64,000 nt of DNA, taken from contig NW_012236500.1 in assembly GCF_000787575.1 (NCBI RefSeq), positions 298,061 to 362,060 of the forward strand. The letters are read 5' to 3'. The stretch is from Acytostelium subglobosum LB1. Taxonomy: Eukaryota; Evosea; Eumycetozoa; Acytosteliales; Acytosteliaceae. The notes beneath the pieces are model-generated. The model did no database searches. It saw only the letters and a list, made by a program, of their open reading frames with translations, and was not told where the DNA came from. This document shows positions 1 to 64,000 of the stretch, piece after piece (position 1 is the stretch's first letter; the number at the start of each line of letters is the position of its first letter). Both the position numbers and the translations under genes were made by a program.

Positions 1-1
1 C

Positions 2-790
2 CCTGAAGTGATCTGTACACCTTCAGTATCATTCGCCAATAATGGTACACCTGTTGGTATCGACTCGTCCATTGGACTATCAGGTTCATCAATCAAGTCA
101 TCTACAGATGTGATCGCCAACACACTTGGTAATCAATCATCATCAACAGAGACCAAGGACCAGTATGGCAGTCACTTGGAATCAGTTATCAATGGCAAGA
201 ATAAGAATAAGATCACAGTGTTGTACAAACCATGGAAGAACAGACATAGAGAGTTGATCAACATATCAATACATTATGATCTACTTGTGGTACCTTCTGA
301 TGACAATGTTATTGTTGGTGTGGAATCATCCCAATACAATGGTGTTCACTATGAAGAGTCGTCAACACCAGGTGTCATTCAATTGACACCTTTGGACAAC
401 ATCAAGAGGTCAATTTCAATGGTACACTTATCAGGTAATAATCGATATGAAGAGATTGGAGTGGATGTTGCCGAGGGTGGCCAGTCAACATGCAACACTT
501 TGGAGAATTCCCAAGCATCACATACCCAGCAACCAATCATGAACAGGCAGTTCTTGGAGGGTAGCACAGGGATCAATTATAATCAATCATCAAATGACAA
601 TGGATCAGACATTGATATGATGATGTCAACTCGAGATGTGGATGTGGAAGTGGAAGTTGGTGGTCATTCTCCATCATCATCATGTTGGTCCAAATGTCCA
701 ATATCAACACTTGTCATTCATTGTCCACAACACATACTAAACAACAACAAAGTATCTTGTCAAGACAGTCATATTGATATAATCCCATAA
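2..790 (+). CDS. C-terminal part of an unrecognised protein (cut by the left edge)
   Basis: The frame starting at base 2 is open to the left edge and stops with TAA at 788-790, giving at least 262 residues. No ATG precedes it in the window, so the gene begins upstream. The visible part has a moderately structured segment around ITVLYKPWKNRHRELINISI (near residues 69-88), followed by a Ser/Asn/Thr-rich tail with a short acidic-valine stretch and three cysteines close to the C-terminus. No signal peptide or membrane helix is visible. I do not recognise the family. It converges on the cellulase gene, whose stop lies 177 bases away. Confidence 0.6.
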   Translation, partial: PEVICTPSVSFANNGTPVGIDSSIGLSGSSIKSSTDVIANTLGNQSSSTETKDQYGSHLESVINGKNKNKITVLYKPWKNRHRELINISIHYDLLVVPSDDNVIVGVESSQYNGVHYEESSTPGVIQLTPLDNIKRSISMVHLSGNNRYEEIGVDVAEGGQSTCNTLENSQASHTQQPIMNRQFLEGSTGINYNQSSNDNGSDIDMMMSTRDVDVEVEVGGHSPSSSCWSKCPISTLVIHCPQHILNNNKVSCQDSHIDIIP

Positions 791-966
791 CATATAACAT
801 TTAATAAATGTATTGTACATTATCTCATTATACTTGGTGTTGATCATGATCCAATTGAATGGATACAACTTGTTACAATTGTTTTATTAGTGTCCAAAGT
901 TGGATTATAAATCATGATTGATGATGGGTGGGAGGGTATGATGAATGAATGGCATTGTCAACTCGA

Positions 967-2337
967 TTAATGGGTGAAGGTTGAGTTGTGTGGGCCGACC
1001 TTGATGTTGGAGTAGACAACGTAGGCGTTGGGGTACTGGCTCTCGACGTACGATGGACTTCCAGAGGTGGTAGAACATCCTCCACGTGCAACACCTGGTT
1101 GGTTGGCTGGGACATTGGTTGGGTAGCTAGAGTCCAACCACAACATGTCAACTGCATAGTCATCCCAGAGAGACATGACGAGGACCATGCCACCTTGGAT
1201 GGCCTCGCCCATAGCCTTGAGACCACCGTGCTGGTTGAAAGAGTCAACGTCGCCAAAGGCCTTCTTCTGTTGGACACAGAACTCTTGGTTGATCACATTG
1301 CCTGGGACATCCTCAACGATCGAGAGGGAGTTGGGGATCACCTTGCCATCCTGGACGTAGAAACGACGGATCTCGGTGAGGGTTCCAGTTGGGGTACCAT
1401 CGTCGGTGATGAACTGGGTGACAACGGTGACAACCTTCTTGGTGTCGACGGTAAGGCCTGGTCCAAAGAAGGTCTCATTTCCCATACGGTATGGGTTGAA
1501 GTCACATCCATCTGGGTCACAGGTGCCAGAGTAACGGTTGGTCGAGCTGGCGCCTCCACACTTGTCACCATCACACATCACGTTGCCCGGGGTGTCACAC
1601 GCGTGTGGGGTGAGGGCGGTAGCCATGCTGTTGGCCTCCCAAAGGTCCATCTCGGCACAGCACGAACCATGACCTCCAAGTCCACTGTTGGTTGAAGTTG
1701 GGGTCCATCCCTCAGAGTTTGCCTGACCTTGGATAAACTTGACATCTCTTGGGCATTGAGCATCACAGTAGCCAGTTCCAAACTTGGCACCAGCCTTGTT
1801 TGTGGGGTGCTTGGCCATACCTCCATCAGAGTCCATCGATACCAAGTAGAGGGCACCGTTGAGACCACATGGCAAGTTGGATACATCGACGTCAAAGGTG
1901 AACTCTTGGCCGAGCAACTGGAACATCTGGTAATCAGAGTCGTTAGCCATCAGGTAGAGACGGGATCCAACATTCTTGTTTTGGCCTTGGGTCACAAAGT
2001 TGAGGCGGAGTGCGTCACCCTGGGTGGTGACTCCGTAGGTGGACTCGTACTGGGCTCCATCTAGAGCGCAGTTGGCAGCGCAGGTCACATCATCTGGACA
2101 GTATTGCTCGTTCCACAGGTTTCCGGTGTAGCAGTTGGTTCCTTGGGCACTGTGAACCCATCTCCAGTTGGCATCCATGACGACCTCTCCTTGGACCTGT
2201 TCACAATGGCCACCCTGTTGGCACTTTTGCCAAGTCATTTGTGGATGTACCTCTGGTGTCATTGTACCAGCTTGTTGGGCAATATTTAATGATATACATA
2301 ATGATACAAATATTAATAATATTTTAATTGATTGCAT
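967..2337 (-). CDS. cbhA: Secreted GH7 cellobiohydrolase (exoglucanase)
   Basis: Uninterrupted 456-residue frame with a hydrophobic N-terminal signal peptide (about residues 1-20), so the enzyme is exported. It is a glycoside hydrolase family 7 catalytic domain: the signature [11 protein letters not shown] supplies the retaining catalytic set E229, D231 and E234 (nucleophile, helper, acid/base). The many paired cysteines, GLNGALY and the [14 protein letters not shown] segment are also typical of Cel7 proteins. It hydrolyses cellulose chains processively, releasing cellobiose. There is no linker or CBM1 cellulose-binding module at the C-terminus, as in Dictyostelium CbhA but unlike Trichoderma Cel7A. 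The gene symbol follows that homology. In amoebae the likely substrate is bacterial or plant debris, or the cell's own spore and stalk cellulose. No intron is needed. GH7 membership is secure; exo rather than endo action is inferred. Confidence 0.93.
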
Positions 2338-3642
2338 TTTTGTTTGATTTTGATTTGATTGAATATTATTTTTAGTTTAATTTAATATACAGATAATAAT
2401 AATAATTATTATAATAATAATAATAATATTAGTTGTTGTTATTATTACACACACACAATCTATATATTAAATGTAGAATGAAGATAGTCAGGATACCAAT
2501 TTATAGTTTGAGTCTTAGAGTTAGTTCTTAGGCTTAGGCTCTGACCGAGGCCGAAGAGTGGGGTATTCATTGTAATTCAACGACTCACCCTCACTCACAC
2601 ACTCTTACAGGACTCGGGGTTTGTGTTAAACTTAAGTAATATTATAACAATCTTTGACTTAACCAACCCTTGGAGAGGGCAGGGCCATCCATTTCTTGAC
2701 GGTTGACTACCGACAACATCATCACACCCATACTTTAGATGATGAGAAGGAGGAGGATGAGGATGTTGGGTCCAGCTATGGGAACGATAGATATCTTATC
2801 GACTCAATGTGGATTGTTTATTGAGAGACTCAATACAATACAAGTTGGTTGAGTGGGAACCTCGTCTAACCGAAAGATGTATCACCAATCTATTTTATCT
2901 TGAAAAGGTTTTCCAAATGGAGAACTAACCAATGGACGTTTGAGTTGTCAAAATGAAAAAAATCAACAAGGGGCCACTTGCAGAGTTTTGGCAGGGCTGG
3001 TGTTGACGTGATCTGATGTTATTGTTATTCCAATGAATGGATGAATGGATGAATGGATGAATAAAGGTGAAGGAAGATGGTGTCCGTATAAATGGAGACG
3101 GAGGTTTTGACTCGACACACAGACTACTACTCGACATTGGTCCGTTGAATTTATAACAGGAATCGGTATCACGACGCGTCTTTCAAATTAATCAATCAAT
3201 CTATCAATCAATAGTTCAATCAATCATAATTATCTTTGCATATACAATTGCAACTTCTTCCTACTCAAGTTGAAATTGCATCATCAATCAATCATTGCAG
3301 TTGAATACTTCAGAAGAGTATTCTAAAAATCTGATGAAGTGTAAATAGTTTAATTGAATTTCAAGTCAATAAAGATCCAACTGATAATCTTTAATATTAA
3401 AATATTTTGATTAAATAAATATTCCATCCAAACCTTCTCTTTCTAGCCCTCTCTCCAATTGGATAGTACAACCAGAATTACTTTTAAAATAATAAAATAT
3501 ATTTTGTTCTAGTTATCCCAAGTATACCTAGGCAAGTCCTTTACTTTGGCACTATACCATATAAAACTGACAATTACCTTCGTCACAATAGTATACATGT
3601 GGTTTTGATTTCCATCAATGAAGTATATTCATCGGTCCGTTG
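2338..3642. other. Intergenic region upstream of the GH7 gene
   Basis: About 1.3 kb without a supportable protein gene. The first 130 bases hold AT-rich (TAA/TTA)n sequence that probably contains the GH7 core promoter. The middle part (2470-2900) is less AT-rich but has only short open frames. A GAATGGATGAATGGATGAAT repeat lies near 3033-3062. I see no tRNA fold or known RNA motif here. Confidence 0.5.
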
Positions 3643-3660
3643 CCATTCAACTATGGAGCC
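3643..3660 (-). repeat. Inverted 18-nt copy of the tRNA-Pro 5' end
   Basis: Read on the minus strand, these 18 bases (GGCTCCATAGTTGAATGG) are identical to the first 18 bases of the tRNA-Pro gene at 3772-3789: the acceptor strand plus half of the D arm. After base 18 the similarity stops. The bases that follow on the minus strand form no anticodon or T arm, so this is a fragment and not a second tRNA gene. The two copies form an inverted repeat separated by 111 bases. Confidence 0.8.
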
Positions 3661-3771
3661 TTGATGTTCTGGGGATTATAATGAGATCCATTATGAATCT
3701 CAATAATTAAGATTTTGATTCGCCTATTTTTTAGGCTCTTATACTACTCGTTTTCTTAGCAACAACATAAT

Positions 3772-3842
3772 GGCTCCATAGTTGAATGGTACAATACTAC
3801 CTTTGGGTGGTAGTGGTCTGGGTTCGATTCCCGGTGGAGCCC
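3772..3842 (+). tRNA. tRNA-Pro (anticodon UGG)
   Basis: A 71-nt sequence folds into a full cloverleaf. The 7-bp acceptor stem is GGCTCCA with TGGAGCC; the D stem is GTTG/CAAT; the anticodon stem is CTACC/GGTAG with loop TTTGGGT, giving anticodon TGG at 34-36; the variable loop has 4 nt; the T stem is CTGGG/CCCGG with loop TTCGATT. The discriminator base is C, as in eukaryotic tRNA-Pro. The internal B box GGTTCGATTCC is intact. There is no intron and no encoded CCA. It reads proline CCA and probably CCG/CCU codons. It stands alone between the cellulase and CPSF1 genes. Confidence 0.95.
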
Positions 3843-3988
3843 AATCTTTATGTTCTTTGAGCCCCATTCCGAACTTCCGAAAGCCCCCTCAGTGACAAGT
3901 TCATCAGAAGACCCTCACAACCGTGTTCAATCAAACAAGCATATTATTATCTCTTTGTTCAAACAAACACACATATATTATATAGAAG

Positions 3989-6900
3989 ATGAATACATAC
4001 CTATTTCAAAAGCAACTGCGACCTCCAACAGGTGTAGAGCATTGTGTAAAGGCCAACCTCATCTCTAACGATCATGTCAATCTAGTTGTTGCAAAGACAA
4101 CACTATTACAAGTCTATACAATACGTTATGATCGTGTTACAACAACTACATCAACAAGCAATGATGATAACAATAACAACAACAACAACTCTGATGACAA
4201 CAATCAATCGACATCTACAACAACAACCATTACAACAACAAAACCAACACTTGAACTTAGTATTGAAGTCAACTTATTCGCATCGATTGAATCACTCAAT
4301 GTTATTAGACTACCAGATAGCTCATGCGACTCTATAATACTATCATTCCGCGATGCAAAGGTATCGATACTCAACTACAATCCAGAGACTCAACAGTTGG
4401 ACATCTCTTCGATGCACTTTTATGAGAATAGAGTCGACTTGAAGAATGGTCGCGAGTCATTCACCAACCCCCCGTTGATCAAGGTGGACTATCAACAGCG
4501 CTGTGCTGTGATGCTGGTGTACGACCGCCACATTGCCGTGCTGCCCTTTCGCCAGTCATTCTCGTCGATCCTAGACGAGGACGATGACGACGACGAGCAG
4601 ACGGGCGGCACCGCCGCCAACAAGGAGAGCTACATCATCAGCCTCAACAGTCTGGGCATCGAGAATGTCAAGGATCTGTGCTTCCTGCACGGCTACTACG
4701 AGCCCACCATCCTGTTCCTGCACGAGCCCAGCCAGACGTGGACCAGCAGGATTAGCACCAAGAAGTTTACGAACGTGCTGACGGCCGTCGAGTTGAATAT
4801 ATCGCAGCGACAGCAACCCGTTATTTGGTCGATCGAGTCGATGCCCTACAATTGCTACCGACTGGTGGCGGTGCCAGAGCCGCTGGGCGGCGCAGTCGTG
4901 GTCACTCCCAACATCATGTTCTATTGCAATCAAACATCACGCTATGGTCTTGGCTGCAACGAGTATGCCAACACAGACACTGGTGACAGCTTCCAATTCC
5001 CCATCGACTCTGACTCCACCAACCTCGTCTTTACACTCGATTGTTCAATATTCACATTCCTCGAGTCTGATCGATTACTTGGATCACTAAAGAATGGTGA
5101 GCTGTATGTATATCCAGGTCCTGGCACTCAACTACCTCATCAATCATACTCATTACTCAATCATTCTCCAATCCCAGGCTTATCTTCCACTTGGCCTCTG
5201 ATGGCAGGAATGTACAACGTATCAACATTACCAAGGCAGGTGCAAGTGTCCTATCCTCATCTGTAAGTCCCTTTGATTGAATGAATGAATGAATGAATGA
5301 TTGCTAACATGTTACATCCATAATCCAAGATATGTGTACTCACTTCCAACTTGTTATTCTTGGGCTCGAGACTTGGAGATTCATTGTTGTTGCAATACAC
5401 AGAGAAGGTGATTGATGTCGAGTCAACGGACAATGTGGAGAATCTAAGCAATCCTTATAAGAAACAAAAGTCTGATGAAGTGTTTGATATGTTTGATGAT
5501 GAAGAGCAACAACATCTCAACAAAAAGAACAACAACAATAGCAAGAGCAACACTGGCAACAACAAAGACAAGAATGGTGATGCGATGGAAGACGACGACG
5601 ATGACGACATATTCAATGAGAAGAAGAATCAACTCAAATCATATCAGCTGAACATTTGCGATCACATTACAAACATTGGACCAATCAGTGACATGATCAC
5701 CGGCGTCAGCTACGACTCGGCAAGTGTGTCAAATCAAGAATCATACCAACAGCGCAATCTAGAGTTGGTGTCTTGCAGTGGCCATGGCAAGAATGGTGCA
5801 TTGACAATCTTGCAGAATGGTGTCCGCCCTGAGCTTGTGGCCACGTTCGAGCTGGCTGGAGTGCGTCAGGCATGGGCCGTCTGCGTGGACGATCCTTCAG
5901 CACCCGGCGCACAAAAGAAGCGCACTCACGACTCTGATGTTCTGGACAACTCATGGCACACATACCTCTTTGCCTCACTAGAGAACACGACACTTATCTT
6001 CTGGACTGGCAAGGAGCTCAAGGAAATCCCTGGCAAGATCGATCACGCCACCATCACCATCGGCAGCATATTCAATCGCAAGAGGATCGTGCTGGTCTAT
6101 CCCACTGGCATCAAGTTGTTAAGTGGACGTATGTATCATCGATAGACAGTCCCTGGAATGATCCATACTAACGACTCTCAATCAATCAAAACGATCAGAC
6201 TCAAACATCACTCAAGAGATACCAATGAAGGATATTAGGACAGCATATGTGATTGATCCTTATGTGTTGGTCTTGCACAAGGATGGCACGATTGCCATTT
6301 TGAAGGGAAACTCTGGTGTTCATCAATTGATGGAGTACTCATTCCCAGCGCCAAAGGACTTCACCGTGGCATGCTCACTCTTCCAAGACCTGCAGGATAC
6401 GCCATTCTTTAATGAGAACACATCTCAAGTCTACATGATCCTGCTCAACAGGCGATCGACAATGGATATCTACTGTCTCGAGACCAAGGAGATAGTATAC
6501 TCAGCCGTCAATGTAAATAGAGAGTATGAGACACTTGGCCTGCAGATGAATCACTTCACATCCAGTCAACTATTCCTGCATGCGAATGGTGGTGGCAAGT
6601 CATCGTCGTCCTCATCATCATCGAATCAACAGTCCTCCTCATCAACAGACTTCCCTCTGATCGTAGAGATAGCCATTCATTATATCTCCAGCTCCCAGCA
6701 TGCATCCCCATACCTTGTTGTAAGTCCAACCCTCAACCCTCAACCCTTACCCTTGCCCTAACCCTTACCCTCACACATCAAACTACAAGGCATTGAATGA
6801 ACATGGCGAACATATAATATACAAAGCATTTAAATATCCTGATCAGATGAATAGAGGCCAGAACTTGGTACGCTTTACAAAGGTGTCGTCATCAAGTCAG

Positions 6901-8505
6901 GCTAGCTCGACAAGGTCACATGTGGCAGGCCAGGACGAACCATTCTATTGCCGCAAGATCATTGGCTTTGACAATATATCCAACAAGCGTGGAGTGTTCA
7001 TCTGTGGCAAGTCACCAATGTGGTTGTTTGGCGAGAAGAACTACCTGCGACGTCATCCCATGAACTTTAACGAGGGCGTCACCTCGTTCACACCCTTCCA
7101 CAATGTCAACTGTGCACATGGCTTTGTCTACTTCACTGAGAAGGGTGTGTTCCGCATCAACCAGCTATCCAAACAGATGAACTACGAGAATGAGTGGGCC
7201 ATCAGGAAGATTGCGCTGCGCATGACCTGCCACAAGATCTCCTTCCACCCCGAGTCCAAGTGCTACGTGCTCATCATCTCGTATCCCCAGGCGCCACAGA
7301 CTGACGAAGACGAGGAGAAGGAGAAGGAGAAGGAGAAGTCTCGCAAGCCATTGGTGCTCGAGGAGAAGTTCCAGGTGAAGCTGCTGGACCCAGCACGCCA
7401 ATGGACCATCGTCGACTCGTTCTCGATGAGTGAGAAGGAGACGGTGCTCACGGCAAAGATCATCCAGCTCAAGTCGCAAGATGCCGATGGAATCAAGCTC
7501 AAGCCATTCCTGTGCGTTGGTACTGCGTATACGCTGGGCGAGGACACAGTCTGCAAGGGTCGCATCCTGATCTTTGAGATCGTATCGCATCGAGAGCTCC
7601 AGACCGAGGAGACCACAGCCAACGAGGATGGCGACGAAGAACAGGCACCCAAGGAGAAGTTCCGTCTGAACCTGCTTCACGAGAAGGAGCAGAAGGGACC
7701 AGTCACAGCGCTGGCCGGTCTGTGTGGCATGCTGATCATGACAATCGGACCCAAGATGATCGTCAACCACTTCAAGACGGGTGTGCTTACTGGTGTGGCC
7801 TTCTTTGATACACAGGTCTTTGTCATCAGCATAACAACCGTCAAGAACTACATATTGATCGCCGACATGTACAAGGGCGTCAGCTTCTTCCGTCTGAAAG
7901 AGGGCAAGACTCTGGTGCTGCTGGGCAAGGACTACGACCCATCTTCCAGTGTGTTTGCAAGCGAGTTTGTAATCAATGACAAGGTGCTGTCAATCATCAC
8001 CTCCGACCTGGACAAGAACCTCAATCTACTCTCGTTCGACCCCACCGACAAGGGCTCGTTCGAGGGCAAGATGCTGCTGCATCGCTCGTCCTACCATATC
8101 GACGCCAGCACCTCCAAGTTTGTGCGCACACCCATCCGCAGCTCAGACAACACGACCAAGAACGACAAACACATGCTACTGTTTGGCACGCTGGATGGTG
8201 CCATCCACGCACTGGTACCAATGGAGTTCAACAAGTTCCAATTCCTCCAACATCTGCAATCAAGACTCTACCTGCTGCCCCAGGTGGCCGGCCTCAACGC
8301 ACGTGCACATCGTGCCAAGGACGTCCACGTCACCGTTCACAACAAACAGACTCCGCTGCCATCCATTCTCAATGGCGACCTACTACACCAATACCATGCG
8401 CTATCCAGGGAGGACAAGAAGTTAGTTGCGCAGTCACTTGGAGTGACCCCCAACGAGATCGACAACCAACTCTCATTATTATCCAACTCCTACAACATGT
8501 TCTAA
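3989..8505 (+). CDS. cpsf1: Cleavage and polyadenylation specificity factor subunit 1 (CPSF160)
   Basis: Five exons (3989-5103, 5178-5262, 5330-6128, 6199-6719, 6790-8505) join in frame to 1,411 residues, close to the usual length of about 1,440. The N-terminus reads NTYLFQKQLRPPTGVEHCVK and is followed by the NLVVAKTTLLQVY strand. TSNLLFLGSRLGDSLLLQYT, just after the second intron, is a family hallmark. The WD-like beta-propellers (MMS1_N type) are followed by the CPSF_A C-terminal region in the last exon. The protein is the nuclear scaffold of the CPSF polyadenylation module and holds the AAUAAA-recognising subunits. Intron 1 explains an apparent frameshift in the first long frame: without it the GELLIFHLASDGRNVQRI strand is lost. 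Lineage-specific inserts are an Asn/Thr run near residues 50-85, acidic runs, and a Lys/Glu run in exon 5. The introns are 67-74 nt long. Confidence 0.95.
6720..6789 (+). repeat. Degenerate CCCTAA-like repeat inside CPSF1 intron 4
   Basis: The 70-nt intron between CPSF1 exons 4 and 5 starts with GTAAGT, ends with CAAG, and consists mostly of loosely repeated CCCTCAA, CCCTTAC and CCCTAAC hexamer/heptamer units. It resembles telomere-type repeats of other eukaryotes. The splice sites are intact and the flanking exons are in frame, so it behaves as an ordinary intron. Confidence 0.6.
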
Positions 8506-8659
8506 CTAGTCCTTATCCCATAAATAAACAAGCTTGGTAGTAAGTCCTGGACTACTGTTCGCGGACATCCATCCATCCCATACATTCATTAAATTATAGT
8601 TTTATTCGATCGATAGGTTATGTACATTATCTCATTCATTAGATTGATTGAATGATTGA

Positions 8660-9202
8660 TTAGAAGACGTCAGAGTCATTGGTATTCTTCTTGGCGAATA
8701 ATGGGTTGTTGAGGTAGACTGGCACTTTGGGTCGGTCAGCAGACTGTGCAGCATGACGACTGGCAATCTTTACTAATGAATCCTTGGGGAAATAGACATT
8801 GGGACTACCTGGACATTGTGGACTGGATGTTCCAGTTGACACAGGACTGAACTGTCCAACATTATTGGCAATAAAATACTGCTTGTGAACTAACATATTT
8901 GTTCTCGTATAGATAGTTAACTTTAAAAATGAAGGAAGATTGGTGTATTGTTGAGATTGAGATTGAGATCTGGAAGTGTTGTCTTATTGTTTTATCGGGG
9001 AATCCACCTAGTGCCATCCATCCATCCAAGTTGCCAGCAATAAAGCATTGGTCCATTTGTCATTAGCTTGGATGAGTGTGGCAGGGAAGGATGGCTGAAA
9101 GGTACTCTTGGTCACATGATTCGCGCCAATGACCATGCTCATACCCATATCAGGACACTGACGAGTGAGTGTGTTGTTGGTGTGATCCACAACAGTTTCC
9201 AT
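8660..9202 (-). CDS. Small unrecognised protein, probably two exons
   Basis: Two coding-like segments lie in the same orientation. The first starts at ATG 9202 and reads 64 residues, with PDMGMSMVIGANHVTKSTFQ in its middle, to a TAG at 9008. The second (8660 to about 8890) has a Pro/Ser-rich stretch and ends in NNPLFAKKNTNDSDVF. Between them (about 8890-9010) is an AT-rich segment ending in a plausible acceptor (ATGTTAG at about 8893), so they are probably exons of one gene of 120-140 residues. I could not find a donor that keeps the first frame open; a GGATGGATGGATGG microsatellite at the junction may have slipped. No family is recognised. The stop lies 155 bases from the CPSF1 stop (convergent). 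Confidence 0.4.
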
Positions 9203-9473
9203 AACTACGAGAGTGAGTGTGTGAGCGTGTGAGTGGTGTCGATTACTTGTCCATCACCAACACAGCTCACACCACACATATATCTGAACATCAAGATATA
9301 TGTTAATTGTCGGACAACTTATTACTTGTGAGTGTAATAGTGTCACAACGAGTTATGAGTGGATGGTGATCCGCGGGACAAGACAGTCTTGTAAAAGTAT
9401 TTGAAGTTGACATGCCAACTGGTCCAGTGATGCAGTTGTTCATGTCCAAGATCACACTCCCTCCTTGGAAGGA

Positions 9474-9978
9474 TTATGTCTTTGATGTTGATGATGATGC
9501 AGTGTGAACACGAGGATCTCTGGACTTGCCAAGTGACTTTAGAGAGTTGAGATATCTCTTCATTGTAGAGTACTTATGTGCGCCCAACGTATACAATGCA
9601 CCCCAACTATATATTCCACTCTCATGCAGATCATCAAATATCAATCTAATAGCATAGTTGCCAACAGACTCACATCCAATAATACGAACGAATCGTCTAC
9701 CTGCCACAACCTGACAAATATGTGATTGATTGATTAGCGATGTTTGTTTGAATGAATGAACGAACGAACGAACAATCAATGATCCCATAACATACTTTCT
9801 TTTGAGATGGATGATGTCCTTGTACTTCGGCTGAGGGACTCTCGACACGAAGGTACTCTGCAGGCAATGAGTATTGTTTGCCATCATCAAAGAGTAGATT
9901 CAAACGTCTTCCCTTCTCCGCGACCTTGATCTCAGTCGGGCGAACACTTGACCTAAGTATACTACTAATCCTTAACAT
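9474..9978 (-). CDS. DUF971 / GBBH-like N-terminal domain protein, probably mitochondrial
   Basis: Two exons (9978-9796 and 9710-9474) joined at GTATGT...TGTCAG in phase 0 give 139 residues. The start MLRISSILRSS looks like a short mitochondrial presequence. The core has RPTEIKVAEKGRRLNLLFDD, then EYLRVESPSAEVQGH, and after the splice RFVRIIGCESVGNYAIRLIF and HESGIYSWGALYTLG. This pattern is the DUF971 domain, which is also the N-terminal domain of gamma-butyrobetaine/trimethyllysine hydroxylases. Here it stands alone without a 2-oxoglutarate dioxygenase domain. Stand-alone members have been linked to iron-sulfur cluster proteins, but a precise role is not established. A longer upstream extension in the same frame is unlikely because it begins with low-complexity His/Ile sequence. 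Confidence 0.85.
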
Positions 9979-10576
9979 TATGATGACGATAATATATAAA
10001 TGTTGATAATGATGATGATGATATTTGTGGACTGAGCCAGAATAAGGGTTGAGAAGAAAAACACAATGTCGGTCAAAGATCCAGAATGAATGCTCGAAGT
10101 TCATCTTGATGGGTTTGATGTTTTTTTTGAAGGTTCCAAACTGCAAAACTTACAACTTGTTCAAAAAACATGAAAGATTAATTAACATTTTAAAATTAAT
10201 TTGATAATAATAACCCCCAATCTATGTTTTAAAAACTATAAATAACAAAAACTAACCAGATATAAATTAATTAATTTGACGAGAGTGATTTGTTGGGGGG
10301 GTTTGGAGCATGAACGCAAACAACATTCACCCCCCTCCCACCAGCTCTTGTATCACATCACCAGACCGCCAACAAAGTGAATATGGTTAAACTGTTCTTT
10401 TGGTTGTGGTAGTGTTTGTTGGTTTGTGGTCGTGGTGGTAGGGTAGTTATCAACATTATTACATCTCACATCCTCCCCTTCTAATTCATTCATACACATA
10501 CATTACACACACACACACATACTCAATCAATCACACACACACAGACACACACACATTCAATCAAATATTAATTAAA

Positions 10577-10607
<31 letters not shown>

Positions 10608-11240
10608 TCAAGTATACAGATACAATCACTCTATTACACACACAATACGCAATAACCACACGCATACACACCATCACAAATTCGATCAATCAATCATCAC
10701 ATCACACTCACTCACTCAATCACTTAACCTCAGCATTCAATCAAACAATCAATCAATCAACAAAATAATATTACCCCAACAACAACATCAGCATCTGCTT
10801 AATTAATTAACCCCAATAATTGGACAACATCAGAGCAGCATCGTTACATCCAGCCAGCCACAGTCCATTCATTTATTCATTCATTTCATTCATTCATTCA
10901 TTACCCCAATATCATCACCATCACCATCACAATCACAATCACACACATTCCAACGAAGCAACCAACCATCATCATTATCAACAACAACAACAACAAACAA
11001 CAAGCGTACCCAACACTGCTGCAGTACTTGTGAATAATTAATTTTCTCCCTCTAGTACGTACACTTACTTACTTTATAGATATATGTATATAATATATAG
11101 TTATTAATTCAATCAATCTTTATTAAATAATTAATTAATTATCCAGACATTAATTAATTAATATTCACAAAATCGCGATCAATCGATCATTCGATTTATT
11201 TCTCCATTCCAAACAAATTTAAAACAAGAAGAAAGAAGAC
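9979..11240. other. Divergent spacer with microsatellites upstream of the homeobox gene
   Basis: A 1.26-kb region between the DUF971 start and the homeobox-ankyrin start. It contains (TAT)n at about 10574-10606, (CA)-rich stretches around 10495-10560 and 10630-10680, CAATCAATC runs, and AT-rich sequence close to the ATG at 11241. It probably carries both promoters and a long 5' leader. A 73-codon frame at 10820-11041 is made only of repeat-derived residues and is not called. Confidence 0.5.
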
Positions 11241-11678
11241 ATGTCTCAGCGAGTGGCACCTGCACACTTTGCTACAAACCCAGCAGGGGCAGCAGCTTCA
11301 ATACCCTTTGGATATCCAATGCAGGGTCATCATCAAACATATGCCCATCATCATCATCATTATGGACATCTGACAGAAAGAGTACCACATCATCATAATC
11401 CTCATAATTACATTGGTCATCATCATGGAAATTATAATCCAAGTTCATCAACATCATCTTCATCATCAACATCAACATCATCATCTCCACTTTACAACAC
11501 CAACACATCACCATACCATAATATACATTCACCACCAACAACTCAATCACAACAACAGCAACAACAACAGAGAGAACAACAGAGCAAAGTAATCGATTAT
11601 TATTCTGCCAAACAGAAACAACAACAACAAATCCAACAGCATCAACAACAACTTTATCAACAACAACTACTCCATCAC

Positions 11679-11738
<60 letters not shown>

Positions 11739-13595
11739 CTTAATACATCCACCACCAACAACAACAACAACAACAATAGCAACAATATATTACAGGAAAC
11801 TTTATCAAGTATGATTGGAGAATATGATGATGAAGATTCATTGAAGAAGAAGAGGAAGAGGACATCACCTGATCAGCTAAAGATTTTGGAGAAGATATTC
11901 ATTGCTCATCAACATCCAAGCCTTAATCTAAGGAATCAGTTGGCGATCGAGCTAGGCATGACACCACGCTCCGTTCAGATTTGGTTCCAGAACCGTCGAG
12001 CCAAGGCTCGTAACATGGAGTTCAAGCCAATCCTCACTGGAACATCCACCGAGGAGCTCTACGACGCTCTGCAAGGTGCCTACTTGCCATCAAAGCAACA
12101 GCAGTTGCCAACACAACAACAGCAACAGCAGCCTCAACAACAACAACAACAGCAAGTCCCGACTTTGCAATTCCAAAAGTCGTCCCCCAAGATCGTCGTG
12201 GCAGACAAGTCACCATCAGTGGCCTCAATTTGGAATCGCATTCTTCTTCATCCAGGCAATGCTGAGGGCTTGTTAAGGTACAACCCGGACGATCCCAACT
12301 CGATCGACGTCAACACTAGGGACACGAGAGGCCTATCACTGCTGTTCACAGCAGCTGTACTGGGCTACGAGTTCCAGGTGCGACGATTGGTCGACAGTGG
12401 CGCCAATCCAAACATCCGCGACAACCAAGGTAACACACCCATCCTGGCGGCGTCGTTGCTGGGCAACCTACACATTGTCGAGTATCTCTTGCAACATGGT
12501 GCCGACCCCAACTTGGAGAACGACGATGGTGTCAGCCCATTGTACGCTTCCTGCAAGAGTGGCCACATCAACATCGTGCGCTGTCTTTTGGAGAACCACG
12601 CCGAAGTTTCCACTCGTCTACAAACGTCGGGCGAGACCCCACTGCACATCGCCGCACTCAAGGGCTACGACCGTATCTGCCAGCTTCTTCTGGAGAACGA
12701 GGCCAAGTCCCACGTGTTTGACTCGGCCAACTACACGCCTCTTCATCACGCGGCCATCATGGGTCACATGCCCATTGTAAAACTACTCCTACGATATGGC
12801 GCAGAGCTCGAGGCTACTGATCGCGACGGACACACGCCACTTCACACCGCGTCGCTCATGGGCAACGACCTTATCGTTTCCTATCTATTGGAGCGCGGTG
12901 CCAACGCCAACAAGCAGGACCACGACGGTCTCTCGCCCATTCACTATGCCATCAGAGATGGAAGAATGGAGACTGTAAAAATATTGATCAAGAACAAGGC
13001 GTCATTGGATATCAAGGTAAGAGATTGAGTCATACACTCGATCAGTTCAAGCATACTAACATTGATCAAACAATCAATCTAGACGGACTGTAAACAAAAC
13101 TCACTCCATCTCTCTGTGCAATGGGGAACGGTGATGATGGGCCAGCTCGTGTTTGACAACTACAATGGCGACATTGATGATTGCGACGAGCAAGGCTTCA
13201 CACCATTGTACATTGCTGCCAAGGCTGGCAAGATCAACTTTGTAAGATATCTCATTGGAAAGGGTGCATCAGTCAAGATTGCATTGGAGATTGCCGAGCG
13301 CAACAACAATGGCAACAACAATGGTAATGATAAGGAGATTGTTGAGATACTGCGTAAGAATGCAGGACTCAGTCCACAGATCTCACCTGACGACGAGTCC
13401 AAGCCAGTCACGGCCACCACAACCACCACTGAGAAGAAGATCAACATTGGCAATTCACACTCTGTCCATGATCTCTTGGACAACAACAATAATGGCTCCA
13501 ATCATGTCAGTTCAGATGACTATCCACTCAGGATCATCAGTCATTCGTTCAGCTATCAGAACAGAATGTCTTCCAATCATCACCATGACGATTAA
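11241..13595 (+). CDS. warA: Homeobox-ankyrin protein, Wariai-like
   Basis: Exons 11241-13016 and 13083-13595 (66-nt intron, GTAAGA...CTAG) give 762 residues. Order: His/Ser/Gln-rich N-terminus with a long Gln run (about 145-166) and an Asn run; homeodomain about 203-262 with the recognition helix VQIWFQNRRAKAR (245-257); a second Gln-rich linker (283-305); nine ankyrin repeats (about 360-680); a Ser/Asn-rich tail. The intron falls exactly between ankyrin repeats 7 and 8. A homeodomain followed by ankyrin repeats is the architecture of Dictyostelium Wariai, a nuclear regulator that sets the size of the anterior (prestalk) region of the slug. The gene symbol rests on that architecture. The ATG is preceded by AAGAAGAAAGAAGAC, a typical A-rich leader. 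Confidence 0.93.
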
Positions 13596-13995
13596 GCTTA
13601 CCCTCCAACCTACCTACCCACTCACAGCACACTACTACCTCTACTACTATGCACTAATGCAGAATAATAAATGCATTCAATTTGTCCAATTATGTTACCC
13701 TCTCGATGTTATAACATTATCTCCTCTTTACTTAAAACCCAATAGTATGAGTGATTGGAAAGCCAGGATGGTTGTAGTTTTCAAGGTCGAAATAGTTCGT
13801 CTTTTCGGGAATTGGGGTGGGGTGATGAGGTGTGGTCTCGCTTGGGAATCCAAGACTGATTGTTGTGTGTTCAAGTTCTGAAATAACTTTTTGATCGATC
13901 CAATCCAACTCCAAATTTTATCAATATAACTTTTAAAGATAGATAATATATATAGAGAACAAGGAAGAGAGAGAGAGAGAGAGATAATAATAATA
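13596..13995. other. Spacer between homeobox-ankyrin gene and Golgin-7-like gene
   Basis: A 400-base spacer between two same-strand genes. It holds the 3' region of the homeobox gene (AATAATAAATGC near 13665 could act in polyadenylation) and an AT-rich promoter with a (GA)n run at 13969-13984, just ahead of the next ATG. No gene is seen. Confidence 0.5.
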
Positions 13996-14762
13996 ATGAG
14001 AGTATTTAAAATCCAAGATCTAGGTGGATTGTGTTCAAAGTCCAAATTTGATAAAGAGTACCCAGTTGAGATTAGACATTATATTGGTCAAGATGAATAT
14101 GAATCAATTGTAGATCAATTCAATACTATGTGGCCTAATCAAAAGGTGATATTATGTTGGATAATAACATCATTCTCAGCTCTATTCTTTGGTACGTTGA
14201 TCACTTTGGTAATGGTACTCTTTATAAATATGTGGTGGATATCTATGGCTGGTCTATGGATTGTAATAACAATAGGTGGATTTATACAAATACATCGTGA
14301 ATCATCTGATGTATGTACTTTTTATGATCAATCATCCTTTCTCTTATTTACTAATTCACCTTCTTTAATTTAATATTATAAATATATATAGTCAAGGAGA
14401 AGAATGGAAGAAAGAGCAAAAGAGTTTACATGGAAATACAGATCAAGAAATATTCGGTTTATTTATACTTCACCGTCATTATTGGAATTCAAAACAAAGG
14501 TATGTTTAAACAAAATATTAATAATAATGATATTAATAATATTCCATTATAGATAAATATATTCTGCCCTGAGCATCCAAGGATTGTTAAAAAAGAACAT
14601 CATCATCATCAACATCAAAATCAACTTCCACTACAACAACAACAACAACAACAACAACAACCTCATCAAATAATAGACATAGAACCAACAATAATTATTG
14701 ATATTCCAAGTAGTAGTTGTGAGATGACAACACTTCTAAATGAGGAAGAAGAAGACGAATAA
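13996..14762 (+). CDS. Golgin-7/ERF4-family membrane-associated protein
   Basis: Three exons (13996-14310, 14392-14499, 14553-14762), all joined in phase 0, give 210 residues. The N-terminal motif LCSKSKFDKEYPVEIRHYIG followed by EYESIVDQFN matches the Golgin subfamily A member 7/ERF4 domain, the partner subunit of DHHC palmitoyltransferases that act on Ras-type proteins. Two hydrophobic segments (about residues 52-71 and 74-97) follow, forming a membrane hairpin. The C-terminus has a His/Gln-rich run and an acidic end (NEEEEDE). The introns are 53-81 nt, AT-rich, with GTATGT donors. The family call is by motif only; a paired DHHC enzyme is not in this window. Confidence 0.75.
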
Positions 14763-14842
14763 ATGAATATGTGTATTTTAAGAATGTAGTTGATTTATTT
14801 ATTGTGAGATGAGACCGCGTGTTCCAGTTCAAATTGATCATT

Positions 14843-17152
14843 TTAGAATCTTCTCCTGATGGATAGTTCGTTCTCCAATTCCTCAATCTCCCTCAGATTC
14901 TCCTGGAGTATGTTGGATCCCTTGTCCAACCATTGCAGTGCATTCAAATGATCATTGAGAATCTTTACAATTTGTTGTTTCTGATTGTTGGTAATTATGT
15001 TGAGTTAGTAAATATGGTCTGTGTTATTTGGCGACTTGTCCAACAACATACCTGGTCTTTGGGCTCATTGGATTGGTTCTGATTAATCTTATTAACGATG
15101 GTTTGAAGTTTGTTATCAATTCCAGCAATGTCCTCATCAATCTTCTTGGTGGAATAGTATCTAAATATGATTGATTGATTGATTAGCATGTGTGTTGGAA
15201 TGATTGAATGATCGAATGATCGATAATACATACATTCTCTCTCTTTCAATGTCGGATGATGATTCGTTCTCTCTTGGATTGGACTTGATCTTGTCGTCCA
15301 GTGCGTTCAACGACTTTTCCAACAACAATTGTTGATCATTGATAATACTGATCACTTGTTCCAGTGTCTTTTGTTGTGCATTGACTGATTGTACTGTTTC
15401 CATCAGTGTATTCAACTATTGTGTGATTGATTGAGTGATTGGAGTGAGTAAATGATTGAGTTATTGAGTGATTGAGTGATTGACATCACATACCTTTTGT
15501 GAGTTCTCCATGATTGATGTGTCCCATTGATAGATCTGTTTGGCTTGATGATAGAACTCGCGTGTCTGTGTCTCGATCTCTGAGCTCCACTCATTGAAGA
15601 GTTGCTCCAGAACCTTGCTCTCGTTGATTTCAATGACCTCTTCGGGCTTGGACAACATCGATGTTGTCAATGGCGAGGTTGTCGTGGCAGTGGCTGGTGT
15701 AGTAGTGGCGGGGGCAGTTGTCGCGGGTGTTGAGGTTGAGGTGGCTGTGGTTGTTGGCGTAATGAGTGAGGTTGATGTTTGTCCTGGCTTGTCGGCTCCA
15801 AAGAGTCCACCGGTCGTGCCCAACAGGCTTGATGTAATTGTGGCTGATGTAGACGCGGGTGCGGCAGTTGATGCCAGCGACAGACCTGTTCCGGCGCCTG
15901 GTCCAAACAGGCCTCCTCCGCCGAGGGCTGAAGTTGTTGATGCGGGTGTTGTGAGCGACGTCAAAGAAGAGCCTGTGCCAAAGAGGCCACCGGATGTTGT
16001 AGAAGGGGCTGTTGTAGCTGGTGCAGCAGTTGCAGTCGAAGGTGTTGTTGCTGATGTGAGTGAGGCGCCTGTGTTGCCAAACAGTCCACCTCCACCAAGA
16101 AGACTCGATGTAGCTGGTGCTGTGGTTGAAGAGGCGTCGGCGGTGGTGCCTCCCAGGAGTGAGGTGGTAGGGGTTGTTGATGGCGCCGATATGTTCGAAG
16201 TCAATGACGATCCTGTGCCAAAAAGGCCGCCGCCGACAAGCGAGAGACCTGAAGCTGGAGCTGTCGTTGATGTTGTTGATGCCGCTGTGTTACCAAACAG
16301 ACCACCAGTTGGCAGACCTCCACCAAGTGATATTGGGGGTGTAGTTGAAGTTGTCGCAGCTGATGTGTTCGATGCCAAAGATAGACCTCCCGTGCCTGCT
16401 CCCAAGCCTGATCCCAAGCCTGAGCCCAAACCAGAGCCCAAGCTAGATGTGCCAGCACCACCAAATAGGCCACCACTTGTTGTTGATGTTGATGCTGCGG
16501 CTGATCCCAAGGCGTTCAGTCCATTGCCTCCAAAGAGGCTTGAGGATGGTGTTGTGCTGGGTAGTGACAATGAGGTACCTGTTGTTGATGTGCCTGTTGC
16601 ACCTGTGCCTCCAAACAGACTTGATGCAGACGTTCCGCCTGTTTGTGCACCAAACAAGCCAGCTCCTGGTGTTGTTGTAGCTGTTGTTGTCAAAGGAGCA
16701 GTCGATGAACCAGTGTTAAACAAGCCTGTTGTAGCTGGTGCAGCTGTAGTCGTCGACATTCCACCAAACAAGCCAGTACCTGCACCAGCACCAGAGCTCG
16801 CGCTAGTCAATGCGCCCAATCCACTACCACCACCAGCACCGAGGCCAGCTCCACCAAAGAGACTACTTGCTGATGTCAACGATGTACTTTGTGGTGGTGT
16901 TGTTGTTGTGTTGGCGCCAAACAATGCGAGTGTAGAAGGTGCTGTATTCGAAACTGCACCGGCACCTCCTGCACCTGCACCACCAGCAGAAGCACCAAAC
17001 AATGTCAATGCACTACTTGTACCTGCACCTGCGCCTGTATTACCAAACAACGAGTTGCCACCAAACAAACCAGTCGATGGAGTAGCAGTCGCAGTTGTCG
17101 TCGAACCAAACAAAGATGAAGAATTATTCGAAGGGCCTGTTCCAAACATCAT
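14843..17152 (-). CDS. nup62: FG nucleoporin Nup62 (Nsp1-type)
   Basis: Exons 17152-15494, 15415-15234, 15160-15052 and 14980-14843 give 695 residues. Residues 1 to about 500 are a Thr/Ala/Ser-rich FG-repeat domain with many GLFG, SLFG and GGLFG motifs, the permeability barrier of the pore. From VLEQLFNEWSSEIETQTREF onward the protein is the coiled-coil Nsp1_C domain; DIERERIYYSTKKIDEDIAG and KQQIVKILNDHLNALQWLD match helical segments of the family. The coiled coil builds the central Nup62-Nup58-Nup54 channel complex. All exon junctions have GTATGT donors. It starts 306 bp from the TPR nucleoporin gene on the opposite strand. Its stop lies 80 bases from the stop of the Golgin-7-like gene. Confidence 0.95.
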
Positions 17153-17458
17153 ATAATTATATTATTATACTGGGTATGAATATGTACGTATGTATATGTA
17201 TGTATGTATGTATGTATGTATATGTATGATGATTGATTGAGTTGAAGGATGAATTATCCTCAAGCATGCACAACCCTCGCGATGACCACGCACTGCAGAC
17301 TTGGCACTTTTTTGAAGTTTGAACATCAAATTTGGTTTGAGGCGCCACTCGATCAATCATTCATTCGCTTTCATCTTATTACATAAACATACATATAGTA
17401 GTTAGTTGTATTAGTTGTTGTATATGTATATGTATTTATATATAGATATAGATAGATA
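17153..17458. promoter_or_regulatory. Shared divergent promoter region of Nup62 and TPR
   Basis: 306 bases separate the two start codons. The Nup62 side contains a (TATG)n microsatellite (about 17187-17228). The middle is GC-richer (CCTCGCGATGACCACGCACTG, 17276-17296). The TPR side has (GTATAT)n/(GATA)n just upstream of its ATG. I cannot point to a defined transcription factor site. Confidence 0.55.
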
Positions 17459-20400
17459 ATGACTGAAGTACAACAACAACAACAGAGTGTTATAACTCCT
17501 TGGAGTTGCTCATTCATGACAAGGGATGAGTTCAATCAGCTGTCACAACAACCTTTACAGATAGTCTCAAGGGCAGAGTTAAAGATCAAACAACTGCTAC
17601 AACAGTTGGAGACTGTGTCTGCTAAGCAATCAGTTGATTCTACAAATGCTGGTGAGTACCTTCATTCATTCATTCAATCGATCATTCAATCAATCACTAA
17701 CACATCACTCATTCAATCAATCAAACAGAACAACTATTCCAACAACTTGAGACCAACTATATCAACTGTAAAAAGGATTATGATACAATCAATCAAGATA
17801 ATCAAAGGTTCAGAGATGAGATACAACAACTAAGTATGTGTTTGATCAATCGGTCCATTGATTGGCCCAGGGATACTAACATTTGAACAGGCCAAAAGAA
17901 TGCTGAACTATTGGAGGAGTCACATAGGTTTAGACAGATGTCTATTGAGAAGGAGTCAAGAGCTAATACATTGGGCAAGCTGTATGATGAGTTGCATCAG
18001 GAGAAGGTGGGACTGCATAATATCATCGAGAGGAAACAGAGAGAGTTGGGCGAGGAGACCGACACTGTGAAGAAGTTGACCGAGCGTCTCAACGAGTCGA
18101 TCCAGTCCAAGACCGAGCAGTCGTCCAAACTACTCACACTCGAGAACGAGAAGACATCCAACGAGTACCTCATCCGTCGTCTCAAGCAAGAGATCGATGA
18201 GCTCAAGACCCAGAACAAGCACATGGACGAAGTCTGTCGCAAGCACACCCAGTCCTACTACGTCGACCTCAAGGAGCTTGTAAGTTCGACTCGAGGACAG
18301 CATGGTGTCGCGGCCGAGGCGGGCAGGGACTAACACTCACTCACTCACTCAATGATCAATGATCAATCAGAAATCAAACCTCTCAGAGATGACTAGCAAG
18401 GCTGAGCAGCTGGCTGATGAGAACGCCAGAGTGAGGAAGCAGATGGCGTCACTGCAGGACAGAGAGGACGAGTATGAGAAGACGATTGAGACACATTTGC
18501 GCGAGATCAAGGCTATGAAGGATGAGCGCGCACAGAACCTGGCACAGTTTGAGCAGGAGTTGGAGATGCAGAAGCGTCTGGTCACGCTATACAAGGAGGG
18601 CCAGGAGGACGCCACCAAGAAGATCACCACCCTGCAGTCCCAGATCGACTCACTCAAGGAGGTCGACCGCAAGCTGCGCAAGGAACACGAGGATGCCTAC
18701 AAGAAGATGGAGGACGCCTACGATTCGCTCGAGGAGAACTACCAGCGCGTGTGCAAGGAGTTTGATGAGTACAAGACTAGCAGCGACAATAACAACAACA
18801 ACGCCGCAACACCCGATCTGTCGCAGATGGACGTGCCCGTGCTATCGGACCCCACCAAGCGCCGCATCCAAGAGGTCACCAGTCTGGGCAGCCGCGAGGA
18901 TATGCGTCGCGAGCTGCTCGACATGGTCGTTCGCTACGACGACCTTGCCAAGATCACTCTCAATGAGCGCCGTCAGAAGCGCTTCCTACAGGACAACCTG
19001 GACCACGTCCTGCGCGAGGTCGAGAAGAAGGCCCCAATCATACACGAGAAGAACCGCGAGTTCCAGCGCCTGCTCAAGACTCAGGAGAAGCTGCTCAACA
19101 CATACCAGGAGCTGCAGTCCGAGAAGGACACCCTCTCCCTCAAGGTGTCGACCATCACCACCGAGAATGTTAAGCTGAGACAAGAGGCCAACGACCTGCA
19201 AAAGCAGGTGCGCAACCTTCTCAAGGAGGCACTGGACAACAACAAGAGCGTGGCAGCAGTTCAGGCACAGTCGCCATCGCTCGTTCCCGAGCAGATGAGG
19301 CGCTCATCACTCTCGTCGTCGACACTCTCCACATCAGAGATCGATCAGATTATACCTGACTCATTGATCACATTCAACACGATCGAGGAGCTGCAGGTCA
19401 AGAACCAGGAGCTGCTGCGCAGCGTCAGACGACTCAGCCAAGAGATGGCCTCGCACAACCAGAATGACAAGAAGCTCGAGATGGCTATCCAGGAGCTCGA
19501 GATGCTGCGCTCGTCGCGCGAGCGACAGGCCGAAGCCATCCAATCGTTGGTCAAGCAGCGCGATCACTACAAGAACCTCTCGCAACAGTCTGGCCTGTAC
19601 GCCAGCGACAACTCTATCTCATCGCCCGTCAAGACCATGTCGGCGTCGTCTCTCTTTGGCTCTGGCTCATCGCCATTTGGCAAGCAGTCGACTGGTGGTG
19701 CTTCCAAGTCCCCCAACCAGCAACAGCAACAACACATGTCCGCGTCGTACAACAGCGAGGAGGACAAGAAGGAGATTGATCGCCTGCAGAAATCACTCAG
19801 GGAGCTTCAGCACGAGTACGAGCAGTACACCGCCGACCGCAAGGCCAACGACAGAGACAATATGGCCAAGATCGACAAGCTCAAGGAGGAGAACACCTCG
19901 TTCAAGGTGAGCGTGGCGCAGGTGCAGGGTCAAAACAACCTGCTGGAGGAGCGCACCAAGATGCTGACGAGCACGTACGAGTCCCAGAAGAAGGACGTCG
20001 AGTCGTACCGCGAGAAGAACAACGAGTGCATGCAGATCATCGTCAAGCACCAAAAGACGCTGGAGGAGAACCGCACAACCATCTCGCATCTGCAAGAACA
20101 GACGCGCCTGCTCGAGACCAAGGTAGCCAACTTCAAGAGCGAGAATGAGATCATCAAGTCGTCGGAGCTGCGTCTCATCGAGAGCAACAAGTGGCTGTCA
20201 AACGAGAAGATCAACCTGGAGAACATACTCAACACGATCAACTCGATGAACCTCTCCAAGGAGGGCGCCGAGCAGGAGCTGCGTCGCAAGCTGGAGAACG
20301 ACATCAACTCACAGGAGACCAGCCGTCTCGCGATGAAGAAGGAGCTCGACGACGAGCGCCAGGCGAACAAGGACAACACCCTCAATCAGAACCATCAGTT

Positions 20401-23400
20401 GAACGAGATGCGCGAGCGCGTCGAGAAGAAGGAGAAGGAGGTGACCGAGCTCAAGGAGAAGGTCCTCAAGTCCAAGATCGTCGATCAGACTCAGCAGCAG
20501 AGGATCACATCACTCGAGTCCCAACTCGCCAATGCCGAGGTGCGATTCAACGCACTGATCGAGAGGAGCCAGCATCAGGCCGCCGGTGCGCCCTCATCAT
20601 CCAGCAACGCCGCTAGCCAGGAGGCGTCGTCCAACAACGCCGTGACCAGTCTGGACCTGTCGCTGGCGCGCTCCGAGATCGAGAGTCTCAAGGAGTCGCT
20701 CGAGCAGGAGAAGGACAACGTCATCCACTACAAGTCAATCGCAGTGTCCAGCGAGAGCGACCTGACCAAGCTAAAGGAGGAGAACACCAAGCTGCAGCTG
20801 GAGTTTGAGGAGAAGCTGAAGGAGGTCGTGGAGGCCAACGCCAGCCTGCAGGAGCAGCTCAAGGAACAGTCGGTCAAGATGGAGAAGTACGAGCAGTTCT
20901 CGTCCACTCACAAGCAGGACATCGACCTGATCGTCGCACAACGCGACAGCCTCACCACACAGAAGGACACTCTTCTTGCGACAATCAACACCTTGCAGGC
21001 GGCCCAAGAGCAGGCGGTCAAGGAGGCGTCGATCCAGTCAGAGATGGCCGAGCGAGCCACCAAGAATTACGAGCGCGAGCTCATGCTACACGCTGAGGAC
21101 ATCAAGATTCTGCCAGCACTGCGCAACGAGCTGCAGGAGGCCAAGCACATGATCAACTCGCTCACTTCCAAGATGGAGAGCAGCGTTGGCGCGTTCGAGG
21201 AGACACAACGCTCGTGGCTCGAGCAAGAGACCCTGCTCAAGGCACAGATCACCGAGTTTGAGGAGCGTATAAAGGACATGAAGCATCAGAACACGCTGCT
21301 CCAATCACAGATCGACACCATCTCGCAGCAGTCTTCCAAGATCGAGAGGATGACCGCGTTCATTGGCCAGGCACAGTCGGGCTCGATGGACAATACCGGC
21401 ATGGACGAGAAGGAGAAGCTCATTGCCAATCTTCGCGAGCTTACACAGGTTCAGGCGCGCGAGCAAAAGATACTGGAGGTGCGCAACGAGTCGCTCACAC
21501 AGGAGAACAGCCGTTTGCGCCAGACCACCCAACAGAACCAGCGCACGATCGAGACTCTCACACAGAAGCTGCAGGAGCAGCAAGACCATCTCAAGAACAT
21601 TGTGTTTAGCGCACGCAAGCACGAGGAGGTCCTTAAGCAGCTCGACCAGATGAACCTGTTCCGCGAGAGCAACATCATGCTAAAGGAGGAGACTAACAAG
21701 CTGCAGGCTCAGCTCAAGATCGCCCATGCCAGTCACAAGGAGATGGAGGAGAAGCTGGTACCGCTCGTTCAGCAGACACGTTCATTGGAGCGCGAGAACC
21801 AGGTCCTCACCGGCGAGATTGAGGCACAGCGCATTGAGATTAGCAACTGGTCGACCAAGGTTGAGAAGCTGCTTCACAAGTATCAGAGCATCGACCCAGA
21901 GGTTCATCAGACACTGGTGGTCCAGCATGAGACACTCACCAAGGAGAACCAGAGCCACATCGAGCAGCTCGAGGAGGTGAAGAAGCATGCCAAGCACTGG
22001 AAGGATGAGGCCAAGAAGGCGCAGCTGGTCATCCAAACACAGAAGCACGAGAAGACCGATCTGGAGACGGCCAAGAAGACGTTGGAGGACTCCCTAAGCC
22101 AGCAGAGACTGCAACTCGAAGCCGCCCAGCAGACGCACGGCTCAGCCAACGAGACGTACGAGAAGAAGATTGAGGACCACAAGAAGAAGCAACAGAACCT
22201 TCTCAAGATGGTCAAGGAGTCAAAGGAGAAGAATGAGACGCTCACCAAGACACTGAGCGAGAAGGAGAAGTTGCTGAAGGAGGCCACCGATGCCAATGAT
22301 ATGATGAAGTCCAAGATGAAGGTGTATGAGATGCGCTCAAAGGCACCTGCCACAGCACAACCGGTATCGGCGCCTACATCCCCGTTGCCCACTCCAGAGA
22401 AGCAAGCGGCCGCGCCTGTGCCACCATCGACACCTGTGGCTGCACCAGCACTTCAGGGTGCTGTCGACTCTCAGCAGTCACCACAACAGCCACCAATCAG
22501 ACGCCAGTTTAAGAAGCAGGCTGCCCCTGCAATGTCCACATTCTTGAACAAGGTAGCCCCCTCAATATTCGCAGCGGCCTCAACACCAGCAACACCCGCG
22601 CCATTGGCAGCAACACCTACACCTGCACCAGCAACACCTACACCAACACCATCCATTTTCTCCCCAACTCTATCGACAGCCTCGACCACTCCAGCACCTG
22701 CCATACCAGCTGTCTTTGTTCCAACACCATCCACAGTTCCAGCCACATCCATCACAAGCACAGCCACAACACAGATTGACTCGCCCGTCATGGCTACAGG
22801 TGGTGAGCAGCAAGCTGCTTTAGAAATGGACTCCACAAAGACTCAACAACAGCAACAACAACTTATTGTTGCCCCAACTTCAGAGACGGATCAGCATACT
22901 CTATCTCCACCACACACACCAATCAATGATCAATCGATGATTGATTCGCCATCACAGACAGAGGAACATATGTCCGAGTCAAAGGAGGACGAGGAGGGCA
23001 AGGACATGGGAGACGAGACCGGCGTCGACTCATCCTTTGACACAGAGGTGCAGACGACGCACGCTGTGAAGAAACAGAGACTCGATGTACACGACTCCCA
23101 GAACACATACTCTGACGATGAGGGTGGCATTGAGGAGGAGGAGAACATGGACGTTCCAAACGAGGTCATGGAGGACGAGGATGGAATTGTGCATGAGGAA
23201 GACATCACTTCATCGACAGACCTGACTACCAGCTCATCATCCAACGCTGATATTCCTGCACAATCAGAGACCACAACTACCACCACAACTACAACAACTT
23301 CATCATCATCATCTTCATCATTAGCAATGGCGCAAACACCATCAACACCATCAGCAGTACAACAACAACAACAACAAACTACAGATACACCATCGTCTAC

Positions 23401-23614
23401 AGGCAAGAGAAAGCTCAATAGGAATACGATTGCCGGAGTAGTTCCAGCAATGCCCCAGTTTGTCAATATTACCAAGCAGCCACGCAAGAGCATCAAGAGC
23501 AATGCTGCGGCTACACCAGGCGCAGCGGCAACACCCGAATCGACACCAGGTGCCTCGCAGCCAGACACTCCAGCTGCACTGACAGACAATGCTACGACAC
23601 CCGGCGGACAATAA
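17459..23614 (+). CDS. tpr: Nuclear basket nucleoporin TPR (Megator/Mlp1-type)
   Basis: Exons 17459-17651, 17729-17833, 17891-18279 and 18371-23614 give 1,976 residues. Almost the whole length to about residue 1,500 is heptad-rich coiled coil. The stretch ERENQVLTGEIEAQRIEISN followed by WSTKVEKLLHKYQSIDPEVH is the conserved TPR/Mlp motif. An internal SLFGSGSSPFGK patch resembles FG sequence. The last 450 or so residues are unstructured, rich in Ala/Pro/Thr then acidic, as in vertebrate TPR. The protein forms the nuclear basket filaments and acts in mRNA export and chromatin contacts. The small first exons were found through phase-compatible introns of 77, 57 and 91 nt; one carries GATACTAACATTTGAACAG, a clear branch site and acceptor. 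The start is divergent to Nup62. Confidence 0.93.
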
Positions 23615-23631
23615 AATAAAAAAGTGTGTGT

Positions 23632-23756
23632 GGGCCTCCACGTGGTCCCCTTTGGACCTTGGCCCCAAAATCTATTCACGATCGTGATCAACACTTTGTG
23701 GGGAGCTGTTTGAATATGTGTTGGGTGTTGATCGTATTTGTAGAGGCACGTGGCCC
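23632..23756 (+). other. Imperfect long hairpin 3' of TPR
   Basis: Downstream of the TPR stop, GGGCC-TCC-ACGTG (23632-23644) can pair with CACGTGGCCC (23747-23756), leaving a three-base bulge. Inside this, GATCAACAC (23686-23694) pairs exactly with GTGTTGATC (23725-23733). Both arms carry a CACGTG palindrome. It could be a structured 3' UTR, a small RNA, or two E-box-like sites. Confidence 0.4.
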
Positions 23757-23850
23757 TCAATGTCATTCAATCAATCATTCAATCTCATTGCTTATATCTT
23801 TGGTTGTACATTGTTATACATACATAATCAAACATATAAATATATATTAT

Positions 23851-23898
23851 AGGACAGGATAGGATAGGATAGGATAGGATAGGATAGGATAGGATAGG
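23851..23898 (+). repeat. (AGGAT)n microsatellite abutting the cyclin start codon
   Basis: About nine tandem AGGAT units (the first is AGGAC) run up to one base before the ATG at 23900. The repeat contains TAG in every frame, so translation cannot start upstream of it. It occupies the whole proximal 5' leader of the cyclin gene. Confidence 0.85.
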
Positions 23899-23899
23899 A

Positions 23900-25029
23900 A
23901 TGGGGACAACAACCACAGTGATTCAGAGGATAAGACGAATAGTGGCAGACGAATGCGAACCTGGACTGTGGGACAAGATGGATCGAGACGCCAACGAATG
24001 TCCAATAGCATATATATTCAATTATTTGTTGACACAGATGACGGACGAGGGCGATAGAGACCTGATGGACGACACACCCTTGACAGGTGTATTCTACAAT
24101 CCCCAAGGCATAAGACCAGCCATCAGCGTAGTCGACTATCTCAAACGTTTAGTTCAATATCTAGGTTGTAGCAAGAGCTGCTTCATCATTGCCCTAGTGT
24201 ATCTCGATCGTTTGATCGTCGAGAAGAATTACATATTGAACTCACTCAATGTACATAGAATCATATTTGGATGGTATGTTTATTAATCGAGGATTGGCGG
24301 CAAATGACGGAAACACGGAAACACGGAAACACAAACAGCCACGCGGAAACACGGAAACACATTTTAGCTAACATGTTACCAACACTCAGCATACTTATAT
24401 CAATCAAGTTTTGTGATGACTACTACTATCCGCACGATGTGTATAGTGTAGTTGGAGGATTAACTTTAGAAGAAGTGAATGGAATAGAGCGAAGATTGTT
24501 GGAAGACTTACAGTTTGATTTGTGTGTACATGAGGATGTGTTTACGCAATATCTCATTATGGATTTGAAGGGCTATCTGATGTCTGACATAATGAATCAG
24601 CAGGAGGAGCCAGAGGAGTCGGACGGCGAATCGGATTGCGAGTCAGATTCATCCAACGAGAGCAAACATGCAGCTGGCACAGTCGACGATCATACCAGCA
24701 GCAGTGTCGTGCCACAGGTCAATTTGCCACAACTGTCGCCACTTCCACAACAGGCCATCCCTCACACGTCAATGTCCAAGTCGTCGGCCACGCTTGACAT
24801 CCCACCGCGTCCATTCAACAGGACCAAATCAAGGACACTATCAAACTCATTCGACATGGATACCATACTCAAGAAGAAGTTCCCTCAGCCTCTGTACATA
24901 TCTCCACAACTCAAAGACCGGTATCGAAGGAACAGTTACAATCATTCTCTCATTTTGAACAAGTCATCATCACTATCTTCACAGTCATCGCCAGGCCACA
25001 ATAACAACAACAATCTCAAAGATGTTTGA
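23900..25029 (+). CDS. PHO80-type cyclin
   Basis: Exons 23900-24273 and 24390-25029 give 337 residues. The cyclin box runs from about residue 35 to 190: SVVDYLKRLVQYLGCSKSCF, IIALVYLDRLI, NVHRIIFG, then after the splice CILISIKFCDDYYY and VVGGLTLEEVNGIERRLLED. The VGG..EEVN.IE..LL pattern is that of PHO80/cyclin-U-type cyclins, which activate Pho85/CDK5-like kinases in nutrient and phosphate signalling. The C-terminal 140 residues are acidic and then Ser/Pro-rich, with SKSRTLSNSF-like potential phosphosites. The 116-nt intron carries an unusual ACGGAAAC repeat. The start ATG directly follows the AGGAT microsatellite. Confidence 0.88.
24306..24361 (+). repeat. Intronic ACGGAAAC tandem repeat
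   Basis: Inside the cyclin intron, three ACGGAAAC units, a short spacer (ACAAACAGCCACGC) and two more units occupy about half of the intron. Most other introns in the window carry CAAT-type repeats instead. Confidence 0.75.
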
Positions 25030-25303
25030 TTACTAGTAATGAAATAATAGAGAAAGATAAGTGAATAAAAGGCGTCATCGCAAACTGTGCTACCATTAAT
25101 CAATCAAACTGACCAATTCAGACATTGTCACCCTTGTATCAATTCCCATCGAAGGAAGTTCTCCGATTAATGTCTACAACGAAACAACCAACAACGTCCA
25201 CATCTCAATCATCATATTCCCATTCATAACATCCACTGATTACTTGTTTATCAAGAAATGAATCATCACCATTTATTGTAAGCTCTTGTCCTTCTACTTG
25301 TTG

Positions 25304-26956
25304 TTAAGGTTGTTGGTCTGGAACTTGAAGAATTAAACTTGCTAGTTTACTGATCAGGGACACACTGTTTAACTCCAGCTGTAGATGAGAGAAGGATATA
25401 TGTATCTGGCGCCATACAGTGGTGGTCGTTGGTTTCACGGTTGTAGAGACTGTGGTGCTTGCCACAGTTGACTGAGTTGACACTGTTGTTGTTGCCACAG
25501 TTGATGTTGGCTTGTTGGTGGTGCTTGCAACCGTGCTCATTGTGGTCGACTGGGTCGAGACAGTGGTGGAAGCAACGGTCGATGTAATTGGTGCAGTTAC
25601 AGTTGCAGTAGCCGTAGCTGTGGTGGTAGCTGTGGCGGTAGATGAGGCAGTACCAGAGTTAGCACCAGTTGTGATGGTGGTCGTTGCTGAGGTGGTCTGC
25701 GTGATAGTTGAAGCAACTCCTGTAGTCGTGACTATAGTCGAGACTGTGGTCGAGGCACTTGTGGTTACTGGAGGGACCGAAGTGGTTACTGTTGTGGTAG
25801 CAGTGGTGGACTGAGTCATGGTCGATGCAGTGGTAGGGACCATTGTGGTCGCTGTGGTCGAAGCAACGGTAGAGGTTGGAATGCCAGAGGTTGGTGAGGC
25901 TACTGTTGACGGGACTTGAGCAACAGTCGAGGCAACAGAGGAAGCAGTCAATGCAGTTGTGGTAACTGTAGTTGTGGCCGTGATGGTGCTGGTAGGAGTG
26001 ACGGTAGTTGAGGCAGTAGTGGTAACCGTAGAACTTGCTGATGAGGATGTTGGAGTTGCACTGATGCTGGCCGTTGTAGTCACAGTGGTAGTAGCCGATG
26101 TGGTCTGCGTGATGGTTGAGCCTGGACCTGTGGTCGTTACCGTTGTCGATGCAGTGGTAGACACTGTAGTGGAGGTTGGTGGACTACCAGTGGTGACAGT
26201 TGTGCTCACTGATGTGCTGGCAACAGTGGACTGAGTTGACACAGTAGTTGTTACAGTTGTTGAAGATGCCGGGGCCGTGGCAGTCGTCGTCACAGTTGTG
26301 GTCTGGGTGATCGTCGAAGCAGGTCCAGTTGTTGTGAAAGTTGTTGAGGCACTCGTGGTAGTCTGAGCACTCGTGGTCGACACTGTAGTACTGGCAACAG
26401 TGGACTGAGTGGAGACAGTAGTTGTGGCAAACGTAGAGGCTGTTGCGGTAGCAGTGGTCGTCACAGTTGTGCTCGCAACAGTGGACTGAGTGGAGACAGT
26501 AGTGGTGGCAAATGTAGAAGCAGTAGCAGATGTAATTGGGACACCTGTCGTTGTCACAGTTGTGCTGGCAACAGTCGATTGAGTGGAGACAGTAGTTGTG
26601 GCAAATGTAGAAGCAGTAGCAGTAGCAGTGGTAGTCACAGTTGTGCTAGCAACAGTGGACTGAGTGGACACGGATGTAGATGCGACGGTGGATGAAACAC
26701 TTTGTCCCGATGTTACTGTTGTAGATGCCACAGTGGACTGAGTGGATACAATAGTAGAGACGGTAGTGGATACATCACCTGTCGACACAATACATATAGG
26801 ATCACCCAAGTAGTTCAAAGTACATGCCGATGGATAAGGGCATTTCCTAAATGAACATTTGGGGAAGCACTTTGGCGGTAAGTTTGCCAAAGGTTGGCAA
26901 CATAGTTGGCCACTTGGACATCCCATTGAACACGCATGTCCTTCATTGAACTGTGC
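25304..26956 (-). CDS. Thr/Ser/Val-rich mucin-like protein with FOLN-type Cys domain (5' exon not found)
   Basis: The frame runs from an acceptor near 26957 (GTGCACAG) to TAA at 25304. It begins with a cysteine module, CSMGCPSGQLCC, then PPKCFPKCSFRKCPYPSACT and a last Cys at GDPICIVS. The module has the same spacing as the N-terminal module of the giant gene at 55.9 kb, so the two are paralogues. The remaining 480 or so residues are imperfect repeats of VSTQSTVASTTVTTTATATA type, expected to be heavily O-glycosylated. The relative has a signal-peptide exon ahead of the Cys module. Here the first in-frame ATG is at 26926, inside the module, and I find no ATG on this strand between 26945 and about 27200. 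The signal exon is missing, distant, or the gene is broken. The C-terminal 35 residues lose the repeat character and may hide another splice. Confidence 0.7.
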   Translation of the reverse strand, partial: AQFNEGHACSMGCPSGQLCCQPLANLPPKCFPKCSFRKCPYPSACTLNYLGDPICIVSTGDVSTTVSTIVSTQSTVASTTVTSGQSVSSTVASTSVSTQSTVASTTVTTTATATASTFATTTVSTQSTVASTTVTTTGVPITSATASTFATTTVSTQSTVASTTVTTTATATASTFATTTVSTQSTVASTTVSTTSAQTTTSASTTFTTTGPASTITQTTTVTTTATAPASSTTVTTTVSTQSTVASTSVSTTVTTGSPPTSTTVSTTASTTVTTTGPGSTITQTTSATTTVTTTASISATPTSSSASSTVTTTASTTVTPTSTITATTTVTTTALTASSVASTVAQVPSTVASPTSGIPTSTVASTTATTMVPTTASTMTQSTTATTTVTTSVPPVTTSASTTVSTIVTTTGVASTITQTTSATTTITTGANSGTASSTATATTTATATATVTAPITSTVASTTVSTQSTTMSTVASTTNKPTSTVATTTVSTQSTVASTTVSTTVKPTTTTVWRQIHISFSHLQLELNSVSLISKLASLILQVPDQQP

Positions 26957-27190
26957 ACTTGTTACTATTTTTTGGTATTTTTAGGAATGATGATGGGTCA
27001 ATATTACTTTATTGATGGAATTCAATAATTTTGGTGTTGTAGTTGTTGTTTAAAACAATAAAGAGTATTGGATGTAATCAAATATATAGATTTTGTTATT
27101 TATATATATAATAATATTTAATAAATTTATTCCTTTATGTTATTAATTATTAAAATATATGATTATTATTGTTGTTGTAATATGATTTGA

Positions 27191-28141
27191 TTGAGGACCT
27201 CAATAAATAATCATCCGGTATACTATCCTGGTGTATTTCCACCCAGTTGTTATGTTGCAGTGAGTGGTGGATCACTACAGCATCCATTCATCGATCCAAC
27301 ATTCCTTCCATCCAAACCAATGGATTTCGCACAGGATGCATTAAACTCACCCCATTCAAGAGCACGTAGAGTAATTCATTCATTCATTTGGTATTCATTA
27401 TTTACTTGTGTGGGCATTCAGTGATCAACTGAGCAAACAAAAATTCCAACCCACACTCTAAAAACCATCACAAACCCAACATACATACAAATTTGGAGTA
27501 GCTCCATAGTAGTTGAATATTCACCACAACTTGGGCAAAGCGATGAAGTGGTTGACTGAGCTGGAAGCTGGAAAGTGAGGAGATTGTCATCTGTATACAT
27601 GATGATAAACATAATGTTTGAAGACCACGAATGTTCGTTTGATGAACTATTTGTACACAAATACCAAATTACATCTTGAGGTGAGGCCTTATTGAGTGGG
27701 TTGATGTTTTGGGCAATAGCGTATGATGGACAGTAACTCATTCTTCTTCGCATCACCTCACTCACTCGCTCAATCAATCAATCACAATCAATCCTAATAA
27801 ATCAATCCCTCAAGTCAACTAGGTTACAATCACTACATAGAGTTTGGATTATATGGTAAATATTCTAATGGCTCCCCAAATCACCATATGAGTGGAGAAA
27901 TGAAATTGTCCATACCTCAAACAGAATCACTTACTTTAGTGGCTAACGTGCCTTGGAATTACCATCCATTGCTAGAGTAGATATAACAAACCTTTCATCA
28001 TGTGGTTGCTTTTCCAACATTATGCTAAATATTGGTCCAATAACCCATCATCCACCAACCATACCTACTATCTCATCTCTCTCAATCATTTTCAGGAATA
28101 TCCCTGGATTGGCTCCAGGTCATGGATTAGTTATGAGTTAA
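27191..28141 (+). CDS. Unrecognised gene or gene fragment, at least three exons
   Basis: Coding-like plus-strand segments are 27196-27364 (contains HPFIDPTFLPSKPMDFAQDA), 27841-27976 (contains YSNGSPNHHMSGEMKLSIPQ and LTLVANVPWNYHPLLE) and 28096-28141 (NIPGLAPGHGLVMS, then TAA). The last junction is clear: GTAGAT...TTTTCAG, 119 nt, in frame. The first two segments join in frame if a GTAGAG donor at 27365 pairs with the TAG acceptor at 27839, giving an intron of about 476 nt, longer than any other here. That interval contains CAATCAATCAATC near its 3' end, as other sense-strand introns do, but also a 120-codon open frame on the opposite strand. No initiator ATG was found upstream of 27196, so the 5' end is missing or the copy is degraded. 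I recognise no family. Confidence 0.4.
27418..27741 (-). CDS. Doubtful small ORF antisense inside a putative intron
   Basis: From ATG 27741 the minus strand is open for 107 codons to TGA at 27418. It reads SYCPSYAIAQNINPLNKASP, NEHSWSSNIMFIIMYTDDNL and SLCPSCGEYSTTMELLQI before low-quality sequence. A CxxC pair is visible. It lies entirely within the long interval between plus-strand coding segments at 27364 and 27841. It could be an independent gene, a degenerate insertion, or chance. No family is recognised and no flanking repeats were found. Confidence 0.25.
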   Translation of the reverse strand: MSYCPSYAIAQNINPLNKASPQDVIWYLCTNSSSNEHSWSSNIMFIIMYTDDNLLTFQLPAQSTTSSLCPSCGEYSTTMELLQICMYVGFVMVFRVWVGIFVCSVDH

Positions 28142-28398
28142 TATTTTGTATAATGGATGAGTATACAAGATAAAACTATAACAAATTGTATTTATAAAAC
28201 TTTGATAATATTATCTAAATCAGGATTGAATTAATTAATTAATTTATGGGATATTCGACCTCAATTCAATTTGGAATGAGAAGAAATTAATTAATTATTA
28301 ATTGTAATTAATAATTATTGTTGTATACTAGTAATGGTTCACATTCAAAAATTGTCAGATCACTTTTTGATGATCATCTAAGATTTATATTTAGTTAA

Positions 28399-28905
28399 AT
28401 GTCAACTATCAATCATAGAACAACAACAGCATCAGCAGTTGGAAGAAAGGATGTCAAAGAAGTTGATGATCATCAATCACAATCAACATCAACATCAACA
28501 TCAACATCAACATCAACATCAACATCAATAGCATCAAATGAACTTTTGTTGTATCCTTGCTATGCATGCTTCTGGTTGAACTTACTTGCTGGTACAGTGT
28601 GGTCGGTGATCATGCCAGATGAAGAATTGATATCATTGTACTCACTGGGCATTGCAGCACTCATTGCAATCTCATTCCTCTCATTGACGATCATTGTTGC
28701 ATTGCCCGCCCTGTTCAAACGTCCCATCTATTTGCGATCACAGAACCGTGTGACACCTGAACATCGAGTGCTCATTGCTGATTACTTCATCTTTGCACTC
28801 CTGCCCAGTGTAGCAATCTTTATCATTGGTTCATCAATCATTCGAATGGCATCATTTGGTATTGACTATTTTACAATCGGAATCTATCCATCATTATCAT
28901 CATGA
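28399..28905 (+). CDS. Small multi-pass membrane protein, unrecognised
   Basis: Single-exon 168-residue protein. The N-terminal 45 residues are polar, with a (ST)n run coded by tandem ACATCA. Three hydrophobic segments follow: about residues 51-71 (contains CYACFWLNLLAG), 80-106 (LGIAALIAISFLSLTIIVAL) and 124-148 (ADYFIFALLPSVAIFIIGSS). The loop between the second and third is basic and polar. No signal peptide, catalytic motif or known family is recognised. The ATG at 28399 follows an AT-rich leader. The stop is 35 bases from the stop of the RhoGEF gene (convergent). Confidence 0.7.
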   Translation: MSTINHRTTTASAVGRKDVKEVDDHQSQSTSTSTSTSTSTSTSIASNELLLYPCYACFWLNLLAGTVWSVIMPDEELISLYSLGIAALIAISFLSLTIIVALPALFKRPIYLRSQNRVTPEHRVLIADYFIFALLPSVAIFIIGSSIIRMASFGIDYFTIGIYPSLSS

Positions 28906-28939
28906 TGGAGTGTTGATCAATATACACATATATGGACTG

Positions 28940-31189
28940 TCAGTCCTTTATCTTTAACTTGTTTCCTGCTGCCCTGCCAATGGTAAAGAATACATTTCTC
29001 TCCTTCTTGTTCTCGGCTTGATCACCTCCTCCCCCTGCATTCGACTTGGATGATGGTTTGATTGGTGATGGTAGGGTCTTGGATGAGCCAGCTGGTAGTG
29101 ACGAGAGTGATGATGATGATGAGTTGGGAGGTGGAGGGGGTGGCCTCAATGTAAGAAGGCCTGGTAGTACACTGGTGATCGAGGCTGAGGCTAAGGCAGA
29201 GGCCGAGTTGGTAGAGTCTGATAATGACCCATCATTACTATCAGCCAATGAACTATCCAGTGTCTTCTTCCAATCGACCCTGCTCATGGCGACTGTGTTC
29301 AACATTCGTTCCTTATTCTCTTGATTCAATAGCTGAACATAATAGCATGACTTCTCTGTGACCAACAATAGGCTGTTCATGAATCCTACGTGTGTGTGGT
29401 GGAATGGTTGGGGTGGGTGGAATGGTTCCAGTCAGTCGATGCTCTAACTCATCAATCAATCATTTCTGGAAGATAGATACCAAAGATGTCTGCAATGTCA
29501 ATGACTTTGGTACTCTTGAGAAGTGAACAATCATTGATGGTCCACACAAGTTTGGAAGATGATGAGGATTGGAGGAGACTGGATAGTCCAGCCTTGGTAG
29601 GCTTGGCCTGTTTGGAGACCATGACGAAACAATCGTTGAATATATAGTATCCGTGATCCTTGCCACATTTGAACTCATCTGGAAACACTGTGTTGCTCTC
29701 CACTGTTGGTGACTGAGTCGATGACTTCTTCTTCTTCCTTCCCTTCATATACTTATGTACCCTCTTCAATATATCATCTTCATCCTTCATCGGATATATT
29801 GAATGTACAAATAGCTCTCCATTGAGATATAACTTGCGATTGGGTTCCAACACATTCTAGAGCATGGTGTAATGGTGATCATCTGTCAGTCAAATATGAT
29901 CACTCATCATCAGTGCACTGATATATCTTGATCATATATCTTGATCATATATCTTGATCATATATCTTGATTGAGTGCACTGATATATCTTGATCACTTA
30001 CCACTTTGTCAATTAGAGTCTCTTGGAACTCTTGCATCTTGCTAAGGTTCTCATCATCCCTCTTGGCCTCATTGATGAACTGAGTGACACTCTTGATTCC
30101 ATTAATACAGAACTCAAGTATCTTGACATTCCTATGTCCTGGTGGTGTATTCTTTAACAACTCCTACAATGAATGAATGAATGATATCCTTCATCATCAG
30201 TTTGATGTACCAACTCATTGGCTAGATGATGTGCCCAAAAGTACGTACATTGAGCAATAATACATATCTTGGAAGTCGTTGGACTGGCATGATGAGTAAA
30301 GAACTCAGGTCTTGTCCATTACATTGAGGATCTGCTCTTGCTTTCTGGTTTGATTGATTGATTGATCGATTGATCGATTGGATGAATGAGTGGAATGTGA
30401 TCCAGAGCAGAGTGACACATCAACACATACCTCGAGAAAGCTAGCCACTGATGATTTCTTTCGAAGTCGATTGAGTGTTTGGATTATCTTGTCATATGAT
30501 ACTATATAAAGACTATACATTGTGAAGTTGCTCCTCTGTCTCATCAAAGAATGTTAGATATATCAGGTCATGATGGGACTATCCCACTCAGAGGTTCCGC
30601 TCCACACACATGTGGCAGAGATGGTGTTGGGAACACTTGGATGGGCAGGTCCATAACATAACATACATGCTTGTTGAATATGTCTGTGAAGTCAATGGAT
30701 GCCTCAAGTGAGACATGATTCTGATTCTTCTTCTTGTTGTTGTTGTTGATGATCTGCTTGGATTTGCCACTTCCACTTGCACCATCATCCATTGAAACCT
30801 GTGATGATTGAATGGCAGCATCCCATGAGAATGAGTTGTAACATATTGCCAACTCTTGGAAGAAGTCACGATGGAATGCAATGATGGGATCTATACTTGA
30901 GAACAACTCCTTGTGATTCTCTTTGCCAATCACATTACGTTTGAGCATCGGTTGACTGAACACCTCATCAATCACCGATAGATAGTTGGTATAAGTTCTC
31001 TCAGTCTTTACCAACTCTTCCAATATCTGCTCTCTCTTCTTGTTCTGTTGTTCCGATGCTTTGTTGTTGTTGTTGTTGGTGCGTTAGTCAGTCAGTGTCA
31101 CACTCGACCAAGGACTCCAACTTACGACTTCCCGGCGTGCCACTTGTTCCCTCGCCCAAGCTACCAGTCTTGGTTGGTTGGTTTCCCAT
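28940..31189 (-). CDS. DH-PH RhoGEF
   Basis: Seven exons (31189-31126, 31058-30667, 30535-30431, 30344-30249, 30163-30002, 29856-29481, 29385-28940) join in frame to 546 residues. The DH domain covers about residues 30-295: ILEELVKTERTYTNYLSVID (CR1), FTMYSLYIVSYDKIIQTLNR, then QDLSSLLIMPVQRLPRYVLL (CR3, the PVQR-PRY signature) and the last helix in MQEFQETLIDKV. The PH domain follows, with LYLNGELFVHS and YYIFNDCFVMVSKQ. It should catalyse GDP/GTP exchange on Rac/Rho GTPases at membranes, controlling actin. The N-terminus MGNQPTKTGS carries Gly2 and could be N-myristoylated (inference). The C-terminus is Ser/Pro-rich and basic. The internal exons had to be placed by DH-domain continuity; all donors are GT and acceptors AG. 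Confidence 0.9.
29919..29997. repeat. ATATCTTGATCAT tandem repeat with AGTGCACT flanks, in RhoGEF intron
   Basis: Four near-perfect 13-nt units (ATATCTTGATCAT) lie between two copies of AGTGCACTGATATATCTTGATC, within the intron at 29857-30001. The same two motifs recur, in inverted orientation relative to each other, in the spacer at about 52316-52380. Confidence 0.75.
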
Positions 31190-31631
31190 CCCTTATTATT
31201 TGATTGATTGATTATTTATATCTATGTACAGTTAGGGATGGGTACTTAAAGGCATAGGGATGAGGCCACTAAAGTACTACTTATGTGTTTTGGGAACAAG
31301 GACCATCAAGGCCTCAATCACAAAACAGAAAGATCTTGTGTGTTTTTGGGCCAAGGGCACCAAGGTGGGCTTCGTCCTACTTCTCGCGAGGTAACTACTG
31401 GTCGGGCCTGCCGACATCACAACCCGACAATGATTGAATGAACTTGCGCAACAACACAGACTTTTATTGCGACTTGTCAAAGAGGAGCATAAGAGAATGA
31501 GGAACGGGCATACTTGTTGGGAGGGTCAAAGTGATCGTACATTGGGAGGGCAAGGAGGGTCTTGTGTAGCTGCCACCCCCATCCTCATCATCATCGTCTT
31601 CATCATCGTCGTCATCATGGCCGACATCATA
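31190..31631. other. Spacer upstream of the RhoGEF gene
   Basis: 442 bases between the RhoGEF start and the stop of the TIG-domain gene, both on the minus strand. It includes a (TCATCATCG)n-like stretch at 31581-31615 and only short frames on either strand. It should hold the RhoGEF promoter and the 3' end of the TIG gene. No RNA gene is seen. Confidence 0.5.
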
Positions 31632-33995
31632 TCATCGAGTGTAGGTGAAGCTCACTGTGTCGTTGGAGTACTGCTCACCGTCGTTGGTGACCTTGACAAG
31701 GACGGACGATCCACTCTTTACAGCCTCTGATCGCTCGGGTGCGTTACAAATGATTGTTCCCTTCTCGTAGAACTGCACAGATGTGCTCTCCATCGGACCA
31801 AACATCACTGCCAGATGATCGCCCTTTGAGAAGTTGGAGCCCAATACGACCATCCTCGTGTTGGGTGGTCCCTGCGCTGGTACAATCTCTGTGACTGATG
31901 GTGGCAATGGCACTGTTTGAATGATGATTGAGTGATTGTTAGTGACTATTTGATTGATTGATTGATCGGGGACAGGACACTTACCATCTTGTTTATCCGT
32001 TAAGTAAATGGTATGTGAAAAGACTTCGATGGGATCGGAGAGGACGAATGCGTTGGAGATGGTCTGGAAGTCGCTGCCAATGTATCGCTTCAAGACAAAC
32101 TTGAGACGGAACAGTGTCCTCTGCTGCTGTGTCGTCGAGAGGATTTTCAGCTTCTTGAAGGGCGCAAAGATTCCATTGGCAATACGCGAGATCTTGTTGC
32201 CATCGAGGCATGTGGTCAGCTCCTGCTGATTATCGTTTCGGAGTAGTGATGCCTCTACGAAGAAATTGGAGAGGTTGGTGTTCTCCACGCCAGGTCCACA
32301 AAGCATCACCGAAGGGAATGGCTTCAGGATCCTCTGATACACCGTGCTTGATGGAGGTTGTCTGGAAATCTTTAAATAAAATGGACTGGTGTGAAGGAAT
32401 GGAGGGAGAGTTAGTAAGAGTGTCAGAGGCTGGGATGATCAATCAATCAAACATACCAGTTTGTTGTGCTTGACGACGAAGCTAATATGGAGGACTCGGA
32501 AGTGTTGAGGACTGCTAGGGATCCATGTGTTTCATTCTTTACAACTAATTGATTGTTTGGTGACTTGCTACCAGACTGTTGCTGTTGAAGTTGTTGCTGT
32601 TGTAGCTGAAGTTGTTGTTGATGTTGCTGTTGTTGATTTTGTTGTTGATGTTGATCAAGTGGGGATAATGGGATACCAAACGATGCGGATAGATTGAGAT
32701 TGAACAGAGGTGGAATGTTTGGAGAGAATTCGGACGATGGCGACGAGGTGTTGAGTGATTGATTCGAGGAGGGATGGCTAATGCTGACGGTCGGGACGCC
32801 AGTGTTTGGCTGCTGGTGCATCTGCAGCTCAAAGGGCTGCGCCAATGGCGGCGGGAAGCTGGTGGCAAGCAGCCTTTTCAGGTCGAGCACGGTGGACGAC
32901 TCGAGCTGGAGGATAGCGAGCAGCACGGCCAACATCTTCTTGGACAGCACGATGAACCATGAGTGAAAGGAGAGCAGCTCGGGCAGCGCCAACGACATGG
33001 TGCCTGCGATAAAGTGCAGGATCTCGATGGGGATGTGTGCGTCGATCTGAAGCAGCTGCTGGTTGTTGAGATAGGTGGGCTGCGCGTTGTTGGTCAGCGC
33101 TGTGTTCATGCGCTTGAGTGTGTCAAAGTTGATGTGCTGCATGTACTCCTGGATGCGCAACAGGATGTTGAACTGGAACTGCGGCGATCCGGGCGGGATC
33201 ATGTTGTTTGTCAGCTGGAAGAGTTGGGTGTATGATACATGGGCCAGCATGTTGGACAGCTCCTTGAAGTCCAGGAAGAGCTTGAAGGCGTGGTTGTTGG
33301 GCTCCTGCGCGTACGCCTGGAACGTAGCCGTGTTGATCTGGTCGATCAGCTTGGGCATGTCGCTGAACATCTTGGTGATCAAAGGGAACCTGAGCTCCTC
33401 GGACACGTGCGGCTGCAGCGAGCGGCTCAAAAAGAACAGATGCTGGAGCGATTCTTGCGAGAGGCTCTGTAATGACGCAAGCAGCTCCCTAAGCTCCGCC
33501 TGGATGTCCGTGCTTCCAAATAGGTTTGGATAGGCTGTGTTGTTCGTCGTCGTCGTCGACGTCGATTGTTGAAGGTATTGAGTCTTTGTTTGATTGATTA
33601 GTGTTGATTGTTGTTGCTGCTGTTGTTGTTGTTGTTGCTGTTGTAACATGTAGTTTTGTTGTTGTTGTGACTGCTGCTGTTGCTGCTGCTGCTGCTGTGT
33701 CGACATCATGCTTGGACTATGATGATGTTGTTGTGGCTGCTGCTGCTGTACTTGTTGTTGTGTGTTATATTGAAATGATGGTTGTTGTTGTTGTTGCTGC
33801 TGATGTTGGGATAGGACATTGGCAAAGATGTTGGAGTTGGACTGCTGCAACTGTTGTTGAAACGATTGAAATGAGCTGCATGTGCCACTCTCAAACGCAT
33901 TGACAAAACCATTAAGATCGAGTGATTGTGACATGCGAAAGTTCATAAAGTCGGCGAATGAATTGATTGCTCCACCTGCTGCACCACCTGTTTGT

Positions 33996-34034
<39 letters not shown>

Positions 34035-34117
34035 GGTTGAGGTAATTGAAGAGCATTCGTGTCATCCATATCACCCATCATCGTATCATGATGATGTTGT
34101 TGATTGTTGTTATTCAT
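31632..34117 (-). CDS. TIG/IPT-domain putative transcription factor, possibly CudA/STAT-like
   Basis: Exons 34117-32457, 32385-31985 and 31912-31632 give 780 residues. The N-terminal third is Gln/Asn-rich with several long Gln runs. An alpha-helical block (about residues 210-430; ELRELLASLQSLSQESLQHL, EELRFPLITKMFSDMPKLID) is followed by another Gln-rich linker. Exon 2 encodes a compact domain: PFYLKISRQPPSSTVYQRIL then KPFPSVMLCGPGVEN, later FRLKFVLKRYIGSDFQ and SDPIEVFSHTIYL. The C-terminal 95 residues are an IPT/TIG immunoglobulin-like fold (VTEIVPAQGPPNTRMVVLGS, AVMFGPMESTSV). A Rel/STAT-like DNA-binding fold before a TIG domain suggests a nuclear DNA-binding regulator. The resemblance of exon 2 to CudA-type proteins is from memory and unaligned. 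The first junction works only with the CACACCAG acceptor at 32386; nearer AGs bring stops. Confidence 0.75.
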
Positions 34118-34682
34118 TTTAAATGAATGTTTGGTTTGTTATATATTATAGTTTGTTTGTTTGTTTGATTAATTAATTAATTAAATATATTTATATTATA
34201 TATATTATATTCAAAGTACATTGATTTGATCTTATATTATATGATCTGATTTGATTGATATGATATCACAACAGTGTCGTTTCGTGTAACACTCAGTAAC
34301 ACTAACTATTCAAAAGATATTGATTGATGATGATTGATGTTGATATTATTATATATTATATATTTATATAAATGTTTATTACTTTGACGATGAGCTCATC
34401 TGTTTGACAAAGAGACACACTCAAGGGTTTGGGTTGTTGTTGTTGGATGGTCCATCTCATTTGATGTAAATTCAAAAAAAAAATAACAGACAAAAGTGGA
34501 GAAGAGGTGAGAAAAGAGAGTGTGTGAGGAAATGGGCAGTTCTCTGATCATCAAACACACAAGAAATTAATAAAATAAAATAAATAAATAATGTAAAGTA
34601 CAACATTACAAGGACATCAATGGACTGGGAAGGTACCACTCACTCATCAAAGAATAGAATAATAACATTAATAATAATAACA
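34118..34682. promoter_or_regulatory. Divergent promoter region between TIG gene and FNIP-like gene
   Basis: 565 bases of mostly AT-rich sequence with TAATTAATTAATTAAAT near 34169 and ATATTATATAT blocks. A slightly GC-richer stretch with AGAGACACACTCAAGG lies near 34409. No gene or RNA is visible. Confidence 0.45.
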
Positions 34683-36323
34683 ATGGATAGACTTCAAAAT
34701 ACTTTGTTAAGATATATTGTTGAGTGTTTGGATGATAATGGAGATAGGTTGGTGTTGTCATTGGTGTGTAAGAGACTGTTTGAACAAAGGAATAGTTATA
34801 TATCATTCAATTCATCATATGTTAGTGACAAACTTGATCAAGTAACATTACTATCATATAAATATCCTATTATCGAACAATCAATTAACAACAAATGTTG
34901 GACCATTCATATCCACACTCGATTTGAACCAAGTACCGACTTCTATGATCTCTCAATCCATCTTGGTATTGGTATGTCACAATCATATCATATCAAATCA
35001 TATCATGTCAAGTAATGCCATCTTACTCACTCATTCAATCAATCAATCAATCAATGATCTGGATATAAAGATCTCAGTGATGATGGATGGCAACATGAAG
35101 TGTTGAGTGTGACTCATGGGATCAAGGAGATAATATTTGAGGACTGTAGTGAGAGAGCGATGGATCAGAAGTTCTGGGATGGTACCATTGAGTTCTTTGA
35201 TATGTTGCGTAAGCGTGGCCCACTCCCCAGTGTACACTATAATATGTCATCGTTCACTCGATCAAACGTCAATCTACGCAACATACCAATCACTCAACTG
35301 GACATTGGCAATGAGGGTGAATATGACGTCTTTGATATCGGCATCAACTCGAGCATTCTCCCAACGACCCTGACCGGCATGGACGTCGCCCTCTGCAGCC
35401 AAGGTAGACTGTCGCCCAACTTTGACCTTAGAGATATGACATCACTCGAGGTGTTGGGCTTTGGTGAACTGGTCGCGCCCTTGGACTGCTCGCTATTTCC
35501 ACCCTCACTGGCCTTTCTCACTCTCTACAGTCCGTACAAACTTCCCGTGTTCAACTTGCCGCCCTCGCTCACCGACCTGACTATCTTTGCGCTGAACTAT
35601 CCACATCCAATCAATCATCCAACATTGCGAATGCTTTATATCAACTTGTCCAGCACTGCCCTCCCAGCATCTCCCAACCTTGTCGAGCTTTTTCTCGAGT
35701 CATTCAACATCCATCACCTGGGAACTATCACATCGGACACATTCCCCGTGCTGGACAAGTTGGTCATTGGCTCCATTGATGGTGAGCCTACATCAGAGTT
35801 GGACTTGTCAACGCTACCCGCATATTTAAGGAGGCTGGAGATCGCACCAAATGGACAAATCACCTCGTTTCCAAGTGGCATCGAACACTTGTTAATACGC
35901 CTCGATAAATTCAGTCTAAAGATGACTAGTTCAATGTGGCCAAGTCCATCGCATATCAACACTCTGACACTACATGGAGGCCTTAACACATATACATTGA
36001 AGCCAGGTGATATACCTGGTGAATCGATAACAAGTTTGAACTTGATATTCTATGATCAACCAATAGCCAACCTTGCAATGATCACACCTTCACTGAGGTA
36101 CTACCGTTGGCATGATGACAGATCCATAAAGTACATTGATCAAGGTCAACAATTCATGGATCACATACCTTTGACCACCTCACACATTGTGATCCACATC
36201 AAGAGTGTAGCATTCGATCTAAGACGAATATCCCCAACTCTATTCCTACACATCGATCCCGACCTAATACGCTCTGGCTTCATCCATTTGGACAAGATCC
36301 AACACATCTTGGAACAACAATAA
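34683..36323 (+). CDS. Dictyostelid F-box/FNIP-like leucine-rich protein
   Basis: Exons 34683-34971 and 35071-36323 (99-nt intron) give 513 residues. The N-terminus, LQNTLLRYIVECLDDNGDRL then VLSLVCKRLFEQRNSYISFN, is the degenerate F-box-like start found in the large dictyostelid FNIP-repeat family. The rest is a long series of irregular LRR/FNIP-like units, for example PSLTDLTIFALNYPHPI, PNLVELFLESFNIHHL and INTLTLHGGLNTYTLKPGDI. Such proteins may act as substrate receptors of SCF ubiquitin ligases, but no member of this subfamily is well characterised. An in-frame ATG at 34620 would add 21 residues; I chose 34683 because the family's F-box starts there. A CCCTCG-type repeat follows the stop. 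Confidence 0.75.
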
Positions 36324-36356
36324 ACCCTCGCCCTCGCCCTTGCCCTCGCCCAAACA
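36324..36356 (+). repeat. CCCTCG repeat after the FNIP-like gene
   Basis: ACCCTCGCCCTCGCCCTTGC and the following CCTCGCCC form five imperfect CCCTCG units starting at the stop codon of the FNIP-like gene, 50 bases before the stop of the convergent START-domain gene. A GGGCGAGGGCGAGGGTTG relative lies near 48937. Confidence 0.6.
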
Positions 36357-36399
36357 CTGAACATCGATTGGATGTATGATTGGAGATGATGTATCTTCA

Positions 36400-38900
36400 T
36401 TACATATGAAGATGGTTTATCTTTCGACACTCCTCTTCAAGGACATCTTTGAATGATATGGATGCTTTGAGCATGAGATGATCCAGGAAGTTGAAGTTGA
36501 CAATGGAGAATTGATGATGTGGTGATGACCTGTTGCCGCCATGGACATTGTTCGAATAGTTGCCACTGCAGCCGCCATTGCCATTGCCACTGCCATTGAC
36601 ACTTCCATTGACACCGCCGTGATGTTGAGGATGGCCATTCCTCGAATCGTTGCTGGTTGGTGTGTAATTGTAGTTGTGATCAAAGTTGAGATTGGACAAC
36701 GTATTGTCGACCAACTCGTTGGCCCACAGCCAGTTGGTGCTCTTGGAGAAGTAGATAAAGTCGATGGTGCGGTGGTTCTCGTCAATGGTGTCATTCTCCT
36801 GGCGAATGAGCAGTATGTCCGAGTTACTACGCTCCTCCAGCGTCACCAGCACATTGTTGGCATCGTTGGGGAAGTATGCCGACAGGAGATGCTGGCTCAC
36901 TCGCAGATGATAGTCGAGCTCCACGCGAATACTGCGTCCATCTGCCAGCAACACAGCGTACGAGTGTACCTCCATCGCCGCCGTATTGTTCTTCTCCCAC
37001 AGCTCATTAGTATCAATCACATAAGGGCTCCACTTCCTGCGAATGTCTCCATCCAGCAGTGAGAACAAGATCGATGATGGTGGCGACTTGGTGCTGAACC
37101 TCTGTTTGTTTGATTGATTGATCGGATGATGAGTGAGTGAGTTGCACTTGAGACGCTAGATGAAGTCTTACTTACTGCCCTATATATACGGTAGCACTCC
37201 TCTTCGTTGGTGCCTTGAGACGTGGTCGATGTGATGTAGTCCTTGATGTCGAGTTGTTGGCGAAGGATGTTGTCGAGTGATGTTGCCTCGGACTCTGAGT
37301 TATTTACAATTAGGTTATGTACACTGTTGTTGCTGCTGTTGCTGTTGATAATGCTATTGATGCTGCCATTGCCAACGCCACTACCTACGTCACCTCCAAG
37401 GTCGACGTGGTGTTGGTGGCTGGAGGGCTGATGCTGCGACACACTTTCAAACTGCGCCACAGTAACTTTAGCCGTGTCGATGGTTATCTGGGGGCAGGAG
37501 ACCACTTCCGTTAACTTGAGACCCTGTAGGAAGGTGAGCAGACGCTGCGCCTTGAGCTTGGGGTCTGGCGAGAACAGTCGCTCGTCGTCAAAGTCAATGA
37601 TGCGCGGTGGTTGCTCAACCTTGCGCTTGCTGCCCAGTGCATGCACCTCTTCAGCGGGCTGGAAAGATGATGTTGTCGATGTTGTTGAGGTTGTTGACGT
37701 GGCTGTGGACTTTGACGTGAGTCCATTCTCAAAGACATTGACAAAGACTATGTTGTTGAATGGGTTGGCATTGGCGCCAGTATTGGCATTCGAGTTGCGC
37801 TGCTTCTTCTGGCCGCGCTGTTGGATCTGCTGCGACTTCTTGGTGCGCCTGTCCACCGGTATCTCTCCGGTGAAGTTGGGCTCCAACTCGATGAAGTACT
37901 TGAGCTTGGCCATCTTGTTGAGCGTCCAGCTGTCACACTTGGCAATGAAGGGCACCAGCCAGGTGTCCCACACAGATGGCGGGTTGGCCACGCAGAAGTC
38001 GTGGAAGATGACGTTGGTAATGCGCGAGCGATGCTCGGCCAGCTCCTCCACCACGAAGCCTGAGAGCACTTGGGTGCGCGTGTAGCCTGGTAGTTTGGGA
38101 CAGAGCGGTGACTCGACCGACTTGACCACACGAACGAATGTCTTGGGCATGGTCGGATGTGGGCCGCTATACTTGATCATGAGGGAGTCGCGGCCGGGCA
38201 GCCACAGATGCGGGCAGCCGTGCAGCAGCTCTGAGTCGTGGTACACGCTCAGGCGTTCGATCAGGTCGCATACCTTGTTACACGACGACAAGTACTTGTT
38301 CCACATGTGGATTCGGCTGAGGTCAGACATGAAGTGCATGACTGTCGACGATGACTTGTTGACGATGATCTCTGACTTTGACGTGTGCGTCGTGTCGTTG
38401 GTGGGCTCGTCCAACTTCCAATACTTGATGCCGTCAATCTCTGATACGAAGCGCCACTTGGGCTTCATCATCCTGCTCGACAACTCCAGGCGACTCTGAA
38501 GTGCGATGGTCCACAATCTTATCTTCTCCTTGGCAATGAACTCCTCTGTCAAGTTTGCTGCGGCCAGTGAGTAGTCGGGTGTCATGATGACCGATGTTGA
38601 TGTTGTGGTTGCCGTGTGTGCGGGTGATGGTGAGGGTGTGGCGGTGGGCGAGGTGGTTGGCGAGGCTGTTGGCGAGGCTGTAGCCGCCATTGACTTTGAT
38701 GTAGCTTTCGAGGTCAAAGCTGCTGCCTTTGCTTTAGCTGTTGGCGTGGCAATGTTTGTTGGACCTAACATGGGTGGGGCGGTACTACCCCCACCAGCCG
38801 TTGATGCCGAAGACATTGCTGCCGTTGATGTTGACTTCTTTGTGTTATCACGCCGTTTACTCCTATTCTCCTTTGTGTTGTCTGACACTGTATCTGACAT
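36400..38900 (-). CDS. START-domain lipid-binding protein
   Basis: Exons 38900-37176 and 37101-36400, joined in phase 0, give 808 residues. Residues 1 to about 120 are low-complexity Ser/Thr/Ala/Pro. A START domain covers about 145-350: KPKWRFVSEIDGIKYWKLDE, SSTVMHFMSDLSRIHMWNKY, LPGRDSLMIKYSGPHPTMPK, TQVLSGFVVEEL and the C-terminal helix FIAKCDSWTLNKMAKLKYF. START domains hold a single lipid or sterol in a deep pocket. A linker with Ser/Thr and Asn runs follows. Exon 2 encodes a second folded region (about 576-700; RRKWSPYVIDTNELWEKN, YAVLLADGRSIRVELDYHLR) that I do not recognise. There is no signal peptide or membrane helix, so it is probably cytosolic, acting in lipid sensing or transfer. 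The ligand cannot be inferred. Confidence 0.78.
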
Positions 38901-39579
38901 CTTATGCTCATGAGTGATTGATAGTTATTGAGAGATTGATCGAGTGGATCGATTGATGAGTTGATTGAGTGATGAGTGATGAGTGAGTGACTGGATGATT
39001 GTTTCAATGGACCAAGGTGGACTGGATTGGACTGGATTGGTTTGGTTTGGAGATGGACTGGAAGTCAAGTCAATGTGATTGATTGTTAAGATTGAGTGAA
39101 CAAACAAACAAATAAATATCTTTGTGAGATAGATTGTTGATGGTCCATTGACAACTGGTCAATAATCTTGTGAACGCGTGTTATAGACCAAAGAAAGTTA
39201 ACTTTACTTCGGCTATTTGATCACTTTGTAACGCCCCTGCCCCTGTGTGATCAATTTAACACTCTCTGTGATTGAGCCGTAGTTAGCCCACTTTTGTCGT
39301 TTTTTTATTTTTTAGATCTTTTGGAAAAAGTAACAAAGTCCCACTTTTATCCAATTTTATGTCTAATTATGGTCAAGGATGGATTGGGTGATGGTCCATC
39401 ATCAATAAGAACAGATCTTTCGTCTTTTTAAACATGGTCCATGCTCTACCTTGCACGTTCGTACCCGCATGTATAAACAAGTGGGGCGTGTTATGCAAAC
39501 ATCGTCGGTGTGGATGGTGATGATCACACTCTGTCGCGCACTAGGATTCAATCATAATCATCATCAGACAGACCATCCA
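38901..39579. other. Spacer upstream of the START gene
   Basis: 679 bases between the START-protein start and the Misato stop, both on the minus strand. It holds GATTGATGAGTTGATTGAG-type repeats near the start codon (38925-39000), GGACTGGATT repeats at about 39028-39048, and a poly-T stretch at 39299-39315. No gene or structured RNA is recognised. It should contain the START gene promoter. Confidence 0.5.
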
Positions 39580-41561
39580 TTAGTCGGAAGTGGAATAGGC
39601 GTCGGAAATGTTGAGCAGATGCTCTAGTGTGGCGCTATTGGGATCCGCTTCGTCTGACGTATTGTTGTTGCGATGTACTCTCCTCTGTTGGATCAACTCT
39701 TTGAACTCCATCGCCAATGTCTTGACATACTGTTGTACCAATCTACCATTCTGTAAATGTGCCAATATCGATGTTGGAGTTGGATCATAATGTTGTTGTT
39801 GTTGTTGTTCCATGTTGTTGTTACTGTTGGATGATTGATTGGTTGATGTTGATCGATATGCTGGGAATGAATGAGGTTTGTCAACAATGAATGGCTGGCT
39901 GATGTTACAGATCATTGAGTTGATGGCCCTGGAATGGTATTCATTGCCACGGTTTGAATCACTCATGTACTGCTCCAACACTTCTTTGACTTGATCATAT
40001 CCAGACACACCTGGACACACCTCACCTCTCATTGATATCACCTCGGTGAATGGACTGAAGGACTTCTGTGAACGTGTGATTGAATGAGTGATGGAATGAG
40101 ATGGGTCAGTGCGTGCACATCAATCACATTGTTCCAAGTTGGACAAGTTAACTTAACTTACATTGATAATCTTTGGCGAGAGGTAGTTCATGAGTGGATG
40201 GGAGTGCAGTGGCTGTGCAGAGGTGTTGGTGGTGTTCTGTTGGTTGGCGGTGTAGAGTGGACGCGCCGCAAAGGAGAATTCGGCGATCGAACCTGGGAAG
40301 GAGGAGGACAATGTACATAGGTTGCGAGGTCCACCCAACGACATATGTCTACACAGATCGGCAATACTATGATTAAAGTTGGATCGATAGTACAATGTTC
40401 CAGTGTCGATTGATGATGCCAATATCGCTGATGTCTGGAACTTGTTGTTCATCTAGTATGTTTGATTGAATGAGTGAGTGACATTGATTGGGTAACAACA
40501 TGTATGTGTTGCCTACCTTTAGTCGATTGAATGATGTTGTTGTGACGCCAGACCATCGTTGAGCTGTGAGCGGGGTGTAGAGGCTGCTGTATTGAGCCAG
40601 GGACTTGATGGACTTGGATACATTGTAGACTCGCTCATCAATGGATGCTTCGACCTGATCGGCAATACTAGTTGAGTGTTGTGTACAACCAAATGTGATG
40701 ATTGGACGCGATGTATACTCGTCTTCAATATGTTGCAACAATGCCGTACTGACTCCACCCCATATTCCATCGACATCACTAAAGCATTGGAATCCACCAA
40801 GATGATCACACTCCTCCACCAGTCGTCTCATGTTGTCTTGATACGTATCAACCTGTTTGTTCGTCAGCAGACTTGTTAGAGCGTATCCATCATCGGGCCA
40901 ACTAAGGTTCACTTACGATCTCCACGTTGTCAAAGAATAGGTCGTAGCCATCGTCGTAGAGCTTGCCACTTATACTGTTGTTCTGGTTGGTTTGGGTGAG
41001 CGGGACGATGCTGTTGGTGTGGTAGTCGGTCTGGAGATAGTCGGACCAGTATTCAAAGTCGTCCAGACGATGGTCTTTATCCGAGTCGAATGAGATGGGC
41101 GATCCAGCTGGCTTTGAAATGTGCTGTGTCACTCGCTCACCCAAGTCCTCAGACACGGCAGTTGTCGCGGGCAGGCCTGCAGCCGACATCTTTGGTCTAT
41201 ATATCCTACCCTCTCTACTCATCGCACCAAAGTTGTCGGCATAGTCCACAACCAACACTCTCGGTGTATAAGTCTGTGAATCATTGGCAGTCTCGCCACT
41301 TCCACCTCTATACAATATAGATGGATTGACTTCAAACTTTGAGTTATTCTTTATACTATATTGATAGTTATCATTCTATTATGTCGCATTGTATTATGAT
41401 AATAATATGTTAGATTGTGATGATACACCAGTGATTGATTGAATGAATGAATTGAATGGTGCACCAACCTGTATGTTCCAGTAATGTGATGCAATGAAGT
41501 TTGAATAGGGACCGACTTGCAAGGTCAGTATCTGACTCTCCAAGGGTGCTCTATGATTCAT
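39580..41561 (-). CDS. Misato/DML1 homologue
   Basis: Five exons (41561-41469, 41375-40917, 40852-40517, 40452-40162, 40065-39580), all phase 0, give 554 residues, near the human length of 570. The first exon, ILTLQVGPYSNFIASHYWNI, is the tubulin-like N-terminal strand-helix of Misato. FEYWSDYLQTDYHTNSIVPL, NMRRLVEECDHLGGFQCFSD and EDEYTSRPIITFG are family landmarks. Misato/DML1 proteins sit at the mitochondrial outer membrane and affect mitochondrial distribution and, in flies, spindle assembly. The 64-nt third intron is easy to miss because its first bases extend the preceding frame. The C-terminal exon contains a Gln/Asn insert. It starts 175 bp from the divergent Sfr1-like gene. Confidence 0.92.
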
Positions 41562-41736
41562 TATTATCTATATCTAATATCTGTCTTGTCTTTATTTGTT
41601 TGTTCAACAACTTGAAATGAAACAAAACTTTCTAAGAATCGGGTGTTTTTCAAACTTTCGTCAACTTCATCTTGTGGACTTGTTCATTATTATCTCTTCA
41701 ATCCAATATAAATATAATTATCTGTACATAATAATA

Positions 41737-43108
41737 ATGAATCTTAGGACAAAGGTTAGAACAGGATTTGTGTCACCGGTAAAGGTTGCTACAAAGGACA
41801 CTGATACCAAGGTTGCACTATCACCTCCAAAGCAATCTGATAGTCGCATACCTCAAGCTACCCTTTGGAAACATATTCCCTCAATCAATTTTGACAACGA
41901 CAATGATAAAGACAAAGAAAAGGAAAAGGACTCATTATCAAATAGAATAATCAATTATATATATTCAAAGAATGAACCATTATCATTGAATGAAGTCATC
42001 AATCATCTTGGTACTGGCAAAGTCACTGGAACTGGATCAAACGTTGACAAGAAGTTGGTGGAGTCTACATTACAAACATTGTTGAACAAGAAGTTGATTG
42101 CAAAGATTGCTGTGGACAAGACTGGTGGTCATGGCATATCACTCTACTCTTCAATCCAATGGCATCGACTCACTCAATCATACATTGCTAGTCGACAACA
42201 TGACAAGGCCAACAACGCCAAGGACACACAATCCACATCATCCACATCATCCACTCCCATCAAGAGCACGACCGCCAACGACAACAAGACAAATATCAAT
42301 CACAACAATCATTTATCAACACCAACCAAGGTATGATTGAATGAACCTTGACTTCAAAGACATGTTAGATACTAACAAACACTCATATGAGCAGAAGGTC
42401 AATCATCTGGCGACTCCAACAAAGAGCAAGGCGCTACAGGACAGTCTCAAGAGGAAGACGACAATGAGGAATGGTCCGAGTGAGCCAGAGTCACCTTACA
42501 AGAAGCCCAGGACTGAGAGTGATGTCTATCCCCTGGAATCAATGGTCAATGATGAGTTGTCGATAATAGCCGAGGAGAGGAAGCGTCTGAAACAATCAAT
42601 CGAGGACAAGAAGTTTCAACTGGCAAGCTTCACAAGTACGACCAAGCCCACGCCAATACAAGTGAGCAAAAAGTTCCAACATGGCAGCAACCAGAATGGC
42701 AACGTCGATGTCCTTATTACCAAGTGGAAGAAGGTCGCCAAGGTTCTTGTGGAGAGGCTGCAGTCGACCTACATGGAGGCGCTCAAGAAGCAAGAAGAGT
42801 CAGACGGGCTGCTGTGCAACTTGGATCCCAAGGTGGCGGCCCAGCGCAAGCGAAAGAATGCACTTGCTCTTGCAGGATTCCAACCGAGCAATAGTTGGAT
42901 TGATCATGATCGCGACCAGGATAAAGATCAAGCCGGCAAGGATAGCGATCAGTACGATGATGGGGGTGTTGGTGGAGGAGAGGTTGAGACACGTGAAGGC
43001 CAAGAAGATGAAGATATCGACGTCACAACAAAGTTGTTCATACTCAAGGTGTTTGGACTTGACCCCAAAGTAATGGATTATGACGCGGAGAACGATGCCT
43101 TTAGATAA
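41737..43108 (+). CDS. Sfr1/Mei5-like recombination factor with an N-terminal winged-helix-like region
   Basis: Exons 41737-42330 and 42395-43108 (64-nt intron with GATACTAACAA branch site) give 435 residues. The C-terminal half resembles Sfr1/Mei5, the Swi5 partner that stimulates Rad51/Dmc1 strand exchange: a coiled coil (LSIIAEERKRLKQSIEDKKF), then VDVLITKWKKVAKVLVERLQ and the final KLFILKVFGLDPKVMDYDAE. Residues 68-140 look like a winged helix (IINYIYSKNEPLSLNEVINH, KKLVESTLQTLLNKKLIAKI, GISLYSS), similar in pattern to Hop2/TBPIP-type domains. Nuclear action in homologous recombination is inferred. The start at 41737 is chosen over open upstream sequence that is hydrophobic and AT-derived. 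The Sfr1 assignment rests on short motifs without alignment. Confidence 0.6.
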
Positions 43109-43358
43109 TGCGAGTGAGTGACTTGTCCTCGATGATCAAGATGGGCCACGAGCCTCCTGCCACGTCCACGCGACCACGCAGAGCGAGTGTCCATTTTTGG
43201 AAATGATTTGGAAACAACACAACTTTGTCAAACGACACATGCATCTTCAAAAATATCAAAGTAGAGAATCTCATTCAACCATCATTAAATCAGATATTGA
43301 TAGATACAGATACAGATATAGATATAGATATACACATATACAGATATACAGATATATA

Positions 43359-45425
43359 ATGAATGATACAACCAACAATACAAACATAAACAATGCATTT
43401 CATTCATTGTTACATAATAGACCGTTGTTCAAACATGTGACGGAACAGGTGCCAACGATACATAAGGCATTGGGAATGAAGTCCCATATCTACAATGAGA
43501 TACCATCACTGTTGTTGTCAAATAGCAAACGATTCGATACGATGTACGCAAAGCTGACTGATCCAGAGGAGCACAACTTCATCTTTTACTACTCATCTTT
43601 AAAGAATCTGTTGCAAAACAATGTCGATGTCAACCTGCTCAGCGAGATACACAAGCAGTACGGTCATTACTTCAAAATGGATGGCACAGGATGGATGATG
43701 GACGAGTGCGCTAAATCAGGCTCGCTGGCTTGCATCGTGTTCATGCACAACTTACCGCAGTCCAAGTGCACTGATGCAGCAATGGACTACGCTGCGGCCG
43801 CTGGCCACCTCAACATTGTGCAGTTCCTCAGCGAGCATAGGACGGAGGGCTGCACGACACATGCGATCGACCTGGCCGCACTCAATGGACATGCACGTGT
43901 CGTGAGCTATCTCATCGAGTCGCGCACAGAGGGCTTCACGCCGAATGGCCTGGTGAACGGAGCGCGCTCCGGTTCCATGGAAATACTCAAACAGATGGGT
44001 GCGAACACGCGCACCCACCTCCGTCGCGGCAAGCTCGACGATCTGATGCTGGACATGGTTGTGTACTCTGGCAGCCTGGATATTATCAAGGAGTTCCTGA
44101 GCATGTTCCCGGGCGTACGACGCACCAACACACCTATCAAGATCGCTGCTGAGGCAGGGTACTTGGATATCGTTCGATATCTTCACGAGAATGGGTGGCC
44201 CGCCACAACATCAGCCATGGACTATGCGGCTGGTGGCGGACACATGGACGTACTGCGATTCCTTCACGATAACAGGACTGAAGGCTTCACTCAACAGGCC
44301 ATCGCCAAGGCCTCGGGACTGGGCTTCCTTGACGTGGTTCTCTACTTGCTCGAGCTCGACAACCAGCCTCCCAGTGGCTTGTGCTTTGAGAACGCCGCGC
44401 TGCATGGACACCTCGTCGTGCTGCATTACCTCAACACGTACACACCCCAAGTCAACGCCAACCTCATTGGACGTGTGTTGCAGGCCAGCAGGAATAACGC
44501 CGCCGAGGTCGTCATGTTCTTGCACCAGAATGGACTGTCGACGCTCGCACCCGAACATCTGATCCAGGCCATTAGGCTTGGCTCGCTCCCTCTGGTGCGC
44601 TACATCATCAATGCATTCCCGTCCAGCTCTTGGGACCACCAACACCTCTACAACGTGGCCTATATCTACCACCAGATCGACACGGCCGACCATCTAGCCG
44701 AGCTGTTTGGCATCTCACTGTGCTACAACCTTCAGACACTCAATAGCGCGACCACCCGCTCAGACATTGACGTGCTGAACGAGCATCTGGATCATTGCCC
44801 GGAGCTAGTGGCCAAGCATACCACCCAGATCTGGGGCATCGCGGTAGAGAACGACGACCCCGTGCCAATCCAGTTCCTGATCGACTCGAAACAGAACTTC
44901 CTCATGGACTACAGGGCACTCTGTGGCAACGGCTGCATCAGGGTGTTGCGACACCTGCTGTCCACGGGCCGCCTTAGATATGACATGAGTACCTACCGTG
45001 CCAAGGCGTCCTTGCCAGATGAGGCGGCAAGCAAAGGACGTCTTGAAGTATTGCAGTTCTTGCTCTGGAATGGTCTGTGCGAGTTCACGTCCACCGACAT
45101 AATGGATAGCGCGGCCAAGGGCAATCATTATGAGGTGGTGCAGTTCCTGCATCGATACAGCAAGGCCGGATGCACAGTGGCCGCCATGAACTGGACGACA
45201 TCACTGGAGATACTGCACTTCCTTCGGGATCATCGCACTGAAGGCATCAGTGCAGACGCGTTCCGTCACGATCACCTTCGCTACAGATCCAACTCAACCA
45301 CACGGTTTGGAGTGCTCTCATTCCTCGTCCAGCACTATCCAGACCTTGCACGACAAGCCATGGAAGACAAGAACTGCAGCATTGAAGTGAGCAACCAGAT
45401 CAAGTTGATGTTGCCTCGAAAGTAG
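43359..45425 (+). CDS. Dictyostelid ankyrin-repeat protein
   Basis: Single exon of 688 residues from ATG 43359. A helical N-terminal segment (about 1-110; SLLHNRPLFKHVTEQVPTIH) is followed by many degenerate ankyrin units such as MDYAAAAGHLNIVQFLSEHR, IDLAALNGHARVVSYLIESR and MDYAAGGGHMDVLRFLHDNR. The recurring HRTEG loop and the layout match a family greatly expanded in dictyostelids, where functions are mostly unknown. There is no signal peptide or membrane segment. The frame stays open upstream to 43197 through a (GATACA/GATATA)n microsatellite coding RYRYRYRYRY; I start at 43359, where non-repetitive sequence begins. Coding GC is high (about 55 percent in the middle). Confidence 0.85.
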   Translation: MNDTTNNTNINNAFHSLLHNRPLFKHVTEQVPTIHKALGMKSHIYNEIPSLLLSNSKRFDTMYAKLTDPEEHNFIFYYSSLKNLLQNNVDVNLLSEIHKQYGHYFKMDGTGWMMDECAKSGSLACIVFMHNLPQSKCTDAAMDYAAAAGHLNIVQFLSEHRTEGCTTHAIDLAALNGHARVVSYLIESRTEGFTPNGLVNGARSGSMEILKQMGANTRTHLRRGKLDDLMLDMVVYSGSLDIIKEFLSMFPGVRRTNTPIKIAAEAGYLDIVRYLHENGWPATTSAMDYAAGGGHMDVLRFLHDNRTEGFTQQAIAKASGLGFLDVVLYLLELDNQPPSGLCFENAALHGHLVVLHYLNTYTPQVNANLIGRVLQASRNNAAEVVMFLHQNGLSTLAPEHLIQAIRLGSLPLVRYIINAFPSSSWDHQHLYNVAYIYHQIDTADHLAELFGISLCYNLQTLNSATTRSDIDVLNEHLDHCPELVAKHTTQIWGIAVENDDPVPIQFLIDSKQNFLMDYRALCGNGCIRVLRHLLSTGRLRYDMSTYRAKASLPDEAASKGRLEVLQFLLWNGLCEFTSTDIMDSAAKGNHYEVVQFLHRYSKAGCTVAAMNWTTSLEILHFLRDHRTEGISADAFRHDHLRYRSNSTTRFGVLSFLVQHYPDLARQAMEDKNCSIEVSNQIKLMLPRK

Positions 45426-45953
45426 TGAGTGTCAATTGCTCGACCTCATCCTCCAACTTGACAATTAATTAAAGCTAAAAGCATGCTTTGTTTGATTGAT
45501 TGATCGTTTGAATGATTGATTGTTTGATTGATTGACAATATGACCAGCTGGCTTTCCTTGTTTAGATGACTGATTAGTAAGAATGACACGAAACGCACCC
45601 CTCAATCACACTTAAGGAGTGTTTTATTCGTTTCATTGCAAAGATAAATAGGATCTCGCAGTTCTGAGCGAAGTTTTGAACTTTGTGTAAACACACTCTC
45701 TTGGTGTCTCGTGGGGGGGATGGGATTGGTTGATCAGCCAGTTTTAGTTTAGTCTGTGTCATTCATTCAGTCTGTCACTTGAACTAGTAATTGTCGTTGA
45801 AAGTTTCTTGTTCTTATTGTTGTTGTAATAATAGATAGAGTATTAGTATTAGTATAAGTATAAGTAAATATAAAAAGTTCAACTCAATCACTCAATACTG
45901 CTCATTAAAAGATTCGATTGGACCAAATAACGATAGAAAGATAGATAGTAATT
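45426..45953. other. Spacer between ankyrin gene and RMC1
   Basis: 528 bases between same-strand genes, containing GATTGATTGATCG-type repeats (45493-45534), a TAGTATTAGTATAAGTATAAG microsatellite at about 45841-45866, and the AT-rich RMC1 promoter. Only short unconvincing frames occur. Confidence 0.5.
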
Positions 45954-48664
45954 ATGTCGGTCGAACTCCATCCGATACCAGGACTGAAGATCGAACCCAA
46001 TGAGACATTCTTGTCTTATGACGATACATTGGGATATGTTATATTATCGAATCCAAGTGGCTTTGGCTACGTACCAATGTTAAAGACAAAGGAGAGAGGA
46101 TTATATTGGTATGTCATATGTTCAAAGTCCATTCAATCAATCAACCATTCACGCTGACACCTCCCATTGTTGTCATAACATAGTTCTGATAAACCTATTA
46201 GAGATGCCAAGTTCTCTCCCAATGGTATATACGCAGCAACTCAATTCAATGATACAGATATCGTATGTGATTGTTAACGATGATGTTGATGATGATGATG
46301 ATGGAGTCGCGAGAACATGGTCACTCACTCAATCACTCAATCAATGAATAACAGGAACTGTTGAATGTATATGATGGAAAGAGATTGATACAGTCTACAA
46401 AGTATAAGAGTACAAAGGGTACGACTATATTGGGATTCTACTTTGTTGCGACAAAGAATGATTCATTCTTGATAGTCACCAATAGTTCATTGGAGTTGTA
46501 TCAGGTCAACACGACACAGACCGACATTCAATGCAAGCTAATCAAAGAGACCAAGCTAAAGATTCACTCCTTTGTATATCATGTACGTGATTGATTGATC
46601 GATCGAACGACGACTCAGGCTAACTCAATCAATCAAACATGGTCAATCAATCAATCAATCAATCACATGTAACAGGCAAAGACAGCAATCATATTGACAT
46701 ACTGTGGCACTGGAAACGCGATACAGCCATATCAGTTGACGCACAACTATATTGAGAAGTTGGCAAAGTTCACGGTTGAAAGTGCGGCGCCATTGGACTT
46801 GCGTGGGCTGTACTTGTCGATAATGTACGGCGTGATGTTTTGTATCTTTGCCGACAAGACTCAGATGACCATCTATGAGCTGAGGAGCGAGACCGTGTAC
46901 AAGGTGCGCACCATCAAGCTGCTGATGTCTGGTACCAACTACATACACTTTGTCGACAACATGATCATTGTACACTACTGCCAACACAAGGTGTCCATGG
47001 TGTTTGACATCCGCATGCTCAAGGACCCTCCCAACTTCCCCATCTCGGCCATCCCAATGGACTTGACACCGGGCGCGACGCCATTCATCGACACTCCATC
47101 ATCATTATCATTATCATCATCAACGTCGTCGACATCATTGAACTCGTCACGCAGCGGCCAGCACTCACCCGCGATCCAGCCGACACAGCCGGCGCAACAG
47201 CTGTACCTTGACTCCTGGCGATACGTCTCGCCCAACTTCCTGTTCGACTCTGCCACTGGCCGCTGGTTCGAGGTCAAGCTCAGCTTTGACAAGATATCCA
47301 ACTTCTTCCAGGTCGACACGCACAAGATCATCCCCTTCCTGCAGCTGAGGACGACGGCCAACGCCAAGATCGCCCTGCTCAATCAGATTCGCTCGATGAT
47401 TGAGTACCGCGCCGAGTCGCTCGAGTCGCTCGGCAAGACGTTCGACTCGCTCAATCACGACCTGCACACCTACGAGAAGGCCACGGCGCACCTCATGCAT
47501 AATCGCAAGACCTCCTCTTCTTACAGCAGCAGCGCAGACAACTCAAGGACCAACTCACCTCAGCAACAACATATGATGGGCATGAACAGTATGAACATGA
47601 GTATGAGCATGAGCATGGGCATGGGCGACGACTCGATGGGCGGCGATGCCCCCTCACTCTCCTCCTCGTCCTTCTCATCGCCACGCAGCCTCAACAGCAG
47701 CCCAACCCTCACCAGCCGGCTTAAGTACTCGGTGACTGCTGGTGACATGGACGCGGGTGGCCGCGGCCTTAACCTAAGTGACAGCACATCGATGCTGCCC
47801 GCGTCTGCAGCAGCAGCGGCGGCCGTATCCGCTGCGTCGTCTGGTGCTGTGTCGCCCAAGGCTGCACCACGTGGATACATCATCATCGACTCGGATGACA
47901 TCTTCCACCACGTCTTCAACCCTATCTACGAGAAGATCATAGTCTCGCTGCAAGAGACCAAGGAAAACACTGAGCTCAGCGAGCTGGACATGAAGAAGCA
48001 GCTTCACCTCATCGAGATGGACTCCAAATACCTGATAGCGATCGTCACCGAGTACATTCGCTCGCTCAACTTTATGTACTGCAAGCGATCAGGAAAGTTA
48101 TACGAGTTGCTCATCAGTCTATTCATCGACAATCAAATGTAAGTCATCACATGTTTGTTCGCTCACTTGGGGATCATTCCACTGACACTCAAACAACCAA
48201 TCAATCAATCAAGGTACTCTGAACTACATCGATTCTTGCAGTATAACGTTGTGGAGGACTCAAAGATCATTGCTTACAAGTTGTTGTCGCTGGGCGCATC
48301 GTACCCGCCTGCACTGCAGCTGTCGATGGACATGTTCAAACGATTGAGAATGCCCGATCTTATTATATCGACGCTGTTGGAGAAGAATCAGGTGCTGCTC
48401 GCACTGAGATTCATGCGCAATGCCAACATGAAGAATGATCCCGAGCTGTTCCTGCGCCACGCTTCCGAGCAGAATGACGACGTGCTCTTCTACACCGTGT
48501 ACAAGTTCTTTGAAGAGTCCAGTCAGATGGACAACTGCGAGAAGTATGTAAAGTTATACAACGACAAGTTCAACCAGCCAGTGGCACCGCCAACGCCACC
48601 AGTACCATCACCCGCCACATCATCGCCAGTCCTCGTCAGTCACAACTACAACATTGATGTTTAG
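45954..48664 (+). CDS. RMC1 (regulator of Mon1-Ccz1; Mic1 domain)
   Basis: Exons 45954-46108, 46184-46262, 46355-46582, 46676-48138 and 48214-48664 give 791 residues. The N-terminal half is a WD-like propeller (PIRDAKFSPNGIYAATQFND, KGTTILGFYFVATKNDSFLI, YIHFVDNMIIVHYCQHKVSM). The C-terminal half is the Mic1/Colon cancer-associated domain: YLIAIVTEYIRSLNFMYCKR, YSELHRFLQYNVVEDSKIIA, PPALQLSMDMFKRLRMPDLI and EKNQVLLALRFMRNANM. RMC1 binds Mon1-Ccz1, the Rab7 exchange factor on late endosomes and lysosomes, and supports autophagy and cholesterol export. A Ser/Met/Gly-rich insert sits around residues 440-560. The human protein has about 657 residues; the difference is this insert and other low-complexity runs. 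The intron at 46583-46675 has GATT repeats at its 5' end and CAAT repeats at its 3' end that could pair. Confidence 0.9.
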
Positions 48665-49030
48665 TTATCGATGATGGCAACTTAATCCATGGTTGTATGT
48701 TATGGCATATGGATGGGATGGTATGGTCGACCGATCGACCGACCAGTAGCAGTCTGTGCTGGATCACTCAATCAATCAATCACTGGATTGGATGGAGTTA
48801 CATGCCTACCTCCATACCTGTCGTACGCGAGGAAAAGTCTAATCCATATGACGAGCCCGTCACCAAACCACAAACAAACAACATGGAACCAATAACAACC
48901 TAACTAGTACATTGTTTCACCTTCATGATCAGGGCACCGGGCGAGGGCGAGGGTTGACGGAAATTCAACAAAGAGTGGTCGCGCGAAGAATGTTAAAGAC
49001 GAAGTTTGAGAATGAGGATCATTGTTAACA
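48665..49030. other. Spacer between RMC1 and ECD
   Basis: 366 bases between same-strand genes, with no open frame above 70 codons. It has the RMC1 3' end, a GGGCGAGGGCGAGGG run near 48937, and a less AT-rich leader before the ECD start. Nothing else is recognised. Confidence 0.45.
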
Positions 49031-51166
49031 ATGTACTTCAACTACAACAATGAGAGAGATAATGAAGATGAGCATGATGTTGATGTTGATCCTACCCGTG
49101 ATGGACAGTTGACTGATGATCTCTATGTAGAGTATCATCTCTTTGTTGACGATGACTCGACTTCACAAGCTCAGACTGTGGATCAGCTTGAACGACTAAG
49201 GATACAATACACCGAATATCTCTCAACCAATCATATACGTGACTACATATGGCAGAGAGACCCTTTCTTCCTCAAGATATACAGTGGCCAGTCGAAGACA
49301 ACAAAGGGTATGTCACCGAGCGAGTGTGTATGTCCTCCCCAGTCGCTAACACATGCAACAGCAACAACAGCAGCAGCAGCACCTCCACATTTATACGGCC
49401 GAACAAGATTCGATGATGCAATTGATGATGAATGGTTCATTGTGTATCTGTTGATGCAGTTGACGCGACAGTTCACAAACATCTCGGTCACTGTGAGGGA
49501 CAATGATGGCGAGTTCTTGTTGATCGAGTCGGCACAGACATTGCCCAAGTGGATGAAGCCAATGTCTACACACAACCGAGTGTTCATTCGTAATGGACAC
49601 CTCCGTATCATACCCATAGCATCGTCTCCATCAGAGTTGGACATGTTACCCTATCGCATGGACTTGGTCAGCGCACTCACTTTGCTGCGGCGCGATACAC
49701 AATCTTCATCACATTCACTGGATACATCGCCTCCCATTCAAACTGTACAGGCGATCGATAAACGATTGTCTCGCTTCATCAATGGAAAGTACATGAAGGA
49801 TCAATCACATGTGGCTTTGGTCAGACTACCAGTGGACTTGGCCTTCCTGCTTAAGCGATACCCTCAGCTCGTATCAAACATTGTTCATTGCTTCTACAAC
49901 AGAGATGCCGATGATATGGCGGCGGTGTCAACGATGAAACGATTCCCTGTTCGCACGACTCTCGATCAAGGCATGACGATGGTCGACACTAAGATACGAT
50001 TCACAAGATGTCTGTACTCTCAGCTTAGACAACAGCGATTCAATCAACCACGTCAGTTCCCACCGCTGCCGCGACCCACCGCGCCAGAGTACCAGGCTGC
50101 AAGCTTGGGCGTCAAGGTGCATTGTGGCGCAGAGATGATGTATCGCAGGAAGACTCATGACGTCCTGCACAGCGCATCATGGAAGGCGTACCTACAGCGT
50201 CTCAAACAGAGCGACTACTTTGGTGGGGAGGTCGAAGGATCCAAGTTGTATAACGAGCGAATGATCAAGGCTAAGGAGGAGTTTAAGAAGCAGACCAAGT
50301 CTGCATCAACGTCAGAACAAGTGTCATCACTGGCGAGCTTCATGGATGAAGTGTTGGCTGGACAAGACCAACAATCAATGCTCAAACTGATACAGGAGAG
50401 TGACGATAAGTTAAAGGAATCGAGCGATAAGTGGTTGGACAAGATACCATCGCGTCTGGAGGACTTGTTGACAGAGTTTGAGAATGCCAATGGCTCATCG
50501 GATGGCGGCGACAAGAATAAGAACCCGATGGACAACATGACCAAGCAGTTCCAGCGCATGATGGAGCAGCATTCATCGATTGATGGTGTGGACTTTGGGG
50601 CGCCAAAGTCCAAGGAGTCGGCATTCGATCCCGAGAAGTTCATGTCCATCCTCAAGAATATAGTTGGCATAGATAACAAACAAGCTGGAAACAATATCAA
50701 TGATGGAGATGACAGCAGTGATGACGAGATGTACGATAGGATCGAAGACTATGGCGAGGAAGGTGATTACAAGGACGACGATGATGATGGCAATAACAAC
50801 CAAGACGACGATGATGATGAAGATGATGATGATGACGACTTCAAGGTATCAATGGAGGACACAGACTATGATGATGTATATCTTTCAAACCTGTTACCAC
50901 CAAGGAGGTCAAAGATGGAAAATGTAATGCATCAGATGGACATGGAGATTGCCAATACTCCCGTGGGACAATCATTCGAGAAGGTCCAGTACGAAGGTGA
51001 TGAGGACAAGGATCCCAAGACACTGGAAGCCGACAAGATCAATCGACCAGTGGATCTCAACTTTAACCTTGTCAAGAACATACTCGGTTCGCTATCATCC
51101 CAACAAGGTTTGGCAGGACCAGCCTCCAACATTCTAAAGGAGTTGATCGACTCGAAGAAGAAGTAG
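49031..51166 (+). CDS. Ecdysoneless (ECD/SGT1-family) homologue
   Basis: Intronless, 711 residues from ATG 49031. The N-terminal half has the ECD signature: RDYIWQRDPF (about residues 70-79), PHLYGRTRFDDAIDDEWFIV, DNDGEFLLIESAQTLPKWMK and HNRVFIRNGHLRIIP. ECD proteins are soluble nucleocytoplasmic factors needed for cell-cycle progression and pre-mRNA splicing (PRPF8/U5 assembly) in animals, and rescue glycolysis regulation in yeast. A very acidic run (DDDDDGNNNQDDDDDEDDDD, about 580-600) precedes a final conserved helix region. The TTG/ATG upstream at 49022 adds only three residues. The convergent RidA fusion gene stops 35 bases away. Confidence 0.93.
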   Translation: MYFNYNNERDNEDEHDVDVDPTRDGQLTDDLYVEYHLFVDDDSTSQAQTVDQLERLRIQYTEYLSTNHIRDYIWQRDPFFLKIYSGQSKTTKGMSPSECVCPPQSLTHATATTAAAAPPHLYGRTRFDDAIDDEWFIVYLLMQLTRQFTNISVTVRDNDGEFLLIESAQTLPKWMKPMSTHNRVFIRNGHLRIIPIASSPSELDMLPYRMDLVSALTLLRRDTQSSSHSLDTSPPIQTVQAIDKRLSRFINGKYMKDQSHVALVRLPVDLAFLLKRYPQLVSNIVHCFYNRDADDMAAVSTMKRFPVRTTLDQGMTMVDTKIRFTRCLYSQLRQQRFNQPRQFPPLPRPTAPEYQAASLGVKVHCGAEMMYRRKTHDVLHSASWKAYLQRLKQSDYFGGEVEGSKLYNERMIKAKEEFKKQTKSASTSEQVSSLASFMDEVLAGQDQQSMLKLIQESDDKLKESSDKWLDKIPSRLEDLLTEFENANGSSDGGDKNKNPMDNMTKQFQRMMEQHSSIDGVDFGAPKSKESAFDPEKFMSILKNIVGIDNKQAGNNINDGDDSSDDEMYDRIEDYGEEGDYKDDDDDGNNNQDDDDDEDDDDDDFKVSMEDTDYDDVYLSNLLPPRRSKMENVMHQMDMEIANTPVGQSFEKVQYEGDEDKDPKTLEADKINRPVDLNFNLVKNILGSLSSQQGLAGPASNILKELIDSKKK

Positions 51167-51200
51167 ATGGTTGAATGAATAAAGAGTTGTTTATACTACT

Positions 51201-52160
51201 CTACTGTGGCACCAGTGCAACAGACTTGATCTCGATCAATAGGTTGGGGTTGGGAAGTTGGTGAACGGCAACGGTTGTACGGGTGGGACCATTGACAGCG
51301 TTGAAGTAGTTGTTGTAGACGTTGTTGAACTCTGCATAGTCCTTCATATCGACGAGGAACACTGTGACATCGATAACATGCTCCAAGTCAGCACCAGCTG
51401 ATTTCAGAATCGTTCTAATGTTCTCAATGACAGCTCTAGTCTGCTCTTTAATGCACAGCTTAACAGTTCCATCAGCTTGTGTTGTGACCTATTGATTGAT
51501 TGAATGAGTGATGTTGAGTGAGTGATTGAGTGAGTGAGTGATGTTGAATGAGTGATGTTGAATGAGTGATGTAGAGTGATTGATTGAACTTACACCTTCG
51601 TAGGTGTTGTCTGGTCTCCTTGAGGAGATACCACTGACAAAGAGGAAGCCTCCTGCCTTTCTCATGTGAGGGTAGTTGGCCAGTGCCTTTGCACGATCAT
51701 CAAGAATGTATCCTTCTCCGTTCTTTGACATTATTGTATCTTTAGTGATCTAAATTGAATGATTGATTGATTGAATGAATGAGTATGTATGAGCAAATAT
51801 GTGTCATTTGTGTGTCGGGAATGAGTGGGATCATGATCACAAAAGGTCGGGAAATTTCAAAAACGTCGTCTTTTGATCAAAGTGATGAGAATGAACACTT
51901 ACATCAACAGTATGACCGTATGATGCTTTGATGTATAAGTTACCATCTGGTAAGGTATCTAGAGTGAATCTCTTCTTTTCACAAGAGTCTACAACCTTCT
52001 TTAGTTGTACTAATGATACTCCTTGTAGTTGTTTGAATGCCAATACATCATTAACATTCAAATAACCATCCTTTGTTACACTTAGACCTTCCTTAACAGC
52101 ACCATGTCTTAATAAATATGATAAAGTCTTTGATATACGTATTGATTCTGAATCCGTCAT
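51201..52160 (-). CDS. Predicted fusion: Tpt1/KptA N-lobe plus RidA
   Basis: Predicted exons 52160-51903, 51749-51594 and 51488-51201 give 233 residues. Exon 1 (86 residues) is the N-lobe of a Tpt1/KptA tRNA 2'-phosphotransferase: [20 protein letters not shown] contains the catalytic Arg-His pair, EKKRFTL the third catalytic Arg, and [11 protein letters not shown] the xxGHS-like loop. The NAD-binding C-lobe with the fourth catalytic Arg is absent. Exons 2-3 encode a complete RidA/YjgF protein ([41 protein letters not shown]) with the imine-hydrolase Arg (GPTR) and Glu (IEIK) present. The 153-nt intron has GTAAGT and TTTAG, phase 0 on both sides, and the same CAATCAATC-rich 3' end as other introns. 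RidA could alternatively start at its own ATG (51731, 141 residues), leaving a 107-residue truncated N-lobe. Each domain is secure; the fusion is inferred. Confidence 0.7.
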
Positions 52161-52315
52161 TGTTTATGTATGTATGTATGTATGTATCTTGGAGTATGAA
52201 TGATTATTGAATGGTTTGATTGACACTTCATAGGATACCAAGTTGATCATCATGTTTGGAAATGAAATTCTGGAAGAATTCCCAGACTTGTTATTTATAT
52301 GATCAATCAAGATTT

Positions 52316-52380
52316 TTGATCAAGATATATGAGTGCACTGAATGATCAATCAATCAAGGTTTATGATCAAGATATATGTT
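52316..52380. repeat. Dispersed GATCAAGATATAT / GAGTGCACT element
   Basis: The spacer between the RidA fusion start and the PPR stop holds TTGATCAAGATATATGAGTG followed by CACTGA, then TTATGATCAAGATATATG. Both motifs also occur in the RhoGEF intron at 29919-29997 in the opposite orientation. Copies cover about 65 bases here. The rest of the 240-base spacer shows nothing else. Confidence 0.6.
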
Positions 52381-52400
52381 TGATGATGCAATCAATATAT

Positions 52401-54283
52401 TTATTGTGTAAAGAGTTGGTTGGCAACTTTTGGATCACGTTGATGTAGGTAGTCATAGACTGTTTCGTGGAAGATTGACATGTTCATATCGGTAGTTGAC
52501 TTGATAAGATATAGTGATGTGATCAGATTGTTGTAATTGTTCTCTTTTACCAACTCGCTTAGAATTGATTTCCAGAACCAGTCACGTCGTTCATTGACCA
52601 CATTGTTGAACTGTGGCGATACGATGATCTCGCGACAACTGTTGGCCGAGTTGCTGTCCGATGAGTGCTGACACAGGAACTTGACCACCGTGAAGTATAT
52701 TGGTGAGTTGATCCTGTTGTTGCGCAGCAGGTAGTTGAAGATCGACCAGGCTTCAGCCACGCGACCGTCCATCAGCAGCGCCTTGATCATAAAGTTGTAG
52801 AATATGTCCTGTGTCTCGGCATTGTGGAAGAACTTGTCCTTGGCAATGTTGAACAACTTCATCATCCTCTCCGAGACATTGTCCATCTTGAGCAAGATCT
52901 TGGCGTAGCACGTGGCGGCGGCCGGTGTGATGTAGCGCGGACACTCGACCCATGCCCTGTCCCAGAAGTCCTCGACCTGGTCCAGCGGCATCATAGTGAG
53001 CATGTGTGTCAGCGTGACCGATTTCATGATATAGAATGCGTTGGGCGTCTGCTTGAAGAAGTCGATGGCCAACTGCGCCAGCGCCGGATCGCCAAGTCGC
53101 TCGTAGGCAACCGAAAAGCTCTCGATGATCGCACTGAACAGCTTGCCATCGAGCGGCAGATCCGTCTTTTGGAACTCCTTGAGCAGATACACCAAACACT
53201 GTCCCGTCTTCTCCTGGGCAAAGGGCATGAACAGGGTGTGATATGAGACGATGTCAAACTCTGTGCCCTGTCGCCTCATCTCGTCAATGATCGCCAGACA
53301 CATCTGGAATTGGCCGTTGATGGCAATGCGCTTGATCAGCTCGTTGTAGGTTGTGGAGTCGACCATCGACTCCTTGTGCGCCTTGGCCAGTGTCTCGAGC
53401 ACCTTGTCCATGGCGCCAGCGTTGGCGTACGTGTTGATCAGGTTGGTGTATGAGAAGTTGTCGGGAGCGATCGCGGCAAAGAGCTCCTCGACGCGCTTGA
53501 CATTGCCCTCAGCGGCATAGTGCGACATCAAGGTGTTGTACACGAAGCGCTTGTCCGTGTCCGTATCGGTGGGTTCGACAAGCTTGTGATAGTTCATGTA
53601 CACCTCCTCGATTGACTTTGACGACGCCTTATGTTTCTTCAATGCATTGATCACCAAGTTGTGGAACTTTGAACTCTTTGACTTCTTACTCAGTCTCTGT
53701 ATGTTATAGAACTCCATTACCTGTGCTTCATTATCAAGTTCCAGAAGTCTATGTAGTCTATTCATTCATTCATTGGTTCATTCGTTTGTTCGTTAGTTGG
53801 GTATGATCATACTCGCTGAATTGATCAATCAATCAATCAAACATACCCTCTAAATCCGAGGGCAGTGAATGGTGCCATTCCGTCGGGTCCTGCTAGTACT
53901 TCATCTTCTCTTATAACCTTCACCATCTTCTCACTCAGGAAGACTGGAGATGCTTGTGTCTTGGTTGTTGAGGATTTTGAGGTTGAGGATGTTGAGGTTG
54001 AGGATGTTGAGGTCGAGGCTGAGGTTGTAGTTGATGTCGATGGTGTATCAGTGTTGTTTGATTGATATCTTCTTTCTTTGTTATCATTGCTTGATCTAGG
54101 TCTAGATGTTGATGTTGATGATGTTGTTGAGTTGCAATGTTGGTGACCCAGACCCATGTTCACAACGCTAGAGTTACAAAACAACAAACATGAAACTGAA
54201 GCAATGTCATTCCTCAATATGAATTGAATAGGCTTAACAGCATTGTATGATGATGTTAACAGTCTTCTTGTTGCATTCATCAT
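52401..54283 (-). CDS. Mitochondrial pentatricopeptide-repeat (PPR) protein
   Basis: Exons 54283-53847 and 53757-52401 give 597 residues. The N-terminus MMNATRRLLTSSYNAVKPIQ is basic, Ser/Thr-rich and lacks acids: a mitochondrial presequence. A (ST)n and Ser/Thr/Lys low-complexity segment follows. From about residue 150 there are helical-hairpin repeats of PPR type: FVYNTLMSHYAAEGNVKRVE, FSYTNLINTYANAGAMDKVL, TTYNELIKRIAINGQFQMCL and FDIVSYHTLFMPFAQ. PPR proteins bind organellar RNA and direct its processing or translation. The splice (GTATGT...AATAG) is phase 2 and joins GFRG to LHRLLELD. The individual RNA target cannot be inferred, and no DYW or other catalytic domain is present. Confidence 0.88.
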
Positions 54284-54709
54284 CTCTTCTCTTTATCTGT
54301 CTCTCTATCTCTATCTCTATACTTCAGCACAATAATTTGGATAAATGAACTTTCGTTCGTTTTTGACCTTTGAGCCAATAATCAACCAAACTCTAAAGAT
54401 TCATGGAACTTTGTGATCAACAAAGACAACAACACGTATATGTATCTGTACATTATTCTCTCTCAACTGCCTTCCAAGGGTGCCTAGTTGATTGAATGAA
54501 ATGTAATGGCTTGACATTGAAAGTAAGTTAATGTGAGCTGACTGCCACAGTGCTATCAATGACATTAGTGTTGCCATGGTAACGAACAGACACCCAACTA
54601 ACACTTGAACACAACAGGACTAGGACTGGTAGTAGTAGTAGTAGTAAAGTAGTCGAGGGCCACAGTAAACAGACATGGTTACATTACAAACTCAAACATT
54701 GTAGCTCAA
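54284..54709. other. Spacer upstream of the PPR gene
   Basis: 426 bases holding the PPR gene promoter (CTCTATCTCTATCTCTAT microsatellite at about 54301-54318, right upstream of the PPR ATG) and a (GTA)n run near 54629. No convincing gene or RNA is seen. Confidence 0.45.
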
Positions 54710-54730
54710 GTGATGGTTGGTTGGTTAACG

Positions 54731-55610
54731 ATGTTTACAAGTTCGTCACCCTCCACTCCTTTAAATCACACTAGGCTTGTTCCAACTATTGAACAACTTG
54801 CTCGCACAACAAACAACAACGTGTTGTTGTTGAAACATCTTAAACACCCTCGCCCCAGTCTCCAACAACAACAACCAAACCATCTTGTTGTTGACGCTAA
54901 CATTGTGTATGATGTTGTTGAACATATCATATCATTATGGAGAATGGTCAACTATTGATCTTGTATGGATGCGTGTGTTACTGTGGGAATGCATTCATAC
55001 ACACTTCGATTGATTGATTGTTGTGCTAGCTAGCTCCAATCGATCAAGCCCAGCAGGGGCTAAGCCCCACAATCAATCAACACACTCATTCCACTCCACA
55101 CAATTACAAACAAACTCAAGACCCCAACAATCAATCAATCAATCAATCAACTATTATAACACATATATCCATCCAATGAATGTGTGCTTATCCACTCACT
55201 CCCATATGTAGTAGTAATATTACATCACTCACTCATTCATTCATTCATTCATGCATTCAATCATTCATTCACCACATCATCAACCATACCCAACCAACTC
55301 AACTCACAATATTGTCAATGAAGAGTTCATTGAAGTCATCCATGTTGTGTTGTACGGCATATACTTTATCACACATCCACTATCATATGCTACTACTTCT
55401 GCTACTGCTGATGCTACTGAGCAAGAGGTGTGCACTCATACTCACACACAACAACAACAAGTATTACTGGCGTGCTAAGAGATGTCGATGGCGATTACTG
55501 ATCAGGTTGGCACGGCACGTTGTGGGGCTACAGGATGCCACCTACCATACCGTACCCTGGCTCCCTAGAATGCCCCTCCCAATTTCCAGCACTGATACCA
55601 AGGCTGTAGA
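54731..55610 (+). CDS. Doubtful multi-exon gene, unrecognised
   Basis: Two coding-like stretches occur on the plus strand. One starts at ATG 54731 (VPTIEQLARTTNNNVLLLKH, then a Gln run and HLVVDANIVYDVVEHIISLW) and stops at 54956 unless a GTATGATG donor at about 54907 is used. The other, around 55300-55435, reads NIVNEEFIEVIHVVLYGIYF followed by ITHPLSYATTSATADATEQE. The sequence between (54960-55290) is rich in CAATCAATC and CATTCATTC, like introns here. I could not join the parts confidently and recognise no family. The remaining sequence to 55915 (TTCCTTCCTTTCC near 55670) looks like spacer and the promoter of the giant mucin gene. Confidence 0.25.
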
Positions 55611-55915
55611 CTGAAATCCAGTATACACTACACTCTACATTGTGATTGATTTGATCAAGTAACAACAATATTCCTTCCTTTCCTTCCTTTCTTTCAAGTA
55701 AAGTCAAGACTACTTCTTTACAACTCAACATCTCACTCACTCACTACCTCTCTCAATCAATCAAACTATTACCAGACTTTAACTTAAGTTACAAAGAAGA
55801 CCCAAGTCCCCTTCCAACAGTCATCCACAATCCTCAATCTTTGGTCAACCAACCAAACTTTTAAAGTTGTTATAGACAGGCAAGGCATACTTTCTTCCTT
55901 CTTTAACAAGTACTG

Positions 55916-58900
55916 ATGATGGCACTACCATCATCAACTTCCAATCGATTGTGGCTAAATGCCATACTCTTCCTGGCAATATTACTTCTACTCTCTGGAT
56001 CAACGCATGGTAGGTTATCGATTCGATTAGGATTGGATTTGATTGGATTGTTTGACCAATGGATATTGGATAATAATTTTTCCTGGATATCAGCTGATCA
56101 AATTGATCACGTGACTTTTTGGAAATTCCAAACACATAAACTAATACTTAAATCCATCAATCATTATAATTATAGCCCAGAAAGCAGAGGAACCATTTGC
56201 ATGCAGAACGGTGAAATGTCCACCTGGCCACATTTGTGTTCAGCCAAGGGATGACCTCCCAACAATGTGTCTGCCATATTGTGATTTTATTACCTGTCCT
56301 TACGAGACAAAGTGTCACGTCGATCTGGACACGGACGAGGTCAAGTGTATACCTGATCCAGACTTTGGAACAACCACCCAGAATCCTCCTACAAAGCCCC
56401 CGACGCCCCCAACTACTGAGGCTGGCACCACACACAGGACCACAAGATGTCCAACCACTGGATGTACTGATAGCAGCAGTGAATCATCAGAGTCGTCTGA
56501 ATCGTCTGATTCCACGACCGGCACCACGTCCACAACCTCGTTGCCTACCACAACTTCCACTCCAACTTCGTCCACCTCCCCATCCACGACCTCTGCGCCT
56601 ACTTCGTCGCCAACCACGTCGTCGCCAACCACAACTTCGGAGCCAACTACGACCTCGGAACCAACGACGACTTCGTCACCATCAGGCACAGCTTCGACAT
56701 CGGCATCAACCTCAGCCTCGACAGCTTCAACCATAGTATCAACTGTGGCCGGTGCAACAGGTACAGCTTCGACTCATGGAACAACAACTATATCGACTGC
56801 ATCGACCCTTGCTACGACATCGGCCTCGACCACTACCAAGCCGCCAACAACCGCATCAACTGCATCGACAACCAAGCCACCAACAACGTCTGCCTCCACG
56901 GCCTCGACAACCACACCTCCACCCAATGACACTACCAAGCCATCTACCGTCTCTAGCCCACCAACTGGTCCTCCCACTACTCACCCAACCACCGGAACAG
57001 GTGCGACCACTTTGACCACGGCAACTGGCCAGACTACCAAGCCTCCAACTACGTCGACAACAGCCACCACGGCTACTACAACAACTGCAACAACAGCCAC
57101 CACAACCCATACCACAAACAATCCCACTTCCACTTCGCCAACATCTGTGTCTCCATCTTCAGAGGCTACTTTGGCAAGTACCGCCACTACCGCCACTACC
57201 GCCACTACCGCCACTACCGCCACTACCGCCACTACCGCCACTACCGCCTCTACAGCCTCTACAGCCACTACAGCAACTACTGCCACAGCAACTGCCACCA
57301 CTATCGCTGGAACGGTAACAGGTGGAGTCACTGTTACTGGCGTTACAACGTCTCAACCTTCTACCATTGTTGGAGTGACCACTGCAACTACAGTCACAGC
57401 CACATCAGCCACTACAGCCACCGCTACTTCCGCCACGGCAACTGCTACTTCCGCCACGGCAACTGCTACTACCGCTACTGCAACGGCTACTACAGCTACA
57501 ACTGCTGGAACTGTCACTGGAGTTACTACCTCGCAGCCAACTACAATTGCTGGTACTGTAACAGGTGGAGTCACTGTCACTGGTGTCACAACATCTCAAC
57601 CATCAACAATTGTTGGAGTGACCTCAGCAACAACCGTCACAGCCACATCAGCCACAGCTAATACAACATCAGCCACTACTGCCACGGCAACGGCTACGAC
57701 CGCCACAACTGCTGGAACTGTCACTGGAGTTACTACCTCGCAGCCAACTACCATAGCTGCAACGGTAACAGGGGGAGTCACAGTCACTGGTGTCACAACA
57801 TCTCAGCCATCAACAATTGTTGGAGTGACCTCCGCAACAACAATCGTCACCGCCACAGCCACTGCGACAGCCACTGCCACGGCAACAACCTCCACACCCA
57901 CTGCGACATCTGCAACATCAGCAACAACTGCTTCGACAATCATTGCCACAGTGAGTGCTGGCACAACCTCGACACCTGTTTCAACATCAACTGCAAGCTC
58001 AGTCACTGGTATCACAACATCGCAGCCAACCACCATTGCTGCTACAGTGGCGACCACTGCTGTGACAACCTCGCTCCCAACATCGGCAACAGGATCAATC
58101 GCTCAAACTGTGGCGGCCACAGGCATCACTACCTCAGAGCCCACATCGATTGCAAGCACAATTGTTACCACAACTGGAGTCACCACGGCGACAACTGCCA
58201 CTGCGACATCTGCAACTGCTACTGCAACCACTACCACACCAACTTCGGCCACTGCTTCGACTATCATTGCAACCGTCAGTGCTGGAACAACCTCCACTCC
58301 ATTGACAACTTCAAGTGCTGGAACAGTCACTGGCGTCACAACATCGCAGCCAACCACCATTGCTGCTACAGTGGCGACAACTGCTGTGACAACCTCGCTC
58401 CCAACCTCAGCCACAGCATCCATCGCTCAAACTGTTGCCGCAACAGGCATTACCACCTCTGAGCCAACATCGATTGCAAGCACTATTGTGTCCACAACTG
58501 GCATCACCACTGCAACAACTGCCACCACGGCAACAACTGCAACCACAACACCAACTTCAACATCGGCCACAGCTTCGACGATCATCGCCACAGTGAGCGC
58601 TGGTACCACCTCGACACCATTGACAACCTCAAGTGCTGGAACAGTCACTGGTGTCACAACATCGCAGCCAACTACTATTGCTGCAACAGTTGCCACCACA
58701 GCAGTGACCACATCTTTGCCAACCTCAGCCACAGCATCAATTGCCCAGACTGTTGCGGCCACAGGCATAACAACCTCAGTGCCAACTTCGATTGCAAGCA
58801 CCATCGTCACCACAACTGGAATCACGACGGCGACAACTGCAACTGCCACCTCAGCGACTGCCACTACCACCGCACCAACAACGGCTACAGCTTCCACAAT

Positions 58901-61900
58901 CATCGCCACCGTTAGTGCTGGTACCACCTCAACACCAGTGTCAACATCAAGCACTGGTACAGTCACTGGTATTACCACATCTCAGCCCACTACCATCGCT
59001 GGAACTGTTTCCACGACTGCTGTGACAACATCTCTCCCAACCTCAGCCACAGCTTCAATTGCTCAAACTGTTGCCGCGACTGGCATCACTACCTCAGAGC
59101 CCACATCGATTGCAAGCACCATTGTCACCACAACTGGAATCACCACGGCAACAACTGCTACTGCTACATCGGCGACTGCAACTGCGACATCAGCAACTGC
59201 AACTGCAACCTCGGCAACGGCTTCGACGATCATTGCAACCGTCAGTGCTGGAACAACTTCCACACCTTTGACAACTTCAAGTGCTGGAACAGTCACTGGT
59301 GTCACAACATCGCAGCCAACTACCATCGCTGGTACTGTGTCGACCACTGCCGTGACAACCTCACTTCCAACATCAGCCACCGCATCAATCGCACAGACTG
59401 TTGCCGCGACTGGCATCACCACCTCAGTGCCAACTTCGATTGCAAGCACCATTGTCACAACAACTGGAATCACAACTGCCACGACAGCCACCGCAACATC
59501 TGCAACGGCAACAGCCACCTCGGCTACTGCCACAGCTACTTCAGCGACTGCAACTGCCACTACCACCGCCTCCACCATTATTGCCACAGTTAGTGCTGGT
59601 ACTACCTCGACACCACTGACAACCTCAAGTGCTGGTACAGTCACCGGTGTCACAACATCTCAGCCAACTACCATCGCAGCGACTGTGTCGACCACAGCTG
59701 TAACAACATCACTCCCAACATCGGCCACTGCATCAATTGCTCAGACTGTGGCCGCTACTGGAGTGACAACATCACAACCAACCTCAATTGCCAGTTCCAT
59801 TGCTGGTACTGTTGCGAGCACTGATGCAACAGGTACAACTATCACCGCCACTACTCTCGCGACAGCATCAATTGCCACAAGTGGTCCGACAACCTCTAAT
59901 CCAACCTCCATCGCGAGCTCAGTTGCCAGCACTGATGCCACAGGCACAACAATTGCCTCAACCACCACTCCAACATCGGCCACAGCCACCTCAACAGCCT
60001 CGACCATCATTGCCACAGTGAGTGCTGGAACTACCTCTACACCAGTGTCAACATCGAGTGCTGGTTCAGTGACTGGTATCACAACATCTCAGCCAACGTC
60101 AATTGCTGGAACCGTGTCGACAACAGCCATTACAACATCACTCCCAACATCGGCCACTCAATCAATTGGTCATTCGATCTCATCAAGTGGTGTGACAACC
60201 TCAGAGCCAACTACCATTGCAGGTTCTGTTGGAAGCTCAGTTGCCAGCACTGTCGCCAGCACTGTCGCCACAGTTACCAACTCAATTACCAACTCAGTTG
60301 CCTCATCGATTGGATCAATTGCCAGCTCTGTATCAGGATCAGTTGCATCAACAACTAGTGCTACTGCTGGAACTGTCTCTGGCACTGTTGCCACCGCTTC
60401 CACAACTGCACCATCAACTGCAACAGCCACTGCTGGATCAGTATCAGGCACTGTTGCTACTGCCTCTGGTACAAGTGCCACTGCCACAGCTGGATCTGTA
60501 TCGGGTACTGTTGCCACCGCAACCAGCGCCACTGCCACAACCACTGTTACCGCCGGTACTGTCTCTGGCACTGTCGCCACTGCCACTAGTGCAACTGACT
60601 CGTCAGCAACCACCGCTACAGCAACGGCCACAGCCACATCAACAGCCTCGACGATCATTGCCACCGTGACAGCCGGCACTACCTCAACACCAGTGTCAAC
60701 ATCAAGTGCTGGTTCAGTGACTGGCATCACCACATCGCAACCAACTTCAATTGCTGGAACTGTGTCGACAACAGCAGTGACAACATCACTCCCAACATCG
60801 GCCACTCAATCAATTGGTCATTCGATCTCATCAAGTGGTGTGACTACCTCAGAGCCTACCACTATTGCAGGTTCTGTTGGAAGCTCAGTTGCCAGCTCAG
60901 TTGCCAGTACTGTCGCCAGCACAGTTGGAACAGTTGCCAGTTCAGTTACCAACTCGGTTGCTTCATCAATTGGTTCGATCGCCAGCTCAGTATCAGGATC
61001 AGTCGCTTCAACTACTAGTGCTACTGCTGGTACTGTCTCTGGCACAGTTGCCACCGCCACCAGCACCACCGCCCCATCCACGGCCACCGCCACAGCTGGA
61101 TCAGTCTCTGGAACTGTTGCTACCGCCTCTGGTACGAGTGCAACAGCAACTGCAGGATCAGTCTCTGGCACTGTTGCCACTGCTTCAACAACTTCCCCAT
61201 CCACGGCTACAGCCACTGCTGGCTCAGTATCAAGCACTGTTGCTACTGCTTCGGGAACAAGCGCAACTGCAACAGCTGGATCAGTCTCGGGCACTGTCGC
61301 CACAGCGACCATCGACACCGCATCCACCACAGCCACTTCAACAGCTTCGACGATCATCGCCACAGTGAGTGCTGGAACAACCTCCACTCCAGTGTCAACA
61401 TCAAGTGCTGGCTCAGTCACTGGTATCACAACATCTCAGCCAACCTCAATTGCTGGAACAGTGTCAACCACTGCTGTTACGACATCACTCCCAACATCAG
61501 CCACTCAATCAATTGGTAATTCAATCTCATCAAGTGGTGTGACAACCTCAGAGCCTACAACCATTGCAGGTTCAGTTGGTAGCTCAGTCGCCAGCTCAGT
61601 AGCTAGCACTGTCGCCAGCACAGTTGGAACAGTTGCCAGTTCAGTTACCAACTCAGTTGCTTCATCAATCGGATCGATCGCCAGCTCAGTCTCAGGATCT
61701 GTTGCCTCATCCACAAGTGTAACTGCTGGTACTGTCTCTGGAACAGTTGCTACTGCCTCCACAACTGCACCATCAACTGCTACCGCCACAGCTGGTTCAG
61801 TCTCTGGAACTGTTGCTACTGCCTCTGGTACTAGTGCTACTGCAACAGCTGGTTCAGTCTCGGGAACAGTTGCCACCGCATCAAGCACCGCGCCATCAAC

Positions 61901-64000
61901 GGCCACCGCCACAGCTGGTTCAGTCTCAGGCACTGTTGCCACCGCTTCGGGAACAAGTGCTACTGCAACAGCTGGATCAGTCTCGGGCACTGTCGCCACA
62001 GCCACAAGTGCTACTGACTCGTCAGCTACTACCGCCACCGCCACAGCCACAGCAACTTCAACAGCCTCAACCATAATTGCCACAGTGAGTGCTGGAACTA
62101 CCTCTACTCCAGTGTCAACATCAAGTGCTGGTTCAGTGACTGGCATCACAACATCACAGCCAACCTCAATTGCTGGAACTGTGTCAACCACTGCAGTGAC
62201 AACTTCACTCCCAACATCGGCCACTCAATCAATTGGTCATTCAATCTCATCAAGTGGTGTGACAACCTCAGAGCCGACCACTATTGCCGGTTCTGTTGGT
62301 AGCTCAGTCGCCAGTTCAGTTGCCAGCACTGTCGCCAGCACAGTTGGAACAGTTGCCAGTTCAGTTACCAACTCAGTTGCCAGTTCAGTTGCTTCATCAA
62401 TCGGTTCGATCGCCAGCTCAGTTTCAGGTTCAGTAGCATCGTCCACAAGTGCTACAGCCGGTACTGTATCGGGAACAGTTGCCACCGCTAGCAGCACAAC
62501 CGCCCCATCCACCGCTACCGCCACAGCTGGATCAGTCTCTGGCACAGTTGCCACTGCCTCAACTACTGCCCCATCCACGGCCACAGCCACAGCTGGATCA
62601 GTATCAGGTACTGTTGCAACAGCCTCGGGAACAAGTGCCACTGCAACAGCTGGATCAGTATCAGGAACTGTTGCCTCCTCAGTAAGCTCAGTTGCCAGTT
62701 CAGTGGCCAGTTCCGTCGCCTCATCAATCGGTTCGATCGCCAGCTCAGTCTCAGGATCAGTTGCCTCATCCACAAGTGTTACAGCTGGTACTGTCTCTGG
62801 AACAGTTGCTACAGCCTCCACAACAGCACCATCAACTGCTACCGCCACAGCTGGATCAGTATCTGGAACTGTTGCTACCGCCTCTGGTACCAGTGCCACT
62901 GCCACTGCAGGTTCGGTTTCTGGCACAGTTGCCACTGCCTCAACAACCTCCCCATCCACGGCTACCGCCACCGCTGGCTCAGTATCAGGTACTGTTGCCT
63001 CCGCGACCAGCGCCACGGCCACAAGTGCTACTGACTCGTCCGCCACAACTGCCACGGCCACAGCCACTTCAACAGCTTCGACCATCATTGCCACAGTGAG
63101 TGCTGGAACTACCTCAACACCAGTCTCAACATCAAGTGCTGGTTCAGTGACTGGCATTACGACATCTCAGCCAACGTCAATTGCTGGAACTGTGTCAACC
63201 ACTGCAGTGACAACATCACTCCCAACATCGGCCACTCAATCAATTGGTCATTCAATCTCATCAAGTGGTGTGACAACCTCAGAGCCTACAACCATTGCAG
63301 GTTCTGTTGGAAGCTCAGTTGCCAGCTCAGTTGCCAGCACTGTCGCCAGCACAGTTGGAACAGTCACCAACTCAGTTGCCAGTTCAGTTGCTTCATCAAT
63401 CGGCTCGATTGCCAGCTCTGTTTCAGGATCTGTTGCATCAACAACTAGTGCCACCGCCGGTACTGTATCCGGTACAGTTGCCACCGCCACCAGCACTACC
63501 GCCCCATCCACAGCCACAGCCACAGCTGGCTCTGTCTCAGGCACTGTTGCCACCGCATCAGGTACAAGTGCTACCGCCACAGCTGGTTCAGTCTCTGGCA
63601 CTGTTGCCACCGCCTCCACCACCGCTCCATCCACGGCCACAGCAACAGCTGGTTCTGTATCAGGTACTGTTGCCACTGCCTCGGGTACAAGTGCCACAGC
63701 CACAGCTGGATCAGTATCAGGAACTGTTGCCTCCTCAGTAAGCTCAGTTGCCAGTTCAGTAGCCAGCTCCGTCGCCTCATCAATCGGTTCTATCGCCAGC
63801 TCAGTATCAGGATCGGTTGCCTCGTCAACTAGTGCTACAGCTGGTACTGTCTCGGGTACAGTTGCAACTGCCACCTCTACTACCGCTCCATCCACAGCAA
63901 CAGCCACAGCTGGTTCTGTATCTGGAACAGTGGCCACTGCTTCAGGTACNAGCGCNACCGCAACAGCTGGATCAGTATCAGGCACTGTCGCCACNGCCTC
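55916..64000 (+). CDS. Giant secreted Thr/Ser-rich mucin-like protein with N-terminal FOLN-type Cys module (3' end outside window)
   Basis: Exon 1 (55916-56009) encodes a signal peptide with core LWLNAILFLAILLLLSG. A GTAGGT...TTATAG intron (166 nt) leads to exon 2 at 56176, open to the right edge, so at least 2,639 residues. A Cys module (about 38-90) comes first: FACRTVKCPPGHICVQ, MCLPYCDFITCPYETKC and EVKCIP, two follistatin-N-like units. Then come: a Thr/Pro/Ser segment with SSESSESSES; an (ACC GCC ACT)n run at 57180-57245; six units of about 106-116 residues containing SIAQTVAATGITTSEPTSIA (from 58.1 kb); and from 60.1 kb longer units starting with SATQSIGHSISSSGVTTSEP. Heavy O-glycosylation and a role in the sheath, coat or cell surface are inferred. 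The frame agrees at 56.2, 57.4, 59.0 and 64.0 kb, so repeat growth kept the frame. The paralogue lies at 25.3 kb. Confidence 0.88.
57180..57245 (+). repeat. (ACCGCCACT)n 9-nt tandem repeat in the mucin gene
   Basis: About seven perfect ACC-GCC-ACT units code for Thr-Ala-Thr. Unlike the neighbouring repeats, third positions are identical here, which points to recent expansion. Confidence 0.85.
58101..60082 (+). repeat. Six tandem units of 318-348 nt in the mucin gene
   Basis: The marker coding A-Q-T-V-A-A-T-G recurs at 58101, 58425, 58743, 59061, 59391 and 59739, with spacings 324, 318, 318, 330 and 348, all multiples of three. Each unit also contains the TSQPTTIA and STIIATVSAGTTSTP blocks. 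Confidence 0.8.
60161..64000 (+). repeat. Higher-order units of 648-1011 nt in the mucin gene
   Basis: ATCAATTGGT (coding QSIG) marks unit starts at 60161, 60809, 61508, 62228 and 63239; the spacings are 648, 699, 720 and 1011, all multiples of three. Each unit contains SSVASSV/STVGTV blocks and a variable number of ATAGSVSGTVATA cassettes, which accounts for the length differences. Ambiguous bases (N) occur at 63950, 63956 and 63995. Confidence 0.8.

Follow-up and report, generated by a model that had tools for sequence, protein, structure and literature searches.

The closest described systems to the locus reported here are the Tpt1/KptA/TRPT1 enzymes (PF01885) and the Rid-family deaminases. 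In the crystal structure of the C. thermocellum Tpt1, residues 1–85 form the RNA lobe and residues 86–182 form the NAD lobe. The RNA nucleotide and the transferred phosphate are contacted from the RNA lobe by Ser10, Lys11, Arg18, His19, Lys66, Arg68 and Tyr80, and the contact made by Arg121 comes from the NAD lobe (PMC6333775). The same report describes Runella Tpt1 mutants in which replacing Ser8, Lys9 or Gln78 by alanine left in vitro activity almost unchanged. For Rid domains, the fusions described in the available text of a family survey are tandem 3x-RidA proteins, with other arrangements being rare (PMC4433059). A search of the open-licence PMC literature, which covered the wider topics in part, found no report of a Tpt1-RidA or KptA-RidA fusion, and the portion of the Dictyostelium exon-shuffling literature covered held nothing on these genes. 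Here, we describe a locus in Acytostelium subglobosum LB1 at which the RNA lobe of Tpt1 is predicted to be spliced onto a complete RidA.

A predicted gene joining a Tpt1 RNA lobe to RidA

The window, the whole 64,000-nucleotide stretch of DNA that was analysed, has a G+C content of 46.3% and carries the predicted gene on its minus strand (Table 1). The initial annotation had read the first exon as the N-lobe of a Tpt1/KptA enzyme and nothing more. The Pfam match agrees with this reading, covering the first half of the profile, from position 2 to about 83–92 of 177. An in-frame stop stands one codon before the exon 1 ATG. The 3′ end of intron 1 is CATTCAATTTAG at 51750, and the phase 0 junction leads in frame into the codons ITKDTI and a complete RidA, which confirms in the sequence the arrangement first annotated. 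The Rid domain extends over profile positions 4–120 of 121 (PF01042, E 1.3e-28), and the spliced product of 233 residues holds both Pfam domains on one chain. Both start codons, that of exon 1 and that of RidA, have an A at position −3. When exon 1 is read through its donor it forms 108 codons, to 51837, and the read-through stop is only 105 nt away from the Met of RidA.

Table 1 Features of the predicted fusion gene, in window positions, and RNA ligase loci of the same genome
Feature	Position	Strand	Evidence
Exon 1: Tpt1/KptA RNA lobe, 86 codons, 258 nt, from ATG	51903..52160	-	PF01885, E 2.1e-23
Intron 1: 153 nt, GTAAGT...TTTAG, phase 0	51750..51902	-	Sequence; donor position matches that of the intron in C22 Tpt1
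Linker codons ITKDTI	51732..51749	-	Sequence; AmnE alignment
Exon 2: linker, then the beginning of RidA with its Met at 51731	51594..51749	-	AmnE alignment; sequence
Intron 2: 105 nt, GTAAGT...AATAG, phase 0, within RidA	51489..51593	-	AmnE alignment runs on across intron 2
Exon 3: remaining RidA, stop codon 51203-51201	51201..51488	-	Sequence; PF01042
T4-Rnl1-like RNA ligase locus	L101 1267-2556		PF09511, E 2.7e-40
T4-Rnl1-like RNA ligase locus	L102		PF09511, E 5.6e-35

These features suggest that exon 1 is spliced onto RidA in vivo, and we regard the fusion gene model as likely to be correct. It has gained strength from two results set out below, the paralogue intron at the same lobe boundary and the constraint on exon 1 at the protein level.

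The predicted gene is convergent with an SGT1-family gene (49037–51166, plus strand, PF07093, E 1.1e-130) and has a PPR-repeat protein gene in tandem upstream of exon 1 (52404–53765, minus strand). Elsewhere, the window holds a complete glycosyl hydrolase family 7 (cellulase-type) gene (970–2376, minus strand, PF00840, E 1.8e-200) and a tRNA-Pro (tgg) at 3772–3842 on the plus strand, with no further tRNA genes found. Tandem-repeat arrays with units of 9 to 330 bases run from 56600 to 64000 at the contig end, for example with a period of 318 at 57930–59492. The arrays are open in several frames and probably belong to one or more large repetitive protein genes. In raw counts, the window has 76 copies of the TGATCA palindrome, of which 6 are in 29876–29991 and 7 in 51834–52364 around exon 1.

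A full-length Tpt1 elsewhere in the genome and the origin of exon 1

We searched the genome (30.73 Mb, 56 contigs) with PF01885 and found two loci only, the window exon and a complete Tpt1 on contig C22. A search with exon 1 itself returned the same two loci. A separate full-length Tpt1 is thus encoded in the genome and contains the sole NAD lobe, which upholds the earlier observation that no NAD lobe follows exon 1. The same whole-genome search rules out an NAD-lobe exon overlooked nearby.

The first exons of the two loci give an ungapped alignment from Met1 through residue 85, and the encoded proteins are 61% identical, differing at 33 of the 85 positions. The coding intron of the C22 gene is 78 nt long, is in phase 0 and follows residue 87 (...RANQGHTIKQ / VDDVEF...), and the window exon ends after residue 86 (...KASYGHTVD). 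Since the lobes of the C. thermocellum enzyme divide at 85/86, both introns cut at the structural lobe boundary. Because the C22 intron is in phase 0 at the equivalent boundary, the window exon is most simply read as a duplicated Tpt1 first exon that would still be using its old donor. Capture of the exon by RidA, an origin suggested in the initial annotation, is the best account of where the exon came from.

A tree of the RNA lobe was calculated from 85 sequences and 82 columns, comprising 80 prokaryote sequences (the best 80 of at least 579), three solved structures, the C22 lobe and the window lobe. The window exon groups with the C22 Tpt1, and support was 100 for the four-eukaryote group and 87 for the human–yeast group. 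Branch lengths of 0.40 for the window and 0.12 for C22 indicate faster evolution in the window exon. The grouping of the lobe with the genome's own Tpt1 led us to reject a bacterial or phage origin. A tblastn search against 50,697 phage records found nothing, and none of the viral contigs searched contained a relative of the fusion. Around the best 80 of at least 579 bacterial KptA loci, flanks of up to 3 kb gave no match to RidA at an E value of 1 or lower.

Age of exon 1 and constraint on its protein

Comparison of exon 1 with its C22 counterpart gave dN 0.35 and dS 1.50 by NG86, and dN 0.32 and dS 1.11 by LWL85. These dS values are rough and near saturation, because the maximum-likelihood estimate ran away (18.7) and YN00 gave no result. 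Shared fourfold sites differ in 12 of 22 cases. The exon thus appears to be old (dS about 1.5) yet constrained at the protein level. The clearest stretch is codons 8–24, within which lie Ser10, Lys11, Arg18 and His19, and which show no amino-acid and 8 synonymous differences from C22; permutation of the longest unchanged run gave P 0.003 for this stretch, which was chosen after inspection.

We simulated unselected decay starting from the C22 exon, with 1000 runs per divergence. At 0.75 substitutions per site, 1.0% of the 1000 runs were free of stops and none retained as much identity as is observed. With 0.2 substitutions per site, 12.3% were stop-free and 906 of 1000 retained that identity. 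The initial annotation had allowed that the exon is a mere remnant, a reading that is disfavoured by an active-site helix unchanged in protein against 8 synonymous changes. Pre-fusion selection counts in all of these figures, so the constraint covers the whole history of the exon and not the fusion alone, and selection before the fusion may explain part of it.

The RNA lobe retains its pocket residues and predicted fold

Alignment places three of the four catalytic residues in exon 1, namely Arg18, His19 and Arg64 (equivalent to Arg68 in C. thermocellum), in agreement with the first reading of the sequence. At each of the 7 RNA-lobe contact positions, the residue in the window exon is one that a solved Tpt1 also has. 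This includes the Tyr site, where the window sequence IKASYGHT matches IRALYGHS of C. thermocellum. Gln occupies this site in the C22, human, yeast and Runella enzymes and in the 80 prokaryote sequences, for which the pattern used to find them requires Gln. At sites conserved in more than 85% of those 80 sequences, the window differs from C22 at positions 28 and 33 (mild) and by Asn60Cys, Arg78Lys, Asn80Ser and Gln81Tyr; only site 81 is in the published contact list (PMC6333775). Decay of the IRANQGHS motif was considered and dropped for position 81, since C. thermocellum has Tyr80, a phosphate contact, at the same place. At most one change in the seven contact sites has a P of 0.16, so retention of these sites is not significant alone.

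The lobe was modelled alone by AlphaFold2 from 69 homologues, with a pLDDT of 87.1 and a pTM of 0.75, residues 83–86 being of low confidence. Comparison of the predicted lobe with the PDB gave seven matches at E 0.001 or better, all of them Tpt1/KptA proteins, with human TRPT1 (E 4.4e-7) and mouse TRPT1 (E 6.5e-7) at the top. La motifs appear among the matches from rank 19. A chance match of the lobe is ruled out by the Pfam E value of 2e-23 together with the structural match to human TRPT1.

The locus has no NAD lobe, and so neither the HGT motif nor the fourth tetrad Arg, and for this reason we do not class the predicted protein as a Tpt1 enzyme. NAD-dependent 2′-phosphate removal by the fusion is expected to be absent. 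Given that the gene is real, binding of phosphate or RNA by the lobe has, in our estimate, a little less than an even chance.

The main rival to a binding lobe is that the fusion is real and that the captured exon mainly served to provide RidA with a promoter, with a start codon or with an extension that stabilises it, the lobe binding nothing relevant. We judge this somewhat unlikely. The faster evolution of the window lobe relative to C22 (0.40 against 0.12) fits such a role, as do the loss of the family-conserved Asn60, Arg78 and Asn80 and the Runella alanine mutants, which indicate that some contact residues are dispensable even in an active enzyme. However, a leader need only fold, and the active-site helix is frozen in protein despite synonymous change, with Arg, His and Arg of the tetrad retained.

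The RidA half is of 2-aminomuconate-deaminase type

The closest solved relative of the RidA half is the 2-aminomuconate deaminase AmnE (6izh, E 9e-41; next best 6.8e-20), with which it shares 71 identical residues over 134 aligned. Conserved cleft residues are as in 6izh at 5 of 6 positions (Ser35, Gly36, residue 103, Arg117 and Lys135), and Glu88 is replaced by Asp. Residue 103 is called Gln in the AmnE paper (PMC6742747); it is Asn in the 6izh PDB sequence and likewise in the window. In the AmnE hexamer contact between Arg56 and Met96, the window keeps Met96 and has Thr for Arg56, a change which bears on the oligomer state of the Pseudomonas enzyme rather than on substrate class. Thus, by its sequence the RidA is of 2-aminomuconate-deaminase type and its substrate would be 2-aminomuconate. 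By analogy with the family, it would form a homotrimer with imine/enamine deaminase activity.

This RidA is the only close copy found in the genome, the next RidA being 34% identical. By extrapolation from the alignment, the Met of this RidA falls near residue 3 of AmnE, so ITKDTI was probably once part of the RidA 5′ UTR. A role for the RidA half in kynurenine breakdown is plausible, because a Rid-family putative 2-aminomuconate deaminase gene is found in fungal 3-hydroxyanthranilate clusters (PMC7842363) and the same genome encodes a 3-hydroxyanthranilate dioxygenase (3-HAO). Nothing useful was found in the part of the literature on Dictyostelium kynurenine metabolism that was covered.

Splice sites, codon composition and the number of genes

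The strong part of the splice evidence is the donor, which occupies the position of the homologous intron; the minus strand of the 64-kb window contains 15 copies of GTAAGT. Apart from the AG of the donor itself, AGs occur at intron positions 33, 153 and 163 between the donor and the RidA Met, and only that at 153 (TTTAG) gives an in-frame, stop-free path into RidA. This acceptor lies 18 nt ahead of the RidA Met, in frame. Further in-frame AGs are present within RidA, and their use would cut into it. As a background, we took 62 mechanical ORF starts, for frames of at least 120 codons on both strands of the window. An in-frame open YAG was present within 30 nt upstream of 9 of these starts and within 60 nt of 15, so the acceptor alone is modest evidence. 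An in-frame open acceptor of the TTTAG, TTCAG or ATTAG type was present at 0 of the 62.

The 3′ end of intron 1 had initially been credited with the texture of genuine introns. The texture is real, in that CAATC accounts for 0.47 of the last 60 nt, and the CAATCAATC texture before the acceptor is common to RidA intron 2 and to intron-like stretches in 3-HAO and two other RidA loci. As a mark of introns, however, it is weakened by CAATCAATC-type runs at 42 places in the window (22 on the plus strand and 20 on the minus strand) and by the C22 Tpt1 intron, which is without the CAATCAATC/CAATC texture.

The main result against one gene is the contrast in GC3, which is 0.22 in exon 1, 0.50 and 0.55 in the RidA exons, and 0.32 and 0.35 in the C22 Tpt1 exons. 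This puts exon 1 at the AT-rich extreme: over the opening 86 codons, GC3 is 0.30 or lower in 7 of 40 long window ORFs and below 0.22 in 1. With 7 of 40 long ORFs at or below 0.30, codon composition is not decisive as proof of two genes, and we keep it as counter-evidence. The contrast may reflect unequal expression.

A locus with two products would accommodate unlike codon composition as a sign of unequal use. The promoter of exon 1 would drive the fusion, and a second start or an internal promoter would yield free RidA, leading to mixed trimers. This arrangement, which is compatible with the other readings, is also in keeping with the A at −3 of both start codons. The sequence, inspected by reading alone, gave no direct evidence of an internal promoter, and we rate the arrangement as rather unlikely.

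It is quite improbable that the locus consists of two separate units, with a RidA promoter in the 153-nt gap and a start at 51731, and with the Tpt1 exon as an independent short or slowly decaying gene. RidA can start on its own because its Met has an A at −3, and this Met is at the expected start in good context. The unlike codon composition of exon 1 and RidA is compatible with separate units, as is the background of in-frame YAGs before start codons, which at 9 of 62 within 30 nt is not rare. However, the perfect GTAAGT retained at the position of the homologous intron calls for an acceptor. The 105 nt from the read-through stop to the RidA Met leave little space, and neither AATAAA nor ATTAAA occurs from the start of exon 1 to 51701. 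Slow decay meets a further difficulty in the simulations, which make unselected decay unlikely at 0.75 substitutions per site, although 0.2 per site is far more permissive. We therefore retain a single spliced gene as the preferred reading.

Discussion

We propose, tentatively and as something possible rather than probable, that a two-domain gene arose by exon capture and combines a deaminase with a non-catalytic, phosphate-binding RNA lobe. A copy of the Tpt1 first exon, with its start codon and lobe-boundary donor, would have landed upstream of a RidA of 2-aminomuconate-deaminase type, and the orphaned donor would have been spliced into an acceptor in the probable 5′ UTR of RidA. In the product of 233 residues, a linker of six residues would connect the winged-helix RNA lobe of Tpt1 to a complete RidA. 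Lacking the NAD lobe, and with it the fourth essential arginine, this protein would not act as a phosphotransferase. Its RidA portion would form the family trimer and deaminate its substrate, so that three RNA lobes would be displayed per trimer. The lobe would keep its phosphate-gripping pocket and may use it to bind, while leaving it unmodified, either an RNA that carries a phosphate at its end or at a branch or some small phosphorylated molecule. In this way, the lobe could tether or regulate the deaminase. Of the readings that take in every retained feature, this is the most economical one. The module for binding RNA or 2′-phosphate that the initial annotation suggested is in keeping with the seven contact residues present.

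Ligands of this kind could exist, since the genome encodes a full Tpt1, RtcB and two RNA_lig_T4_1 family loci (Table 1). A tRNA_lig_CPD profile search gave no match, and its controls were equally silent. In its furthest form, which we hold to be unlikely, the proposal is of a RidA trimer carrying three silent Tpt1 lobes that would read 2′- or 3′-phosphorylated RNA and link kynurenine breakdown to tRNA splicing or RNA repair. Such a protein would have arisen by exon capture exactly at a lobe boundary, with the donor gene, the donor intron and the recipient readable in one genome. Kynurenine breakdown competes with NAD synthesis.

If the gene is spliced as predicted, it has a domain architecture for which we found no report, and which divides Tpt1 exactly at the boundary in the crystal structure. 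No second close copy of this type of RidA was found in the genome, so the enzyme that bears the extension would be a single-copy metabolic enzyme. On the same condition, the Tpt1 RNA lobe would be usable as a module without NAD chemistry, and the fusion would be a natural construct for testing whether the lobe alone reads RNA phosphates. It would also be an unusually legible exon capture.

Comparison with known systems indicates what has been kept and what differs. The window lobe resembles the Tpt1/KptA/TRPT1 proteins in RNA-lobe sequence, in predicted fold, at the seven substrate-contact positions and in sharing the exon end of the genome's own Tpt1; unlike them, the window protein is without the NAD lobe and the fourth tetrad residue, and has RidA fused instead. 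The best 80 of at least 579 prokaryote Tpt1 proteins are all full length (174–212 residues). The RidA half shares more than half of its aligned residues and five of the six cleft residues with AmnE from Pseudomonas sp. AP-3, from which it differs by Asp for Glu88, Thr for Arg56 and a 92-residue N-terminal extension. The Rid-domain fusions in the available text of the published survey likewise place a Rid domain inside a larger polypeptide, but these are Rid–Rid fusions, are prokaryotic and have no Tpt1 partner named there (PMC4433059). The predicted fold of the window lobe also resembles that of the winged-helix domains of La motifs (S. pombe Slr1, Foldseek E 5.5e-3), more weakly than that of TRPT1, and the sequence of the window lobe is clearly that of Tpt1. 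La motifs are RNA-binding domains without catalysis, and by analogy they would offer a precedent for a non-catalytic RNA-binding mode of the window lobe. Thus, the fusion is a new combination of known parts and not a new kind of system.
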